A stretch of DNA of 64,000 nucleotides from Calycina herbarum (lineage: Eukaryota; Ascomycota; Leotiomycetes; Helotiales; Pezizellaceae): positions 868,001 through 932,000 of the forward strand of contig LLEY01000002.1 in NCBI GenBank assembly GCA_001414485.1. Direction: 5' to 3'. Position 1 is the first letter of the stretch. Each line of letters opens with the position of its first letter. A program made the translations under genes and the position numbers. The notes below the pieces were generated by a model. That model was not told the origin of the DNA, searched no databases, and worked only from the letters and a program-made list of their open reading frames with translations. This document shows positions 1 to 64,000 of this stretch, piece after piece.

Positions 1-1539
1 ACTAACAATTGCCCTTGTTTCTTGTTCTACTTAATGTCTAATATCCCTCTTGTCCTATAGGTCCTCTGCTTCTCGTTGGCTAAGTGATCCTCCTTATCGT
101 AGACGTGTTTTCTTAGCCCTCCGGCGCTTGCTAAGTGCTTCGTTTGCTCGTCGAAGACTCTGGTTCTCGGCTTTTAATATCACTAGCTAATGTATGATTT
201 TCGATGCACCCTTTGTAAACTGGTTAATAGCCTCGTAAATATTAGTTGGAGAGCTATTCTGGTGGTAGGCAATTCGATTTTTAATTAATATAGTCTGTAA
301 CATAGCTTTAGTTAGGTTGTTTAGCGTCTAGGAAACCCAAGGTTGAGCGGTACCTAGGCGGGAGTTTGTAGGCGTAGGCGTCTTTAACTTAAGATTAAGC
401 GTAGATATTACACTCTTAGGGTCGAATAGAAGAAGTCTAGCTCCTCAGAACCCTCCTCGAATGTTACTTTCAGTTATTACAATATTAAATGTAGCATAGA
501 AGGCGGGAAAGAAGTCGTCCTTAGTAATATAGGAAATATTAGCCTATATCATATCTTCAATTTGGCGACCATATGCCCGTTTTAGAGGGCTAAAACACCT
601 AACGTTAAGTGGCTAGAGTATATGAGAAGAATGAGCGGGCATATAAAGAGTAATAATGTTATGTTCCTTATAGTACTCCTTAAACTCGTCTGAGTAGTGG
701 CTCTTATAACTGTTGAGGACTAATAGGCGAAAAACACTAATAGTTTAGGGCTTTGTATACTTCTCGAAATGCTGAATCTAATCTATACCCTTCTCGTTTA
801 TAGTCCAACCGTTATCAGTAGTAGCGATTACCTAGTTAGGTGGAAATCCACTGTTTTAATACTAAGAGGCTAGGTGATTTTTCCCTGCAACAACCACAAA
901 TGGCGGGACGTTCCAGCCTTAAGAATTAATACCCTGAATTACTATAACCTATTCCCGATTACTAGGCTGTATTCTTTTCGCTTTTGTACGCCCTTCTAAG
1001 CTTGTTACAACTATTGCAGTTAAGATAACGCCTATTATAAACCCGGTCTTGTCAAAGTTGTAGATATCTACTTTATTAATTCTATACTTTGTAATTGTGT
1101 TCCGCATAAGCTTAAACCAGCTACGAATGACTTCTGGATCTTCGCACTTAGCTCTCTGGTAGTCATATTTACACTGGAAGCGTGTCTAAAGCTCTAGACG
1201 GCGCTTGACAAAGTTGGAAGCCCAATGTTTACTAACGCGTGACGCGTTGCGTGTCGCGAGTAGTCGATTTACTATATCTTCAATAATAGACAGCCGGGGA
1301 GGAAATCCTTTAGTAGCTAAGTCGAGTATATATTAAACAAGCACTAATTCCTCTAAGTCGGTCAATTTCCGTGAGTTGGCTAAAATATCGCGTCGTAGAG
1401 GAACACCAAGTTTACAAGAACTAAGCTTATGATGACTACAAGAATATATCTTTGCTGCCGCTCGAGCGCTTAACTTTGGGTCGTTTTGCATAGCCTAGAG
1501 GGCTAGAATGATTTTCCTTTCGTCGTCTTCCTATGGCAT
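1..1539 (-). mobile_element. RIP-degraded Fot1/pogo-type (Tc1/mariner superfamily) transposase, runs off the left edge
   Basis: One minus-strand frame starting at the ATG at 1539 reads as a DDE-1 transposase all the way to base 1. I count about 19 in-frame stops, nearly all TAG or TAA, yet I see no indel. Recognisable blocks are an N-terminal helix-turn-helix/CENP-B-like part, a KCEDPEVIRSWF block, the TTDNGW block, a block ending YKSHYS followed by YMPAHSSH, then FSPLKRAYGRQIED and a basic C-terminal tail with RRANEALSKRRRAKKTR. In the family the second and third catalytic positions are Asp; here they read Asn (LNSYKSH, PLNVRCF), which G-to-A change explains. Stops sit where Gln or Trp would be expected. 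Dense C-to-T/G-to-A change without indels is the signature of repeat-induced point mutation. The element is dead. The right end and inverted repeat were not identified with confidence, and the left end is outside the window. Confidence 0.9.
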
Positions 1540-1595
1540 GTTTTATCGTGGAGATATTAAGTGTTTGGTGGAGTGGTTATGCAAGCGCGTTAAAG

Positions 1596-1628
1596 TGTCG
1601 GGTTCGCTTGTCTGTCGGGTTCGCTTGT
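1596..1628. repeat. 16-bp direct repeat near the transposon right end
   Basis: The 16-mer TGTCGGGTTCGCTTGT occurs at 1596-1611 and again at 1613-1628 with one base between. It lies 57 bp outside the transposase start, where the terminal region of a pogo-like element is expected, so it may be part of the subterminal repeats. That role is inference, because the other terminus is outside the window. Confidence 0.55.
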
Positions 1629-1944
1629 GATGTACGTTATCTAATATATATATTGCAAGTATCGGTATGAACCATTCGTCACTGGCTCCTTTGTCTTTGA
1701 CTGACAAACGCCAAATATACGCGAGACCGCGTTTGCAGATACCGTGTTGTCGCGACTCGCTAATCACTTGGAGACGAGGTTGAGCGAGCAGTCTTCGCAT
1801 TTCTTCGCAATCCATCACCGCTCCGCAGTCCATTGCCCCTCAACCATCTCCGAAATAAACCAATTTCCTCGCTCGGATAGTATAGCACGCTCAATTCAGC
1901 GAAACCGAAATCTCTAAACAAACAAACGTTCATCGTTCCTCACG

Positions 1945-2466
1945 ATGGCCCGCCAAAATCCATGGGAGGACCAGGTCTCGAAGAAAAAGCAAAAGTGGTT
2001 AAAGAAGGGAGAGGAAGAGGAAAAGAAGAAGACGAAGAAGCCGCATATCGCTAAGAAGTCACGGATTGTCGCAAAGTAGGACTGTGTAAGCAGAACTCTT
2101 TTTTATGAATACATTGTCACACTCTAATTCGCATTACTTTAGATCCGCGAAGTCCGAAAGAAAGACATGAAGGACTATCGGACTGAATAGAAATTGACTC
2201 GCAAGGAGAAGAGGGATAGATTGAAGATGGGTCGTGCAGGTGCTGGTGTGGCAGATTTGGAAGAGACTGCTGGTGTCGGTGTTGTTGCGCGGGCTGAAGA
2301 CGAGGAGGATACTGGTGAGGAAATAGAGGAGAGAGGTAGTGACGATGATACCACAGAAGAGCAAGGTTTTGGAGATATGTCTGTTGAAGATGCTGCAGAT
2401 ATTGAGCAGAGAGATGAGGTGGTGGAGGAGGAGGGAGAGAAACTTCCATTGAGACTCAAGAAGTGA
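1945..2466 (+). pseudogene. small basic-to-acidic protein gene with two in-frame TAG codons
   Basis: Exon 1 starts at ATG 1945 (MARQNPWEDQVSKKKQKW) and is very rich in Lys/Glu. A 57-nt intron fits at 2086-2142 (GTAAGC...TTTAG). Exon 2 (IREVRKKDMKDYRTE, then a long Glu/Asp-rich tail) ends at TGA 2464-2466. The frame is consistent across the intron, but TAG occurs at 2077-2079 and 2188-2190. Both would be CAG if one C-to-T change at CpA is reversed. The product would have been about 154 residues with a basic N-terminal half and an acidic C-terminal half. I do not recognise the family. Alternatives: the second ORF from 2194 is used alone, or this is a diverged copy of a gene elsewhere. The RIP-damaged transposon 400 bp away makes RIP leakage the simplest explanation. 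Confidence 0.5.
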
Positions 2467-2733
2467 ATCTTTCCAAAGGAATCATCAATACAACTCATCC
2501 TTTGGATGTCTAAAACTTCTGAGTTTTTGCAAATCTTCATTTTGTATGCTAAGCTACGCGACTCTTGAATTTAAAAAACCCACACACTTTGTAGCACAGG
2601 TTGCCTTGTACCTCTCTTCGCATTGAGGTGTGTTCATGAACCACTCACAGCCAGCCCCGATAATTAGGCGAAGGACCCACAATTCTACCCACAAAACAAA
2701 ACAAATATTCTTATACCACTATTAGGCAAGTCA

Positions 2734-2814
2734 AGGTAGATCGTACATCCAATGGATGTTTTGGTGTGGAGCACAAACTAGGCCTTCTGGCTGAAACAAG
2801 CCGCAGATCTACCT
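2734..2814. repeat. inverted repeat with a nested small hairpin
   Basis: AGGTAGATC at 2734-2742 is matched by GATCTACCT at 2806-2814. Inside lies the short hairpin CATCC-aat-GGATG. It could fold as a small structured RNA or be a relic of a mobile element. No tRNA-like T-arm or known RNA motif is visible. Confidence 0.35.
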
Positions 2815-3883
2815 CGAACGCATGTCCCAGTGTAGCTTGCTACCTATTGCAATAAACCCGGGGGCCCTCGCATGGTACTATCGCAGTCGCTGGGGGTGAG
2901 AAATCAGGTTTTGCTAATTAGACTTTCTTTTTTGAATTTCTTTTTTGAATTTTTAGATAATATTGCTGTCAACTCCCTCTTTTTGCCGAGATGGTGGAGG
3001 TAGGCTGTGGTTGATGGTTCTTGAGAGTGGATGGTCTGTGCTTGGCGCTTTTGGGTGAATCCCTCATGGTATACAATTGAAAGGCAACGGAGCTAGGTGC
3101 TGCTATTATTCTTTTGATCAACTACATGGTGAAAACCTTTTTCTTTGCCAACTAGTTCCTCAAAGCTTATTTTTGAAATCGAACTCTCACTTCGTCCGCA
3201 CTCCGTCAACGCACTCCGTCAACTCGTTCACGATAAACTTCTCCGAGGCAAAACTCTCTTACGAGATCAGATTTTATTGCTTCTAAGCTGCTCCTCAATT
3301 TCCAATAAAGCATAGAAGCGCTAAAATACAAAGCTTGGCCGTGAGTCGCCAGTCGTGATGCCTATGTTTGAAAAGGGCATCTTTTCGTCATCGGGGCATA
3401 GGAGTAGGATAAATTTGATCATTCCCGAAGTGATCTCAGATTACCTTAAGCAAGATTCGGTACACCGCACGCATTCACAAACGTAGCGTCGAGGTCGGCC
3501 ACGAGTCAAGATCGTTCCTTTCTTGACTTTGCCTTGGGCAACAAGACCCCGGTATCTTCCTTCAGTTTTTGAACGCCCTCCACCATTCCGCGCTGTTCTT
3601 TGTTCTGAGGCACCTGCAAGGTAAAGAACCGAGGTCGTGCTTGCCTGAGAGGTTCCCTTGTCGGTTACCTCGGGGTCGACACCAAGCCGAAGTAACTCCA
3701 ACGGGCTTTGTAAAGCAACAAAAATAATAGATCAAGAACCAACCGTGATAAATTATCACGCTCTTGTGCCATAAAAAGTGTGGTTTAAGCTCGTATACTT
3801 TCTGGGTTGTTCTACTCCAATACTCTCACGTTTTGAGTTTATTCTAAAGCACAAATATGTGATTTTGAGGAAAACGACTATTT

Positions 3884-3950
3884 GTAGGTGACCTACCATC
3901 AGCCTGTGTCACGGGAGAATTAATAGATAGCTTATCGTAGGTAACCTACG
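3884..3950. repeat. two near-identical palindromes GTAGGT-N-ACCTAC, 52 bp apart
   Basis: GTAGGTGACCTAC lies at 3884-3896. CGTAGGTAACCTACG lies at 3936-3950. Each is a perfect palindrome around one central base. Paired palindromes like this can be binding sites for a dimeric regulator or ends of a small insertion. The nearest downstream gene starts at 4488. Confidence 0.55.
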
Positions 3951-4487
3951 AATAACACGACCGACAATTTCCATTCTTAGCAGCCTAAAAAGAAATATTC
4001 AAAATCTCACTCACTATGCAGTTGACTCAGACATCACCCCCTTCGCGCTTTCAATTCTTAAATTAGCTGCTTCTTCGAGGAAGACAAACAGTTGGAATAC
4101 GGCGAAATATCTATAGTCTTCCATGGACGACGGCCAGCTTGTAAATAAAATCTTAAATGTAAGGCGATCATGTAACTCCATCTAGAGAGCATTAATAATG
4201 ACACAAAAATACCTGAATGATGTCTTCTTAATACTATCATTTCGAAAAGTCTCGCATTACTGCACTACTTCCAAGGAATAGTGACTCAAGTAGCGGTCCT
4301 AGATCCTCCTAGTACTAATATCTCCAATTGCCGATAGCACTACGGCCACTATAATTCGCGAACCCGAACCATAAAATCTTTAGCACCAACTTGAAGACTA
4401 CTAATTATCACTTTTCCAGACTGAAAAAGGAAAGAACCATCTTTTTTCACACAAAGGTATTCGCATCGCAATATCCACAACCTCAAA

Positions 4488-5024
4488 ATGCCAGCTATAA
4501 TACCGACAATATTACCCAGAATTGTGCTCTATACCAGTCACTCGAAGCCTTCAAATTCCACTCTCCCCATCAATCATCACAAGACAGGGTTTGATGCGTT
4601 GCCACTCTATGCGCAAATTCTTGTTATAGTTGGGGCCGTTTTAGGGGTAATAGTGGTTTCCTTCCTCCTCTGTACGCCTCACACTTTTTCATCCCTCCTT
4701 CTCTAAAAGTATACTGACGTTTTCAAAGTTATTCCATATGCACTCCATAAAGCAAGCGAGCAAGAGGAGAGAGAGAAGAAAGAGCGTGAAAAGGGTGGTA
4801 CATCGGAGCCTGTTAGGACGCAATTAAATGATGGGAGAGAGAACGGCGAGATGCATCGGAAGCTTGCTGAGTTGCAAACGAAGCATGAGAGGGAGAAAGA
4901 GCAGATGAATCTGAAACTCAGGTTGCTACAACAAAAGATTGAACTAGATAAGGGAGAGATTGATCGTAAGCTTGCCGAGATGGAAAACAAGCACTCGGGG
5001 CTTCCAGAATATTCCGAAGTATGA
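4488..5024 (+). CDS. small single-pass membrane protein with charged coiled-coil tail
   Basis: Two exons, 4488-4671 and 4729-5024, joined across a 57-nt intron (GTACGC, branch-like ACTGACG, CAAAG acceptor); the phase matches (61 codons plus 1 nt). The product is about 159 residues. One hydrophobic segment at about residues 40-62 (AQILVIVGAVLGVIVVSFLL) has no obvious cleaved signal peptide before it. After it come about 90 highly charged residues rich in Glu, Lys and Gln with leucine spacing typical of a coiled coil. The ATG at 4488 sits in a good context (TCAAAATGC). I do not recognise a family; a membrane-anchored coiled-coil protein is all the sequence supports. Confidence 0.6.
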
Positions 5025-5216
5025 ATTTGGGGTTTATTGTAATATAGAGAGAATTAGGATGCCGCTTTCACACCTAAATTATATTGAAAGTTGTAGATAC
5101 CCTCACTTCACGGCTTTTCTCTTCTTCCAAACCCCACTCTACATCATGAACACAATTGACCGTGGTTTCACAACTCGCTATCAACGTAAAGTATTCACGA
5201 TTGGAGGTTCCTTGCT

Positions 5217-5738
5217 CTACTGCATTCCAGCGACTTGCTTAGGAAAGAACCCAGTATAATAATCCAGTTTACCCAATGGCACCCCCTCCTTTCGCAGGAT
5301 CCCATACGCGGTAGTAAGGTGAAAGTATACATTGGGCAATACAATGCTATGTGCATACATAGCACCACTCATATCAACCTCTTTCCCCGGACCCATGGTA
5401 GTCGACTCAAGTATATCGCCATGTCGATTGACGACGTCCTTGTCGGCTTCGCTGAGTGATTTCAGCACCGTGTCAATGCGCTCGTAGAAATCCGCAAATG
5501 TCTTGAGTTTGCTTTCAAAAGTCACCGGCTTTCGACCGGTCAATCTTGCGACTAGATTTTCGGACCATTGGGTTGCGAGGCGGACCTGTTCGGGTAATGG
5601 ATACATGTCTTCGTGTAAACGGGCCTCGAGCAGAGTGGTCGTATCAGGGCGTTTCTCGGCTTGGTGGAGGATGTGGGTCAAGGTGTTGAGGATTCCTTGA
5701 AGCACCACAATGGTTCCGTCGTAAAGAGTATAAACCAT
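5217..5738 (-). CDS. DUF1993 family protein
   Basis: Single exon of about 173 residues starting MVYTLYDGTIVVLQG at ATG 5738. The family (DUF1993, all-helical, found in fungi and bacteria) typically begins with such a short Tyr-Asp segment followed by 'L..L..IL.KAE' and has a conserved 'YFH...AY.ILR..GV..GK.DY' end. Here the C-terminus has VYFHLTTAYGILRKEGVPLGK followed by DYY, which fits that pattern. Length is normal for the family (about 165-175). Biochemical function is unknown. The frame is open further upstream (to 5825) but without a better ATG in family-like sequence. Its 5' flank holds the relic of the neighbouring NLR gene. Confidence 0.88.
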   Translation of the reverse strand: MVYTLYDGTIVVLQGILNTLTHILHQAEKRPDTTTLLEARLHEDMYPLPEQVRLATQWSENLVARLTGRKPVTFESKLKTFADFYERIDTVLKSLSEADKDVVNRHGDILESTTMGPGKEVDMSGAMYAHSIVLPNVYFHLTTAYGILRKEGVPLGKLDYYTGFFPKQVAGMQ

Positions 5739-5872
5739 GGCTGAAGCGAGATGTTTGATATGTGAAATTTGAAAGAGTGTGAAGTTGGTTTCCGCGATTT
5801 TACGGCTTTTGTGCGGAACCCACACCGGAATCCGCTGAACTTGCTGTCCCCACCCCTGAAAAGGACGCTAAC

Positions 5873-6028
5873 CCACATTATGACGGCTTTTCGGTCTCCG
5901 TTCGAGTATATGGCAGCCTCAAGGGCGCATATGTTTGCGCTCTCGAAATCGTCTCGCCGTCGGGGTTTCGGAACTTCGGGACTTGTTGGGATTTACTGTA
6001 GGACGAAATAGTTACTTTGTTGAACAGC
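5873..6028 (-). pseudogene. relic of the nucleoside-phosphorylase head of the neighbouring NLR gene
   Basis: This stretch is a diverged, shortened copy, in the same orientation, of 13256-13484, the 5' part of the first exon of the NLR-like gene. The match includes the exact 16-mer TCTCGAAATCGTCTCG, the shared GCGCATATG, and the flanks CACATTATGACG and TTCGGxACTxGTTGG. Relative to the parent about 70 bp (near 13294-13365) are missing and small indels break the frame. It lies between the DUF1993 gene and the 3' end of the NLR/cyclase locus, so a second NLR copy, or a duplication of the head, once stood here. Confidence 0.75.
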
Positions 6029-6273
6029 CATTTAGAGCAATATTCTCTTCATTATAAACCCAACAATTGTTGAGCTTTCTTGCTAACTCATGGAATAACA
6101 TTGGCTCAAGTCCTTCTGACGAAGAATGGTAAATGACAAGTCATTTATAAAACGACGCCAGATCACCTGTTGTCAATGAGGAAACGAATATTTCACAAAT
6201 GAAAGTGGAGGGAGGTCTTGCTCTGAGAAGTGGTTATGGATACTTCTAAGACTTTCAGGTCGCTTAAAATAAA

Positions 6274-7131
6274 TTAGTGAACTGAACCACGTCCGGCCTT
6301 ACTAAACGTACACTTACTTTCTGATGAATCTCGACGTTGCCGTCGATTGCTTGCAGGTCTATGTGGGCGACCAGAGCACCTGAAGAACTGAGATAACGGT
6401 AAATCATCTACAGAGATAACCATAACCATAACACTTTCAGTCGATCCATAAGCTATGGTGAGATCCCGAAGTTTTTCAGCAGCGCGTGTCAGATCACCAC
6501 GTTGTGAGACCGCAACACTTGCAACCATTTCTAGGGCTAGGAAATCCCATAATTCTCCAGATGCAATTACCAACAACTGGTCCTCTTTTCTCAGTATTGT
6601 TTCGGTGATATGAGGTTTGGCTATAACAACAGGAATGAGCCGGGCACAGCCAAATGCCCTTGAAACCTTCAACATGTCGTTCAAATTTCCATCTCTGGAT
6701 ACCCACCCACCAGCATCCCAAATGCGCTCTCTTTCTTCTGGGTTTGCGGGATCATGTTTTTGAGTGAGGAACCTATATTCTTGATCTGAACGAATGATCA
6801 TAACCTGCGCGTCGCCCACATTGGCGACATAAAGGGTCGACTTCCGGAACAGTACAAATGCAGCCACAGCATAATCGTCTCTTGGGCCACCTGCAAGGTC
6901 ATTGCTGTCATGCGAATATGGTTCATATTCCTTAAGGTATTTCTGTTTTGCGATTGCCGCGTTCAACGAAAGGAAGGTACGCCTAAATGCGTCCACGGGA
7001 GTCTGCCCGACTGGGAGCCCTTCTAACTGTTCCACTAACAAGTCCTGGATCCTGTCATGAACGAACTTCGAGGTGATTAACGAATTCAACCCCAGATCTT
7101 CCAACGAATTGCCAGCAACGATGCCAACCAA
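6274..7131 (-). CDS. PP2C-like domain of adenylate-cyclase type, end of the fusion
   Basis: The frame covers a PP2C fold as found in fungal adenylate cyclases: DAFRRTFLSLNAAIA, LYVANVGDAQVMII, LTQKHDPANPEERERIWDAGG, WVSRDGNLNDMLKVSRAFG and LLVIASGELWDF. The canonical metal-binding 'DG' of the first motif reads VAGNS here, so phosphatase activity is doubtful; the cyclase-type PP2C is thought to be regulatory. After MVMVISVDDL a short basic tail follows and the frame stops at 6274. An alternative 3' intron (donor at 6317, acceptor at 6263) would extend it to 6193 and still give no class III cyclase catalytic domain. I looked for a cyclase domain between 6193 and 5739 on this strand and found only the PNP relic. 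Confidence 0.82.
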   Translation of the reverse strand: MVGIVAGNSLEDLGLNSLITSKFVHDRIQDLLVEQLEGLPVGQTPVDAFRRTFLSLNAAIAKQKYLKEYEPYSHDSNDLAGGPRDDYAVAAFVLFRKSTLYVANVGDAQVMIIRSDQEYRFLTQKHDPANPEERERIWDAGGWVSRDGNLNDMLKVSRAFGCARLIPVVIAKPHITETILRKEDQLLVIASGELWDFLALEMVASVAVSQRGDLTRAAEKLRDLTIAYGSTESVMVMVISVDDLPLSQFFRCSGRPHRPASNRRQRRDSSESKCTFSKAGRGSVH

Positions 7132-7141
7132 TATGTCATTT

Positions 7142-9649
7142 TCAGGATTTATAAAGTTGAAGTCCGATCAATGATGGTAACATACTCATACTCGCCAAGA
7201 GTATCTGAGATCCCATAATTAATATTCCCGACAACCCCCACAGGCGATCCGCTTTTTGGTATGGGAGATCAGCTGATGTTCTTGTTTGAACGTCTTCAAG
7301 ACCTAAAATTCCGAAGCGATCAAGTACAGGAACGATTGATGCTTGTTGATCAGAGGTGTGATCGGGTGACGAGTCAAACACCAATACTAGCCCTGCGTTA
7401 CCAGAAAAGTTCAAGTACTTCAGATTGAAATTGGTCCTGTGAGATCTGTGAGGAGGCGGTCCATCGAGAGTATGACGCTGGAAAAAATTGCTTCCACAGT
7501 CCAAAACAGAAAGCGAAGTAGCTTGGTAAAGTAGATATGGTAAGGTCTTGAATTTGTTTCCGTTTAAGTGTAGTACCCGAAGAAGCGGGGTTCCATTGTT
7601 TCCTAACCCATTTAGTGGAATGCCCATTAATTGGTTTCCAGAGAGATACAATTTTTCTATGCAAGGCCAACACTGGAGACTTTCAAGAGGAAGATGAGTA
7701 AGTTTATTATATGAGAGATTCAATAGTCGTAGTTGCAGAAGAGGAGAGAGCTCTTTGATGACGCCACAAAGCGAGTTGTCGGCAATGGCAAGATAACGCA
7801 GTGACTCGATGAATGTACTTTCAATGAGACTTCGAGGATCCGCTGATGAAGTTGAAAGCAGCAGGCTCTCTGGACAAGCTGGAAAGCCATGTAGCGAGTT
7901 TGAGGATACGTTAAGAACTGTCAATTTATTTGCAAGCCAAATATCCGACGGCAGGGTCTCCAATTTATTTTGACGTGCATCAAAAGATCGCAGCTCTTTG
8001 AGACAACCAATTTGAGAAGGGATTGCTCGAAGAGCATTGCGAGCAACACTGAGATACCTCAGTTCTTTAAGCAGTCCAATGCTGTCAGGAAGTGATGCGA
8101 GTCGATTTTCTTCCAAGTTAAGTTGGGTGATCTTAGGTAGCTTGGAAAACACCTTGTCATTTATATTGGTCAGATTCGTATTGGAAATATTTAGCGAAGT
8201 GAGTTCGTGAATGGGGCTCATGATTTCGAACCATATGATTGGATTTGCGTGTAAACTAAGTGTCTTGAGATTCTCGAATCCGACGGTAAAGATAACCACA
8301 GATATAGAGTTATTGTCAACTAAGAGAACTTCTAAGACCCTAAGATTGAAGAGAACGGAAATATCCGAAAGATAATTTGACCGTAGATCAATGGCTTTGA
8401 GGCTTTTTAATGTACCTAGAGACTGCGGAAGAGTACCCCGCAGCTTGTTGTTCCGAATTGTAAAGGTTTCTAATGCCAAAAAACCACTGAATATGTCTGG
8501 TAGGTTTGGAATGGAATTAAAGCTTATATCGAGATCCACAAGTGTCCCTAAGGTGCTAAGCTGCTCAGGAAATTGCTTGAGTGTGTTTGAGGAGAGGTCA
8601 AGAATTCTTAGAGTCTTGCATAGGCCTGGTATCTGATTAAGTCGGTTGTTGGCCATTTTTAGCTCGGTCAATTTTGGGTAGACTTCAAGTGTATGAGCTA
8701 ACATATTGAACCCTGGATTGCGAGACAGATTGATCGAAATGATCTTGGAGGCGGGGACCTTGAGATTATCCGGAAATCTAACAATACCTAGACCAGAAAT
8801 ATCAATTTTCGTCGTCATTTCCGAGAAGTTGTTATTGCTCTCATGACCGTTAATGTTGCTGGAAGTGGTGGAGAATTTCCACAAGCACTCGTTGTCATGT
8901 TGACAGGCATGTAATACCATATCCCTATCTTCGTAGCCAACTTGCTTGAGAAGACGATGTTGGATTATAAGCGGCCGTTCGTTCCGTCCAAGTACCCGTT
9001 CATTATAACTTTTATAGCGTTTTCTAAACATAATTTGATCCTTTGAATATGTTGGAGACATCGAGGGCGTTGGGAATTCTTGTTTTGCATTCCGCATTTG
9101 ATGGAGAACTTCGGTGACAGTTGAGCTAATCGGCAAGGAGAGAATCGTAGGCACAATTTCGTCTTTCCAGTACACAGGAATAATACAACAAGTAACAGGA
9201 TTTGCTGTAATGTAGTCATCATGATTGGATTTGGCCCCAAGTTCAACAAGAGTCTGTGCTGTGGCTTGATGTCCATTAAGTGAGGCATACTGTCCTGCTG
9301 GTAATCCCGCTAAATCTTTTTCGTTTGGGTCGGATCCTAGTTGTATCAAGAGCCGAACAACAGAGACAGCACCAGTACTGGTTGCGTGAAATAATGAGGT
9401 CCAATCCGCGTCGTCTTTATCATTGGTTTCTGCACCATATTCCACTAACATTCGCACAGCAGCCTCATGGCCCTTTTCTGCTGCACAATGAAGAGGCGTC
9501 AATCCCAAGTCATCTTTTCCCCTAGGATTGCCATCGAGTTTAATCAGCGTTCGTATTACATCCCCATAACCCTTGTTAGATGCATAATGCAGTGCTGACC
9601 AACCCTTCCTGTCCTTTGCTTGAACGTTCATTTTCAGAAAATGTACCAA
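7142..9649 (-). CDS. ankyrin - Ras-association - leucine-rich repeat segment (adenylate-cyclase-like)
   Basis: Open frame of 835 codons. Residues 1-141 are four ankyrin repeats (DRKGWSALHYASNKGYGDV and so on) continuing those of the upstream frame. Residues about 152-245 match the Ras-association domain of fungal adenylate cyclases: a beta-rich start (TCCIIPVYWKDE), then ERPLIIQHRLLKQVGYEDRD, whose 'RP...Q..LL.QVGYE' core is diagnostic. Residues about 280-790 are some 18-20 leucine-rich repeats of the LxxLxLxxNxLxxLP type. The end (GLEDVQTRTSADLPYQKAD) is the known LRR-to-PP2C linker of these cyclases. The next residues of that linker (YGISDTLGEYEYV) are found in another frame after the G5 run at 7235-7239. 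Downstream of Ras, the RA domain of true cyclases mediates activation. The first ATG at 9649 is internal to an ankyrin repeat and need not be a start. Confidence 0.85.
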   Translation of the reverse strand: MVHFLKMNVQAKDRKGWSALHYASNKGYGDVIRTLIKLDGNPRGKDDLGLTPLHCAAEKGHEAAVRMLVEYGAETNDKDDADWTSLFHATSTGAVSVVRLLIQLGSDPNEKDLAGLPAGQYASLNGHQATAQTLVELGAKSNHDDYITANPVTCCIIPVYWKDEIVPTILSLPISSTVTEVLHQMRNAKQEFPTPSMSPTYSKDQIMFRKRYKSYNERVLGRNERPLIIQHRLLKQVGYEDRDMVLHACQHDNECLWKFSTTSSNINGHESNNNFSEMTTKIDISGLGIVRFPDNLKVPASKIISINLSRNPGFNMLAHTLEVYPKLTELKMANNRLNQIPGLCKTLRILDLSSNTLKQFPEQLSTLGTLVDLDISFNSIPNLPDIFSGFLALETFTIRNNKLRGTLPQSLGTLKSLKAIDLRSNYLSDISVLFNLRVLEVLLVDNNSISVVIFTVGFENLKTLSLHANPIIWFEIMSPIHELTSLNISNTNLTNINDKVFSKLPKITQLNLEENRLASLPDSIGLLKELRYLSVARNALRAIPSQIGCLKELRSFDARQNKLETLPSDIWLANKLTVLNVSSNSLHGFPACPESLLLSTSSADPRSLIESTFIESLRYLAIADNSLCGVIKELSPLLQLRLLNLSYNKLTHLPLESLQCWPCIEKLYLSGNQLMGIPLNGLGNNGTPLLRVLHLNGNKFKTLPYLLYQATSLSVLDCGSNFFQRHTLDGPPPHRSHRTNFNLKYLNFSGNAGLVLVFDSSPDHTSDQQASIVPVLDRFGILGLEDVQTRTSADLPYQKADRLWGLSGILIMGSQILLASMSMLPSLIGLQLYKS

Positions 9650-9657
9650 AACTGATA

Positions 9658-12600
9658 CTATTGAAGATGCCTGGCCTTGTCATTTAGATCAGCACCCAGC
9701 AAGGACAAAGTTCGTACCATCTTATGATGGTTATTGGAAGCTGCAACAAAGATGCTGGTTTCCCCTTTGCTGTCAATGGCGTTTAAAGGAACATTGTTAT
9801 CCACTAACAGTGCAGCAACACCCGCAGCACCAGACTCTGAAGCATGGTGCAGAGCAGTTCGCTGGTCACTATCAAGACCTTTGGGGTCACAACGGGCCAA
9901 CAGTTTCATCACTATATCGTAATTTCCTTTTCGTGACGCCAAATGCAACGGGGGAAGATAACTATAGCGATACAGTGGAAGATTAAAGATTTCGTCCTTG
10001 GGCTTTGGATTTTGCAAACTCATTAGAATTTCAAGCATCGGGGTGTGACCATGTGCTACAGTCCAGCCCAATAACTCTGAGTAGTACGAGTCAAGGGAGC
10101 GTGTATTTCCCCAAGGCTGCAGCTCCCAAGACGAATTTGGTTCAAGTACGAGCATTCGAAATCTCTCCCAAGATCTAGACTCTTGGGTAATGACGCGTGT
10201 GAGAGGTGCCCATTGATCCTTCGCAAAATAGAAAAAGGACGGCAACTTCTTAGGGGAAAAAGCCTTCGGGGGATTTTGAGGTATAGATATTGATGTGTTT
10301 TTAGGCTTTGGCAAAAAGCTCCTCACCATCGACGGCACGCTCTCAGAAAGTCGCTCCACAGCTTTAGAGGGGAATCGGAGTTTTGAGTCTTTCAAAGAAG
10401 ACTGTAGAGCGAGCGCATAATCCTGAGAAGTGAGATGCGCTAAACAAAGCTCTCCTAGTTCAAGCTCAGATGTATTCAAGTCAAAACCACCAGGGAACAG
10501 TTCATCAGTAACCTTTCGTCTTTCCAGGTGCTGGCGTACAGAATGATGCGTGATGAGGACTTCTAGATTGTCATCTAAAGTAATGAGATTATGACAACAC
10601 TTCAAAACATCTTGTAGAGAAGGCAAATCATCCCAGTCAAGTCGCCCAGAAGTGGAGTCGATCCCTAGTGCTTCTCTGAGCTGCTCGATCTTGAATGGTT
10701 TATGCACCGTACACACCCAACGTAGAATTCGCCGAGCGAAACGACTTTGTCAGCTATTTATACGTTGTAAACAGCGATCGTACGTCTCGGTCAAATTGTT
10801 CGGCAAGGTCTCGAGTGCAAGGTTTATGTCGGCATCTGTATAGCACTCATCCCACAGGGCTTCGATTTGGAGGCTCACCCATAGGATCCTGCCCATGTGT
10901 TAGCGAATGTGGAAGTATAGATATAACAAGCCACTATGTAAGAAGTTTGGTCTTTGTTCCACAGCAAGTCTTCATCAAAACATCATAAAAGACATTGTAG
11001 AATAATCGAAACTATTATTGATAGAAGAATTAGAAACTTTATTTCTCAATTCTCCTAAACTTGCTCGTTTAACTGTAATAATTCGAGACAATATGGCATA
11101 ATAAGATAGAAATGTGACAGAGAGAAACGAGCGAGCCTCTTGTACTTACATCTGATCAGCTTTATCGTTGAGTTTGTCCTTGATATTTTGGAGCACCTTC
11201 TCTTCCTCGGTCAGCCGCCTCTCCTGCAATTTCTCAGCAAGTTTCCAGTCGATAAATTGACGAATATCCTTCTTGGTTTCCACCCCCGAGATGGTTGTTG
11301 TGACCAGGTCTTGTATAAAACTTTTCACATCGAGACTTTCACGACCAGAAATCAAAACCTTTCGGCCGGGAAGCGATGACATTTTGCGGATGACTCTTAG
11401 AGTTCTGTGAACCTCAGGCAATTCACATTCGTCAAGCCCATCAACAATGTATGTTGTATGTGGAAAAAGATCGCTAAGAAATTGGCTCAATGGCATAAAA
11501 ACTTGTTCTATTATCTCTTCGAAGTTGGGGAGATGTCGTAATGGGACAAAAAGCCGCTTGGTTGATGATACTATTTCTCGTGGACATGACAATCCTGCTG
11601 CGTCTAGAAACCCAATCATTTGCTTAATGAAACTCCGGAAGAGATGCTCGGCTCCCAGTCGATTTTTGTTTGATTGGCTGTAGAAAAAGTGGGCGACGAA
11701 ATTGTTATCTCTCTGCGACATTTCCGTGAGATGTCGGATAATAACACTCCTAAACAGAATTGTTATTATTATGAAGTTTAAGTAGGCGATGCTTTTTCAA
11801 CTTACGTAACGAGAGTTTTGCCAGAGCCGACTGAGAAAGTGGGATGTTAGTGAGTTAACTTGCGATAATTATGGTGCATACTTTTGCCAGACAACCAGAG
11901 ACATGAACGATCACCTTCAATCCACCCTTTAAATCTTTCATCGTCAAATAACCAGCCAACAGTCCCTGGACACTTGCTTCGAAAGTAGTTTCCATAGGTA
12001 CGGTCAGGCTCATAATCGGAGATAGACTCGAAAATGTTGACAGATGATGACCCTGTTGCTCATTAGCTAGAACCTATTATTATGTTGTAGACTGAAAACA
12101 TACACTCTTGGGCTATTTGCCATTCTGGCCTCTTTGCAAGGACAAGAAACCGTAGAGGGTCATCCGGATGCATCGGCAATACATCAATCAAAGGTACTAG
12201 ATCCGTGCTATATTCAAGTTCACCTAATGGGTTCTTGATTAGTGGGGATTCGTAGCTTGGAGCTAAAGAATACGTACCTTGAGAGCTGGTTGCAATAGCC
12301 CAATTCTCAATAAAGGCCTTAACACATGCAGCAGCAGTGGCTGCTGCATACATTTGCCATTGCTTGTTTTTGTGACTATCAGCGTAATCGCACACGCCTT
12401 TGATCACTAGACACGGAAGGTTGTCCCAAACCTGCGAAATTTTAGCATATATTCTTTTCGTTTGAATTGGAAGCCGAGAGAAGGGAGCAAAGGATGAAAA
12501 TTGCTCCCGGTACTAAGAATAGGAGTTCAAAAAGGACAACAATGGGAGAAGTTGCATACACCGGCACCTTCCATTTCGAAGGCTATAACCGAATCGTTGG

Positions 12601-13600
12601 CAGCAATTCTATCGCGATCTTCCCCTGATTTCATAACAGTATCCCCTGAAGCAACTAAGCCAAAATGAACGACATGCCTCATGGTATGTCCTGTCTGTTC
12701 AAGTTGTTGGAGCCTTTGGCGCGGAAGAAGCCTGCTTTCGTCACACCCAAGATCTTCGCAAGTGGAGACAATGGCCTGATTGCACAGATTGCCGTCTCTA
12801 CATGCGTTGCAATGCAAAGGGTCTTGGTGTTTATGGTTGTAATTTGATTTGAAGAGTTTGTCATCGCTTGGCCCTGGATAGCACGCTCCATCACCTAACC
12901 TTTCTTGCAAGATGGACAGATATTCCGACATCTTATCTTGAAGAGTTTTTCGAGCCCAATTAGTTTTGAGCTTGGCCAGAAGCGAACGGATTTCTTGATT
13001 GGGTCGACTGAGACCGTCCGTAGGTGTATCTTTCATCACAAACCCATTTGGAAATCTTCTTCCAAAGTCGTATTGGATGAGTCCTTCACTGATCACAACA
13101 TCTCCCAGCACAAGCTCCTCCTTGCCATTCACTAAGGGAACACCACCGCAAATTCCGACGAGAAGCGCCAGTTTTATCCCACTGAAGCTGTGCCGAAAGT
13201 TTGCTGCTACACTCGCCGCATTTCCTTTGCCCATTCCTGGCATAGACACCAAGACCACATTATGACGCCCTATCGCTCCGGTCGAGTAAGAGTTTGGGTC
13301 TCCTGGTGCCTTTCCATAGTTATATCCGTTGCTTTCCCAGCGTATATCGAAGAGGGCTTGTACGGCATCAGCCTCGAGGGGGAGTGCGCATATGATTGCG
13401 ATCTCGAAATCGTCTCGGCGTTTCGGAGCTTCGGTACTCGTTGGAAGATTTAATGTGGGGCGAGATGGGTACTCTATTTGAGCAAATGCAGGAGCTATAA
13501 TTCCTTCAGTGTTGTTATCAAAACCAGCAGCATTGATTTTGTTCTCACCATTGGCATTGCTGCTACCACCAGGCTGCTGGTGCCTCCGAGTCCGGTTCAT
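9658..13600 (-). CDS. receptor half: PNP_UDP_1 - NACHT - winged-helix - ankyrin
   Basis: Exons: 13600-12560, 12431-12104, 12052-11882, 11830-11806, 11749-11150, then 10888 onwards; introns of 128, 51, 51, 56 and 261 nt keep phase. Phosphorylase-type head from about residue 64 ([17 protein letters not shown]), with [18 protein letters not shown] and, after intron 1, [13 protein letters not shown]. Such heads are common at the N-terminus of fungal NLR/STAND proteins. NACHT: P-loop GKIGSGKT, split over two introns with most of it in a 25-nt exon (11806-11830); Walker [10 protein letters not shown] near 11422-11452; sensor-like LISGRES. A winged-helix-like segment follows ([16 protein letters not shown], then [18 protein letters not shown]), with a TGA inside it at 10750-10752. 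Ankyrin repeats run to TAG at 9658. It is expected to oligomerise on ligand binding in allorecognition or defence; that role is inferred from the family. Confidence 0.85.
11022..11066. repeat. dispersed imperfect palindrome, copy inside the 261-nt intron
   Basis: TAGAAGAATTAGAAACTT ... TTCTCCTAAACTTGCTC. It resembles the copies at 16228-16276 and 60184-60232 (inverted). It lies in the intron 10889-11149 of the NLR-like gene, which may explain why that intron is longer than its neighbours. Confidence 0.45.
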
Positions 13601-14535
13601 CGTCTCCTCCCAGGGAGAACCAATATTCCCGAAGCAAAAGATCGTGCTGGTATGATTTCAGGGGAAAGCTAGAGCTCCATTCCTCTTGACTCCTCTCCTT
13701 GCTAATCATAATTTAGGGAATGAGAAGATGATAATCTTTCAGCTGCAAGTGTCGCCCACAACGAGGCTGGTATCATGCGGGGTGTCGCTGTGGGGGCCAC
13801 GACGCCATTCTCAAGACTACCCGATTGGCGTGTTGAACAGGATAACTATCATTGTCTATCTAGCCTCTCTTCTCCTCTCCCTTCTACCTTGCATTATCTT
13901 TCTTGTTACATCGTTTTACTTTTGGGCATTTGATGCGAACAATTTACCTTGATTTTCCAACAATCCGACTTACCCCTGCTTTGTTAGATAATGCTCGAGA
14001 AAGCGAAGAATAATCTTATTATTACCGAGAAGGCTGAGAAGGTTTAGAATGGAATCTTTCAAGCCTTCTCGGCCTTCTTGGGGAAATTTATTGTTGTTCA
14101 AAGATCTAAAGGAGGCCGAACCTCTTACAATTGTCCTCTTTCTTCGTTATCCATCAAACATATTCCCTAAAGCTGCTTTGAGCTTTCGTCTACATTTTTA
14201 TAGCCCCCTTTGATTGCTGGTTTTGTATCACCTACGAACAGATATAAGTCGTTGGGCGAAGCATTGGACAGAGAACTCTACGGGGAAACGATTTTCCGAT
14301 ATCAGAGGAGGTAACGCGCAAGTGTGCATACACCCTTGTAGGCCTGTAGCCTAATCTCCATCGTACAATTCACGAAACATTTAAGTGAAGAGCTTTTCTC
14401 GCTCGTTGGTTCAATTGTAAATATTGACACTATCAATTTGTTTCGTGTCCGCTTTGTACTGTCATAATTTACGATCATTTACCATTCACAAGGTTTCACG
14501 GAAGCATCCATACGTGCGATTACAGCTTCCAGAAC
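13601..14535. promoter_or_regulatory. divergent promoter region of the NLR/cyclase gene and the APSES gene
   Basis: 935 bp separate the two ATGs, which point away from each other. No coding frame with exon structure is evident; the short frame 13686-13952 is hydrophobic but has no supporting context. A hairpin-forming repeat lies at 14025-14081. I can point to no proven promoter element. Confidence 0.55.
14025..14081. repeat. inverted repeat (GAGAAGGCTGAGAAGG arms), related to the dispersed palindrome family
   Basis: Left arm CCGAGAAGGCTGAGAAGG (from 14025) pairs with CCTTCTCGGCCTTCTTGG (from 14064) across about 20 nt, with one mismatch-type position. It shares the 15-mer TGAGAAGGTTTAGAA with the copy near 16262-16276 (inverted there). 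It lies in the shared promoter. Confidence 0.6.
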
Positions 14536-16090
14536 ATGAGCTATTCGAATCGTTCATCAGTTGGACAGTCTGGGCCATCGCAAAGTCGGGGAATTGTATC
14601 GCCACTGTCACTTCCAAGTATGTCTGCAGTATCAGGGGATGGTAGTCACCAAATGGGGCCTGGTTTTGACACAACCGGACAAATTGCACCACCCGGAAAG
14701 AAACCTAGAGTTACAGGCACGTTGTGGGAAGATGAAGGGACACTCTGTTTCCAAGTTGAAGCCAAAGGAATTTCTGTTGCTCGTCGCGAAGGTAAGGAGG
14801 ACCTCTCGTCCAACTCTACTTTGCTCTCCTTAATTTAATATCAATCTCAACCCACTACTTCGTTAACAATTCTTATTAGACAACCACATGATAAATGGCA
14901 CGAAGCTGCTTAACGTAACAGGAGTGTCTAGGGGTCGCCGAGATGGAATCCTGAAATCCGAAAAATTGAGGCATGTTATAAAAATTGGGCCTGTGCACCT
15001 CAAGGGTGTATGGATACCGTTCGAGAGAGCTCTTGATTTTGCCAACAAGGAGCGAATAACCGAGCTGCTCTATCCCCTATTCGTCCACAACATTGGGGAA
15101 CTTTTGTATCACCCGACCAACCAAGGACATTCCAGCGCCGTCTCGGCCGCAGCTAAGCGTTGGAACCAAGAACAAAGTCAAGTTAGGATGCAACAGGATG
15201 AAGTCTATAACACTGAGGCTCGTCCAAGACCGCCCGGTTCTGGGGCCAGGTATCTTTTTCCAACGCCAGCCACTAGTATTTCAAGCGTCATGAGTCAAAC
15301 AATTGAAAATATGGATTGGGGGACCAACCTGAGTGGAGAAGGGAATGAACCATCAGAACCACCACAGCAACTGTTCAGAACAAACCCCTATCCTTCTGGA
15401 GCCGAACGGTCTCTTCTACCGCAAGAAAACATCTTCGAGCCGCCATCTTCTTCCGTTTCTAGGGATATATCTCCTATGTTGCCGACACCAACTAGCCTTG
15501 GATGGAGGACACCAACTAGCCCTGGACGGAGCAAGCGTGTACCTACATATATATGTGATATATGTGAGCCTGCAAAAGTACGCCAGAAACCCCATATCGA
15601 AAACCGTTTACTTACAGAAATATAGACTTTTACAAGAGCGGGACATTTGAGGTAAGATCTCTTAATGCTTTATTTATAGCCCAGCTCACTCCAATAGGCG
15701 CCATCAACTCTCACACAAGAAACCGCCATATCAGTGCACCTTCGAAGACTGCAATAGAGCTTTTCACCAGCCGGATCTGCTTACCTGGCATATGAATCGG
15801 CAGTAAGTGGCATTGATGATTTTGTGAAAACTGAAGCTAAATTATGCAGTGAAACGCAAGGCCAGAAGGCTTATATAGAAGAAAATAGTCCTTTCAAACC
15901 CCAGCCCAGTCCAATACCAACACAAAAGGAGTTTGATTCCCAACAGGTTGATTCTCCAGTTTCGGAAATTTCCGAGAAAGATGCCAGGCAAGATGCGCGT
16001 GGAAAAGGACATATACCAAAAGAACTGATAAAGTACAACAACTCCAAGGGTTCTCCGTTAGCATGTGACTTAACGTCCAGCTCGATGTGA
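14536..16090 (+). CDS. APSES (StuA-type) transcription factor with two C2H2 zinc fingers
   Basis: Five exons: 14536-14791, 14880-15577, 15626-15651, 15698-15802, 15850-16090 (441 residues, all phases consistent). The APSES DNA-binding domain starts at about residue 58 ([20 protein letters not shown]) and includes [34 protein letters not shown] and [20 protein letters not shown], all StuA hallmarks; the first intron falls at ARRE/DN. After about 130 Ser/Pro/Thr-rich residues come two C2H2 fingers, both assembled only after splicing: [19 protein letters not shown] (C-x2-C-x14-H-x3-H) and [19 protein letters not shown], whose last His is created by the final intron. Typical StuA has no such fingers, so this is a distinct APSES-C2H2 paralogue. 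Expected to be nuclear and to bind DNA. Exon 3 is only 26 nt. Confidence 0.88.
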
Positions 16091-16227
16091 GTCGAAGACA
16101 GAAGCATTTTGTTCATAGTATTGGTCATTGCTACTACATGAGAGAGCTATGCACTGCTCTGCGTACATCCACCTTGTTCCGATTGTGCGAAATCGTCTAG
16201 GGTAACAGGAAGTATTGTTCGAGAGTA

Positions 16228-16276
16228 TTTAGAAGAATCAGAAACTCGCCTTGCTGGTTCTTCTAAACCTTCTCAG
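16228..16276. repeat. dispersed imperfect palindrome, intergenic copy
   Basis: TTTAGAAGAATCAGAAACTC ... GGTTCTTCTAAACCTTCTC lies between the APSES gene and the next gene. The arms TTTAGAAGAA and TTCTTCTAAA are complementary. Related copies are at 11022-11066, 14025-14081 and 60184-60232. Confidence 0.55.
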
Positions 16277-16375
16277 AGGATATTTTTCATTGCCCTAGGT
16301 TCTTTCGTACAACACAAGGAAATTCAAGTGTAGGCAGAGCAATGCCTAGCTCTCTTACATATTTTTAAACTTCTA

Positions 16376-18112
16376 ATGACCGAGACTCCTGTTATGTTCG
16401 TTTCTAACTTCAAAAGGTTGCCAGGATTACTACCATTAAACCACACCTATACCTCTCCATCGAGCTCCACAAGGTCAAATTCCAAACCGTCCGACTTGAG
16501 TGATCTTTCCTCCAATTTTGAGACAGAATCATCGTTTTCGGACAATTTTACAGATTTCGAGGATGACGAACCAGGCAACTCTTTCGGTGTTCTTGATATT
16601 CTTGACTTGATTTCCGAGAAGATTAACGTTGCCAAAAGTAACAAGATGGTGGATTCAATTCTGACGAGAAGGAAAAGAACTCTGGTGGATGTCATTATGA
16701 AAGACTTCTGGTCAATTTTCACTCAGGAATGGTCCTCTAATATACAAAGGTGTACTAGCGACTCTTCAAGCTCATCTGTTGCAACACACCAACAAACAAT
16801 AACTGCCTCCCAAGCTGCGACCTTTTCCAGCACCAAAAGGAACCGTCTAAGCGACGAAGACGGGGATGATGAGTCTAAAGAAGATGACGGCAGAGACCCA
16901 AAGAGACCAAGAAAAACAATGTCTCCCACAGAAAGCCCGGGTCGACTTACGAATTTTGCATGTCCCTATCGCAAACACGACCCGCACAAGTACAACCATG
17001 GCACTCGACGTTGGCGGACATGTGCACTCACCTCTTTCGACATAATTGCACGACTGAAGTAACTATGCCACACCTCCCAAAAACGACAAGATAACTAATG
17101 CGCTACAGGGGCCATCTTTACCGCTACCATAGGTGTTTCCAGTGCGAACGATGCGGGGCATCTTCCAAGGACGAGAATGGACTTAAGGAGCATTTCATGG
17201 CCGTCAAAGCATGTGAATTAAAACCTTTCACGCCAGCTGATGGTATTACAAGCTCCGCGGAGAAGCAATTGCGAAGCAGGAAGAAGGCACATGCAACACA
17301 AAGTCAAGAAGAAAAATGGGTAGAGATATATCGGATTCTATTTCCTATGGAGTTTGTTCCAAATCCCTGTGAGTCAAGTTCTTTTGCTGTTTGAAAGCTC
17401 GTTTAGTCACCTTGAAACTGATCGAATCCGCAGATTTCGAAGCCATCAAAAATATGATACCGTACAGTCTTCAGGCTCAATAGAGTTTTCTAATTACGAA
17501 CAATACTCCCGGCAAGAACTTCCTCGGGTATTCAGAGGGGCACTCGAAGCAATAGTCAACGAACAGGCTCAGCCAATCGAAGATGGACTAAGACGTCGAC
17601 TAGTTGATATGATACAGGAATGCCAAAATCACGTTTTCTCAACCTATCGATCTCGACAGTCTTCGCACACAATAAGCTCACCTATACCTAGCTTTCCACC
17701 AGAGATAGAGTCTCTGTTCTCCTTCGAACCTCCAAGCACAAACCGAGAGCAAAATCAAAATTCCACGAACTCACTTGATATGCTGCAAAATCTGTATCAA
17801 GAGCCTCCCTATCAAACCCAGCTCCAGTCAACTTTTGTTCCGGACATTGGTGGAGACGATTTTACTGAGGAAGCGCAAAGGAATTCCAGTTCCGACTCAG
17901 GTTACATGAGTGACATTTTAGGAATCTTTGATTCTGGCTCTAATTCAATGGGATTCACGACCGGGACCAGCTTCAACTCTGGCTCACAACACCAGGAAGA
18001 CATTCAAGCTTCGGGTAATTTTACCCTAGAGGGCGAGACTTCAAATACGAAAGATGGCCAAATGCCTTGGGGAATGGATGAGAGCGCTTGGTTTTCTTTA
18101 GCTAAACAATAG
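16376..18112 (+). CDS. fungal C2H2-like zinc-finger protein (possible one-base frame break)
   Basis: Exons 16376-17058, 17109-17368 and 17434-18112; introns of 50 and 65 nt. Low-complexity Ser/Asp-rich N-terminus, a Lys/Arg patch (DPKRPRKTMSP) that could be a nuclear signal, then a conserved core: FACPYRKHDPHKYN, WRTCALTSFD, RLKGHLYRYHRC (spliced) and FQCERCGASSKDENGLKEH with GITSSAEKQL after it. This core occurs in many ascomycete proteins of unknown role annotated as C2H2 type. The tail is Gln/Ser-rich. After intron 2 the expected reading (T+AT TTC GAA GCC) leaves frame with the long 3' ORF (QSSGSIEFSNYEQYSRQELP): one base is missing at or near the A5 run 17448-17452. This may be a real lesion or a sequencing error. 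No alternative donor or acceptor that I tested restores the frame. Confidence 0.75.
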
Positions 18113-19175
18113 TTGTATTTTGCCGGGTTGAAAAGTCCATGAATTCACCCACTATTCTACAGTGATCATTGAAAGCCCCCCCTCTATTACTCCAGATATC
18201 CCAGAACAATAACATTCATTTTCAAACCCTATTTTAGAAGAGCTAAGAAACTAACTTTCTCGTTCTTCCAGACGTTCTCAAAGAATGAACCTCAGTTGTC
18301 CCAGAACATCTAAAACAATAAAGCAAGGGGATGCACGCGAACCAAACCTGAAAATCCCGAAAATCCTACAACCCAAAAGCATCCTCAAACACCCACCATT
18401 TACTCTTCTCTTCCCTCTTAACCTCAAACTGCACACATCAACAAAAGCATAAATTTCCAACCAATCCCATTTCAGTCCCACCAATCAGAGGCAATCAAAG
18501 ACGTTCGCTCTGTAGCTTTTCATTCCTCAACATGGAACTGGACCCCTTAAAAAGGGCACGAACCAAGAGCCGACTCACAAATCATTAAATACTTGATATA
18601 TTTTTTGTTTGGTATTTCTCTATCGTATCGTATCACTAGGCCAGCTGGTTACCTATCTTTACCTCCATCCTCTCGCCTCTCCAACCCCGTCGCCTTTTCC
18701 ACATCCACCCCTACTCTTCCTGATCCTTCCTCCATTCATCTGTTTTTGTGCCCCCCCCATCTCCTCATACCTATCACCAATCACACCCCCTCATCCACGT
18801 CCTCGCCAAAAAAATGGGTACACACAAACTCCAAAAAAATGGTGATGGAAAAAAGAAGCTCAGCTCGGGACATCTGGTCCCTGTGCAAAAAAAAACAATC
18901 ACACATCCCCACCACCGTCAACGCCTTGCAAAAAAGTCGATTAGACTCAACCCGCCCCCAAAAAGAGAAAGAAAAAAAGGGTGTTGTTTCCCCAACCCCT
19001 TCATCAAAAAAGGTAAAACAAGACAAGAGAGAGTTCGGTACCCATCGTGAAGTCGGCCCCTCCCACCCAGTAGTAAAAAGAAGAAACCCCCTCGCGCCTT
19101 TTCAATGCTAGTTGTGTATCATCCCTCGAAAATGCTCATCACTGATACTCCCCTGCCTCTCCTCATCCCCCATCT
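18113..19175. other. convergent 3' intergenic region, no gene seen
   Basis: About 1.06 kb between two convergent genes. It has C-rich and A-rich low-complexity runs (18740-19080) that open several frames on paper, none with conserved sequence or splice support. Confidence 0.6.
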
Positions 19176-22100
19176 CTAATCAATCTCCACCACCCCTCGA
19201 TTCTGCTGATTTCCCATCCGTCCCTGACTCCCCTGACTATGGCCCGGCGTAACCATCTGCTGTCTCTGTTGCATGACCTGCGGTCTCGCCCTCTGCGGTG
19301 GAAGAATAACGCTCTGTCTCGGAACAGGCTTCTGCACAAACGCAAAGTCCCTAACCGTGCCATCCATCTTCATCATAAGGTCCTCGACGCCCTCTGCCTG
19401 AGCTACAGCACTCACCCGCATGCCAACATAATCTCGACCGCTGGAGTTCCAGACCGGTTTCAACGCCGCATCCAGATCGTCTTCCACACCTTCCGACCGA
19501 ACACGCGTGAGATACCACCATGGTACGCCATTTCGTTGTCGAAGTCGAATTTCCATCTTCTCTCTCCGGCCGCGCGGGAACGAGTTCGGATCCGTGGCCG
19601 TCGGTAAGATGGTATATTGAATAAGATGCCAATCCGTCGCTCGGCTTGTGACGAATACCTCGCCCTTATTGCTGGGTACTGACGTCCATGCTTCCTTGAT
19701 AGCATTCAATCCATTCAAAACCGGAAGCGTAAGTGGTAGCATAGTAGACACACCCTTCAATCCCTCGGAACCGTTGAGGATTTGTTCCAGGAAATCGGCG
19801 ATTTCGAGATGCGGATTACCTTGTTCCAAGATGAGACGCATTTTGTTGTCTGGTGCGCTGAAATCGATTACCGCTTTATAAATGTCATATGTGAATGTGA
19901 TCTTTCCTAAGGAAATCTTTTCACACGTCAAGGCTCCTTCGTGCGCCTGCAACACCTTGACAAACTCGATTAAGCGGAAGACGCGAACCGTGCGTTCTAT
20001 TAGAGTAGGTAATATTGACTCTCCAATCTTGCTTCGTAATCGCAAGGCTAAGCTTCCAGTATTCAAGTCGAAGGCAATATCCCGGTCGATTTTCTCGCTC
20101 ATGGTTTTGAGCGCGGCGGGAAGAGGTATATTGATGCGAGCTTCCGTCACCATGACGATATTCTCATTTGTCCGATTTGGTGGAGCGATATTGTTCGGTG
20201 GCTGCTGGTTTACAGGTGTAGGGTTTGCGAGCTCTGATTCTGTGGGTTGGTAAACCTGGAGTCCTTGGAAGCTAAGCTTGATCAGATCTTTGACATTTTT
20301 GTTCCGTGTCCCAATGAGATCAGAAATACGCGCAAATATCGCCGGAAGCTGGATGGGTCTTTTGGCGTTTCTGTTACTATGAAGCATCGTCCAGGCACGC
20401 ATCTTATGGAGTGCCTTGAGGTTTGCGTGGTGCGATATGAGAGCGGCTGCAAATATGTGAAGTGTATTCAAGAAGTTGTATGTAGGGAGTGGCGTAGTAT
20501 TTCTGATAGGGACGCTAATACGGTTGGCGATTCTCCGTATTGATTTGATTTCGGCATTCTTTGAAGTACCAGGTATTGGTGGGGGTTGCATTGGGTCAGT
20601 TCTATTGGGATTATTAGTATTATTTTTAAAAGTTTAGAGTTCACGGAAAGCATACGTTTCAATCAAGAACCAACTCTCCCCATAAGGTCCCAAAGCGACA
20701 GCAAGGTACCAATTCTTGACCCAACCATTTCTCAAGTACCAGAGGACCTGAGAGGTAGACTTGGGGACAACCTCTTGCAGGTCATCTCTCAGAACACTAG
20801 GGTTACCAGTTCTTCTCCAACCAACACTCAATCCACGGCTATCTATGTGGTCCATAATAGCATCGTAGCGAAGCTGATCGATGCGAGTATGGGCATTTTC
20901 GGCCGGATCCTTGTCGTCATTGAGCTTCATTTCGGATGGATACATTGATCGAGTCGCAGGATATAGAACAAAACGTCCAGTGACTGGCTCAATCTGGATT
21001 GATACAGTGCGCTCGCTTGTCAATTGAACTCCCAATTTCGATTCGGCAGGTTCGTTTGCCGAAATCTTCAGGGAGAGATCCGCTTCATACTTGGCGAACA
21101 AAGGTTTCCTCATCATGTGGTCGTAGGTCGAAATTAGGATGTGTTCCACGTGCTTTGCAATGACCGTTTTGAGTAGTGACTCGGCTGATATGTTGACTGT
21201 ATCAAAGGCAATATCCACACCTTTGACTTCTTTGGAATCTCGGAACCATCTGACGAACAATCGAGGGGTGTCTTTTGGATGCGGCACGCCAGTCTTCCGC
21301 TTTCCGCTGTGGACTCCAAGAATTATCCAGCTTTTCGGTCCGTTGCGGCCGTATCTTCCCAACCAGTATTGGATACACAAAGCCCTATGCAGGGATTCAA
21401 CCTTTATGCCTTCTACCCATCTGCTGCTCGCTAACTTCAGTGCCTGTCTCTTGAATTCGCTAATCTGGTGAGTAAGAACAAGGTTGTGTAGGAATTTGTA
21501 ACACCCCTCCAGACCATCCTTATTCAGGGCCTCATTGACTCGACTTTCGATGTATGAGCGTGGGGCAAACGGTATTTCTGACAGGGACGGCGAAAAGAGA
21601 AATCTGAAGTCAATGAACCATAACTGCTCCTCTGGATTCTCATCAGCAATTGCGAGATCCACCTCAAACTCTCCTTCTACTTTAAAGGTCACACGGCCGG
21701 ATTGGATGGTGTAATTTCGAAATTGTATGGGAATCTTATCGTATTCATGCAGGTTCATTCGGATGGAGAGAAGAGTATTAAGATTCTCAAATGATTTAAG
21801 GATTTCCTTGGCTGTCAAGGGAGGGGGTTCGAGATATCCAAGCTAGTTCTGTCAGTACAATTCAACAAGAGATTTCACAGCATACGCACATCTGGCATCC
21901 ATGTTGCCTTCCCAGATGTTAAAACCTCCAGAGCAGTTTTCAGATCGGGATTGGGCAGTCGCGCGGGCGCCAGACCTCGTTTCAACTCGACCAATTGATC
22001 CAATACTACGTCGTAAAGGTGCTTTTTCTGGTCCAAATGCACTTTGATATCAATCAGCTTGCTCACATCTTCGGCTTTCCGACTCCAAGTCGTCATAACC

Positions 22101-22606
22101 AAGGCCTTTACCCAGTCTGCGTGTGAATCTTGGGCAAACCTCAACAGCTTCGTTTTTTTCTTGATATTCTCCGGACTATTATCGTCTCCTGCAGCTGGGT
22201 TTGTTGGAGGGGGTGCCGGCATTTGCTGCAGTTCCATAACGGTTTTTCTCAGGTCATTATGGGTTCTTTGCGCCAGTCGAGATATCATTTTTGACAGAGG
22301 CAGATAACCTTGTGTGATATGTGCGATTTCCGGAGGAAGTTGGTCAATCATGGCCTGGGCATCATTTGGAATAATATCGTCCCCGTGTTGCTGCCGCGAA
22401 CCTGGCAAAAATGCACCATTTATGCCATTGGGTATCGTCGGACTAATTGGCGTGACATTCTGCAGTGGCTCTGCTCGACCCTTTCCCTTATCCAGTGCCT
22501 TTTCCGAGGCATATCCAGCTCCACTGATTCCATTCGGCCGTTGATCTCTCTCGTGATTCGTATGCGATCCATTCCTACTCCCGTTCTCCATTATGATGCC
22601 AGGCAT
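19176..22606 (-). CDS. MED14: Mediator complex subunit 14 (Rgr1 homologue)
   Basis: Exons 22606-21890, 21842-20656 and 20601-19176; introns of 47 and 54 nt in phase; about 1,109 residues, the usual size for ascomycete Med14. The conserved N-terminal region is clear: LPPEIAHITQGYLPLSKMIS, RLAQRTHNDLRKT, then LLRFAQDSHADWVKALV and, across intron 1, WMPD/LGYLEPPPLTAKEIL. Med14 is the backbone joining head, middle and tail of Mediator, the coactivator that links regulators to RNA polymerase II. The frame is open upstream to a TTG codon, but the first ATG is 22606 (MPGIIMENGS). The C-terminus is Gln/Pro-rich. Nothing looks damaged. Confidence 0.92.
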
Positions 22607-24207
22607 ACTCTCTCCGTCTCGATGTCCTGCCAACCTCTCTGCCCCCTTCTGAGAACCCCCAGCTCCCCCCTCTCCAGCCTTTCTCCGCTCGGTCGACTCT
22701 ATCTTGGCTGATGGCGGCGGAACCAGAGTGCGGGTGTAGGGAGAAGATGTCTAGGCAAGATCGCATGCGCTATCCGCTGCGGCCAGAGAACATGGGCGCG
22801 AGCGAGTGTACAAGCAACTCGTTGCGTCTTCCGATGGATTCGGCGCACTCGTGAATGGAGGGGATCGCGCGACTGGAGCGGGCGATTGAGAATGCTGCAG
22901 AGCGCGGCCTTGCATGAAAGAACGAGTGGCTGGGATCGCGGCGAAGGGAAATCGGATTATCCTAGGGACGGAGATGGTAAAAGCGACCTGGCGACGGTCT
23001 TCGAGAAGGAGCACGAGGAATCGACGTCTTGGGATTCGCGGTGGTGGGATAGAAATCGTGGTGTAAGAGTGAGCGGCTTGGGGTTGATGTCAGGTCGTAG
23101 GTAATGTGTTGGCGTCAGTCAGTCAGGTTGTTCTTTCTTGAAAGGGAAGGGCCATCGCGCGGAACCTGAGCTAAATCCAAAGGGACCCACTCTGGGCCTG
23201 ATTGCGGCTTGATGATTGGACGCCGAAATTTAGCCACCACTGGCCATTCACTTCAGTTCTTCCATTTCCATTCCACCTCCACTTCTACTTCCAGTCTGGG
23301 ACTAGTTCCAGTTCCCAGGTTCAATCCTCCGCGCCCGGAGGCCTATTCACCCAATACTTCTACAAGCTGATTTTATATCTCAGCTAAAGAATCTTCAACG
23401 ACTCGGATTATCCGATATTCCAGAGGAGTTTAACTTCTTCAACTTTCTATTGTTTTAGTCAGGCCTTTGTTCGGATGGTAGTCATCATCTGTGCTGCTTC
23501 TCCTCTTCATCAGAGTCCATCAAAGCTGCAAGTCAAACAGGCTGGGCTGGTGAACATGGCTGGTGAACATGGCTGGTGACACCCCCAACCAACAACCTCG
23601 GGACCTGAACCGCCTTTTCTCCCCCAAAGTCTTAAGTCTTCACAACGCAATAGGTGTAACTACGGAAAAGCCAAGGTTGACTATTAATAATATATCCATC
23701 CCCATCCCACGATGCGGGGGCCATATCATACGCCATGTACGACAGTGCTGTCGCAGCTTTTCCCATGATCATTTCACCTTGATAGTATCGCATTATTAGG
23801 AGCAATCAATTGCCTACTCTTGTTGAGGTTGTCTCAAATGATCGTGACCAAAAGTGAGCTGACCCTGGTCCCTCGCAATCGATCTTGCTATCGGGATCAT
23901 ATCGACTAGCCACCTCCTCTCTCTCTCCTCTCCGAATCCCTCTTTCTTTCTCCCTCCCCTCCTCCTCTCTTTCAAACTCCATACACCCAAATCCCCTCGT
24001 CTTTTGGAAATCCCCAACACCGCCCCGTTTACGAGGGAAAAAGACATGCCCTGGTCATAGGTAGCCGTCAGCAAATAATGGTCGCCAACGTGCGCCGTTC
24101 CTCCTCCTAAATTTCCAGCCAGTCAGGCTCACGTCGGGTAACATTGTGCTGCCTCAGCATCGCTGAGTGGTCGAGCACTCACTACCTGAGTCCCTGAGTC
24201 CCTTCCG
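22607..24207. promoter_or_regulatory. divergent promoter region between MED14 and ATG22
   Basis: 1.6 kb, GC-balanced near MED14 and pyrimidine-rich (TC tracts 23910-23980) nearer ATG22. No convincing gene. A 13-bp tandem repeat (GGCTGGTGAACAT) lies at 23545-23579. Confidence 0.55.
23545..23579. repeat. 13-bp tandem repeat, about 2.7 copies
   Basis: GGCTGGTGAACAT is repeated twice in full and followed by GGCTGGTGA. Function unknown. Confidence 0.7.
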
Positions 24208-26328
24208 ATGGTGCCTCGTCAAGAGTACCAGCAACTTCTGCAACATCAACCATTCCATCCACCTCGCGCCCACTCTTCCAATAGCACGAAACGGTCTACG
24301 CGCTCCTATTCCTCTTCGTTCGAGGCCGATGACGAACGGTCGAGCTCCAACGACGACAATAGCATGGGGCCCGGTGATTTAGCCTCGGGCTTCCGCGATG
24401 GGCCATCACAATATGAGGGCGAGGATACCAGATTGACGAGTAGGAAAGAGTTGAATGGATGGTATGCATATGCCTTTGCTGCAGAGGTCTATGTGATATG
24501 TGGGATGGGTGAGTTTGGATCTCTTCAAATCGTCTCTTCCAAGGCAAATGGAATACCTTCGTTTGAAGTAGTACATGTATAGGTGTTGGACTTTCTCTCT
24601 AGATTTAAGATTTTCTCTATATGCTTCAACAATAGCGATTATATTATCCGAGCAATTACTAAATGTCTCTTTATAGGCTCCTTCATCCCCATCACACTCG
24701 AACAACTCGCCCGCGAAAACGGCGTCCTAGTCAATGATCATACCCAACCATGCGGGTCCAGTTCCTCCCACGCTCCCGGAAACCTCCCTGGAACCTCAGC
24801 AGATAAAGGACAATGTGTGGTCTTCATTCTCGGCATGCAAATAAATACTGCCAGCTTCGCCATGTACACCTTTTCTCTGAGCGTCCTATTCCAAGCTCTG
24901 TTGGTCGTATCTATAAGTTGCGCCGCAGATCACGGCAACTTTCGAAAGCGTCTACTACTATTCTTCGCATTCGCCGGTTCAATATCAACAATGTTATTTC
25001 TTCCCGTCGTTCCAAAAGTCTATCTGATAGGCGCTTTGTTGGCTATGATTTCCAATACCTGTTTTGGCGCAAGTTTCGTGCTACTCAACTCGTTTCTACC
25101 ACTCTTAGTACGACATCATCCTAAAACACAATACGCATCTCAAAGTACTACCCCGGATTTGCAATCAGCGGATTACCTAGATCAATCTCCCGAAGATGAA
25201 TCTCTAAACAGAGATACGAACAGTAATCCCATACACAGGGTGGATTCTAGAGCAGCCCTCCTACCATCATCCAAAGCCAACACCACTTCCGTCGAACTAG
25301 AGCTCTCCACCCAAATCTCCTCAACCGGAATCGGAATCGGCTATTGCGCAGGCCTCTTCCTCCAATGCGTCTGCATCCTCATAGTCTACTTCATGAAAAG
25401 CACCACTCTCTCCCTGCGCGTAGTACTATTCTTGATCGGAGCATGGTGGCTCATCTTCACATTCCCCGCCGCCCTCTGGTTACGTCCTCGTCCTGGTCCC
25501 CCTTTGAAATCACATAATCCGGATGATCCTGATGCTTCGAGGACATGGTTCGCGTACTTCCTTTATGCATGGTCTTCCCTCTGGCGAACTGTCAAACTCG
25601 CTCGACGATTAAAAGATATCGTGCTCTTCCTCGCTGCCTGGTTTTTGTTATCAGACGCTATTGCTACTGTTTCCGGAACAGCGGTACTATATGCGAAAAC
25701 GGAATTACATATGCCCCCCGCCGCTCTGGGATTGATAAACGTCATCGGTACGACAGCTGGAGTAATCGGGGCGTTTTCTTGGGCTGCTATATCGAGGACT
25801 TTTGGGTTGAAACCGCATCAGACTATTATGGCTTGTATTTTCATCTTTGAAATTATTCCTATTTATGGACTCCTGGGCTATCTTCCTTTTGTGCAGAATT
25901 GGGGGGTTATTGGCTTGCAGCAGCCTTGGGAGATGTATCCTCTAGGTTTTGTTTACGGATTCGTGCTTGGTGGTTTAAGTTCCTACTGTCGGAGTTTATA
26001 TGGGGAATTGATCCCACCTGGATCAGAAGCTGCGTTCTACGCGCTGTACGCGATCACAGATAAGGGATCGAGTATCTTTGGACCGGCGATTGTGGGCGCT
26101 ATTGTTGATCGAACTGGTGGCATCAGGCCTGCGTTCTGGTTCTTGGCTGTCCTTGTGGGACTTCCTGCGCCTTTGCTTTATTTTGTTGATGTGGAACGGG
26201 GGAAGGAGGAGGGGATAAAGCTTGCGGAGGTTATTGAAGGATTCAAGGCCCAAGATAGCGGTTCTGCTACTCCTAGGGAAGAGAGGGCGCTATTAGCTGG
26301 GGATGATGAAGAAGAAGAGACGAGGTGA
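24208..26328 (+). CDS. ATG22: Atg22-type vacuolar amino-acid effluxer (MFS superfamily)
   Basis: Exons 24208-24508 and 24677-26328 with a 168-nt intron splitting VICGM/GSFIP; about 650 residues. The hydrophilic N-terminus (about 85 residues, Ser-rich) is followed by [18 protein letters not shown] and [16 protein letters not shown], the signature of Atg22. Around a dozen membrane segments follow, with a polar loop in the middle (about residues 285-365) and a well conserved second half ([27 protein letters not shown]-like segment, [35 protein letters not shown]). Atg22 exports amino acids from the vacuole after autophagic breakdown. The ATG at 24208 opens a family-like N-terminus. No defects seen. 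Confidence 0.92.
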
Positions 26329-27206
26329 AAGTGGATGTTGATTGATTTGGTTTGGTTTGATTTGATTTGATTTTCTTCAATGCGATGCGATAAGGTATTC
26401 ATGGATGGCGTAGGCGTCTGACTCTTCATTCTATTTTTCTTGAGCCATTTGAAGGCGTTTTTTGGTTTTTCCAGCCGAGGGTTGGGCATACATATATATA
26501 TATCTGTTTTGTGTGTTTGACATAGGTTGGACCTTGGACCTTGGATTCTTCTGTAGTTAGGTCCTCTTTTCTCCCCCCCCCCCTATACCTGGAGATTTTT
26601 CTGGTTGAGAAATTCTCATCTCGATTTGAACTTGTTTTGATTTGATCGCCGCATTTTCCTACTATGTAGTAGGGATTATCTCGAGGTAATTCCAAGATTT
26701 TTTTTAAAAAAAAATCTCGCCAACAGTCCTTTTTGGTGACCTCCCTACCACGATTGTTGAGAGGAAAAAGGACGAGAGGCGTATTGAAACTCGTACGAGT
26801 AGAACTTCCCGGCCATCGTCCTACGTCCATCTACTTGAAGAAATCACCCCCACACGATCTGGAATAACTGGATCCAATGATACGAGTCGTAAGAACACGG
26901 GTGATGAGCAAAGCTTCGTAAGACCTTTGATTATTCCAGTCTTGTCGAACAAACCAAACTTCATTCTCCTAGATCTTTGGGATAACATTATTTCGTGGAT
27001 GTTGTTTTTGTTGTTTTTGTTGCAGGCTAATTCGCTGATTCGCTGGATGATCTTTTACTTTCTTTCTGGGTGGAGCGGGGGATCGGGAAGATATTTTTGT
27101 TTGCTGGATCGGGCATGAGAAATAATTAGTATACAGGGAGCGATGAACTAGATAATTGACGCTGCTGATATTAAAAGGGGGGGGGGTGAGATGTTGGATG
27201 AGAGAT
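26329..27206. other. intergenic region with homopolymer runs
   Basis: No gene seen. Contains a run of about ten C near 26573 and a run of about nine G near 27178, just before the minisatellite, plus an A/T tract near 26700. Confidence 0.6.
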
Positions 27207-27634
27207 GGGGTAAGCTATGGGTTGCAATTTATTGAGTAAGCTACAAGAGTACGAGTAAGCTACCAAAAGACAAGTAAGCTGTGAGTTAAGAAGTAAGCTA
27301 CAAGAATGCGAGTAACCTATGAAAAGACTAGTAACCTGCAAAAGTACGAGTAAGCTGCAAGTAAGCTGTGAGTAAGCTGCAAGAGTACGAGTAAGCTAGC
27401 GGATAAAGGGAAACTACGAGAGTGCGAGTAAGCTACAAAGACCATTTCAACAAGTAAGCCGTCAGATGACGAGTAAGCTCCGAGTTGACAAGAAAGCTAT
27501 AAAATTACAAGTAAGCTACAAGAGTGCGAGTAAGCTGCAAAAAATTAACTTAACGAGTAAGCCATGAAATTATAAGTAAGCTAGAAAAATTAATTCAACG
27601 AGTAAGCATTCAACGGAAAGTAAGCTAAGAAATT
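27207..27634. repeat. degenerate minisatellite, 19-bp unit GAGTAAGCTACAAGAGTAC
   Basis: About twenty units sharing the core GTAAGCT recur with a basic period of 19 bp; some units are 11, 14 or 26 bp. Examples of full units start at 27234 and just after. Unit ends alternate between TAC, GAC and TGC. It lies 3' of both ATG22 and ADE13, between their convergent ends. Confidence 0.85.
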
Positions 27635-27915
27635 CATCACGCATCACTTGCATGAGTTGCATAAACGTGGTATCTTGCATCATTCATAATCTCCTTCATT
27701 CATTCTATCATCCCTTCATATCTAGTTTATCTAACTGGCATCAAAAGATGAATTTTCCCGCTAGAGATCGATCGACCAATCCACCAAACTCACTTTATTC
27801 CACCAGTCAAATCAATCCATCCAGCCATGGGTGAAAAAACGCCAGTGTGAAATGCTACACATATAGGTACCTGAAACGCCATTTTGTTGGATCTGAAATG
27901 CAAATAGTAAGTTCC

Positions 27916-30075
27916 TTAAACATTCAACTCAACAACCTTGCTGGCGTCAATGTGCTTCTGGAATGGCTCAAGTGCCTTCTCAATCTCTCCTCCTTTTCCA
28001 CAGAATCGGGTGACTTGCTCGGGGCAACGGCCGATAAAGTTCTTTGGGTCGAGCATGCTGTCGATTTCGGACCAGACGGGCTGTGAGGGTTTTGTTAGTG
28101 TATGTTTTTTTGAGTGATGGGGAGATATATGGGAAGAAGGAAGGTAAGTAGTACCTGGAAGAACTCGGTCTTCTTGATGCGCTCGATCAAGTCGTTCTTT
28201 CCACCTTGCTTCTTGACGACATCACTAGCTTGGTGGGACAAAACACGGATCTCCTCATGGGCATCCTGTCGAGACTTGCCAAGGGCGACGAGCTTCATGA
28301 TGATATTCTCGGTAGCCATGAATGGTAATTCTGTTCCACGTTAGTGTTTGACTCAACTATCTTAATCGAACCCGAGGAAAAGAACCCGTCTCGGAGAACC
28401 AAATATCTCCCGAGAGGGTTTCGAAGAATGACTCTCAATTCTTCGAAATCGTCTGGGTCAATAGGGATTTCATTGCCTGAGAAGTTCCAAAACGATTTGA
28501 TTCCTCTTGTCTGACACATACCTTCCATAACAGCCGAGTGGATTCGGGCAGGGTAAACGACCAAACCACTAACAACGTTGTCCAAAGTCATGCAAATAGC
28601 ATCGGCACTCAAAAACATCTCCGGGATCATGATGCGACGGATGGCGGAGTCATCGAGGGTTCTCTCCATCCACTATCAAAGGAATGAGATTAGTATGTAC
28701 TCAGTAACCGTGATGGTGGTTTTACTTACTTGGGCAGCAAAGGTGTCTGAAGCGATCTTATTTTCATTGGCAAGGAAACGACCCAAGCCAGCAATTCTCT
28801 CGCAACGCATTGGATTACGCTTGTATGCCATTGCAGAAGATCCGATTTGATCCTTCTCGAATGGCTCCTCCAACTCCTTTCGGTTTGCCAAGTGACTAAA
28901 ACAGCACAGTTAGCTAAGTGGCGGTCAAAAAGGTGTTAGCAAATGCTTACCGGATATCACTGGTGATCTTTTGAACGGTAGCACCAAGAGCAGCAAGAGC
29001 ATTGGCGACTCTCAAATCGACCTTACGAGTGTAGGTTTGAGTGGAGATAGAATAGCAAGATGGGAATCCAGCCTTAGCGCAGAGGAATTGGTTCAACTTA
29101 TCAATCTTCTCGCCATCCCCGTGGAAGATCTCCATAAATGAAGCCTGGGTTCCAGTTGTGCCTTGGGCACCACGGAAACGCAAGTCGGCGCGAACGCGAG
29201 AGATGTCCTCCAAGTCCATAAGAAGATCTTGAGTCCATTGGGCAGCCCGACGACCAACAGTGATGAGTTGAGCAGGTTGGTAATGCTTTGACAGGGGGTT
29301 AGCGAGCATTTTTGGGGGACAGGGGTTGTGGTAGATCAAGTCAGGCCAGGGTGGTGTGATAGGTACTTACAGTGAAGCCAAGGGTAGGCATGTCTTTGTA
29401 TTCAACAGCGAATGCTGCCAATTTAGAAATAACAGTGGCCAACTTAGGAAGCTGTTTCGTTTGGTTAGCTATGTTCTCCAATTTCAATTTGAACGAAAGG
29501 GTTTTGGTTTTTGTAGAGCCAGCGTAAGTACATACCAACAAATCAAGACCATCCTTCATAAAGATCAATTCAGCATTGTCAGTGACATAGCAAGAAGTCG
29601 CACCCCAATGAATGATACCAGCTGCAGCTGGAGCAGCCTGACCAAAAGCATGAACATGTGCCATAACATCATGACGTCTCTTCTTCTCCTCCTCAGCAGC
29701 GACCTTGAAATCATCGTCTGTCATGTAAATATTTGCCTTCATTTGCGCAATAGCCTCCTCAGAGATATCCAATCCAAGCTCCTTCTCTCCTTCTGCGAGC
29801 CATACCCAAAGTTGTCGCCATGTACCAGATCGATTTCGATTAGAGAAGATGGTATTCATTTCCACGCCTGTTTAAATGAATCGTAAGTAAAGTGACATGG
29901 TAGGGGTGAGCAAATGGCAAGAGTGAACAAGGTAACTAGATCGACCAACTAGTGCGATCAAAAGATCTTTCTCTTGCGGGGTAGATCGGAGGTGAATTGA
30001 CATTAAAGAGGGTTCAATTGACTTACTAGAATAGCGGGACGCCAAAGGCGATTGGTAGGTGTCGTTTGCAGACAT
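27916..30075 (-). CDS. ADE13: adenylosuccinate lyase
   Basis: Eight exons: 30075-30027, 29867-29536, 29451-29371, 29285-28951, 28895-28730, 28672-28522, 28330-28155, 28080-27916; all phases fit, giving 484 residues, the normal length. The enzyme splits SAICAR to AICAR and adenylosuccinate to AMP, two steps of purine synthesis, each releasing fumarate, in the cytosol as a homotetramer. Family marks: [15 protein letters not shown] near residue 90, [16 protein letters not shown] (joined across an intron), [13 protein letters not shown], and the lyase signature [15 protein letters not shown]. The first exon is only 49 nt ([16 protein letters not shown]). The acceptor before HYQPAQ is AAAG. No missing catalytic residue was noticed. 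Confidence 0.95.
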
Positions 30076-31004
30076 AGTGAGTGCAAAACAAGTGTGATTG
30101 ATGATGTTGAATGTTGTACAAAAAGTGGTGTCAGGGAAGAGTAAGTTTGAGGGGAGCGAGACGCGGAGTAGAAAATTATTATGCCGCCCCACTTTGGCGG
30201 GGTGAGGAACTAACATGCTCAGGCGGTGAGCTAACCTTGTTGGTTTTGAAGCGATATTAGGGCCGACTCTAGCTAAGCCCGCTACGGCCCGAAAATCGGC
30301 TCAAAGCTGGCGGCGGCTGCTATCTATGAATAAGTGGCCACCTAACAAGAATAAAACTGAGACAATTATAGTTCTTTGAATCTGTGGCCTTTTCCTACAG
30401 CGTTTACATATTACCATTTAACTGAATAGATTAGTATTTGCTTAAGTGAAATGGAACTTTTCTATTGATACTTGAGCGAAGTCAAAGAGCTTTCTATTAA
30501 TTTTAACTTATAAGAAGCTCTGCCATTGTTCAGTGCTCATTTGAAGACTATTTACATAAAATCAATGTTCAAATTGTGTAAGGAATTCAAATTAAAGGTA
30601 TTTCTTTCAGGTTGGGAAGTGACTGTTTTCAAAACGGGTACCCAAGGTTTAGTAGAATCAACATTCGTCCCACTTGATTCATTAATACTTTTCTAGATAA
30701 TTAAACTTATGATTCTAGTATACTCTGAGCAATATCACGTAGAAAGAAGTGAGTCAAGTCAAATTTTAAGAGATGTACTATTCTTGTCATCAACCCAACT
30801 CTTCTAACTAAATCAAGCTGCTGAGTCCCAAAAGCAGTCATCGCCTACAACCAAAGTTGTAAACAGACGAATCCAAGCCAAGAATTTCAAGCCAACCATC
30901 CAAGAAATGAACATCCTCGCAGATTTTCGTCTGCAAATTCCCCCTTTATAATCACTTCGCCAACTTCCTACTCCACTCCGACGCCCCAGAAAAACTTTAA
31001 GATT
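30076..31004. other. intergenic AT-rich region
   Basis: Upstream of ADE13 and downstream of the small secreted protein gene. No coding signal; scattered AT tracts only. Confidence 0.6.
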
Positions 31005-31506
31005 CTAAACGTCTCTGCAAGTAACTCCAGTTGCCCTGTTCGAACCTAGACTAGCAAGCCAAATAGCATCGGTCACGCACCAAGGAGAACTAGCAATCGC
31101 CCAGGTGTTCAAAGAGAAAGTAACCCTAGTATCATGGGGATTCTCAGTGACTGCGTAACATTGCCAACTGTTGATTGAGGAAGAACCACCGCATTGACCG
31201 CGTAAGTTGTCAAGAAGGCCTCTTCCGCAACCACTTTTAGAACTGTTGTTATTAGTTGGTGACTGAAGAAGAATGATGAAAATGGGTTGGCAAAGTAAAA
31301 GGAACCTACGTCTCATCGTTGTTACCCCATCCAGCCATCCAAATGGTGAACTGTTGGATGTTGCCAGGAGTGATGTGTCGCTCACACATGTTGTTTGCGA
31401 TTCGTTTGTCCAATACCACGGTGGCGACGACCTCGACTTCGGCTGTTGGAGCTGCGGGAGAAAGACCCAGGAATGGGAGAGCGAGGAGGATGTTTGAGAA
31501 CTGCAT
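31005..31506 (-). CDS. small secreted cysteine-containing protein
   Basis: Exons 31506-31310 and 31242-31005 with a 67-nt intron (GTAGGT...CCAACTAATAACAACAG); 144 residues. The more obvious acceptor at CTTCAG would break the frame, whereas the downstream AACAG keeps it, and CTAAT serves as branch site. The start MQFSNILLALPFLGLSPAAPTA is a typical signal peptide. The mature part carries six cysteines (contexts MCE, GCG, QCG, QCY, WCV, TCR), an even number that could form three disulphides. No enzyme motif. The profile fits a candidate effector or a surface/antimicrobial-type protein; I do not recognise a named family. TATA-like TATATATAC lies near 31620. Confidence 0.75.
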
Positions 31507-32279
31507 TTTGAGATCGGCATGAACTTGACTAAGAAGTTTGATGGATGATTGAGGAGGATGAGTGAGTGAATGTTGCTGAGGATGGAGAGAAAAGATTTTG
31601 GAAGGAGAATGCAGAAGTATATATACTTGGAGCTAAGAACTAGGAAATCAACGTGAGAATCTTTGATTGGGATTGGAAACAGAAATCCGGTACCTTCAGT
31701 GGGTTCTCCAAGAAGCATCATCAATCTTTGGTAGACTAGAAATGCGTCCCATGAATCATTGAATAATGGATCACCAAGCCAAGGTGGCGAGACTATACAG
31801 CTTTCCTTGGTATGTGACTTAGCTCAGTAACACTGTTCGGCTTTCCAAACACATCTTAAGTGTAAATGTTTAAGAACTCTACTACATATTTAGTGAGATT
31901 ATTATCGTACGTGCTATGTTTATAAGTTCCAGTATCTTACTTCTGTCGGGAGGTATCAAATTTCTTGCGCTCGCTTAGTGAACAATAGTTTTCGTAGTTA
32001 CTTCGTCCTAGGAAAACCCATTACGCCAAGCCAACCAGTGCAAAGGGGCCAGACTTCCCTGTACAATATCGCGGTCCATAATGCCTTCAACTTTGCCGCA
32101 TTTCCACAATTGTCGAATGTGACGAGTAAGTGGTATAAAGCCCCGCTTTGCATGCACGTGTGTCAGTCAACACTGACCATTTACGAGGGATACGTGATAT
32201 CTGTCAAAACCAAACCCTGGAGTTAATTTCTTACGCGAACACCGTCGTAGCGGAGATGCTTTTATTAGTTGAATTCCAA
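31507..32279. other. intergenic region, upstream of the secreted-protein gene
   Basis: Promoter side of the gene ending at 31506 and 3' side of the transferase gene. A TATATATA stretch near 31620 is a plausible TATA element. The frame 31978-32226 shows no conserved sequence. Confidence 0.5.
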
Positions 32280-33059
32280 CTAAATAAGTTTGCCTAGGCG
32301 GTATCTACTAGAAGCATAAATACTTGATAGATCATATCCATTCCCCTTCCCCAAACCCCTCTTCCACGCCTCTCTGGCATAACACCTCCCCAACCACTGA
32401 TTCAAAACTGGAAAGTCACTCTCCAAATCAACCCAGCCTCTTTGCTTTATCATAGCCATAGGAAACTCAAACATGATATCCGCTCTCCCAGGTTGCTCAC
32501 CCATAAAATACCCCCCTGCGGTCGCATTCACCAACTCCCTTTCCAAATCCCCCAAAACGGCTCTCAAATTTGGGCCATCCCACTCATCAGATTCCCCATT
32601 GAAAATTTCTTTGCTGTCCAACATGAGCATAACACCCATAGCCTTCGATAAATCGGTAAGTATTACAGAAGTCAACATAACATCTCGGATCCAATCACCA
32701 TTTCGTAAACCAAAGCGATCCTCGGTATCAAAGGTACGGATTAAATATGTGGCTATTGCTGCTGCTTCAGGGACATATCGATTCCCATCTTTGGCGCCGG
32801 TGATGAGGAGAGGTGATTTTCCATAGGGCCCGGTTGCTTTAAGCGAGGGGGGTGAGAGGAATGGTGCTGTGGGGTGGTTTGGTGGGTTCCGGGTGTGGCG
32901 GATGAGGCTGTATGGGATGTTTAGTTCTTCGAGTAGCCAGAGGATACGCTGGGATGCTGAGTTCTGTGGTTGTTTTGTCAATATGAATAGCTCATAGGCT
33001 GATTTCGAACAGGGGGGATTTACATTTAGATGGTGGAATGTTGGTGTATTTTCCGCCAT
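32280..33059 (-). CDS. glutathione S-transferase (Gtt1-like)
   Basis: Single exon, 259 residues. The N-terminal thioredoxin-like fold shows SASQRILWLLEELNIPY, then GPYGKSPLLI with the cis-proline, and VPEAAAIATYLI, the usual 'ES.AI..YL' glutathione-binding region with E-A in place of E-S. The C-terminal part is helical (GGYFMGEQPGRADIMFEFPM, a common GST helix with the conserved Asp, then LNQWLGRCYAREAWKRG). It would conjugate glutathione to electrophiles in detoxification. The first ~20 residues (HHLNVNPPCSKSAYE) are an extension before the fold. Start ATG at 33059. Confidence 0.85.
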   Translation of the reverse strand: MAENTPTFHHLNVNPPCSKSAYELFILTKQPQNSASQRILWLLEELNIPYSLIRHTRNPPNHPTAPFLSPPSLKATGPYGKSPLLITGAKDGNRYVPEAAAIATYLIRTFDTEDRFGLRNGDWIRDVMLTSVILTDLSKAMGVMLMLDSKEIFNGESDEWDGPNLRAVLGDLERELVNATAGGYFMGEQPGRADIMFEFPMAMIKQRGWVDLESDFPVLNQWLGRCYAREAWKRGLGKGNGYDLSSIYASSRYRLGKLI

Positions 33060-34538
33060 TTGGTCGACAATTTGAAATTCGAATGTAAATTTAACGTAGC
33101 TGATATGATAAAATCACCTGAAACGGTCGCCATTCAAATTTAAGTATAAGTTGTGGCTTCGCGCCCTTCAGATAGAGATTTCGACAAGTGGGTCAAATCC
33201 CGGTCCACTTAAAGTCTCGGGATTTGGTGAACATTAGTAACTGGAAAACGTGTATATTGCTTATATACTGTCAACTTTGCAAATCAAAAAGTAATGAGGA
33301 ATACCAGGAGATGTAGAAGTCTGGAATTCAATTTTTCGGACATAAGAAGGCTTGCGAAAAACAATATTTGTTTCATCCTACGCCAGTACAACCAAAAAAT
33401 TTATTGGCCCCGGACCCCTAAAATATTTTTATTTAATAGATATTATTCAGATGTACGAGTGAGAATGATGGTTACTCCTGCACTCCATACCGCAAAAAGC
33501 CCCCTTGCCCAATCATCCAAAGAATGGATGCCATTCTGGTAACTCTTCTTCTTCTTCTTCTTCTTCTTCTTCTTCTTCTTCTTCTTCTTCTTCTTCTTCT
33601 TCTTCTTCTTCTTCTTCTTCTTCTTCTTCTTCTTCTTCTTCTTTCTTCTTTCTTCTCTTTCTGTTCCTCCCCAAGGCGTCCTTGTTTTACCTGCATACTC
33701 AATATATTCCGTCAAGGGGTTTTTAAATTGATCGGGTTCCTCGCCCGGCTTGATTCTGTCGCATCCTTGCCACATCATCGGGTGTCCCAAAGCACTTAGG
33801 ATAGTTCTTGCAAACTAATTTTTTTTCTCTGGCGTGAACTGTTGATATTTAAATCTTTGAATTAGTATCTGAACAACTTCAAAAGACTCTCGTGAGTCCA
33901 ACCAAAATGTGCTGGCTAGGCCAGGCTGTGTTGTGCTACCACACCAATTTTCCCTCAACCCTGCCTCTCATTCTGACCAATTGTAGCCTTGCATTGTTTT
34001 GCGAAGACAGAGTTCACAGGGACAACATCTACCAAATAAAATTGTACCAAAGTACTAGGAGAATCGAACTAGTTGTAGGTTCAAGAGGAGAGAAATGTCG
34101 TCCAATCGTAATATAGTTAATTTAGTTATCCGAGGTACTCTAGTACAATATTATTCAACAGCTATTGTTCATACGTACACTAAACAATGGTACGACCTCT
34201 CTTCGTATCGCCTCAGAGGGCGATGTTCTCATTATGGGTGGAGTATATGTGAGCTCGAAGAGCGTCGATCATTCTCCTTACAACCTCACCAAAGATTTAG
34301 TCCAAATCTCAAAAGAATTACTCGAGATGAGCTGAAGAAAGAAACCAGACTTGTTACTAGAATATTTCTCAATAGGTATCGTGTATTTTCACGTAAAAGG
34401 ATGGACTAAATTCTCAGTGAATGAAACTCCCAGCTCCAACATATCACATATATATAATACAGTTCAAACGAGTGGCCATACAAGCCATGACCCTTATAAA
34501 GGCCGAAAACTCAATAAAAGTATATGTTCACTCACAAA
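33060..34538. other. intergenic region with a long CTT microsatellite
   Basis: No gene supported. Frames across the microsatellite only encode homopolymers. The remainder (33660-34538) shows no conserved coding sequence. Confidence 0.6.
33544..33660. repeat. (CTT)n microsatellite
   Basis: Perfect CTT repeats run for about 33 units (33544-33642) and then decay into imperfect TTTCTTC units to about 33660. Confidence 0.97.
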
Positions 34539-35267
34539 TCAAGCTCCCTCCCCAACCTTCTCCCAAAATCTCCTCAGCCCAAGGACATTCGCTCTAGTGG
34601 GAGCTTCCCTCCTCTCCCTGGCCTCCCTCGCCCACCTATTCTGCCTCGTATTGCTCCCTTCCCTATCCCTCGCAAACCTCGTCACCAACCTCCTAACATC
34701 AGGTTTAACATCCACAACCTCCCTCTCAAGCTGCACCATTCTCTTCCCCCTCCATTCCCCCACCCAACCCCGCAAAACATCTTTAACCCTCTCCCTCTCC
34801 ACTCTCCTTTTGGCTTCCACTATTCTGGGACTTACCCAGCCTTTTCCCCGTCTGTAACACTCTCCAGGAAGGACACCCATTTCGACTAGACTTTCGACAC
34901 TAGGTCGATGTCGGAGCTGCCTGTTCAACTTTATCTTTGTGAGGTTCCATCCCAAGGAACGAGCTGCGAGGGTTGTACGAGTTATGTAGATTCGATGTGC
35001 CATCAGTTCTGCGAGTGGAGGCCGAACTGTGATGGAGTGGGAGAGGGCTAGAGAGGCTCGATGGAGACGTGTGCTATGGAGGAGAGGGTCGAGCGAGAGA
35101 TGCCGGAGTTGGTGGGAGGTTCGAGTTAAGGGGAGGAGATCGGGAATATCGAGATAGGAGAGGATTTGAAGTAGGATTTCTGATGGGAGGTCTGCGAAAG
35201 TGTGTTCATGGTTGTCATTCGACTCATTCCGGGCTTCGTTGGAGGGGTGAACGAGCTCGAGAGACAT
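34539..35267 (-). CDS. F-box protein with two RPEL-like motifs
   Basis: Single exon, 242 residues. An F-box lies at about residues 24-64 (FADLPSEILLQILSYLDIPD, then LLPLTRTSHQLRHLSLD). Two RPEL-like motifs follow: RPPLAELMAHRIY at about 82 and RPSVESLVEMGVLPGE at about 121. The C-terminal 100 residues are very basic (Arg-rich, amphipathic). F-box proteins bind Skp1 in SCF ubiquitin ligases; the RPEL motif binds monomeric actin in other proteins, and that role is not established here. The ATG at 35267 is in a fair context. The second RPEL-like block is well conserved in look, so this is a real gene and not a chance ORF. Confidence 0.82.
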   Translation of the reverse strand: MSLELVHPSNEARNESNDNHEHTFADLPSEILLQILSYLDIPDLLPLTRTSHQLRHLSLDPLLHSTRLHRASLALSHSITVRPPLAELMAHRIYITRTTLAARSLGWNLTKIKLNRQLRHRPSVESLVEMGVLPGECYRRGKGWVSPRIVEAKRRVERERVKDVLRGWVGEWRGKRMVQLEREVVDVKPDVRRLVTRFARDREGSNTRQNRWAREARERREAPTRANVLGLRRFWEKVGEGA

Positions 35268-38200
35268 GATTTCGTCGATGCAAGCTATGTATTTGAACTA
35301 GATATTTGTATGTGCAAAACGAGGAGATTTGAGAGAGCAGAATGATTTAGAGTTTAGATTCAAAAGTTGATGTTTTGTGCTGCTATTCGCATTATATTCT
35401 TAACAAAGGGTTGACTTGTCGTCGTGATCGTGACTCGTGTTTTAGCGGGGTCACAAAACCACCCCCATCGCAATCTGAGACACTTTGCATCCAACGAACC
35501 CATTTGCCTTGTACTCATTGCCTCGTTTAAAGTTCCTTTCTTCCGCAAACAAACAACGAATTCTGAACACAACTTTCGATCTCACAATGGTAACAATCCA
35601 ATAAAATCTCCGTCAGACTCCGCCTGGTATTTGTTCCCCAAGTACAACTTCCAACTCAGTAACCCCTCTATCGGATGTTTACGCCATCGCCATCCAATGG
35701 AATGCAAGCTCAAGGCTTATATCACGTGGGTCATTTCTAAGGCGTAATAGGGTGAGCTAAGGCACCAATAAATGCATACAACACCGACCCAGAGAGTCTG
35801 AATAACATGCTTACTACTTACGGAATTAACCATAAGAGAGAAATGTGATGACCGGAGAAATGTAACAGAAAAAAACCAACTGCCGTCTACAAATCCTAAT
35901 CGTCAGGCACCATGTAACGTAATCGACGAAAAGAATCGTGAAAGCTGCCATGACCGATCGATTCAACCCTCTTCCTTTCCCTATCTAGCACTTAGTTGCC
36001 GGTCGTGTCACTCATGACCTTTTCATTCGGACCCCACTTATGGGAACTACAATTCAACGAGAAAAGAAGGAAGGCGGTCGCTTTCAACGCGTCCTGATTG
36101 CTGCTGCACGCAGACAATATAAAGTCAGTGTTAGAGCCTCACAATGCAGGCCACTAACCCCCCTTTCATTGGCCCTGAATCCAAGGCTGGCCGAATTCTC
36201 GACCACCACAACCACGACTCTGCAGTACCATAATCAACACCTGGTTCGGTAGCTGGCCAACGAGACGAAAAGACCTGGGGAAAGCAAGAGATGTAATGCA
36301 CGCCGGCCAGCTCATCCTCGCTCATGGCTCTGTTACCACACACACTCACACGTACGCAATGGCCCAGATATGTTTGAGTTAGATCAACTCGGTCGAGGAA
36401 AAGGACAGACCGAAGAGTGTGGAGACAGTAGGCCACCGCATATCGAGAGCCATCACCAAGTCACCGCTAGACTACGTGACAAGAACAACTCATGTTTCTG
36501 GCCTCACATTGCCTCGCCCTATCCCGGATCACCTCTCCATCTCCATCAATTGAAGCATGGCTAGCCCATGGCCGAAAAGATCATAAGACATGCGGTCTTT
36601 GGTATCACACTAACGCCACGCATTAGACCGTATCGCAGTGCATTTGCATTACAGCTCGCTGCTTGCTTCTGCTGCTGTCCCCTGATCTGGCCTCATCAAC
36701 GCGACCCAGCTCTCTCCCCCCTCTGCATCACACCGGCCTTGCCTCAGGCCATACATGCACATGTATCGTGGACCCGACGTTGTGACGACTTTGAAAAAGG
36801 TACCTTATACGTACATCCGTCGACTCCGAGCCTCCATAATTTTCCATGAAGATCAATACCCAATTCGGGATTTGATCAGGACAGAAGGATTGACTGTTGC
36901 CCCTTCAAGCCCAAAAACTTCCCAATTTTCGGCCTCTCTCTAACCTTTTCCATCCTGGACCATGATCAGTTCGGTAGAAAAAATTGTCGTTTGATAGCGA
37001 TTGACCACTGCCGAATGAGGAACGGTGACCCACCCCTCTAGCAACACTGAATCTTGTTCCCCCCTGGCTTCATTTTCCTTCACCCTCATAGGACGAACCC
37101 CCGCCTCATATTAGCCAGCACTCGCTCCGCTATCGTCTTCCAAGCCTCCCGCACCCAGTCGACCAATGAGCCAGACAAAGGTCTTACTTGGTGGGAGCAA
37201 TTGGGAAGAGTAATTGGTGAGGCTGCACACACCTTATTTTTCTCACATGGCAATACACACCTCTCATAGGTCAAGCGGAAAAGAAGAAGCAACCCCCGCC
37301 TTCTCGCAGACAGTATTTAGCACATGATTTAAGGTGTCCCGAATGTCAGGACACTACATCTTAAATTCTGTTTGGGACGTCTTCTCTAAAATAGACGTCT
37401 CCTCACAATGCCAAAGTGAGGCTTTGCGAAACCCTCGTCACGGAACGTAACATCTTGAATTTCTTCTTCGTTTTTGGAGCCTCGGAGAATTATCCTCGCT
37501 TGGCCAGAAAAGGGGCCTTGTTTACCAACGCTATCACCTATCGGTTCGTAAGAAGGGGCCGGACAATTTTGTAAACATCGCCTCCCCGGCAAGTTCTTGA
37601 TCCCCAACATATCAGCTCTCTTGCATCAGGCAATCGTCGACGTAGGCTCTCTCGCCAAAAAGATCCCCAACCACCTCATCTCTCGTGTGCCAAAAAAGAA
37701 AAAAAACGCCCATCGATCAGTTCAAGTCCGTCATTGCTAAATCCCTGATCCAAGTCAGCTTCCACTTTGGGCCAGAAACAGGCTCCGCCTCAAGCTGCAA
37801 GCTGCCATCTTCTAGCATCTTCAATTAGCTCATAATCTTGGTGTGACTATTGATGCAGCTTTGCATAGCCTTTGCCACCGTGAAAACTTGCCTTAGCAAT
37901 GGTCAGCAAACTCGGGTCATGACATTGAGCAATAAGAGAACAGGAAATGGATCAGCAGCATGAAAAGCCACTCCAGATAACATGAAATAGAAGCCTTAGC
38001 AACCGTCAATGCCGGCAGAATTTGTCTTTGGCCTTAGACTCCTATGCAGGCTCAAATAACTTGAGGAATGTGACAGAAAGTGAATATATGATGAAAAGAA
38101 GCCGTGCCATTCAAATCCAGACTGCATGGAAGCCGGATCTTAACATCCTTCGAATAAGACTTGAGATAGAAAGAGCCATAGTGAGCTCGCCACGTCAGTA

Positions 38201-39726
38201 CGACCCCCATTGGAAAGTGTGAATCCAACATCTTAGCGAACAGAAAAACGGCCTTGAATTGTAATGGAAACCTGTCCGAGTGGCGAGAAGACGCAGAGAT
38301 CTGCAGAAGCCCTATCTTTCTCGTTGCTTCCACATGCATAGTGATGAAGAGCGGTTGATCTTGCCTCACGGCATCACTGACAACGCATCATAACCATCCT
38401 TGCCAGCCATTCAGCAAGGAGAAGAGGAGGCTATTTCGGATGTAGGCTGAACCATTCCTCACAAAAGGCATGCGGGTTCTGCTGGGTGCATAAGACAGAT
38501 CCGTTTTTCCACGGTGGCTAGCAGTCTGCTGACTTTAAAGCGATGCCCAAGGATATGGCCAAGGCATAATCCAATATCGAGGAGCTTTCCAAAGGATTCT
38601 GGCATGTCAATGGACCGCCACCAACGTGTGATAACTCGCGGCCCGAAAGGATGAGTGCCTCGAACCGATTAATATAGCAAATATAGGAGTTGCCCAAAAA
38701 AACAAGACAATCCATGCTGCATGAGGCTTCTCAGCAATCTCGCAGCTTGAGAATAACAAAAGAGCGGCTGAATATCCATTCGATCCGGTTGGGCAACAGC
38801 TTTGGAAGTGAGGGATTTGTTTGGTAATGTTGGATATTGATCCTCAAACACAAGAAAGTGTGGCCTTGGTCAAGGCCATGGATAGTCCCGTGTCCATCAA
38901 TAAACGGGAAGCCCCGCAGGAGCTTCATCTCATTGACCATTAATCAAGCTGGTCAACTTTGTCGGCCACGGAGTCCATGGATCAAGAGGCCATAACGTGA
39001 TTGAAAAACATTGCAATTGACACATGCCGACAGCATACACCAGCTCGACCAATATGCAAGAGTACCCGGTATGTGCGGGCAGTTGACCATCTTGAGCTTT
39101 CATCCTATCGATATGAAAATTTATTTGCCTCGATAGGGCCGGATCATCCAAGTGGAGGCCAGCACAAGTGGCAACGGACCATCTTTGCGGTTTATGCAGG
39201 GTTGTGATACGAATTGGCTGTGTTCCACAGGAAAGGCGATATCTTTTCCTGTATGGGGGCCTGGGGTGACAAACGGCACAACTTGCAGAAATGCGTTGTC
39301 TGTTGGCTTGAACGTGAAGGCGGGCGGGGGGAGACCGCAAGATGAACAGACGAGGTGATGTCCGTCGGGCTTCAACGCAATAGTCGACGGGGAATTTGTT
39401 TCCCACATCCCAGCCGTTCATGGAAAGGGAGGTGTATAAAGAGCCCCCCTCAGAACCACATATTCGAATCTGTATCAGCATCAATCAGCAATCACTCTTC
39501 AGATCCAAACATTTAGGATACTTCTCCATTTCCTCAAACATCTGCCCAACACCATACAATCAAACTCCAACCTTCTTCATCTTGAGCACCTTGCTCCAAC
39601 TCAAAGGCATCCCTTCAAGTCCAAATATCGAACCACAGCCAGTAAGTTTTGAAGTCCCGAGTACATATCGGTTTCAGGTGTGGTCGAAGAAGAGCCCGAC
39701 TGACGAAAGCACAGACCTTCGCCAAA
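35268..39726. other. long intergenic region, no gene supported
   Basis: 4.4 kb with only short, unsupported frames on both strands. Its right end is the promoter and 5' UTR of the next gene, with a TATA box at 39435 and a likely 5' UTR intron (donor GTAAGT near 39641, acceptor TTTCAG near 39678). Upstream sequence shows many short direct repeats but nothing I can name. Confidence 0.5.
39435..39440 (+). promoter_or_regulatory. TATA box of the small Cys-rich protein gene
   Basis: GTGTATAAAGAG lies about 290 bp before the ATG at 39727, with a probable 5' UTR intron in between. The position is consistent with a polymerase II core promoter. Confidence 0.5.
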
Positions 39727-40071
39727 ATGTGCTTCTACGACCAATACCGAATGACCTGCAACTGCCACAAGTGGGGTCACTTCCGCCAACACTGCTCCAA
39801 GGAGTATCGAACCGGCGAAACTTGCGGAATGAAGCTCATCATGAACACTTTGTCCAAGTCCGAAAAGTGTAAAATTTGCACCAAGATCGACACAAAGGAA
39901 GGTCGTGTTCGGAAAGAGCAGGACCGGATCAATCGATGGGTGAAGGAAGAACAACGGGGGCATCAGCGAGGCGCCTCAATCGAGGCCTCTCAAGACACAA
40001 TCGAGAAGTTGTATCGTGAGATCGACGAGCTCAAGTACCAGAAGAACCAGAACCTGGCCTCGACGAGGTAA
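39727..40071 (+). CDS. conserved small Cys/His-rich fungal protein
   Basis: 114 residues. The N-terminal half has a cysteine/histidine pattern (CNCHKWGHFRQHC, TCGMKL, CKICTK) consistent with a small zinc-binding fold; the C-terminal half is a charged helix (RVRKEQDRINRWVKEEQR and EKLYREIDELKYQ). I recognise this layout as a conserved uncharacterised family of filamentous ascomycetes: an 'MCFYDQYR' start, tandem Cys motifs, then a helical tail. The role is unknown. The frame is open upstream to 39649, but the ATG at 39727 begins the family-like sequence. The unusually long upstream region suggests tight regulation (inference). Confidence 0.8.
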   Translation: MCFYDQYRMTCNCHKWGHFRQHCSKEYRTGETCGMKLIMNTLSKSEKCKICTKIDTKEGRVRKEQDRINRWVKEEQRGHQRGASIEASQDTIEKLYREIDELKYQKNQNLASTR

Positions 40072-41073
40072 ATCTTGGTACAGATTGGTGACTTGACGGG
40101 TATGGGCAGGGCGTTGTTTTGTTTTGAGAAATTTCGTTGGTTCACGGGTTTCCTTTGAGGGTTTGGAGGAAAAATGGATCTGGTTATTGACGACGGCGCT
40201 GGAAATGGTTCGGGGGCATGGAATGTAATTGTTCTGTGAGGTAGCAGTAGTGTGTAACGATGAAACGGCCCCAACAGCTTTCTTTGTAACCTGAGGATCC
40301 AAGTGACATCGTATCCTTTTCTCCGTCCAGTGAAGACCATGTCTACGAGTTCGGGAATTGACGTCGAGGATTTCCGGGCGCTTAGAGGTCTGGCCAGCGG
40401 CTGGATGCGGACATCGAGGCGAGCGAGAGTCCAAAGTTCATGGCGAGGAGCAGATTGACATATAGATCAGGATGCTATTATCGAGAGGTGAGATTATGTT
40501 GTGCAGGTGGCGAGGGGAGAACGGGGGATATGGGTTGAATTGATGTTTGTTGACGTCGTGAATTAAGCGCCCGAAGCTGCACCACATTAGCCAGAGCCAT
40601 GACGAAGACTACGCGGTAGATTGCAGCACTGGCATGACTTCGCCCTCACATCGTGCAAAATGGAAGGAAATGAAAAGAAGAGAAGAACAGTATTGAGGGA
40701 GACACCCAGGTCTTTATGAGACGAGTCTGCAGACTAAAAAAAGTGAAATTTTGCGAACGTGGCTAACCCTCAATGGAACATCTGTTGCAGGCGGACTGCA
40801 GAGCAGGAGGGTAATTTGATAGGCTCTGTCCAACGACCCAGCAGCCAGTAAACAAGCGCTTTTGACAAAGGAAATGCTGGAATGATACAACGCATAGTCA
40901 AATTACGCTTGCTGGTCCAGTCAAATCCCAATAACCTCCTGTCCCATCCCCAGATCGCATACAGATTGCATCGAAAGCAGGCCAAATATCATGGTATTGC
41001 AACAACCCAGCGCCTCAACGCCGTGCAACACAAAACAAAGGGTATCGTTGGGCATCATGGCTGCCAACCATGT
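40072..41073. other. intergenic region, convergent
   Basis: About 1 kb between convergent genes. No coding evidence beyond chance frames. Confidence 0.55.
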
Positions 41074-41830
41074 CTATTCCATGGCCGAATCTGCATTTTC
41101 GAAGCCTCCAAGAAGGGGGCCTATGCCATCTGATTTGATGGGCTTGTAACTCTTCATTTCCTCCACATCCTCCTCCTCCGACAACCAGCCATCGGATACG
41201 TTAGGTGTGTTCTCTGCGGAGAGCGGCTTGGCCCGGATCGATTGGTCCTCTGAGGACATCTTCGCGAGAACGTCCTGGTAACGGAGGATCTTCGCGTTTT
41301 GGGCAGGAAAGACGGAGGACGCGGCGGTTTGACCATTCGGTGGTACCATAGCAAATATATCGACGAGATGGCTACAGGAGACAAGTCAGTATGCTAGATC
41401 CACGGGTAAATATAATAATGAGGGTGTGCAAAATGACACGCAATCAATAGAGTATCGCGGGCAGATCGGAATAGATGGGCTGGTAATGAATGGTTCAGAG
41501 CCTTCAAAATGCGTACTTTGATGTTTGTGCTACGACCTTCTGCAAGGCCTCTGTCTCCCTCTGAACTTCTTGTGGATCTGCTTGGGTGGTGCCAGCGTGC
41601 TGGTCGGCGAAGCTGCCATAGTGGTGCCCATGGGGGTCATCGAAGAGTAATCGCGAGCTCTCGTCCTGTGGGAAAGGGTATCAGCATGAGTTCATCTCTC
41701 TCTGCCAAGTGTATCTCCGTCCGGATGGACCTCGCCCTCGCAGATCGGAGTCGTCCAGGTCACTTACCTCATCGGAAATCTCTCTGTCTCTTTCATGGCC
41801 TCGTCCAAGACAGGAGGCGCAAACACCCAT
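41074..41830 (-). CDS. LAMTOR1/Meh1-like lipid-anchored Ragulator/EGO subunit
   Basis: Exons 41830-41768, 41665-41517 and 41371-41074; introns of 102 and 145 nt; 169 residues, phases consistent. The start MGVCASCLGRGHERD has Gly2 and Cys4/Cys7, a classic N-myristoylation plus palmitoylation signal for the vacuole membrane. Exon 2 holds SSRLLFDDPHGHHYGSF and QADPQEVQRETEALQKVV, exon 3 starts with HLVDIFAM; this order (acidic dileucine-like region, 'YGSF', then a helix) is that of the fungal homologues of LAMTOR1/Meh1, which tether Rag GTPases and TORC1 to the vacuole. The C-terminus (LSEEEDVEEMKSYKPIKSDG) is acidic. No defects. Confidence 0.8.
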
Positions 41831-42933
41831 GATGGCAAGATGGGGTTGTAAATGAGGGAAACCTTTGCCAAACGGGTTGGAATTAAAATCGACTCCCACA
41901 CTCCCGCGTCCAGCGTATCCCTCTCAAGTTGCCGTCATGGAGATAGAAATTACAGGAGAAGCGGTACAGTGTTCTTTGGTGAATTGAGGCAAGGCGGTGG
42001 TTCAGAGCAACTCAGGGCGAGTTGCGAGGCAGGAACGAGCGAAGGGGGGTGAAGATGAACGACAATAATTTGATAGAAAGCCCAGCGCTTTGGCCCCTCC
42101 AGGTACCTGCAGCCTCAGGCTGAAGCTAGGCCTTGACGCCAAGCCAATCGATGACTTTCCCCCTAAAACATCGTCACTCTCAATCCCTTCCAATAAATCG
42201 TGCCTTTTCAATCCAATGGTCTGGTTCTGTATAGCTTCATCATTTCCGCATTAGGAGATCTAGTCGCCCTGGTACTATGCATCATGTACCCCGCCCTGAC
42301 GTGATTGGTTGGTTGTCGTTACACAACCTCATAAATCAAAAATCTCGAGTACCTCCGTAATATGCCAGACTAACCTAGAAATGAACTTGGTCAAAACCTA
42401 TATCGCTTGTCTATCACGATCCGCAGTATCTCCCTAGCTAACACCCTGAGTTTTCAGAGCTTCAAGATATGCTAGGTCACGTGGTTATATTGCTCTCTTC
42501 TCGTTGCGCTTCGGTTGGGCAGTTTTTATGCTCGTCTCTTTTCCATTTCGGGTTCTTCTACATAGCGAATTCGGAGGGCACTTTCCCATGTTTCAATGAA
42601 CCCTTGCGTTTGGCTGCATCCCTCGGCTATGGCTTGTGAAGTCTCACTTTCGTTCCCTTAGACACTCTAATAGATATCCCTTTTCCATCTGCAAGGTTAC
42701 AATTATTGCCAGTTTTGATTCAATATATATCTCCCCTCAAATGTTCCATTCCCTCGGATCCATCATGTACGGTTATAAGCTCCCAAAGTCCCGTTATTTC
42801 TCTTCATCTTACAACAATACCACCAACTTTTCACCAGTCATTCGCTTCTCACCAACCTTTTCCGCTTTATTTTCACAATACGATCATTTGTATTATTCTA
42901 TCCCTCGCTCTACTTGCAGTTCAAGAAAAAAAG
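41831..42933. other. intergenic, divergent promoters
   Basis: Divergent region between the LAMTOR1-like gene and the secreted Ser/Thr-rich gene. The frame 42706-42933 is the in-frame upstream extension of the latter and lacks a signal-like start, so I treat it as 5' UTR. Confidence 0.5.
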
Positions 42934-43953
42934 ATGCCTCCAAGCTTCCGACTCGCCGTAGCGGCCACCATAATTGCATTTTGTGCTCCAACAGCAAAAG
43001 CCACTGATTGCACAGCAACAGCAACAGTTACAATTTTCTCCACCATTACTGCTTGCGCAAACTCTACCCAGATTCCCACCACTTCCGCTGTCAGCTTTTC
43101 GGCGAGCTCATCCGTGAGCTTCAATTTGACAACCCCCGAGCCCATCAAACCTAGCAAGAGCAGGCATCATCCACACCATGGACACCATCAACACAATGAA
43201 CCTAGCACCACCTTCCCAACCATTTCGATCAATACCACAACATTCCCACCAAGTACATCGACTACGCCAGTTACACCACCTACAACTACACCCTCTACGT
43301 CAACTTCTCCGGCAACCACCTCCATTCTACCAACCACTTCACTGGATTGTCAGCCAGACAATTGCCTTCGACATTTCGATGGTCATTCCACTGAGCTCGC
43401 CCCATTCTGCGCAACTTATACGACCTCACCTTCAACCGCCACAGTATTCCCCTCCAATATCATCAATTGTGACAATTCTCCTCGCCAAGTTTCCTCGGCA
43501 TGCTCGTGCATCAATACCGATCTCCCCGGCGCAGTAGGCTACACTCCCGCTCCAACTAGTATCCCAACCACGTCGCTTGGTTCCACGGTAGTCGGAAACT
43601 CAGGAATCGCAACATCAATGCCAACTTCTGCTTCAGTATGTGGGGTTACAGTGGTATTTGAGACTCGAACAGAAGTTAAAACTGTATTCACAACTGTGGG
43701 AGTGAGCGGTGTGGGAAGTACGAGCGAGAGTTCCGTACTGAGTACCTCTGAAAGTACTTCTTTGTCTACCTAATCCTCTGTCTCATCGACCTCTTCTCTC
43801 GTCTCTCCCGAATCATCATCCGCCGGATTCTCTTCTACTTTGACTGCAGACCCTGTCACTGCTTCTGATGGATGGTCCGAGGGATGGAAAGGTCGAAAGG
43901 GACCAGGGGGCAGAAACCATGGTCCATGGGGTCGCGTCAACTGGGATAACTAA
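42934..43953 (+). pseudogene. secreted Ser/Thr-rich (mucin-like) protein with one in-frame stop
   Basis: ATG 42934 opens a signal peptide (MPPSFRLAVAATIIAFCAPT, then AKA). A His-rich patch (HHPHHGHHQHN) and a Thr/Pro-rich stretch follow, then a cysteine module DCQPDNCLRHFDGH ... FCATYTTS ... NCDN ... SSACSCI that is common in ascomycete cell-wall proteins. The frame meets TAA at 43771-43773, but the same frame stays open with the same Ser/Thr style for another 59 codons to TAA 43951-43953 (ending PWGRVNWDN). One C-to-T change (CAA to TAA) would explain the first stop. Either a truncated protein of 279 residues is made, or this is a recent lesion or sequencing error. No GPI signal is evident at the end. 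Confidence 0.65.
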
Positions 43954-45136
43954 GAAAAGAGTGAAAGTACTCTTTTTATAAAGTTCAAGCTTGGAATCAG
44001 GGATGGGCGACGAGTATATTTCTTATCAAATTTGCACATAGGGAGTTTCTAGACTCTCAGATCGGTGCTGGGGAAAAAGTAAAGTAACAAATCGTTTTGG
44101 GGGTCTTTTTCCTTTTCTTTTGTATTCCTTTTCTTGACTTTTTCTGTGTTTTTTGGGATCTGATTTTAAAGAGGGATTAGAATTGGTCGCGCGCTTATAT
44201 AGATAGGGAATTTGGATAATAAACTTACCTTCTTTCTTCGGTTCTTCTGAGACAAATATTGACTTTTTTAGAAATATGGTTAGGTCGACGATACCCACTA
44301 GTCGTCGTAAGACAGAGAGTCCCGTTCATTATTCAGCGCTCACCTATCAATATCCACCGAGTGTTATAGTTCTCAAACTCTCGAATAATTAATTTGATTA
44401 TTTGAAAACACGTCAAATGTCAAGTGAAATGAAGCTCGAGTATCTTGAGTAGTTCATGTAAAATGTCTGTTTAATTTAACTATTCTAGACCTTTGAAATA
44501 AGATCTTGAGGTGAGTGCACGCTGATTCCTGGATGATGACAGGGATATTTACGTACTCTTAATACCAGAGGAATCATATAACACTTGTTGTTCATAACAC
44601 ATAGCTCTTTCGCTTCGCCTATCGAAAAGGTGTATCTCTCTTCTGTGATTTGAAAAGTGAGAATAACGAAATCTCAAATTCTACGCGCACGAGCTTCGCG
44701 TAATACCTACTGCTCTTATAAAACAAGCAAATAGGTGAATGCTCAGGCCTGGGCTGTTATTTGGCAATCTGGTTTAAAGTAATGATCATCTTTCAAGCTA
44801 TGTTCTACATTGGCTCGTATAGTATACGCGAGATAGGGTGTCATTAGCTAGCAACGGCATTAGGGACTTTTTAAGCGAATAGCACTTCGTCCCTTGATGG
44901 AACCAGTCACCTGACTACTCGCCTAGCTAGCACAAGCACTAGCGTCTTCCGTGGTCTACCCTAGCCCTAGGTTGCATGTTAACCCTCGACATATCGTGCA
45001 ACACCACGTTGCACAGTCATCTATTCCACAATTCACCTCAAAACATTCTGCAATTCTCTTTAAGGTGGAACTGCATTCTACACCAACCTTCTAAGCAAAC
45101 CATCTACCCGCTCTTGAGATTCCGTCTCTTATAGCG
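43954..45136. other. intergenic region including duplicated promoter segment
   Basis: No gene. From about 44730 the sequence resembles 46910 onward, i.e. the upstream part of the tandem duplication described at 45137 and 47189. Confidence 0.55.
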
Positions 45137-45749
45137 ATGGCTCTCAACTTTACGAGACTTGGTCGGTTGGGCCTCAAAGCGCTGCCGTCGTTTCGCCAGA
45201 CACTTCCTGTGTGTATTTGATTTTATTATCTCCTCTTATTGAAATATTCAGTAACTAAATAATCTTTAGGCAATCTCTCATCAAAGTCTTCGTACAATCT
45301 CGTCAACAAATGTCAACAGACACGAGTTTGATAAGGCGATGTCACATCTGGGGAAATGTCTCGTTGAATACAGATGTGAAGTAAATCGCCAACTCTATCA
45401 ATCAACCCGCAAAGTGTCCGAATTGAGTCGCCAAAACCAGGAGTTAACTCACAAGAACCAGGAATTAACTCGCCAAAACAATGAGTTAATTCGCCGACAA
45501 AATGAATCAACTGGTCCAACATTGAAATCAACAGATGAAAGTATTATCAGAACCAAGAGACTCGTAACACAAACTTTGGAGCATTATCAACTTGTTTACT
45601 GCTACCCGACGAGCGGAAAGAAAGGCACATCAGGATTCTCTGACATACTGGGGGATAAAGACTTAGAAGAACTGGTAGAGAAGAGGGAGGAGAAAAAGAA
45701 GCAACTTTTAGAAATACTGGGAGAGTGGGTGAGGGTTCAGAAGAAATGA
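45137..45749 (+). CDS. probable mitochondrial coiled-coil protein, tandem copy 1
   Basis: Exons 45137-45208 and 45270-45749 around a 61-nt intron (GTGTGT...CTTTAG); 183 residues. The start MALNFTRLGRLGLKALPSFR is basic and amphipathic with no acidic residue, as in mitochondrial presequences. The middle is a heptad repeat (LSRQNQELTHKNQELTRQ and on), a clear coiled coil. The end is charged (LVEKREEKKKQLLEIL). I know no named family. It has a diverged, broken partner at 47189 that shares the presequence, the intron position and the upstream region. Confidence 0.65.
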
Positions 45750-47188
45750 AGTGAAGGCTGGATAGTGAGAAAAGGCAGGAAAGGGATTCTAGAACATGAA
45801 CCAAACACAAGCTAGGGTTATCTCAAACTTCTCTGTGTGATCAGCGAAATCTAATAAAATCTGAACTCAGAGATAGCCATGTCATTAATCTGATTTGATA
45901 ACCTTGACTGTCAGAAATTTCCATGATTAAGAGAACTGCTCCCCAAGACCATGTCTTTGAATAAAAGTACTTAAATAGTTAGGGTAATCTTTGGCAATTT
46001 AAGTAAGCCAATACTTTCAGCTCTTCATATCTACTCGTGGCCTTATACATAATTTAGTAGCATTCGCCACGCCTATATTACTTTCAAATATGTAGTAATT
46101 TCAAAATCATTAAATAATAATTCAATTTCTTGATGTATATACTATAAGTAGTCTAATAAGCAAGTTTTCTATATGATGATGGCTAATAAGATCAAAATGT
46201 GGCTGCGTATACATTATAATGTTCGATCGGAAGGTGCGCCAGAACTACTAAGAATCCTCACATACATATACCACGTGGATTAACTATTCCCTTTATTATA
46301 TACTGCAACTGAATTGAATCTACAATATAAGGTAGAAAATATGTGTTTGCGTTCGTTGGTTTTTTTTAGAATATTTGCCCAAAGTGGCCGAGTCGCTGGG
46401 TTACGCGAGTTAGTGCAACTGGTGCAACTAGCGAGGAAGCAAAAAAATGAGTTTCAACTTTCAATACGCATATATCGACGAGTAAAAGTCCTTGTTACAA
46501 GTTATCATACCAAACAACAAGAACATTAAAATCAAATAATAAAAAGACTTATAAGACTTCAACAGTAAATACTTACTATTCACAATCATTTCATATAACT
46601 TTTATGAAAGTAATTTGATTATCCTAGTCCTTCTAGCTTTCAATAAACATTCTTGGGGGAATAATAGTAAGGACTTTTATAAATACAAATTTGGTAGTTG
46701 TATTTAATATAGTCATCTCTTTCTAGGTAGCTGGTTAGGAATTTCTTAGAAGGTTAAGTTGGTTAACTTAGCTACTTATTTATTGTTTTTCTGACCTTTC
46801 ATGTATATGTATACTAGCTTCGCTTAATTTATGTCTCTGCTCGAGAGTTCTTCAATAGTATTACCTTAACAGCTTATCTTTTTAACTTTTTTCTGTCTTG
46901 CGAGAGCGAGCGAAGAGGTGAATACTTAGTGCTCTGCTATTGTTTACTAATCAGGTTAGGGCTAAGGCTAGGGTTTGTCTCTTGGAATAGCTAGTCTCTG
47001 AATACCGCTTAGCTAGCGCACGCACTAGCGCTTTCCGTTGGTCTTAAGTATCTGCCCCAACTATTTGCTGTCCATATTCTCTCACACATTTGATTCCTAG
47101 AACCACAATTCACCTTGAAACATTCTGCGATTTTCTACAAGTCACTCTCGTTCAAGGAAAACTTCTTGAGATTTCGTCTCTCATAGCA
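45750..47188. other. AT-rich intergenic region
   Basis: Very AT-rich, no conserved frame. The part from about 46910 is the duplicated upstream region of copy 2. Confidence 0.55.
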
Positions 47189-48202
47189 ATGGCTCTCACT
47201 CCCAGACTTGGCCGGGGTGGCCTCACAGCGCTACGCCCGGCACTTTCGGTGTGCATTGTATTGCTTACTCTTCTTGAATCATTTACTAACTAAATAATCT
47301 TTAGACAATCTCTCATCAAACACTTCGTTCAAAATCGTCAACAAACGTCATCAAACGTCATCAAACGTCAACCAACGTCAACCCCGGACTTTTTGAATAA
47401 GATTTTGCTCTTATTAAAGAGAACATCGATCGTCAGGCACGTCTGATCGATAACAGCTATTTATACAGGGATGGCACCATGATGAGAGACACTCTGAATA
47501 ATTTTCAACTTATTCTTGGCTATCCATCGAAGCCCGATCGCCTGTTCATTGACAGCTTGACGCGTACCGATTACTACTATGTCCCGCCAATCAAGGTTGG
47601 TTTCTGCCTTCGGGTACTCGACGGGATACGAAAGAACGACAAAAAAAACCAAGAGTAAACACTCATCACTCGATATGGAAGTTTGTTTAGTTGCTTGTTC
47701 GGAGTATCCCACGAGAAAGCAATAGAGTTGCTTGCACTTCAGGCGGCAGAACCCGAGTACGAGGTCTCAATGATGCTCAACGACCATTGCAATATTACCA
47801 AAAAGCTGCTAGGTTGCAGATACCTCTTTGAGGAAATGTGAGTTAATCGCGGAGGATCGTAGAGCGATTTTTATCATGTTTCCTATTCGTTGGGGCATAT
47901 CCTAAATCTGTTTTTTATTCATTGCTAATGATCTTTAAGACATTAATCCAGCAACCGTCGCACGACCTCCGTATAACCAAGACCTATCCCCTGAAATTAA
48001 CGAAAAAATTTACGGTATCGCGATCTACAGAGTGTGGGAAACTAGGAAGAGAAGAAGCTGGTTTAACCATCTGTCGCCTCAGAGACGTTCAGAAGAAGGA
48101 CTGTTTGTGCATATTATGGAGCTGAAATTAAAGGAGTGGGAAATGGAGATGGCTAGAACTTTTGAAGTCGAGTTTCGATTGAGAATGAAACGCGAACCCT
48201 AA
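47189..48202 (+). pseudogene. tandem copy 2 of the 45137 gene, frame broken
   Basis: Exon 1 (47189-47248, MALTPRLGRGGLTALRPALS) and the intron 47249-47304 match copy 1 closely, ending in the same CTAAATAATCTTTAG. Exon 2 begins TISHQTLRSKSSTNV, then a 10-bp tandem repeat (AACGTCATCA-type, about four copies, 47344-47383) replaces part of copy 1. TAA follows at 47398-47400 in the same frame. Beyond it the frame resumes with KENIDRQARLIDNSYLYRD and MMRDTLNNFQLILGYP, which resembles LVTQTLEHYQLVYCYP of copy 1. Further coding-like segments (47680-47840 and 47940-48202, e.g. YNQDLSPEINEKIYGIAIY) do not join in one frame by any intron I could justify. It looks like a longer, decaying paralogue. Confidence 0.55.
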
Positions 48203-49002
48203 GCTGTTAATAAAGACAACATTATGGGACTGAGACATATTGTAAAAGATGAGGAGGAGGAAGATTACCTTGAGAGACTTTCCCTATCTAAAACGGTAAT
48301 GAGGAGGAATTAGACCTGGAATTGGAGGAGCTTTGGAAGGTTAAAGACGAGCTTACAATAATGATATGTGACTGCAAGGCGGTATTGGACTTTACTGTAA
48401 AGAGTTACGGCCTAATGGATCTTCTTTCACTTCCAAAGTGGTCAAGATGAAGGTCGAGGGTTTTGTGCTATTGGCTAGATTATTGTTGGAATTGCTGTTG
48501 GAATGCGAACAAAAACTGTTGGTTTGACTTGGTGGTCAATAGCTTGATGCAAAAAGAGTATATTATCGTTGTAACTATCGTTGATGCATACCGAGTACAA
48601 GCTGTACTCGGTTCTACTTAAATACCTGCCCTCCTCGTTAAGCGAGAAGGGCACGTGGAAGTGCTAACCACTTGTGCATACCGACAAAAACTATCTGTGA
48701 AGCTATCTTCAGTTTGACTGTGTAAGGAAACCCAGCCGCGTGGGGAAGTGGGTAGAAGCGTAACCAGCGCTCCCTCGATATTAATACAAATCAATCGCCA
48801 ATGCAAACCATGCATCCAAAGCCCATCTCTTTATGCATATGATATCTTTCTCCCAGTACTCCCATTCAGCAATGCCCCAATGCAACTCCCAGCCAATGCA
48901 TCGCAAACAACGCCGTATTAGATGACTGTGCTGTATCTCTTCCCAGTTCCTAAACCCGCACTCCATGCCCCATACCTTCCATAAACTCTAACCAAGAACC
49001 CA
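48203..49002. other. intergenic region between copy 2 and an F-box gene
   Basis: Apart from the hairpin cluster I see only coding-like fragments 48210-48440 (acidic, Glu/Asp-rich) that may be the decayed 3' end of copy 2. No intact gene. Confidence 0.45.
48590..48716. repeat. cluster of four consecutive hairpins
   Basis: Perfect 10-bp stem ACCGAGTACA / TGTACTCGGT (48590-48612); GCCCTCCTCG / CGAGAAGGGC (48628-48652, one mismatch-type pair); AAGTG / CACTT (48659-48673) inside GCAC...GTGC; AAACT / AGTTT (about 48688-48716) around GAAGCTATCTTC. They follow one another with little spacer. It could be a structured RNA, a 3' UTR element or a relic of a palindromic element. Confidence 0.6.
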
Positions 49003-50331
49003 TCAAATAACATCACTCCCCAAACTACCTGAACTCCAACACCTGCATCCCTCAAAAAACTCCTTAACATGTTTTTTCCCATTCTTCGCCTTCTTCTCAA
49101 CGCCCCTCTTCCACCTCCGAAGCCTAGCTCGACTCCCCTTCTCAACATACAAATCCCCAACTGAAAACATATCCTCCCCATCCGTCTCCTCGGAATCATA
49201 CACCGTCGCGGGTGCAGATGATTCACCCCTCCCGGCATCTAATAAGGCAGCGTGGCTGGTTTTGAAATACCAATCCAAGGAATCTGTGAATGGATGACGG
49301 TTGGGTATTGGTTTGATCGCGTGTTCGATTTCTCTGACTGTAGCTTTTTCGTTGATGATGGGACTTGAAGGAGAGCTTGGGGTGGTGGAGACTTCTGGTT
49401 CGACCTCACCGAAGAGGAGAGATCGTTTCTCGACTTCTTGTTGTGGGGGCGTGGCTTTTGAAAATACCTTTTTGGTTTTCTGCTTCGCTGCGCGGAACTT
49501 GTTCCTCAGCTTGATACCAAACGATGGCATTTGGTCAGTTTTCACTAGCTTAGTATTGAGCTTCTTATCGGATTTAGTTGCAGGAAGATCAAAATCAACA
49601 AATGAAGCTAATTCCGACAGAAAAGGACGAATACTGTAACGTTCAAGAGCCCAACTCAAAGCTTCTTCTTTTTGAAGTCTCTCCTCGACTTCCATTTCCT
49701 TGCCTTGAAATACCATCGCAAATCTGGTGTCGATTTCCCAGCCTCTTCGTTCGAGGAAGAGTAGGAATTGAGGACCAGGTTGGGTGAGTCGTAGCGATTG
49801 CTTCATCGCGGTTCTTGGGCCAAAGTCAAGAGTTTGGAGGGTGTTGACGGATCCTTCGCGATCCCACATTCCTTCTTCGGCAAGAAGAACGGAGGGATGG
49901 GTTGGGACAAGCCATAAGTTCCCGGAGGAGTCTTCGGCACTGAAATTTGCTTGGAGGAGGGAAGCAGCATGGGAATGGTGGGTTTGAATTTGGGTTGCAA
50001 TGATTGAAGAAGCGTGGGCATTGTAGAACCCTTGTAGGTGATGCGAGGTTTGGATAAGGGGTGGGTAGGCGGCGGTTGGAAGGTAAGAGATGATGTGGAG
50101 AAGTAATTCTGTAGGGAGGGTGTATAGTAAGGGTCCTGATTTGACATCTTTGGATGTAGATGTTACCGAGTCGGAACCACCCAAAGCATGGATTGGACGG
50201 AAGGGTTTGGTGGGCGTTGGAGGCGGGGTAGGAAGATCATCATATGAAGTAGATGGTGGTGATGTAGGAAGGACTGATGTCCTAGGAGTAGTGACCATGC
50301 TTGAGGTGCAAGATGAAGAAGAACCCGACAT
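49003..50331 (-). CDS. F-box protein
   Basis: Single exon from ATG 50331 (MSGSSSSCTSS), about 442 residues; the frame is open upstream to 50448 but has no further ATG there. Ser/Thr/Pro-rich N-terminus, then an F-box at about residues 69-110 (YTLPTELLLHIISYLPTAAY followed by PPLIQTSHHLQGFY). Downstream sequence shows helices typical of ascomycete F-box proteins of unknown target (LFLERRGWEIDTRFAMVF, LDWYFKTSHAALLDAGRG). The C-terminus is basic then ends CRCWSSGSLGSDVI. Expected to bind Skp1 and deliver a substrate to SCF ubiquitin ligase; the substrate is unknown. Confidence 0.8.
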   Translation of the reverse strand: MSGSSSSCTSSMVTTPRTSVLPTSPPSTSYDDLPTPPPTPTKPFRPIHALGGSDSVTSTSKDVKSGPLLYTLPTELLLHIISYLPTAAYPPLIQTSHHLQGFYNAHASSIIATQIQTHHSHAASLLQANFSAEDSSGNLWLVPTHPSVLLAEEGMWDREGSVNTLQTLDFGPRTAMKQSLRLTQPGPQFLLFLERRGWEIDTRFAMVFQGKEMEVEERLQKEEALSWALERYSIRPFLSELASFVDFDLPATKSDKKLNTKLVKTDQMPSFGIKLRNKFRAAKQKTKKVFSKATPPQQEVEKRSLLFGEVEPEVSTTPSSPSSPIINEKATVREIEHAIKPIPNRHPFTDSLDWYFKTSHAALLDAGRGESSAPATVYDSEETDGEDMFSVGDLYVEKGSRARLRRWKRGVEKKAKNGKKHVKEFFEGCRCWSSGSLGSDVI

Positions 50332-51488
50332 CTTTCTTGGTCGTACCGAAACAGTTCGAGATGAGATTTTTGGAAATCTGGGAATTGCAGAAATATCAGC
50401 GAAGCTCTTAAGTCGCAATACAACAACCTGGGGTGACGATAAGAACAACTCGTCATGAGGTCAAACTCGGAATATGATTCCGAGTAAGTGACGGCTGACG
50501 TGGGATGTCGTGTCGTGCAAACTTAACGTACCTCACAACTCTCGAAGGCTGACAACAAAATTCACTCATTTCGACCGTCTGAAATCCCAATATAAAACAA
50601 AGTAGTCGAAATTGAAATGTTTCCTCTCTCATCTGAACCTTTCTCAAAGAACTAGTTTGAGTACGAAAACAAGGGAGGGGATATAATAAAACAAAGTGGT
50701 TGGTGAGGGATATAAAAAGTCGGATATCTCGGAATGTCACAAGAAACTCAGATGAACTTATTTTTTGAACATGAAATAAATTCCAAGAGAAGAACAGCTA
50801 AATAAGAAGCAAGAAAATGAATATAAACAGCCAGCCCCTTTGCCCAAAGTATGACTCTTACTCCAGGTCGCGCAAAATTAAATGTGACTTTACGGGATTG
50901 GTGGGTAGCGGCTGAGAGTCTTGTTTGCATCGCGTAGGATGTTTCGACGCGTTAATCGCGTTTCTGGCCCACCCAGCTTCGCGTGATTAACGTGTTGGAT
51001 AGACAACCAAAGGAAAACAGACACGATACTTCGCGTGGGCACGAGACAAACGCTTGTTTAGTCGCGAGAGCTCGTTGGTAGGGAGATAAAAAAGACGCTA
51101 GGATAAAGCAGAAGCTGTATATTGTAGAAATGAGATGCAATTAAGCCTCCATTGTAAAGTTGGAGGGGAAAACGACTCTGAATTCAAGAAGCAATATGAG
51201 AGCTGAGTAAGCGCGCATAGAATATGCCAAAATCATGAGAATTAGCTGAGAGTTGTTAGACCGCATCGCAAGTCAAAGGATGTCAATAGCAACTTGTTTT
51301 AGGGGGTGAATCATTTTCTGAAGTCGAGGAGTTTTGTAATGATCTCATTGGCGATTGATTGGTGAAGGGGTTTGAGCTTCCAAAGGCGGTGTGGGGCCGG
51401 CAGAATAATTTCAGAGCCTCGCTCCAATAGCTTCCCCTCCAGTGACTCTATTGCTCCTAACTTTTCCCTCAACACCATGAAATGACAG
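50332..51488. promoter_or_regulatory. divergent promoter region between the F-box gene and POP1
   Basis: 1.16 kb, no gene. Near-repeats of CGCGTTAATCGCG and CGCGTGATTAACG at 50949-50993 form an inverted pair that might be a regulatory site. Confidence 0.45.
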
Positions 51489-54176
51489 ATGCCCCCTAGA
51501 ACAAACATGGCAGCTCCTCCCAATTTAAACAAGGGCCAAAAGCGCAAAGAACCGCCTCAATCCTCCTCCGCACCCAACCAGAAACCCCCAAAAGGCCGTG
51601 ATCCAAAGCGCGCCAAAATATACGATGCGCGAACACCCATAGCACAAACCGCAGATGCCGCACTGAAAAATGGCGAATTAGACCTGCAAGCCTTCCTTAA
51701 AGCCCGCGAATTCGAAATCAAAGCATTGGAAGATGGCAAGCAGAAATCCAAGAGCAATCTCACCACCAGAGCCTTCCAACAAGTCCCGAGGGACATGCGA
51801 AGACGAACTGCGAGTCACAATGTTAAAAGAGTTCCGAAACGATTGTTGAAGCGGGCAAAGAAGGAGATGAAAGACGATAATACGCCGACGGTCAATCCGA
51901 GTAAACGAAAGCCTGGGACTACGAGGGGCAGATTACGAGCGGAAACTGCAAAACGACTGGGAATATTGGCAGCGAAGAAGCGGGCACAACGGGCAAAGGA
52001 TGGAGATGCCGTAACTGCAGTGGAGACGAGGGCTGCACGTCCGAAGATACGAAAGAACATGCTGAACGACCCTCCAAAACCTGTGCCGAAATTCAGGAAA
52101 AGGCAGATTCATAAAACCTGGTTACCTACACACATGTGGCATGCGAAGAGGGCAAGAATGACCGAGCCCAAGAAGCCATTATGGAGATTTGCTATACCCA
52201 CTACATCGACGGAGAAATCCTATCGACCAACACATCGGGCTTCTGGTGCTAGAGGAGCTGTCGCCTGGGATATGAGTTATATGAGCACCATACGTCTAGA
52301 AGGGTTTTATGAATGCATTCAAAAGCTTCTGAAGGCTGTAGGTTTGAATGAGCAAGCTTTGTGGAAAGAGAATGGAGGGAAATGGAGATATGGCAAGCGG
52401 GCTTGGTCTGGTTGGTTGTCAAAGAAAATCGATGGCAAACGTGTTCCGATCGGGCCCTCGACAGTCGTATGGTGTTTTTCAGAATCAGATCCCAAAAATG
52501 AAAAATTTTCATCTCTTGAAGAGAGAACCTTGCGACAAGTCTTTGTGAGAGTCCATCCTTCAATCTTCCTTGAAACGTGGGAAGAGCTACTTCGTCTATC
52601 TAAACGTCAGCGACCCTACGTACTTATCGAGGACTTGAGATTTGAGATTGGAAGCATCGATATTACAGGCCCAGGATCGACTGAGACTTTGTTGGGTATT
52701 CTCCATCCGTATAACGGATCTACCGATAGTTCGGAGGAGCATGGAAAGACATTCAAATCTCTTGCGGGATTAACAAATCCTGGATCATTGCCTGCAAACG
52801 CGGTTTTGGCATTCTCCATCATGGATCCACGACTACGATACCCATCTAGAAGGGTTGCTTTACCAAATCTTGACGACGAGGAAGCGAATTTGGCCTTTTT
52901 GGAAACATTAGCGAGCTGGCCTGTCGACTCATCAAAGCCATCAACCGCTCTTTTTGATAGAAACTCTCGATTCAAAGCAGCTCGTCTGCCTGCTCAGAAG
53001 TCGGTCAACCGCCGCAAAGGAAAAGAGCCCCCTGGAGCATATCCTACTATCCTTCCCACCGATCCAGCAATACCAATCATGCTACTTGCATCTCGTTCAA
53101 ACTCAGTCCAAGCACAAGGGACTTGGACACTTCTTGCACCGTGGAAATGCATACTACCTATTTGGTACGGCTTAGTCCATCATCCTCTAACATCTGGTAC
53201 AAATCCACGATTCGGGGGACTAGATGAACTTCGACAAGTACAGTTTGAACATGGGAAACCTTGGTTTCCAGCCGATTATCCGGGTACAACTGCTGGTTTT
53301 GCATGGGAAGCCGAGCAGAGAGAAACACGAAAAGATAAATGGGATCGTAGACCAAAAGGAAAAAGAGTTGAATGGGATTCTCTTGATCTCGGCGCTGGAC
53401 GAAAAGGAGAAATTGGTCGAGGTTGGGCTTGTGATTTCGAGAGACTGATTGGTGTTACATCCATTCCTCAGAATACTGAGAGGACAACTCAAAGTACGAC
53501 CCAGGATACGACGGATGCTATGGAAATAGACAAACCCGAGAATAATGAAAGGAAGAAAAAGGAATTGGAGCGTCCAATCCAACATATCACCCGCCAGGAA
53601 TTCTTAACTCTCCTTTCATCGCCGGATGTCGAGCTACCGCCAATACCCCACGTCGCAACTATACATATAAAACTCATCGTGCGCGGCATCGCCTCACCCT
53701 GTGCTCGAATCTACCGTCTCCCCCCTCCCTCCTCCCCAGACGACACAACTCAATCCACATATCCCCCAACAACCCGCGAATCATGGCTAGCTACCCTCCC
53801 TCCACCATCAACCTCCAAAAGGACTCCAAATCCTAAATCACAAAAGCCACAAAGGTTACCACTCAACGCCCCAGTTCCTCTCAGGACTAGATTGTTGGCT
53901 CAATCACTTCTTCAAGACCCACCGTTAAGTTATCCAGGTGAAAAGGAGGAGGAGCACCCCCTTATTCCGGATGAGGAGGATTTAATAGGTTTCGTTACCA
54001 CAGGAGAATTTAGTCTTGTGGAGGGGAAGGGGGTGGCTATTGGGAGTGTGAGTGTTAGGAGGGTTGTTGAGGGGGTTAGGGTGGAGAGGAAAGAGGAGGG
54101 GAAGGGGGGGAAATTGTGTATTGTTAGGAATGTGGGGGAGAGTATTGCGAGGTTGGCTAGGTGGGAGGTTGTATAG
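51489..54176 (+). CDS. POP1: RNase P / RNase MRP subunit Pop1
   Basis: Single exon, 895 residues. The conserved N-terminal POP1 block starts near residue 92 (TRAFQQVPRDMRRRTASHNV, KRVPKRLLKRAK) and continues to KTWLPTHMWHAKRARM; the POPLD domain lies near residues 535-640 (IPIMLLASRSNS, WTLLAPWKCILPIWYGLVH, LDELRQVQFEHGKPWFPADYPGT shortened here). A low-complexity acidic/basic linker (near 660-690) precedes the C-terminal conserved strand region (GFVTTGEFSLVEGKGVAIGS). Pop1 is the largest protein of RNase P and RNase MRP, needed for tRNA 5' and rRNA processing in the nucleus. ATG 51489 is followed by a second ATG six codons later. No defects. Confidence 0.93.
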   Translation: MPPRTNMAAPPNLNKGQKRKEPPQSSSAPNQKPPKGRDPKRAKIYDARTPIAQTADAALKNGELDLQAFLKAREFEIKALEDGKQKSKSNLTTRAFQQVPRDMRRRTASHNVKRVPKRLLKRAKKEMKDDNTPTVNPSKRKPGTTRGRLRAETAKRLGILAAKKRAQRAKDGDAVTAVETRAARPKIRKNMLNDPPKPVPKFRKRQIHKTWLPTHMWHAKRARMTEPKKPLWRFAIPTTSTEKSYRPTHRASGARGAVAWDMSYMSTIRLEGFYECIQKLLKAVGLNEQALWKENGGKWRYGKRAWSGWLSKKIDGKRVPIGPSTVVWCFSESDPKNEKFSSLEERTLRQVFVRVHPSIFLETWEELLRLSKRQRPYVLIEDLRFEIGSIDITGPGSTETLLGILHPYNGSTDSSEEHGKTFKSLAGLTNPGSLPANAVLAFSIMDPRLRYPSRRVALPNLDDEEANLAFLETLASWPVDSSKPSTALFDRNSRFKAARLPAQKSVNRRKGKEPPGAYPTILPTDPAIPIMLLASRSNSVQAQGTWTLLAPWKCILPIWYGLVHHPLTSGTNPRFGGLDELRQVQFEHGKPWFPADYPGTTAGFAWEAEQRETRKDKWDRRPKGKRVEWDSLDLGAGRKGEIGRGWACDFERLIGVTSIPQNTERTTQSTTQDTTDAMEIDKPENNERKKKELERPIQHITRQEFLTLLSSPDVELPPIPHVATIHIKLIVRGIASPCARIYRLPPPSSPDDTTQSTYPPTTRESWLATLPPPSTSKRTPNPKSQKPQRLPLNAPVPLRTRLLAQSLLQDPPLSYPGEKEEEHPLIPDEEDLIGFVTTGEFSLVEGKGVAIGSVSVRRVVEGVRVERKEEGKGGKLCIVRNVGESIARLARWEVV

Positions 54177-56281
54177 ATTGGAGTGGCTGGGAGGGGGACG
54201 AAAGAGTAGAATATGTAGCTTTGATATGAGTTACCTGCAGTTAGGTCAATATTATACTCTCTCTTGAATATCTTTGAAGTCTCGAGAATGCTTTTCTTGG
54301 TCTGTGTTATAGTGTGGTGCTGGTGGTGCTCTCCGCTTACTCTACAAAAACCATTAGCTACGAAAGTTGGGGTATCTGTCTCTTTTAGTGAAAAAGGACA
54401 TGGGAAGTAAAAGCATTCTCAAACCTGAGTTACGGGAATTGATTTTTAAGCCCCCAGATTTGATACTAGCCTCTACGTGTGGAGATAAACTGGCCGATTC
54501 CGTCGGCGTACCCTCTGCCACGCTATGCTAGACTTTTATCTAAAATCACAAAAACATGAAACAAAGATTCAGAAGAATCTAATTGAAAATCTTACAGATT
54601 GCTAAGTGTTTCAATAAACTTGCTGTGGTTTTATGAAAATTAGAGCTGCGACCGAATCGGCCAGTTTACACACGTCCCTACGCGGTGGTGGCAGTAAAGA
54701 CTCATTGTTCTAACCTTAATTACTAAATACTTTAGGACGATTGAAGTTGATTGTTCTCAACTACCCGGGTCAATTGCTTTGGATTGCCTTAAAGAGCTAG
54801 AACAACGAGAGCTAGGTTCGTAGGGCAAAAGCGGTAGTAAATACTTACCTAGATTTGAAATAGCCAGCTCGATTTGAATTAACAAGTATGAATAGAAAAA
54901 GTTGCGATGATGGAATAATAATGGAAAAAGGAGTTTAAGTTCTTATCATCTGATATGCGTTTATTGGAATTCATTATTCTGGCTATTTAGTAGAATACAA
55001 ATTAATAGAGTGACTTACTCCAATTGTTGTAACAAGAAAAGAGGTACTACTACTTTTAACTTCCAGCTTGCTCGCAGCTTACTTATGATACACTTTTTAG
55101 CCCCCAAAGTTACTGCTTGGATTACCTAGTACTCCTTGAGTTCAGAGACATTTCACTTGGGTTATCTAGGCGCATAGCAACGAAGTGAACATAACATTTG
55201 ATTTTGTGAGATACGGTGCTATGTAAATTTACGGCATACTTTTCATCAAGCACAGAGTTCCAGGCCATCGAGTCATTTTCCTATGTACTGTGTGTGCCCA
55301 AATCAGGCGCAGTTTGCTGGGGCACTGCAGGGCGTAGCCGATGAAGGTCTAGAACATCAAAATACGGTCCATACGAGTATTGCGGCCTCTCGACGGCAAT
55401 CCCGTCAACCATTCGAGGTTTTTGTTGCAAGTCGCACCGCTGATCTTTGAACGACTGGGCAGATTCATGGTCTTCTAGGCCCTCCAGAACTAGGAAATCT
55501 AGATGAAAGGAGACTGGTCTGTTGCTTTGTTGGCAAACCCGTGCTGGTACGTGTACGGCTCAAGCGGTAGTACGGCCTGGCGCCTACCACCTTGCACCTT
55601 CTCAAGCCTTAAAATAAAATCGCATATATAAAACAAAAATTGGAGAAGATTTATCGGCTGCTTCTATGTTGAAGCTTATATTTTTCAGGTGGTTGCGGTC
55701 TTATTGAAGTTTTGCCTCTTGTAAGATGCCCGGTCTGCTCTACGGCACCTTCTATCTTATTATGCGACTATTCTGGGACAATTATAAATATTGTTCAGAA
55801 GATTTCGGAGAATCAAGAATCAAGCATTCTAATTCTTATAAACATTCCAGAACAATAAAGATAAATTCTCGAGACTGTTTCGAGCAATTTAAAGTAAAGT
55901 GTAAAGTAGGTGCCGCAGAGAAATGCCCGCTTCTCTTCCGCCCTCGAGCCGCACACAGAGCTTCCTTTCATCAAATCCAATCCCAATCCTCTGGTGAGTG
56001 GGAAAGCCAAAGCTTCAACAACTTGAGTTCTGGGACGCTGGCTGCCCTCCTTGTTGCCTCGAAATCTTGTGCCAACGACATTCATTTTTGATTTCGTTGG
56101 AGGAAATGTTGTTGTGCCGAACATTATTGTGGCCTTGATTGAAGTGGCATTCGCAATACCTACTCGAGATCCTTCGACGCCCAAGGAGAGGCTCTCTGTG
56201 AGTTGCAATCTGGGGGTTGATGTATGTTAAACCCCATGGGTCAATCGTAGCAGAATATTGTATCTCTATTATTTGATCCGT
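54177..56281. other. intergenic region with an inverted-repeat element
   Basis: 2.1 kb between POP1 and RPR2, convergent 3' ends. Only short chance frames, apart from the inverted repeat 54475-54675. Confidence 0.6.
54475..54675. repeat. 201-bp element with long inverted repeats (MITE-like)
   Basis: The left arm (from 54475) contains ACGTGTG, four extra bases, then TAAACTGGCCGATTC followed by CGTCGGCG. The right arm (54646-54675) is its complement with ACACACGT and GAATCGGCCAGTTTA. About 28 of 33 positions pair, with a 4-base insertion in the left arm. The interior has no coding content. I could not identify a target duplication, so classification as a MITE is tentative. Confidence 0.6.
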
Positions 56282-56764
56282 TCAGCTCACAGCATCTCCC
56301 TCGAGCTTCTTGGACTCTTGCGCTGCCAACGTCTTCGTGCGCAATGGTCGTCTCTTCTGTCGACTCCCAAGAGGATATCTCTTCGCAGCCCCGCAGACAT
56401 GACATCTCCGAACCAAAACATCCGCCCATGGTTTCTTGCCCCCTTTGCTTTTATTTTCGATTTCGGTTGAGCAAGTCGAGCCTTCCCTTAGTACTGTATT
56501 GCATATTTTGCAGATTCCCTGCTTCATCTCTGGCGACATTCGGATTTGGGATTTGGAGGAAACGGATCGAAGGTCGTAGACTAGTCGGCATGCTGCGGCC
56601 TGGGAGGTATTTTTGGGGACGCCTTTCGAGTCTTGGTCATTTTGGGGGCCAAGTGGTGGGGAATGTTGTTGCAGTGATGCTAGGTATGATGCTGCTTGGT
56701 AGAGGTATGAGACTCTGCTATGGAGTACTTTGTTGGGTATACTCAAGGCCTTTACTTTAGCCAT
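56282..56764 (-). CDS. RPR2: RNase P subunit Rpr2/Rpp21
   Basis: Single exon, 160 residues from ATG 56764 (MAKVKALSIPNKVLHSRVSY). The N-terminal helices end in VSYLYQAASYLAS; a central part with LVYDLRSVSSKSQIRMSPE leads to the zinc-ribbon of the family: CKICNTVLREGSTC, then RRCHVCGAAKRYP. Four cysteines (CxxC...CxxC) would bind zinc. Upstream the frame is open but without ATG (a GTG at 56920). This subunit belongs to nuclear RNase P and helps tRNA 5' maturation. It lies head-to-head with SUB2, and POP1, another RNase P gene, is 2.1 kb away. Confidence 0.85.
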   Translation of the reverse strand: MAKVKALSIPNKVLHSRVSYLYQAASYLASLQQHSPPLGPQNDQDSKGVPKNTSQAAACRLVYDLRSVSSKSQIRMSPEMKQGICKICNTVLREGSTCSTEIENKSKGGKKPWADVLVRRCHVCGAAKRYPLGSRQKRRPLRTKTLAAQESKKLEGDAVS

Positions 56765-57265
56765 CGTGTTCGCGGTGGTGGAAACTGTATCGCTCGAGGC
56801 GCATTGCGTGAATGAGGATTTGTTGGAGTTGAGTAATAGCTCTGGAGAGCTGGGACGCGGGGCAATTGAAAATGATCTGCAACTAAGCTCTATTGAGCTA
56901 GCAATGGAGCTCCGATTCACGGACCGAGTGTTTAAGACTGCGCCCGGTCAGTATTGCAGCCTTAGGCATAAATATGCACGGACCGCGTTCAGGCAAGAGT
57001 CAAAATCCCTTGGGAAGGCGCGCCTCCTTCAACTCCAACCCTCTGCCATCAACCTCAATCTCACCTTTGGTCGCCAGCCTCGGGGTCCAACTCTCTACAT
57101 CTACACTACTCTTTCCTAAAACTACAATCTAATACAGCGCGCCTCGATTGTTGCTGATTCCTCGACTTGCGCCCTCGAACCACCTCGGAGACAGATTCAC
57201 TTTCTGAGCCTCACCATCTCGCCACGAATCTTTTTAACAAACAAATTCCCCCAACATCCCTCAAC
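56765..57265. promoter_or_regulatory. divergent promoter between RPR2 and SUB2
   Basis: 501 bp between the two start codons, pyrimidine-rich towards SUB2. No gene supported. No single element stands out. Confidence 0.55.
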
Positions 57266-59229
57266 ATGTCTGCCGAAGAAGATCTCATCGATTACTCTGA
57301 TGAGGAGCTACAAACCACTGATGCCGCGGCTGCTGGAGACTCGAATGGTGCAGCAAAGAAGGGTGGCTTAACCGCCGAAGACAATGCCGACAAAAAGGGC
57401 AGTTATGTTGGTATCCATGCGACCGGCTTTCGCGACTTTCTTTTGAAGCCGGAGCTTCTACGTGCCATCACCGATTGCGGGTTCGAACATCCTTCGGAGG
57501 GTCAGTCATAAAATTTCATCCCCAAGCTCCATGTCCTTCCGCGTCCGTCCATCTCGCAAAGCAAGAAGAAAAGAAGAAAACACTCTGGTCCTCAACATAT
57601 TACGGTCGATCCTGGATGTCTCTTGGGTAGAATTGCAACCCCTGGCGGTGGAGGGGAGGGAGATCTGCGCGAAAGCCGGAGTCTCGAGAAAGCAATACAA
57701 GTTGAAGGAGAAATTTGTGGAAGATGCGGAAGAAGCACAAAAATTAGTGGTGGAACCAAGAGACTCCAGGATCGGCTCGCGTTCTGTGGTTGAAGAATGT
57801 TGTTACCTACGCGTTTTGGTTGACGATCTACGCTTTTATAAGCAAAAGTCGCATCCCTACTCGATTTTATTTCCTTGGAAGGTGTTGTTATTGTGTGGAT
57901 GTTATTATGCGAAGATGGACGGACGATCCCCTGTATATCATTACCTTGGAGAAAAACATTAATCTAACTTCGACTCGATTTACTCTACAGTCCAGCAAAA
58001 CGCCATCCCACAAGCTATGCTTGGAACCGATGTCCTCTGCCAAGCCAAATCTGGTCTCGGTAAGACAGCTGTCTTTGTTCTCACCACACTTCAACAAGTC
58101 GACCCAGTCGCTGGGGAGACCTCGGTATTGGTAATGTGTCACACTCGTGAACTTGCATATCAAATCAAGAACGAATATGCCCGTTTCAGCAAGTACCTTC
58201 CCGACGTTAAGACTGGTGTGTTTTACGGAGGAACTCCCATCCAAAAGGATGCCGAGATTCTCAAGAACAAGGAGACTCACCCACACATTATCGTCGCTAC
58301 CCCCGGTCGATTGAACGCCCTTGTACGTGACAAGCATCTACGTCTCGGAAGCTGCAAAGTCTTCGTTCTCGATGAATGCGACAAGATGTTGGAACAAATT
58401 GGTAAGCATAGTACACGAAACCTCATTGTTGGATTATGATGTTAACTAGGTTCTAGATATGCGACGTGATGTCCAGGAAATCTTCCGAGCAACCCCAACT
58501 CAGAAGCAAGTCATGATGTTCAGCGCCACTCTCTCCCAGGAGGTCCGACCCATCTGCAAGAAGTTCATGCAGAATCCTATGGAGATTTATGTTGACGATG
58601 ACACCAAACTCACCCTTCACGGTCTTGCACAATACTACATCAAGCTTGATGAGAAGGAGAAGAACCGAAAGCTCAACGAGTTACTTGATGAGCTACAATT
58701 CAATCAAGTCATCATTTTCGTCAAGAGCACTCTCAGAGCCACAGAGTTGGATAAGCTTCTTCGAGAGTGTAACTTCCCATCGATCGCTGTGCATTCCGGC
58801 GTGAGCCAAGAGGAACGGTATGTTTTTAACATTTCCAGTCAAACACAAACGACACTAATTTATGGAACAGTATTAAACGTTACACTGAATTCAAGGAATT
58901 CAACAAGCGTATTTGCGTTGCCACAGATGTTTTTGGACGTGGTATCGATATCGAACGTATCAACCTCGCCATCAACTACGATCTGCCAGCAGATGCCGAC
59001 TCATACCTCCACCGTGTGGGTCGTGCCGGACGTTTCGGAACCAAGGGTGTCTCGATCTCCTTTGTGAGCAGTGAGGCTGACCAAGATGTCCTGAAGCAAA
59101 TTGAGAAGCGATTCGAAGCTCAAGTTCCGTAAGTTCTCATCATCCCCATTTATATCATTTATCATCTAACATGACTTCAGTGAGTACCCAGAGGGAGGCA
59201 TTGACTCCACCACCTACATGGCAAACTAG
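57266..59229 (+). CDS. SUB2: DECD-box ATP-dependent RNA helicase Sub2 (UAP56)
   Basis: Exons 57266-57500, 57991-58401, 58457-58817, 58871-59128, 59181-59229; introns of 490, 55, 53 and 52 nt; 437 residues, the usual size. Acidic N-terminus ([16 protein letters not shown]), Q motif with [20 protein letters not shown] and, across intron 1, [12 protein letters not shown]; motif [17 protein letters not shown] equivalent [19 protein letters not shown] at [15 protein letters not shown] at FSATLS; second RecA domain with [26 protein letters not shown] and [10 protein letters not shown]. Sub2 unwinds RNA in spliceosome assembly and loads the TREX export complex. The first intron is long and has an unusual donor, GTCAGT. 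Retention would stop translation soon after codon 80. Confidence 0.95.
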
Positions 59230-60183
59230 ATGGTGTTCTTCATTTCTCATTTTTCTTCTACTATCTGGTCTTGGGTTTTTTTCACAAAAGCACACTCCAC
59301 TTCACGTCTTCTCTTCACTGTTTGGTGGGGCGCCTGTTTAGGTTCAGTTATGCGAAACTTTTTCTAGTTCTTTGCTTGCGGACGCGATGCTGGGAGGTGG
59401 GGAAAATATGATAACGAGGAAGTGCAAGCTTTTCGCTGATATGGACTCGCAATGAATGGAAGACAATGAATGCAGGCGTGTTGTGGTGGGACAGCGCAAT
59501 CTCTACTTGAGTGGTAGGAAACTTATGCAGTCAAATTGAAAGTCTTCCCGATATACTTGTTTCGTAGCTTCGTGTTATTTGATTTTTTAACTGACTATCG
59601 CACTTTCCCTATGGTTTTGAGCCTCGGCAAGTGTTTCTAGCTACCTAAACCTACATGTCTGGCGTAATAGACAATAGTATTTAATGTGCCACTTCCCTAG
59701 GCACTGAATATTCCGCATCGTAGTGGGAAACCATCGAAGAGAATTATTGGGAAGACCTCAGGGACCAACTTGGATCATGGAGGTACTTCTTTGGTAGTTC
59801 AGAGGTTTATTCGTTGAACGTGATTCAGCTTATTTGAAGAGCAACGGTGTCAAAGTGACTTTTGCTTTCGAAGATGATCATGCTGTCGATAAAGAGGTGA
59901 CCGTTTTCAAATTCAAAGGGTTCAAAGTGGTTCCTCGGTTTTACGTCTCGTCTTTCAACACCTACTTTACGTCCCTGATTTCCGGATACCCAAGATCCCT
60001 GCTGATCTAGTCTCGGACGCGTAGAGAGGTATGGCAATTTAGCCAGGTCGAGATGTTCTTTGGACGTGGTAATTATTTGAGCTCGGGCGTTGATATAGTA
60101 AGTGTCCTGAACTTTGCTCTAAGTACACCCCATCCCCTCATTACCTTAGGATGCTCGTGACAACTTAGACTATTATACGAGAA

Positions 60184-60232
60184 CGTGTAGAAGAATAGAG
60201 AGTCAGAGTTTCTCATTCTTCTAAAACTTCTT
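60184..60232. repeat. dispersed imperfect palindrome, inverted copy
   Basis: Reverse complement reads TTTTAGAAGAATGAGAAACTC ... TATTCTTCTACACGTTCTC when split, aligning with the copy at 16228-16276. Flanks (AATATTGTCTAAGAAG against AATATCCTCTGAGAAGG) also match, so the repeat extends a little beyond the core. Confidence 0.5.
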
Positions 60233-61514
60233 AGACAATATTAAGCAATTATCCCAGACTAGTGCGTATAATCAAAGCAAAGGAGGTGTACTCGGAGCAC
60301 GGCTCATGTTTTTTATATGCTCTGAACAAGATGACTTGAAGAGAATATTGCTTATTATTACCATTTACTATATATCTAGTAATTATCCATTCATCAATAT
60401 TTCCGAAGATCATTTAAACAATCTAATTACATTGAGCGAAGTAGCGTGAAATAGGTAGGAAGAATAAAGTTTGTCAAGCTTAAGTCTTCGCCGAAGTTTG
60501 GTGTTTGAATCTCGTTACTCTAACTTTCTCGTACAACTTTATTTGATAAATTACTATCAGAGTGTGTCACTGCTAGTGAATAGATGGTCATGTTTAACGC
60601 GGTCATGCAGCTTGCCCTTTGGTAGTCCATATCGGGTCGTGATAAGTCAAAGTTTTCTTATGGGTTTAGGTGTCCTAGGTATCATCCCGAATGAGGAGGG
60701 AATGATGCGGGACTTGAAGACTCTTGTCTTTCCAGGACCCAGTCCGGATCAAGAACTCAACATGATGTATGTAGAAGTGCCTTCAATTCGATGAAGGGGA
60801 CAGCATAAGTATCATGCTAGGAGTGTCAAGTGCAATTAATCGCAGAGCGAATACTATCAGATACTTCGAAATGGAACTATCGGAATGAGGGATGAATATG
60901 TAAACGAGTACTTTCATGGAGACACACTCGACTACGCAGACGAGGAGAATGGGATCGATACATTAGCCTCAAAATTGTTGCTATGCGCTTAGAATAGGTC
61001 ACTTTAGATCAACACTTGCTTTCGAAAATGATGTTCCTGTCGTTTCAAGTAAATAAGAGCTTTGTAACTAGATCTCGACACAACTCTCGCGTATACTTAC
61101 ATCCTTCAAGTCGAAAAAGGCAAGTTCTGTCTCGACCCATATCTTCCCCGTTTGCTTTGGACCTCCCACCTCGACACTCCATCGACCTGGCGGAAGTTTG
61201 AATTTCTCTTGTCGTTCAGTTGTCGTCCCCTTGAGTTAAGGTTGCTGAAAATAAAAACTAGATGACTACTGTTCGTTGGTAAGAACAACTCCGAGATAAG
61301 AGAAAATTGCGAGTCAAAAGTTCTCCGGTTCTCCTCTCTTCTTATTCTTGCTTTCAAAGCTCTCTTGCTGTTAAAGTGAGGATGGAAAATAAGTCTTGAG
61401 TATTTTTTAAAGCATGCATGCTGTTGAAGTATTAGCAGCACTGGTTTAGCATTTCTTATTTTTAGTCGTAACAAGCCTTGAAAACTAGCATCAGTCTGTG
61501 GACTCATACCTGAT

Positions 61515-61620
61515 CAGCGTATTAAATGAGTAGAGTAGAGTAGAGTAGTAACCGCTACTCTACTCTACTCAATACTACTCGAGTACTACTCAAGTTGTTG
61601 AGTAGTCTGTTAATACGCTG
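61515..61620. mobile_element. hAT-type MITE, 106 bp, with 8-bp target-site duplication
   Basis: Terminal inverted repeats CAGCGTATTAA (61515-61525) and TTAATACGCTG (61610-61620) are perfect. The 8-mer TACCTGAT flanks the element on both sides (61507-61514 and 61621-61628). An 8-bp duplication and a CAGxG terminus are the hallmarks of the hAT superfamily. The interior consists of GAGTA/TACTC arrays that form a large self-complementary structure. It has no coding capacity and would need a hAT transposase in trans. Confidence 0.88.
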
Positions 61621-64000
61621 TACCTGATAATTGATGCCGGGGTCCCAGGTTGGGAGGACAAAATTATCACGATTATGGTGAAGAAGACCGCGGGCGCAAC
61701 AAGCGAGCTTTCTGACGAAGATCATTTTTCTCGATAAGAGACTGAGTTATAAACTAGAAGACTGTAGTATTGCTGTCGAAAAGAATGTTGCTGTCGAAGA
61801 TAATCTAATGCTTCGTTTCCCTTCCCTACCATTTCAGACAAATTGGGCCTCGATTTTTCTCCCATGCAAGTAGTGACAACAGTCGCAAAAAGAATTCGCG
61901 CTGTCTACCAAACTCGAGATGGAGGAACTCGAAAGCAGAGTGTAGGAGTCGAAGTAGACATCTTTTGCAGTGTTGAATGCTTTGAGAGAATTCGCTGTAC
62001 ATATAAAATGATATAATTAAATCTTCGCTAAGAATTGAACCTTTGCTACTTCCGTACTTGTATCTCTGTATAAATTGCTGCTAGTGGCTAGTGTGGAAGT
62101 ACACACAAGAGACTTATTTTGTAAAGGCTTTATTGTCAAAGACTGACTTGTTTCAGCCTTAATTCAAGCGAGAAAATCCTATGTTTGTTTGTTAAGTTTT
62201 ACCAAGGTGGTTTGGGCAATAGGCATACTTGCTGTTTGGGAGATTAGAGTACAAACTAGGTTATTGATTGTAATTGTAGGTGTCGTTCGTAGTAGTAAGG
62301 AGCGGGGAAAGGTTTTTTCCTCTCGTGGAGATACCTAACTGGGCTTTTCCGGATTCCCATTGTTGGACAGTTGAGAAAGTACTACCGTCTTTATTTAACA
62401 CAAACCACTCTTTCAAAAATTGCCCCAAACCACCAGAGGACAAGATGAAGACAGCATGGGCCACCAACATTACAAGCAGGAAAATAACATAGTTAACATG
62501 AGAATACAGCACTATGGCAAAAATTCACAACCTTACTGGACTGTTCTCACACCTGGACCAGGATGCTTAAGTTGGGAAATAAAAGAAACCATTTGCCGTC
62601 GAAAAGAATTTTATCGTCGAAATAGGTAAATCTTCAAGCCTCTCATTCCCACCCCCTTCTCTGAAATTGCTCCCATTTCCTGCTGGCAAGGATGCTTTGG
62701 AGAAACCAGTTTCCAAAGCATACCAAAATAATGTAGTCGGATGGATCGTCCCTTGCTTGTGGTGAATAGATGAAAATCTCAGGTTAGGTTTTCGATCCAA
62801 GTTTCTAGCTCAAGGAGTTGAACTTATGCTCTTGGTTCTCATCTTCCTTATTTGCTTTGTAATATTCATGAGAATCTATAAATATGATATTTTAGGGCAA
62901 GAGTTGGTAATATTTTTGCAAGAATGTCCTTATCATCGGGTTTACGTTTGTTTGATTTCAACTTCTAATCATGGGAGTTTGGGGAAAAAGAACGTTTCGA
63001 GCCTCATAGCATGAAACATAAGTAACCTAGCTTCGACAAGAGTTCTTGAAAAGGGCGACTAGGAAGTTCAAAATCAGGAAGGAGTACAAGTCTTCAACGA
63101 AGACAATCGAAATTCTTCTCAGCCGATTCCTTAGTGAAACATTAACAACATGAAATGAAGTAAGAGTCCTTATCATCGTTTCCCCTATATCTAAATAATA
63201 GTTTATCGAAGCTATTATTCCAAAAGATCAGGGAGAATTAAGATTATTTAGCGGAGTAGCTTAGGATAATTACAATTAGAAAGTATCCATTGGCTGAAAC
63301 CTTCTAGTAAATCTTCTTATCTTATTTAACTGTTCTAAACTTTGAGGTGCACAAGGAACGTTGCCAGTGGGTCTTACATTGACAGAGGAGGAATGAGAGG
63401 GAGAAGTGGACGAGAAAAGGGGAATAGGTTTGATGAAATTCAAGTTGAAACATCAATGGAAAAATGGAACGGAATCAATTTCGAGTCGATCGAAGGGTAC
63501 CCCTTGCGAATACATCGACTTCTCGATCGATGATATTCTCGAAGACCTGGATTCCGAGCAACCCCGTTCGTTGCTTGCCTGAGCAGACCACACTTGCTTT
63601 CAATGCGTACCACAAATTTCAATACTCACACAGAACATTAGACAGAAAGCATTTACTGTCGAAAAGAATCGTACTGTCGAAACAGGGACGAACACTCAGC
63701 GTCTTTGAAACCAATCCATGACAAGGAAAAGTAAAAGTAACATCAGCCTGTTGCTTGTTGAGAACAATATTCATACCGTTCTATTTCATCGCGATGTTGT
63801 GTTCACTGGAACATGCGTTGCCGACATTCTCGTTGCCTTTTCGTCTGTAGGTACGACCGTTCTTTGATCCTGGGACTATATAATATATTGAGAATAGTTT
63901 ACAACTTTGCAGGTCTTTGATTCCTTACTAAATAGAGGTATCCTTGGTTCTCTTGCTTTTACTTTACTGCGAAACAAAGCATCAAGTATGCCGCTAGATC

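Follow-up and report, generated by a model that had tools for sequence, protein, structure and literature searches.

Does the fungus Calycina herbarum encode, or did it once encode, an NLR receptor fused to part of its own adenylate cyclase? The question is raised by a gene in a window of 64,000 nt (contig LLEY01000002.1, forward-strand positions 868,001-932,000), which is the whole stretch of DNA analysed here and to which all coordinates refer. In an earlier census of 5,616 fungal NLR candidates, the repeats were of the WD, ankyrin and TPR kinds, and LRRs were absent, according to the cited passages (Dyrka 2014, PMC4986451; repeated in PMC12881547). A further fungal survey included LRRs among the repeats sought, and its cited part names none as found in fungi (PMC12258605).

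The NLR part of the gene

The NLR gene lies on the minus strand, as do all features below, and has the order PNP_UDP-NACHT-WHD-ankyrin. In our gene model it starts at ATG 13600 and contains five GT-AG introns. Exon 1 (12560..13600) encodes a nucleoside-phosphorylase head (PNP_UDP_1, Pfam E 1.7e-19), which can be aligned to P0242, P0243, P0245, P0246 and P0248. Exons 2-4 (12431-12104, 12052-11882 and 11830-11806; span 11806..12431) are preceded by introns of 128, 51 and 51 nt, and encode the end of the head, a linker and the P-loop, whose GSGKT motif spans the exon 3/4 joint. The NACHT domain (NPHP3_N, Pfam E 5e-12) occupies exon 5 (11150..11749) and includes the motif IVDGLDE, which we take to be Walker B. 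A 261-nt intron (10889..11149) precedes exon 6 (9661..10888), which encodes a winged helix (GPIID_WHD, Pfam E 8e-7) and the first ankyrin repeats (Ank_2, E 1e-16). The second part of the ankyrin repeats (9215..9664; Ank_2, E 3e-23) was aligned with relatives and is read in the same frame as the Ras-association (RA) domain.

Head, NACHT with P-loop, winged helix and ankyrins are thus present in the order of the PNP_UDP-NACHT-ANK class, and the coding sequence as read is interrupted by an in-frame TGA at 10752. The 261-nt intron harbours a short repeat-like stretch (inside 11141-11022) that matches four further genomic sites at 73-92%; a search of the genome's DNA with 11200-9200 returned four short matches and nothing more. 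An Rfam scan of the window gave no match at the gathering threshold.

The ankyrin-RA junction and the cyclase-derived module

The junction between the ankyrins and the RA domain is real. Measured from stop to stop (9679-7142), the frame spans 845 codons, or 829 from its first ATG; it comprises the second ankyrin part, an RA domain (RA_3, E 2e-12) and leucine-rich repeats (LRR_8, E 1e-32) with zero stops, and a non-canonical domain is hence read in frame with receptor repeats. The RA domain begins about a dozen residues past the ankyrins. The in-frame ATGs ahead of it, 9631 and 9451, both lie inside the ankyrins, and the ATG list of the frame contains none for RA outside them. The original prediction of a true in-frame fusion is therefore borne out; the frame that it described is open as claimed, but measures 845 rather than 835 codons. 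The PNP head and NACHT predicted upstream were likewise recovered (rounded E 2e-19 and 5e-12), and so was a cyclase-type PP2C downstream, with no catalytic domain at the locus.

The RA domain (8870..9175) has a predicted RA-type fold, and the fold matches of the predicted structure are tied between RA-type and FERM lobes. The LRRs (7250..8818) align with the fungus's own cyclase and form a confidently predicted solenoid; their structural resemblance to SHOC2 and to LRR proteins of bacteria was treated as no more than a shared fold. In the 845-residue structure model the ankyrin part is unreliable (pLDDT under 50). A short linker stretch between LRRs and PP2C (7165..7230, tblastn frame -3) lies in a third frame with a frame change on each side, and matches cyclase residues 1113-1138 (E 0.014). 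The PP2C part (6274..7167; Pfam match 6433-6996, E 1.5e-45) is read in a frame different from that of the LRRs and is 45% identical to the own cyclase.

The copy as a whole corresponds to residues 338-1397 of the own cyclase ORF (contig C168, L034), which is intact elsewhere in the genome. It shares the RA-LRR-PP2C order of this Cyr1/AcyA protein, but lacks its G-alpha-binding domain, its class III catalytic domain, about 46 LRR residues and a serine-rich insert. For the catalytic domain and the G-alpha-binding domain alike, the genome has a single match, which lies in the C168 cyclase gene, and no second copy of the module was found in it.

Origin and constraint of the copy

In trees of 62 and 58 rows, the copy joins a group made up of the own cyclase and three close relatives (SH-aLRT 97 and 98, respectively), as expected for a domain of host-gene origin and in agreement with the predicted cyclase ancestry of the module. 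The short rows P0148, P0154 and P0138 were excluded from the larger tree; the long-branch rows P0161, P0107, P0166 and P0049 were excluded as well from the smaller one. Support is given as SH-aLRT, not bootstrap, and both trees carry a long-branch warning: the end branch of the copy measures 2.5-2.7 in the two trees, compared to 0.18 for the own cyclase in the 62-row tree.

Over 625 codons, pN is 0.40 and pS 0.84 for the copy. Its RA-LRR part contains 0 stops in 646 codons, whereas 200 neutral simulations at equal divergence gave a mean of 22.7 and a minimum of 12; since every neutral run acquired at least 12 stops, chance is implausible as the source of the open frame. The copy retains 192 of the 277 near-invariant cyclase sites (RA 13/21, LRR 125/175, PP2C 54/81) versus 52 of the 283 variable ones. 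These counts are based on 46 rows, not including the copy or the own cyclase themselves, after removal of P0148, P0154, P0138, 11 basidiomycete rows, P0161, P0107 and P0166. The copy is hence fast-evolving yet constrained at the protein level. We infer that this constraint acted on the fusion; it may also be older than the fusion.

Interruptions of the reading frame

The original observation overlooked several breaks, namely the TGA at 10752 and frame changes near 9665, at ~7228 and at ~7165. For each break, nearby GT-AG pairs received scores from a matrix built on 16 reference introns (5 in this gene and 11 in HSP70/TCP1 genes, ends placed by eye), which score 15.9-23.8 on their own matrix and 12.8-22.9 in a leave-one-out run. 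The TGA (10750..10752) is located between NACHT and winged helix, in a column that is occupied in every one of the 8 relatives aligned. Its best in-frame intron candidate scores 8.8 and would remove conserved residues. The frame change near 9665, inside the ankyrins, could be bridged by a 47-nt candidate intron (9671..9717) scoring 12.7, a value that 12% of the 683 positions used as background, all from the own cyclase ORF, attain as well.

Owing to the two frame changes at ~7228 and ~7165, the PP2C is out of the LRR frame unless spliced. The best intron scores are 7.5 from the LRRs to the middle stretch and 3.3 from there to the PP2C. A direct connection through an 88-nt GT-AG piece (7185-7098) scores 12.3, but it would cost conserved residues: the PP2C match would lose its start, and about 14 residues would be read outside the cyclase frame. 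The two Med14 introns in the window score 18.8 and, for the one of 47 nt, 9.0, so that a low score is compatible with a real intron and the score discriminates only coarsely. Given these score tests, including the low Med14 value, a 47-nt ankyrin intron is plausible from the sequence and the TGA is the firmest break, with splicing possible at the remaining ones.

As a control for assembly noise, the coordinates of all 35 listed HSP70 and TCP1 matches (29,679 bases) were compared. Among 13 neighbouring pairs, 11 show gaps of 41-155 bases with a frame change, which is room for an intron; of the other two, one has a gap of 15 bases without a frame change and the other a gap of 20 bases at the site of a 47-nt intron (placed by eye). 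In-frame stops occur in 6/35 matches. The five that were scored have intron candidates of 23.4, 13.1, 19.2, 14.9 and 16.6, where the candidate of 19.2 (in L063) shares sequence with an intron of the training set. The remaining match, C335 (E 7e-13), contains six stops and lies outside these five. The adjacent genes Med14, ATG22 and POP1 are open except for introns. Assembly noise thus seems an unlikely source of the breaks, and a single wrong base at TGA 10752 is possible.

History and present state of the gene

These observations are best explained by the following course of events. A segment of the own cyclase gene, from RA to PP2C, became attached in frame to the ankyrins of a PNP_UDP-NACHT-ANK gene, leaving behind the G-alpha-binding part and the catalytic domain, and was retained for long as protein. 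The intact form would most likely have been a receptor with an integrated domain, in which the RA-LRR-PP2C module binds Ras-GTP or another factor acting on the Ras-cyclase hub; a change at the module would release NACHT and activate the nucleosidase head. Later, the gene was interrupted here by the stop and the frame changes. In view of the early stop and the frame changes, the gene as read probably represents a young pseudogene, a receptor that was lost recently. To this account as a whole, an NLR with a long-kept Ras-cyclase module that probably decayed recently, we give an even chance. An integrated-decoy or Ras-GTP-sensor role would fit both anatomy and constraint, and would suit the present sequence less than a sister or ancestral allele. 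We propose more tentatively that the NLR took over the half of the cyclase that serves as a Ras-gated sensor, and thereby the first LRRs of a fungal NLR, that receptor activation came to depend on Ras-GTP or on an attack on the Ras-cAMP hub, and that intact alleles persist in the species or its relatives, the present allele being a segregating variant or a recent loss. Receptors of this kind are expected to turn over, and a recent loss here would match that expectation.

The strongest rival is a fusion that never worked: a rearrangement would have joined a diverged stand-alone cyclase paralogue to the NLR, and both halves would be decaying. The breaks on either side of the junction are in line with such a history, as are the remains of another PNP head, which lie downstream of the gene at the same locus (5833..6051; blastn 99/134 and 55/77 identical columns versus the head of this gene). 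Yet, the rest of a second cyclase has left no trace in a genome with one catalytic and one G-alpha-binding match, the RA domain follows the ankyrins in frame and without an ATG of its own, and the three copied domains retain near-invariant sites at similar rates despite the missing catalytic domain. We regard this history as rather unlikely.

Similarly unlikely is a gene that functions today, either because the breaks reflect introns, sequence error or read-through, or as an 829-residue ankyrin-RA-LRR protein starting at ATG 9631. The 845-codon frame is open, and the 47-nt piece, which has a usual intron length, and the 88-nt piece could bridge the ankyrin and LRR-PP2C changes; both outscore the real 47-nt Med14 intron. 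Moreover, a protein of 829 residues with the same sequence as the frame is recorded from a contig of 30,688 bases. This protein shares the out-of-frame tail, however, and perhaps stems from the same reads; from the identical tail it follows that of the LRR-PP2C frame changes at least the first is present on a second contig record too. For the TGA, every intron candidate would remove conserved residues, the 88-nt piece comes at the cost to PP2C given above, and no frame change lacks intron room in the HSP70/TCP1 control, in which five of the six matches with stops were scored, the weak C335 match being the sixth. All told, present function is unlikely.

A PHLPP-type phosphatase in place of a cyclase fragment is highly improbable: the Pfam RA family takes its name from PHLPP, and RA-LRR-PP2C is common to PHLPP and Cyr1 according to the cited part of PMC12002173, but the same part states the loss of PHLPP in fungi, the copy adjoins the own cyclase in trees (which include no PHLPP rows), and a PH domain is absent from the eight ORFs scanned.

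Comparable receptors and relatives

At this locus an NLR carries LRRs derived from a host signalling enzyme. We know of no LRR-bearing fungal NLR described before, and this one, if functional, would be the first. A cyclase part long kept inside an NLR would mark the Ras-cAMP hub as guarded by fungi, a notion that is testable. In Podospora, a link to vegetative incompatibility is described for the G-alpha gene mod-D in the cited part of PMC1325252. By its title, a 1996 paper cited there reports that developmental defects in a mutant of an incompatibility-controlling gene are alleviated by an additional cyclase gene.

A literature search for NACHT and adenylate cyclase in fungi retrieved no paper. 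In the passages cited, Sordariales NLRs with a C-terminal CHK-2-like kinase, a putative decoy, likewise join part of a host regulator to a canonical NACHT NLR; there, the kinase domain occurs in nine NLRs of two orthogroups, whereas the three-domain cyclase module is present here in one interrupted copy (PMC12258605). Plant NLRs such as rice Pik-1 with its HMA domain also contain a host-like integrated domain read as bait (PMC10195085). They are demonstrated receptors, while the receptor role of the fungal fusion is a predicted one.

In protein database searches, each of which scored only about 8000 candidates, the matches listed include no second protein that combines both parts; such proteins may exist beyond them. 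Ankyrin and RA accessions occur together in none of the best 120 of 427 matches, and among the best 120 of 1791 only in P0121, the window's own protein. RA, LRR or PP2C accessions are found in 0 of the 93 matches of a third search, all of them listed; the PNP_UDP-NACHT-ANK relatives differ from the present gene in this respect. Across the NLR part, eight relatives are 34-47.5% identical; P0243 of Metarhizium robertsii (47.5%) and P0242 of Conoideocrella luteorostrata (44.6%) share the head, NACHT, winged helix and ankyrins.

Structure and Relatives of the Fused Gene

The NLR gene was modelled on the minus strand from a start ATG at 13600 with five GT-AG introns (128, 51, 51, 56 and 261 nt), and the model comprises a PNP_UDP_1 domain, the NACHT domain (Pfam NPHP3_N), a winged-helix part and ankyrin repeats. 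Across the NLR part it shares 34-47.5% identity with eight relatives, including proteins of Metarhizium, Conoideocrella, Aspergillus and Trichoderma, and none of the 93 matches in a database search with this part carried an RA, LRR or PP2C accession. The original prediction of an NLR fused to the RA-LRR-PP2C part of adenylate cyclase holds in that the fusion is real, but the gene as assembled is interrupted by a TGA and by frame changes. Parts, order, junction, origin, constraint and interrupted frame were established. The fusion is unusual, and we class the gene among fungal NLRs that carry an integrated host domain, of which it is a new form.

A short repeat-like stretch (11141-11022) within the 261-nt intron has four other matches in the genome (73-92%) and is perhaps a small mobile element. 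A KilA-N ORF (E 2e-6; 14867-15622, plus strand) adjoins the NLR start. Downstream of the gene, a relic of a second PNP head (6051-5833, minus strand; DNA identity 71-74%) lies beside a DUF1993 ORF (5867-5220), and the two are read as putative traces of a tandem NLR.

Origin of the Cyclase-Derived Part

The genome's own cyclase is a 1792-codon ORF on contig C168 with RA, LRR, PP2C and catalytic domains. The copy in the NLR gene matches its residues 338-1397, with 29-45% identity in three main matches and 43% over 625 aligned residues of the RA-LRR part. RA occurs at these two places in the genome, and the C168 gene is the sole location of the catalytic and G-alpha-binding domains; the fused locus lacks a cyclase catalytic domain.

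Among the proteins compared, those nearest to the own cyclase are P0021, P0024 and P0020 (67%, 61% and 60% identity). In a 62-row tree these three, the own cyclase and the copy form one group (SH-aLRT 97), with an end branch of 2.51 for the copy versus 0.18 for the own cyclase; the sister of this group comprises rows from Dothideomycetes, Lecanoromycetes and Eurotiomycetes, and Tuber and Morchella fall outside. This position makes the organism a member of Pezizomycotina (Ascomycota). Because of a long-branch warning, the tree was rebuilt without four long-branch rows; the grouping was identical (SH-aLRT 98), the warning persisting for the copy itself and the database protein P0149. The two trees were built by a quick method and carry no bootstrap values. 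A further LRR-PP2C-cyclase protein, P0133, is filed under Candidatus Bathyarchaeota and probably reflects fungal contamination of that assembly.

Constraint on the Copied Part

Comparison with the own cyclase across 625 aligned codons gives a pN of 0.40 and a pS of 0.84, silent sites being saturated. The 646 codons of the copy contain no stop, versus a mean of 22.7 and a minimum of 12 in 200 neutral runs started from the own cyclase and continued to the copy's level of identity. The copy keeps 192 of 277 near-invariant sites (own cyclase residue found in 95% or more of the 46 other cyclases compared), 75/162 and 52/146 in the intermediate classes and 52/283 variable sites (<40%). Near-invariant sites are retained at similar rates in RA (13/21), LRR (125/175) and PP2C (54/81). 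Since stops are absent and conserved sites are kept, the copied part was long translated and selected; as RA lacks a separate ATG, this selection is most simply read as having acted on an ankyrin-fused protein. Some of the divergence may be older than the fusion.

Interruption of the Reading Frame

An in-frame TGA (10752-10750, minus strand) follows NACHT and precedes the winged helix, and all eight aligned relatives have a residue at this alignment position; among GT-AG candidates, no intron across it scored well while sparing conserved residues. At a frame change in the ankyrins (near 9665, minus strand), a 47-nt piece could be an intron: its score of 12.7 is close to the minimum among reference introns scored with each left out (12.8), and a genuine intron of Med14 reaches 9.0. 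With the piece spliced out, the ankyrin repeat would be a few residues longer than in the relatives. Two further changes (near 7228 and 7165, minus strand) enclose a third-frame stretch between LRR and PP2C, which still matches cyclase, weakly on its own (E 0.014). Of the neighbouring genes in the window, ATG22 and POP1 are open, and the pieces of Med14 connect through two introns.

A 30,688-base contig has a listed protein identical to the 829-residue ORF of this locus, out-of-frame tail included; as C112 measures 942,636 bases, this is a separate record, possibly from shared reads. If neutral, one stop and three frame changes imply divergences of roughly 0.0035 and 0.0055 substitutions per site, assuming that indels amount to 10% of substitutions and that 80% break the frame. 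The loss would therefore be young, and younger still with fewer true frame changes. The NLR gene is probably a recent pseudogene, with a reasonable chance that intact alleles survive.

Proposed Function and NLR Repertoire

In the intact state, an RA-LRR-PP2C module would have stood at the sensor end of the NLR, where it may have bound Ras-GTP as a Ras sensor or, as a decoy, mimicked cyclase for factors acting on that enzyme; disturbance of the module would have set free the NACHT switch together with the nucleosidase head. PNP_UDP heads of this kind are predicted, from Podospora examples, to be nucleosidases (Dyrka 2014, PMC4986451), and fungal NLRs with a captured CHK-2-like kinase have been put forward as integrated decoys (PMC12258605). 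The Ras-dependence of Cyr1 has been connected with its RA domain, and ancestral Cyr1 is regarded as a likely pseudophosphatase (both PMC12002173).

The 68.8-Mb assembly (379 contigs; window at 868001-932000 of C112) yields 152 NPHP3_N matches, some being pieces of one gene, and its NLR repertoire is large. Several matches contain in-frame stops, apparently marking relics or introns in the domain. A further NACHT gene lies on the strand opposite the NLR gene (2797-5247 of the stretch L080; C112 about 863.8-866.2 kb), with ankyrin-like sequence by eye, approximately 8 kb from the NLR gene's end.
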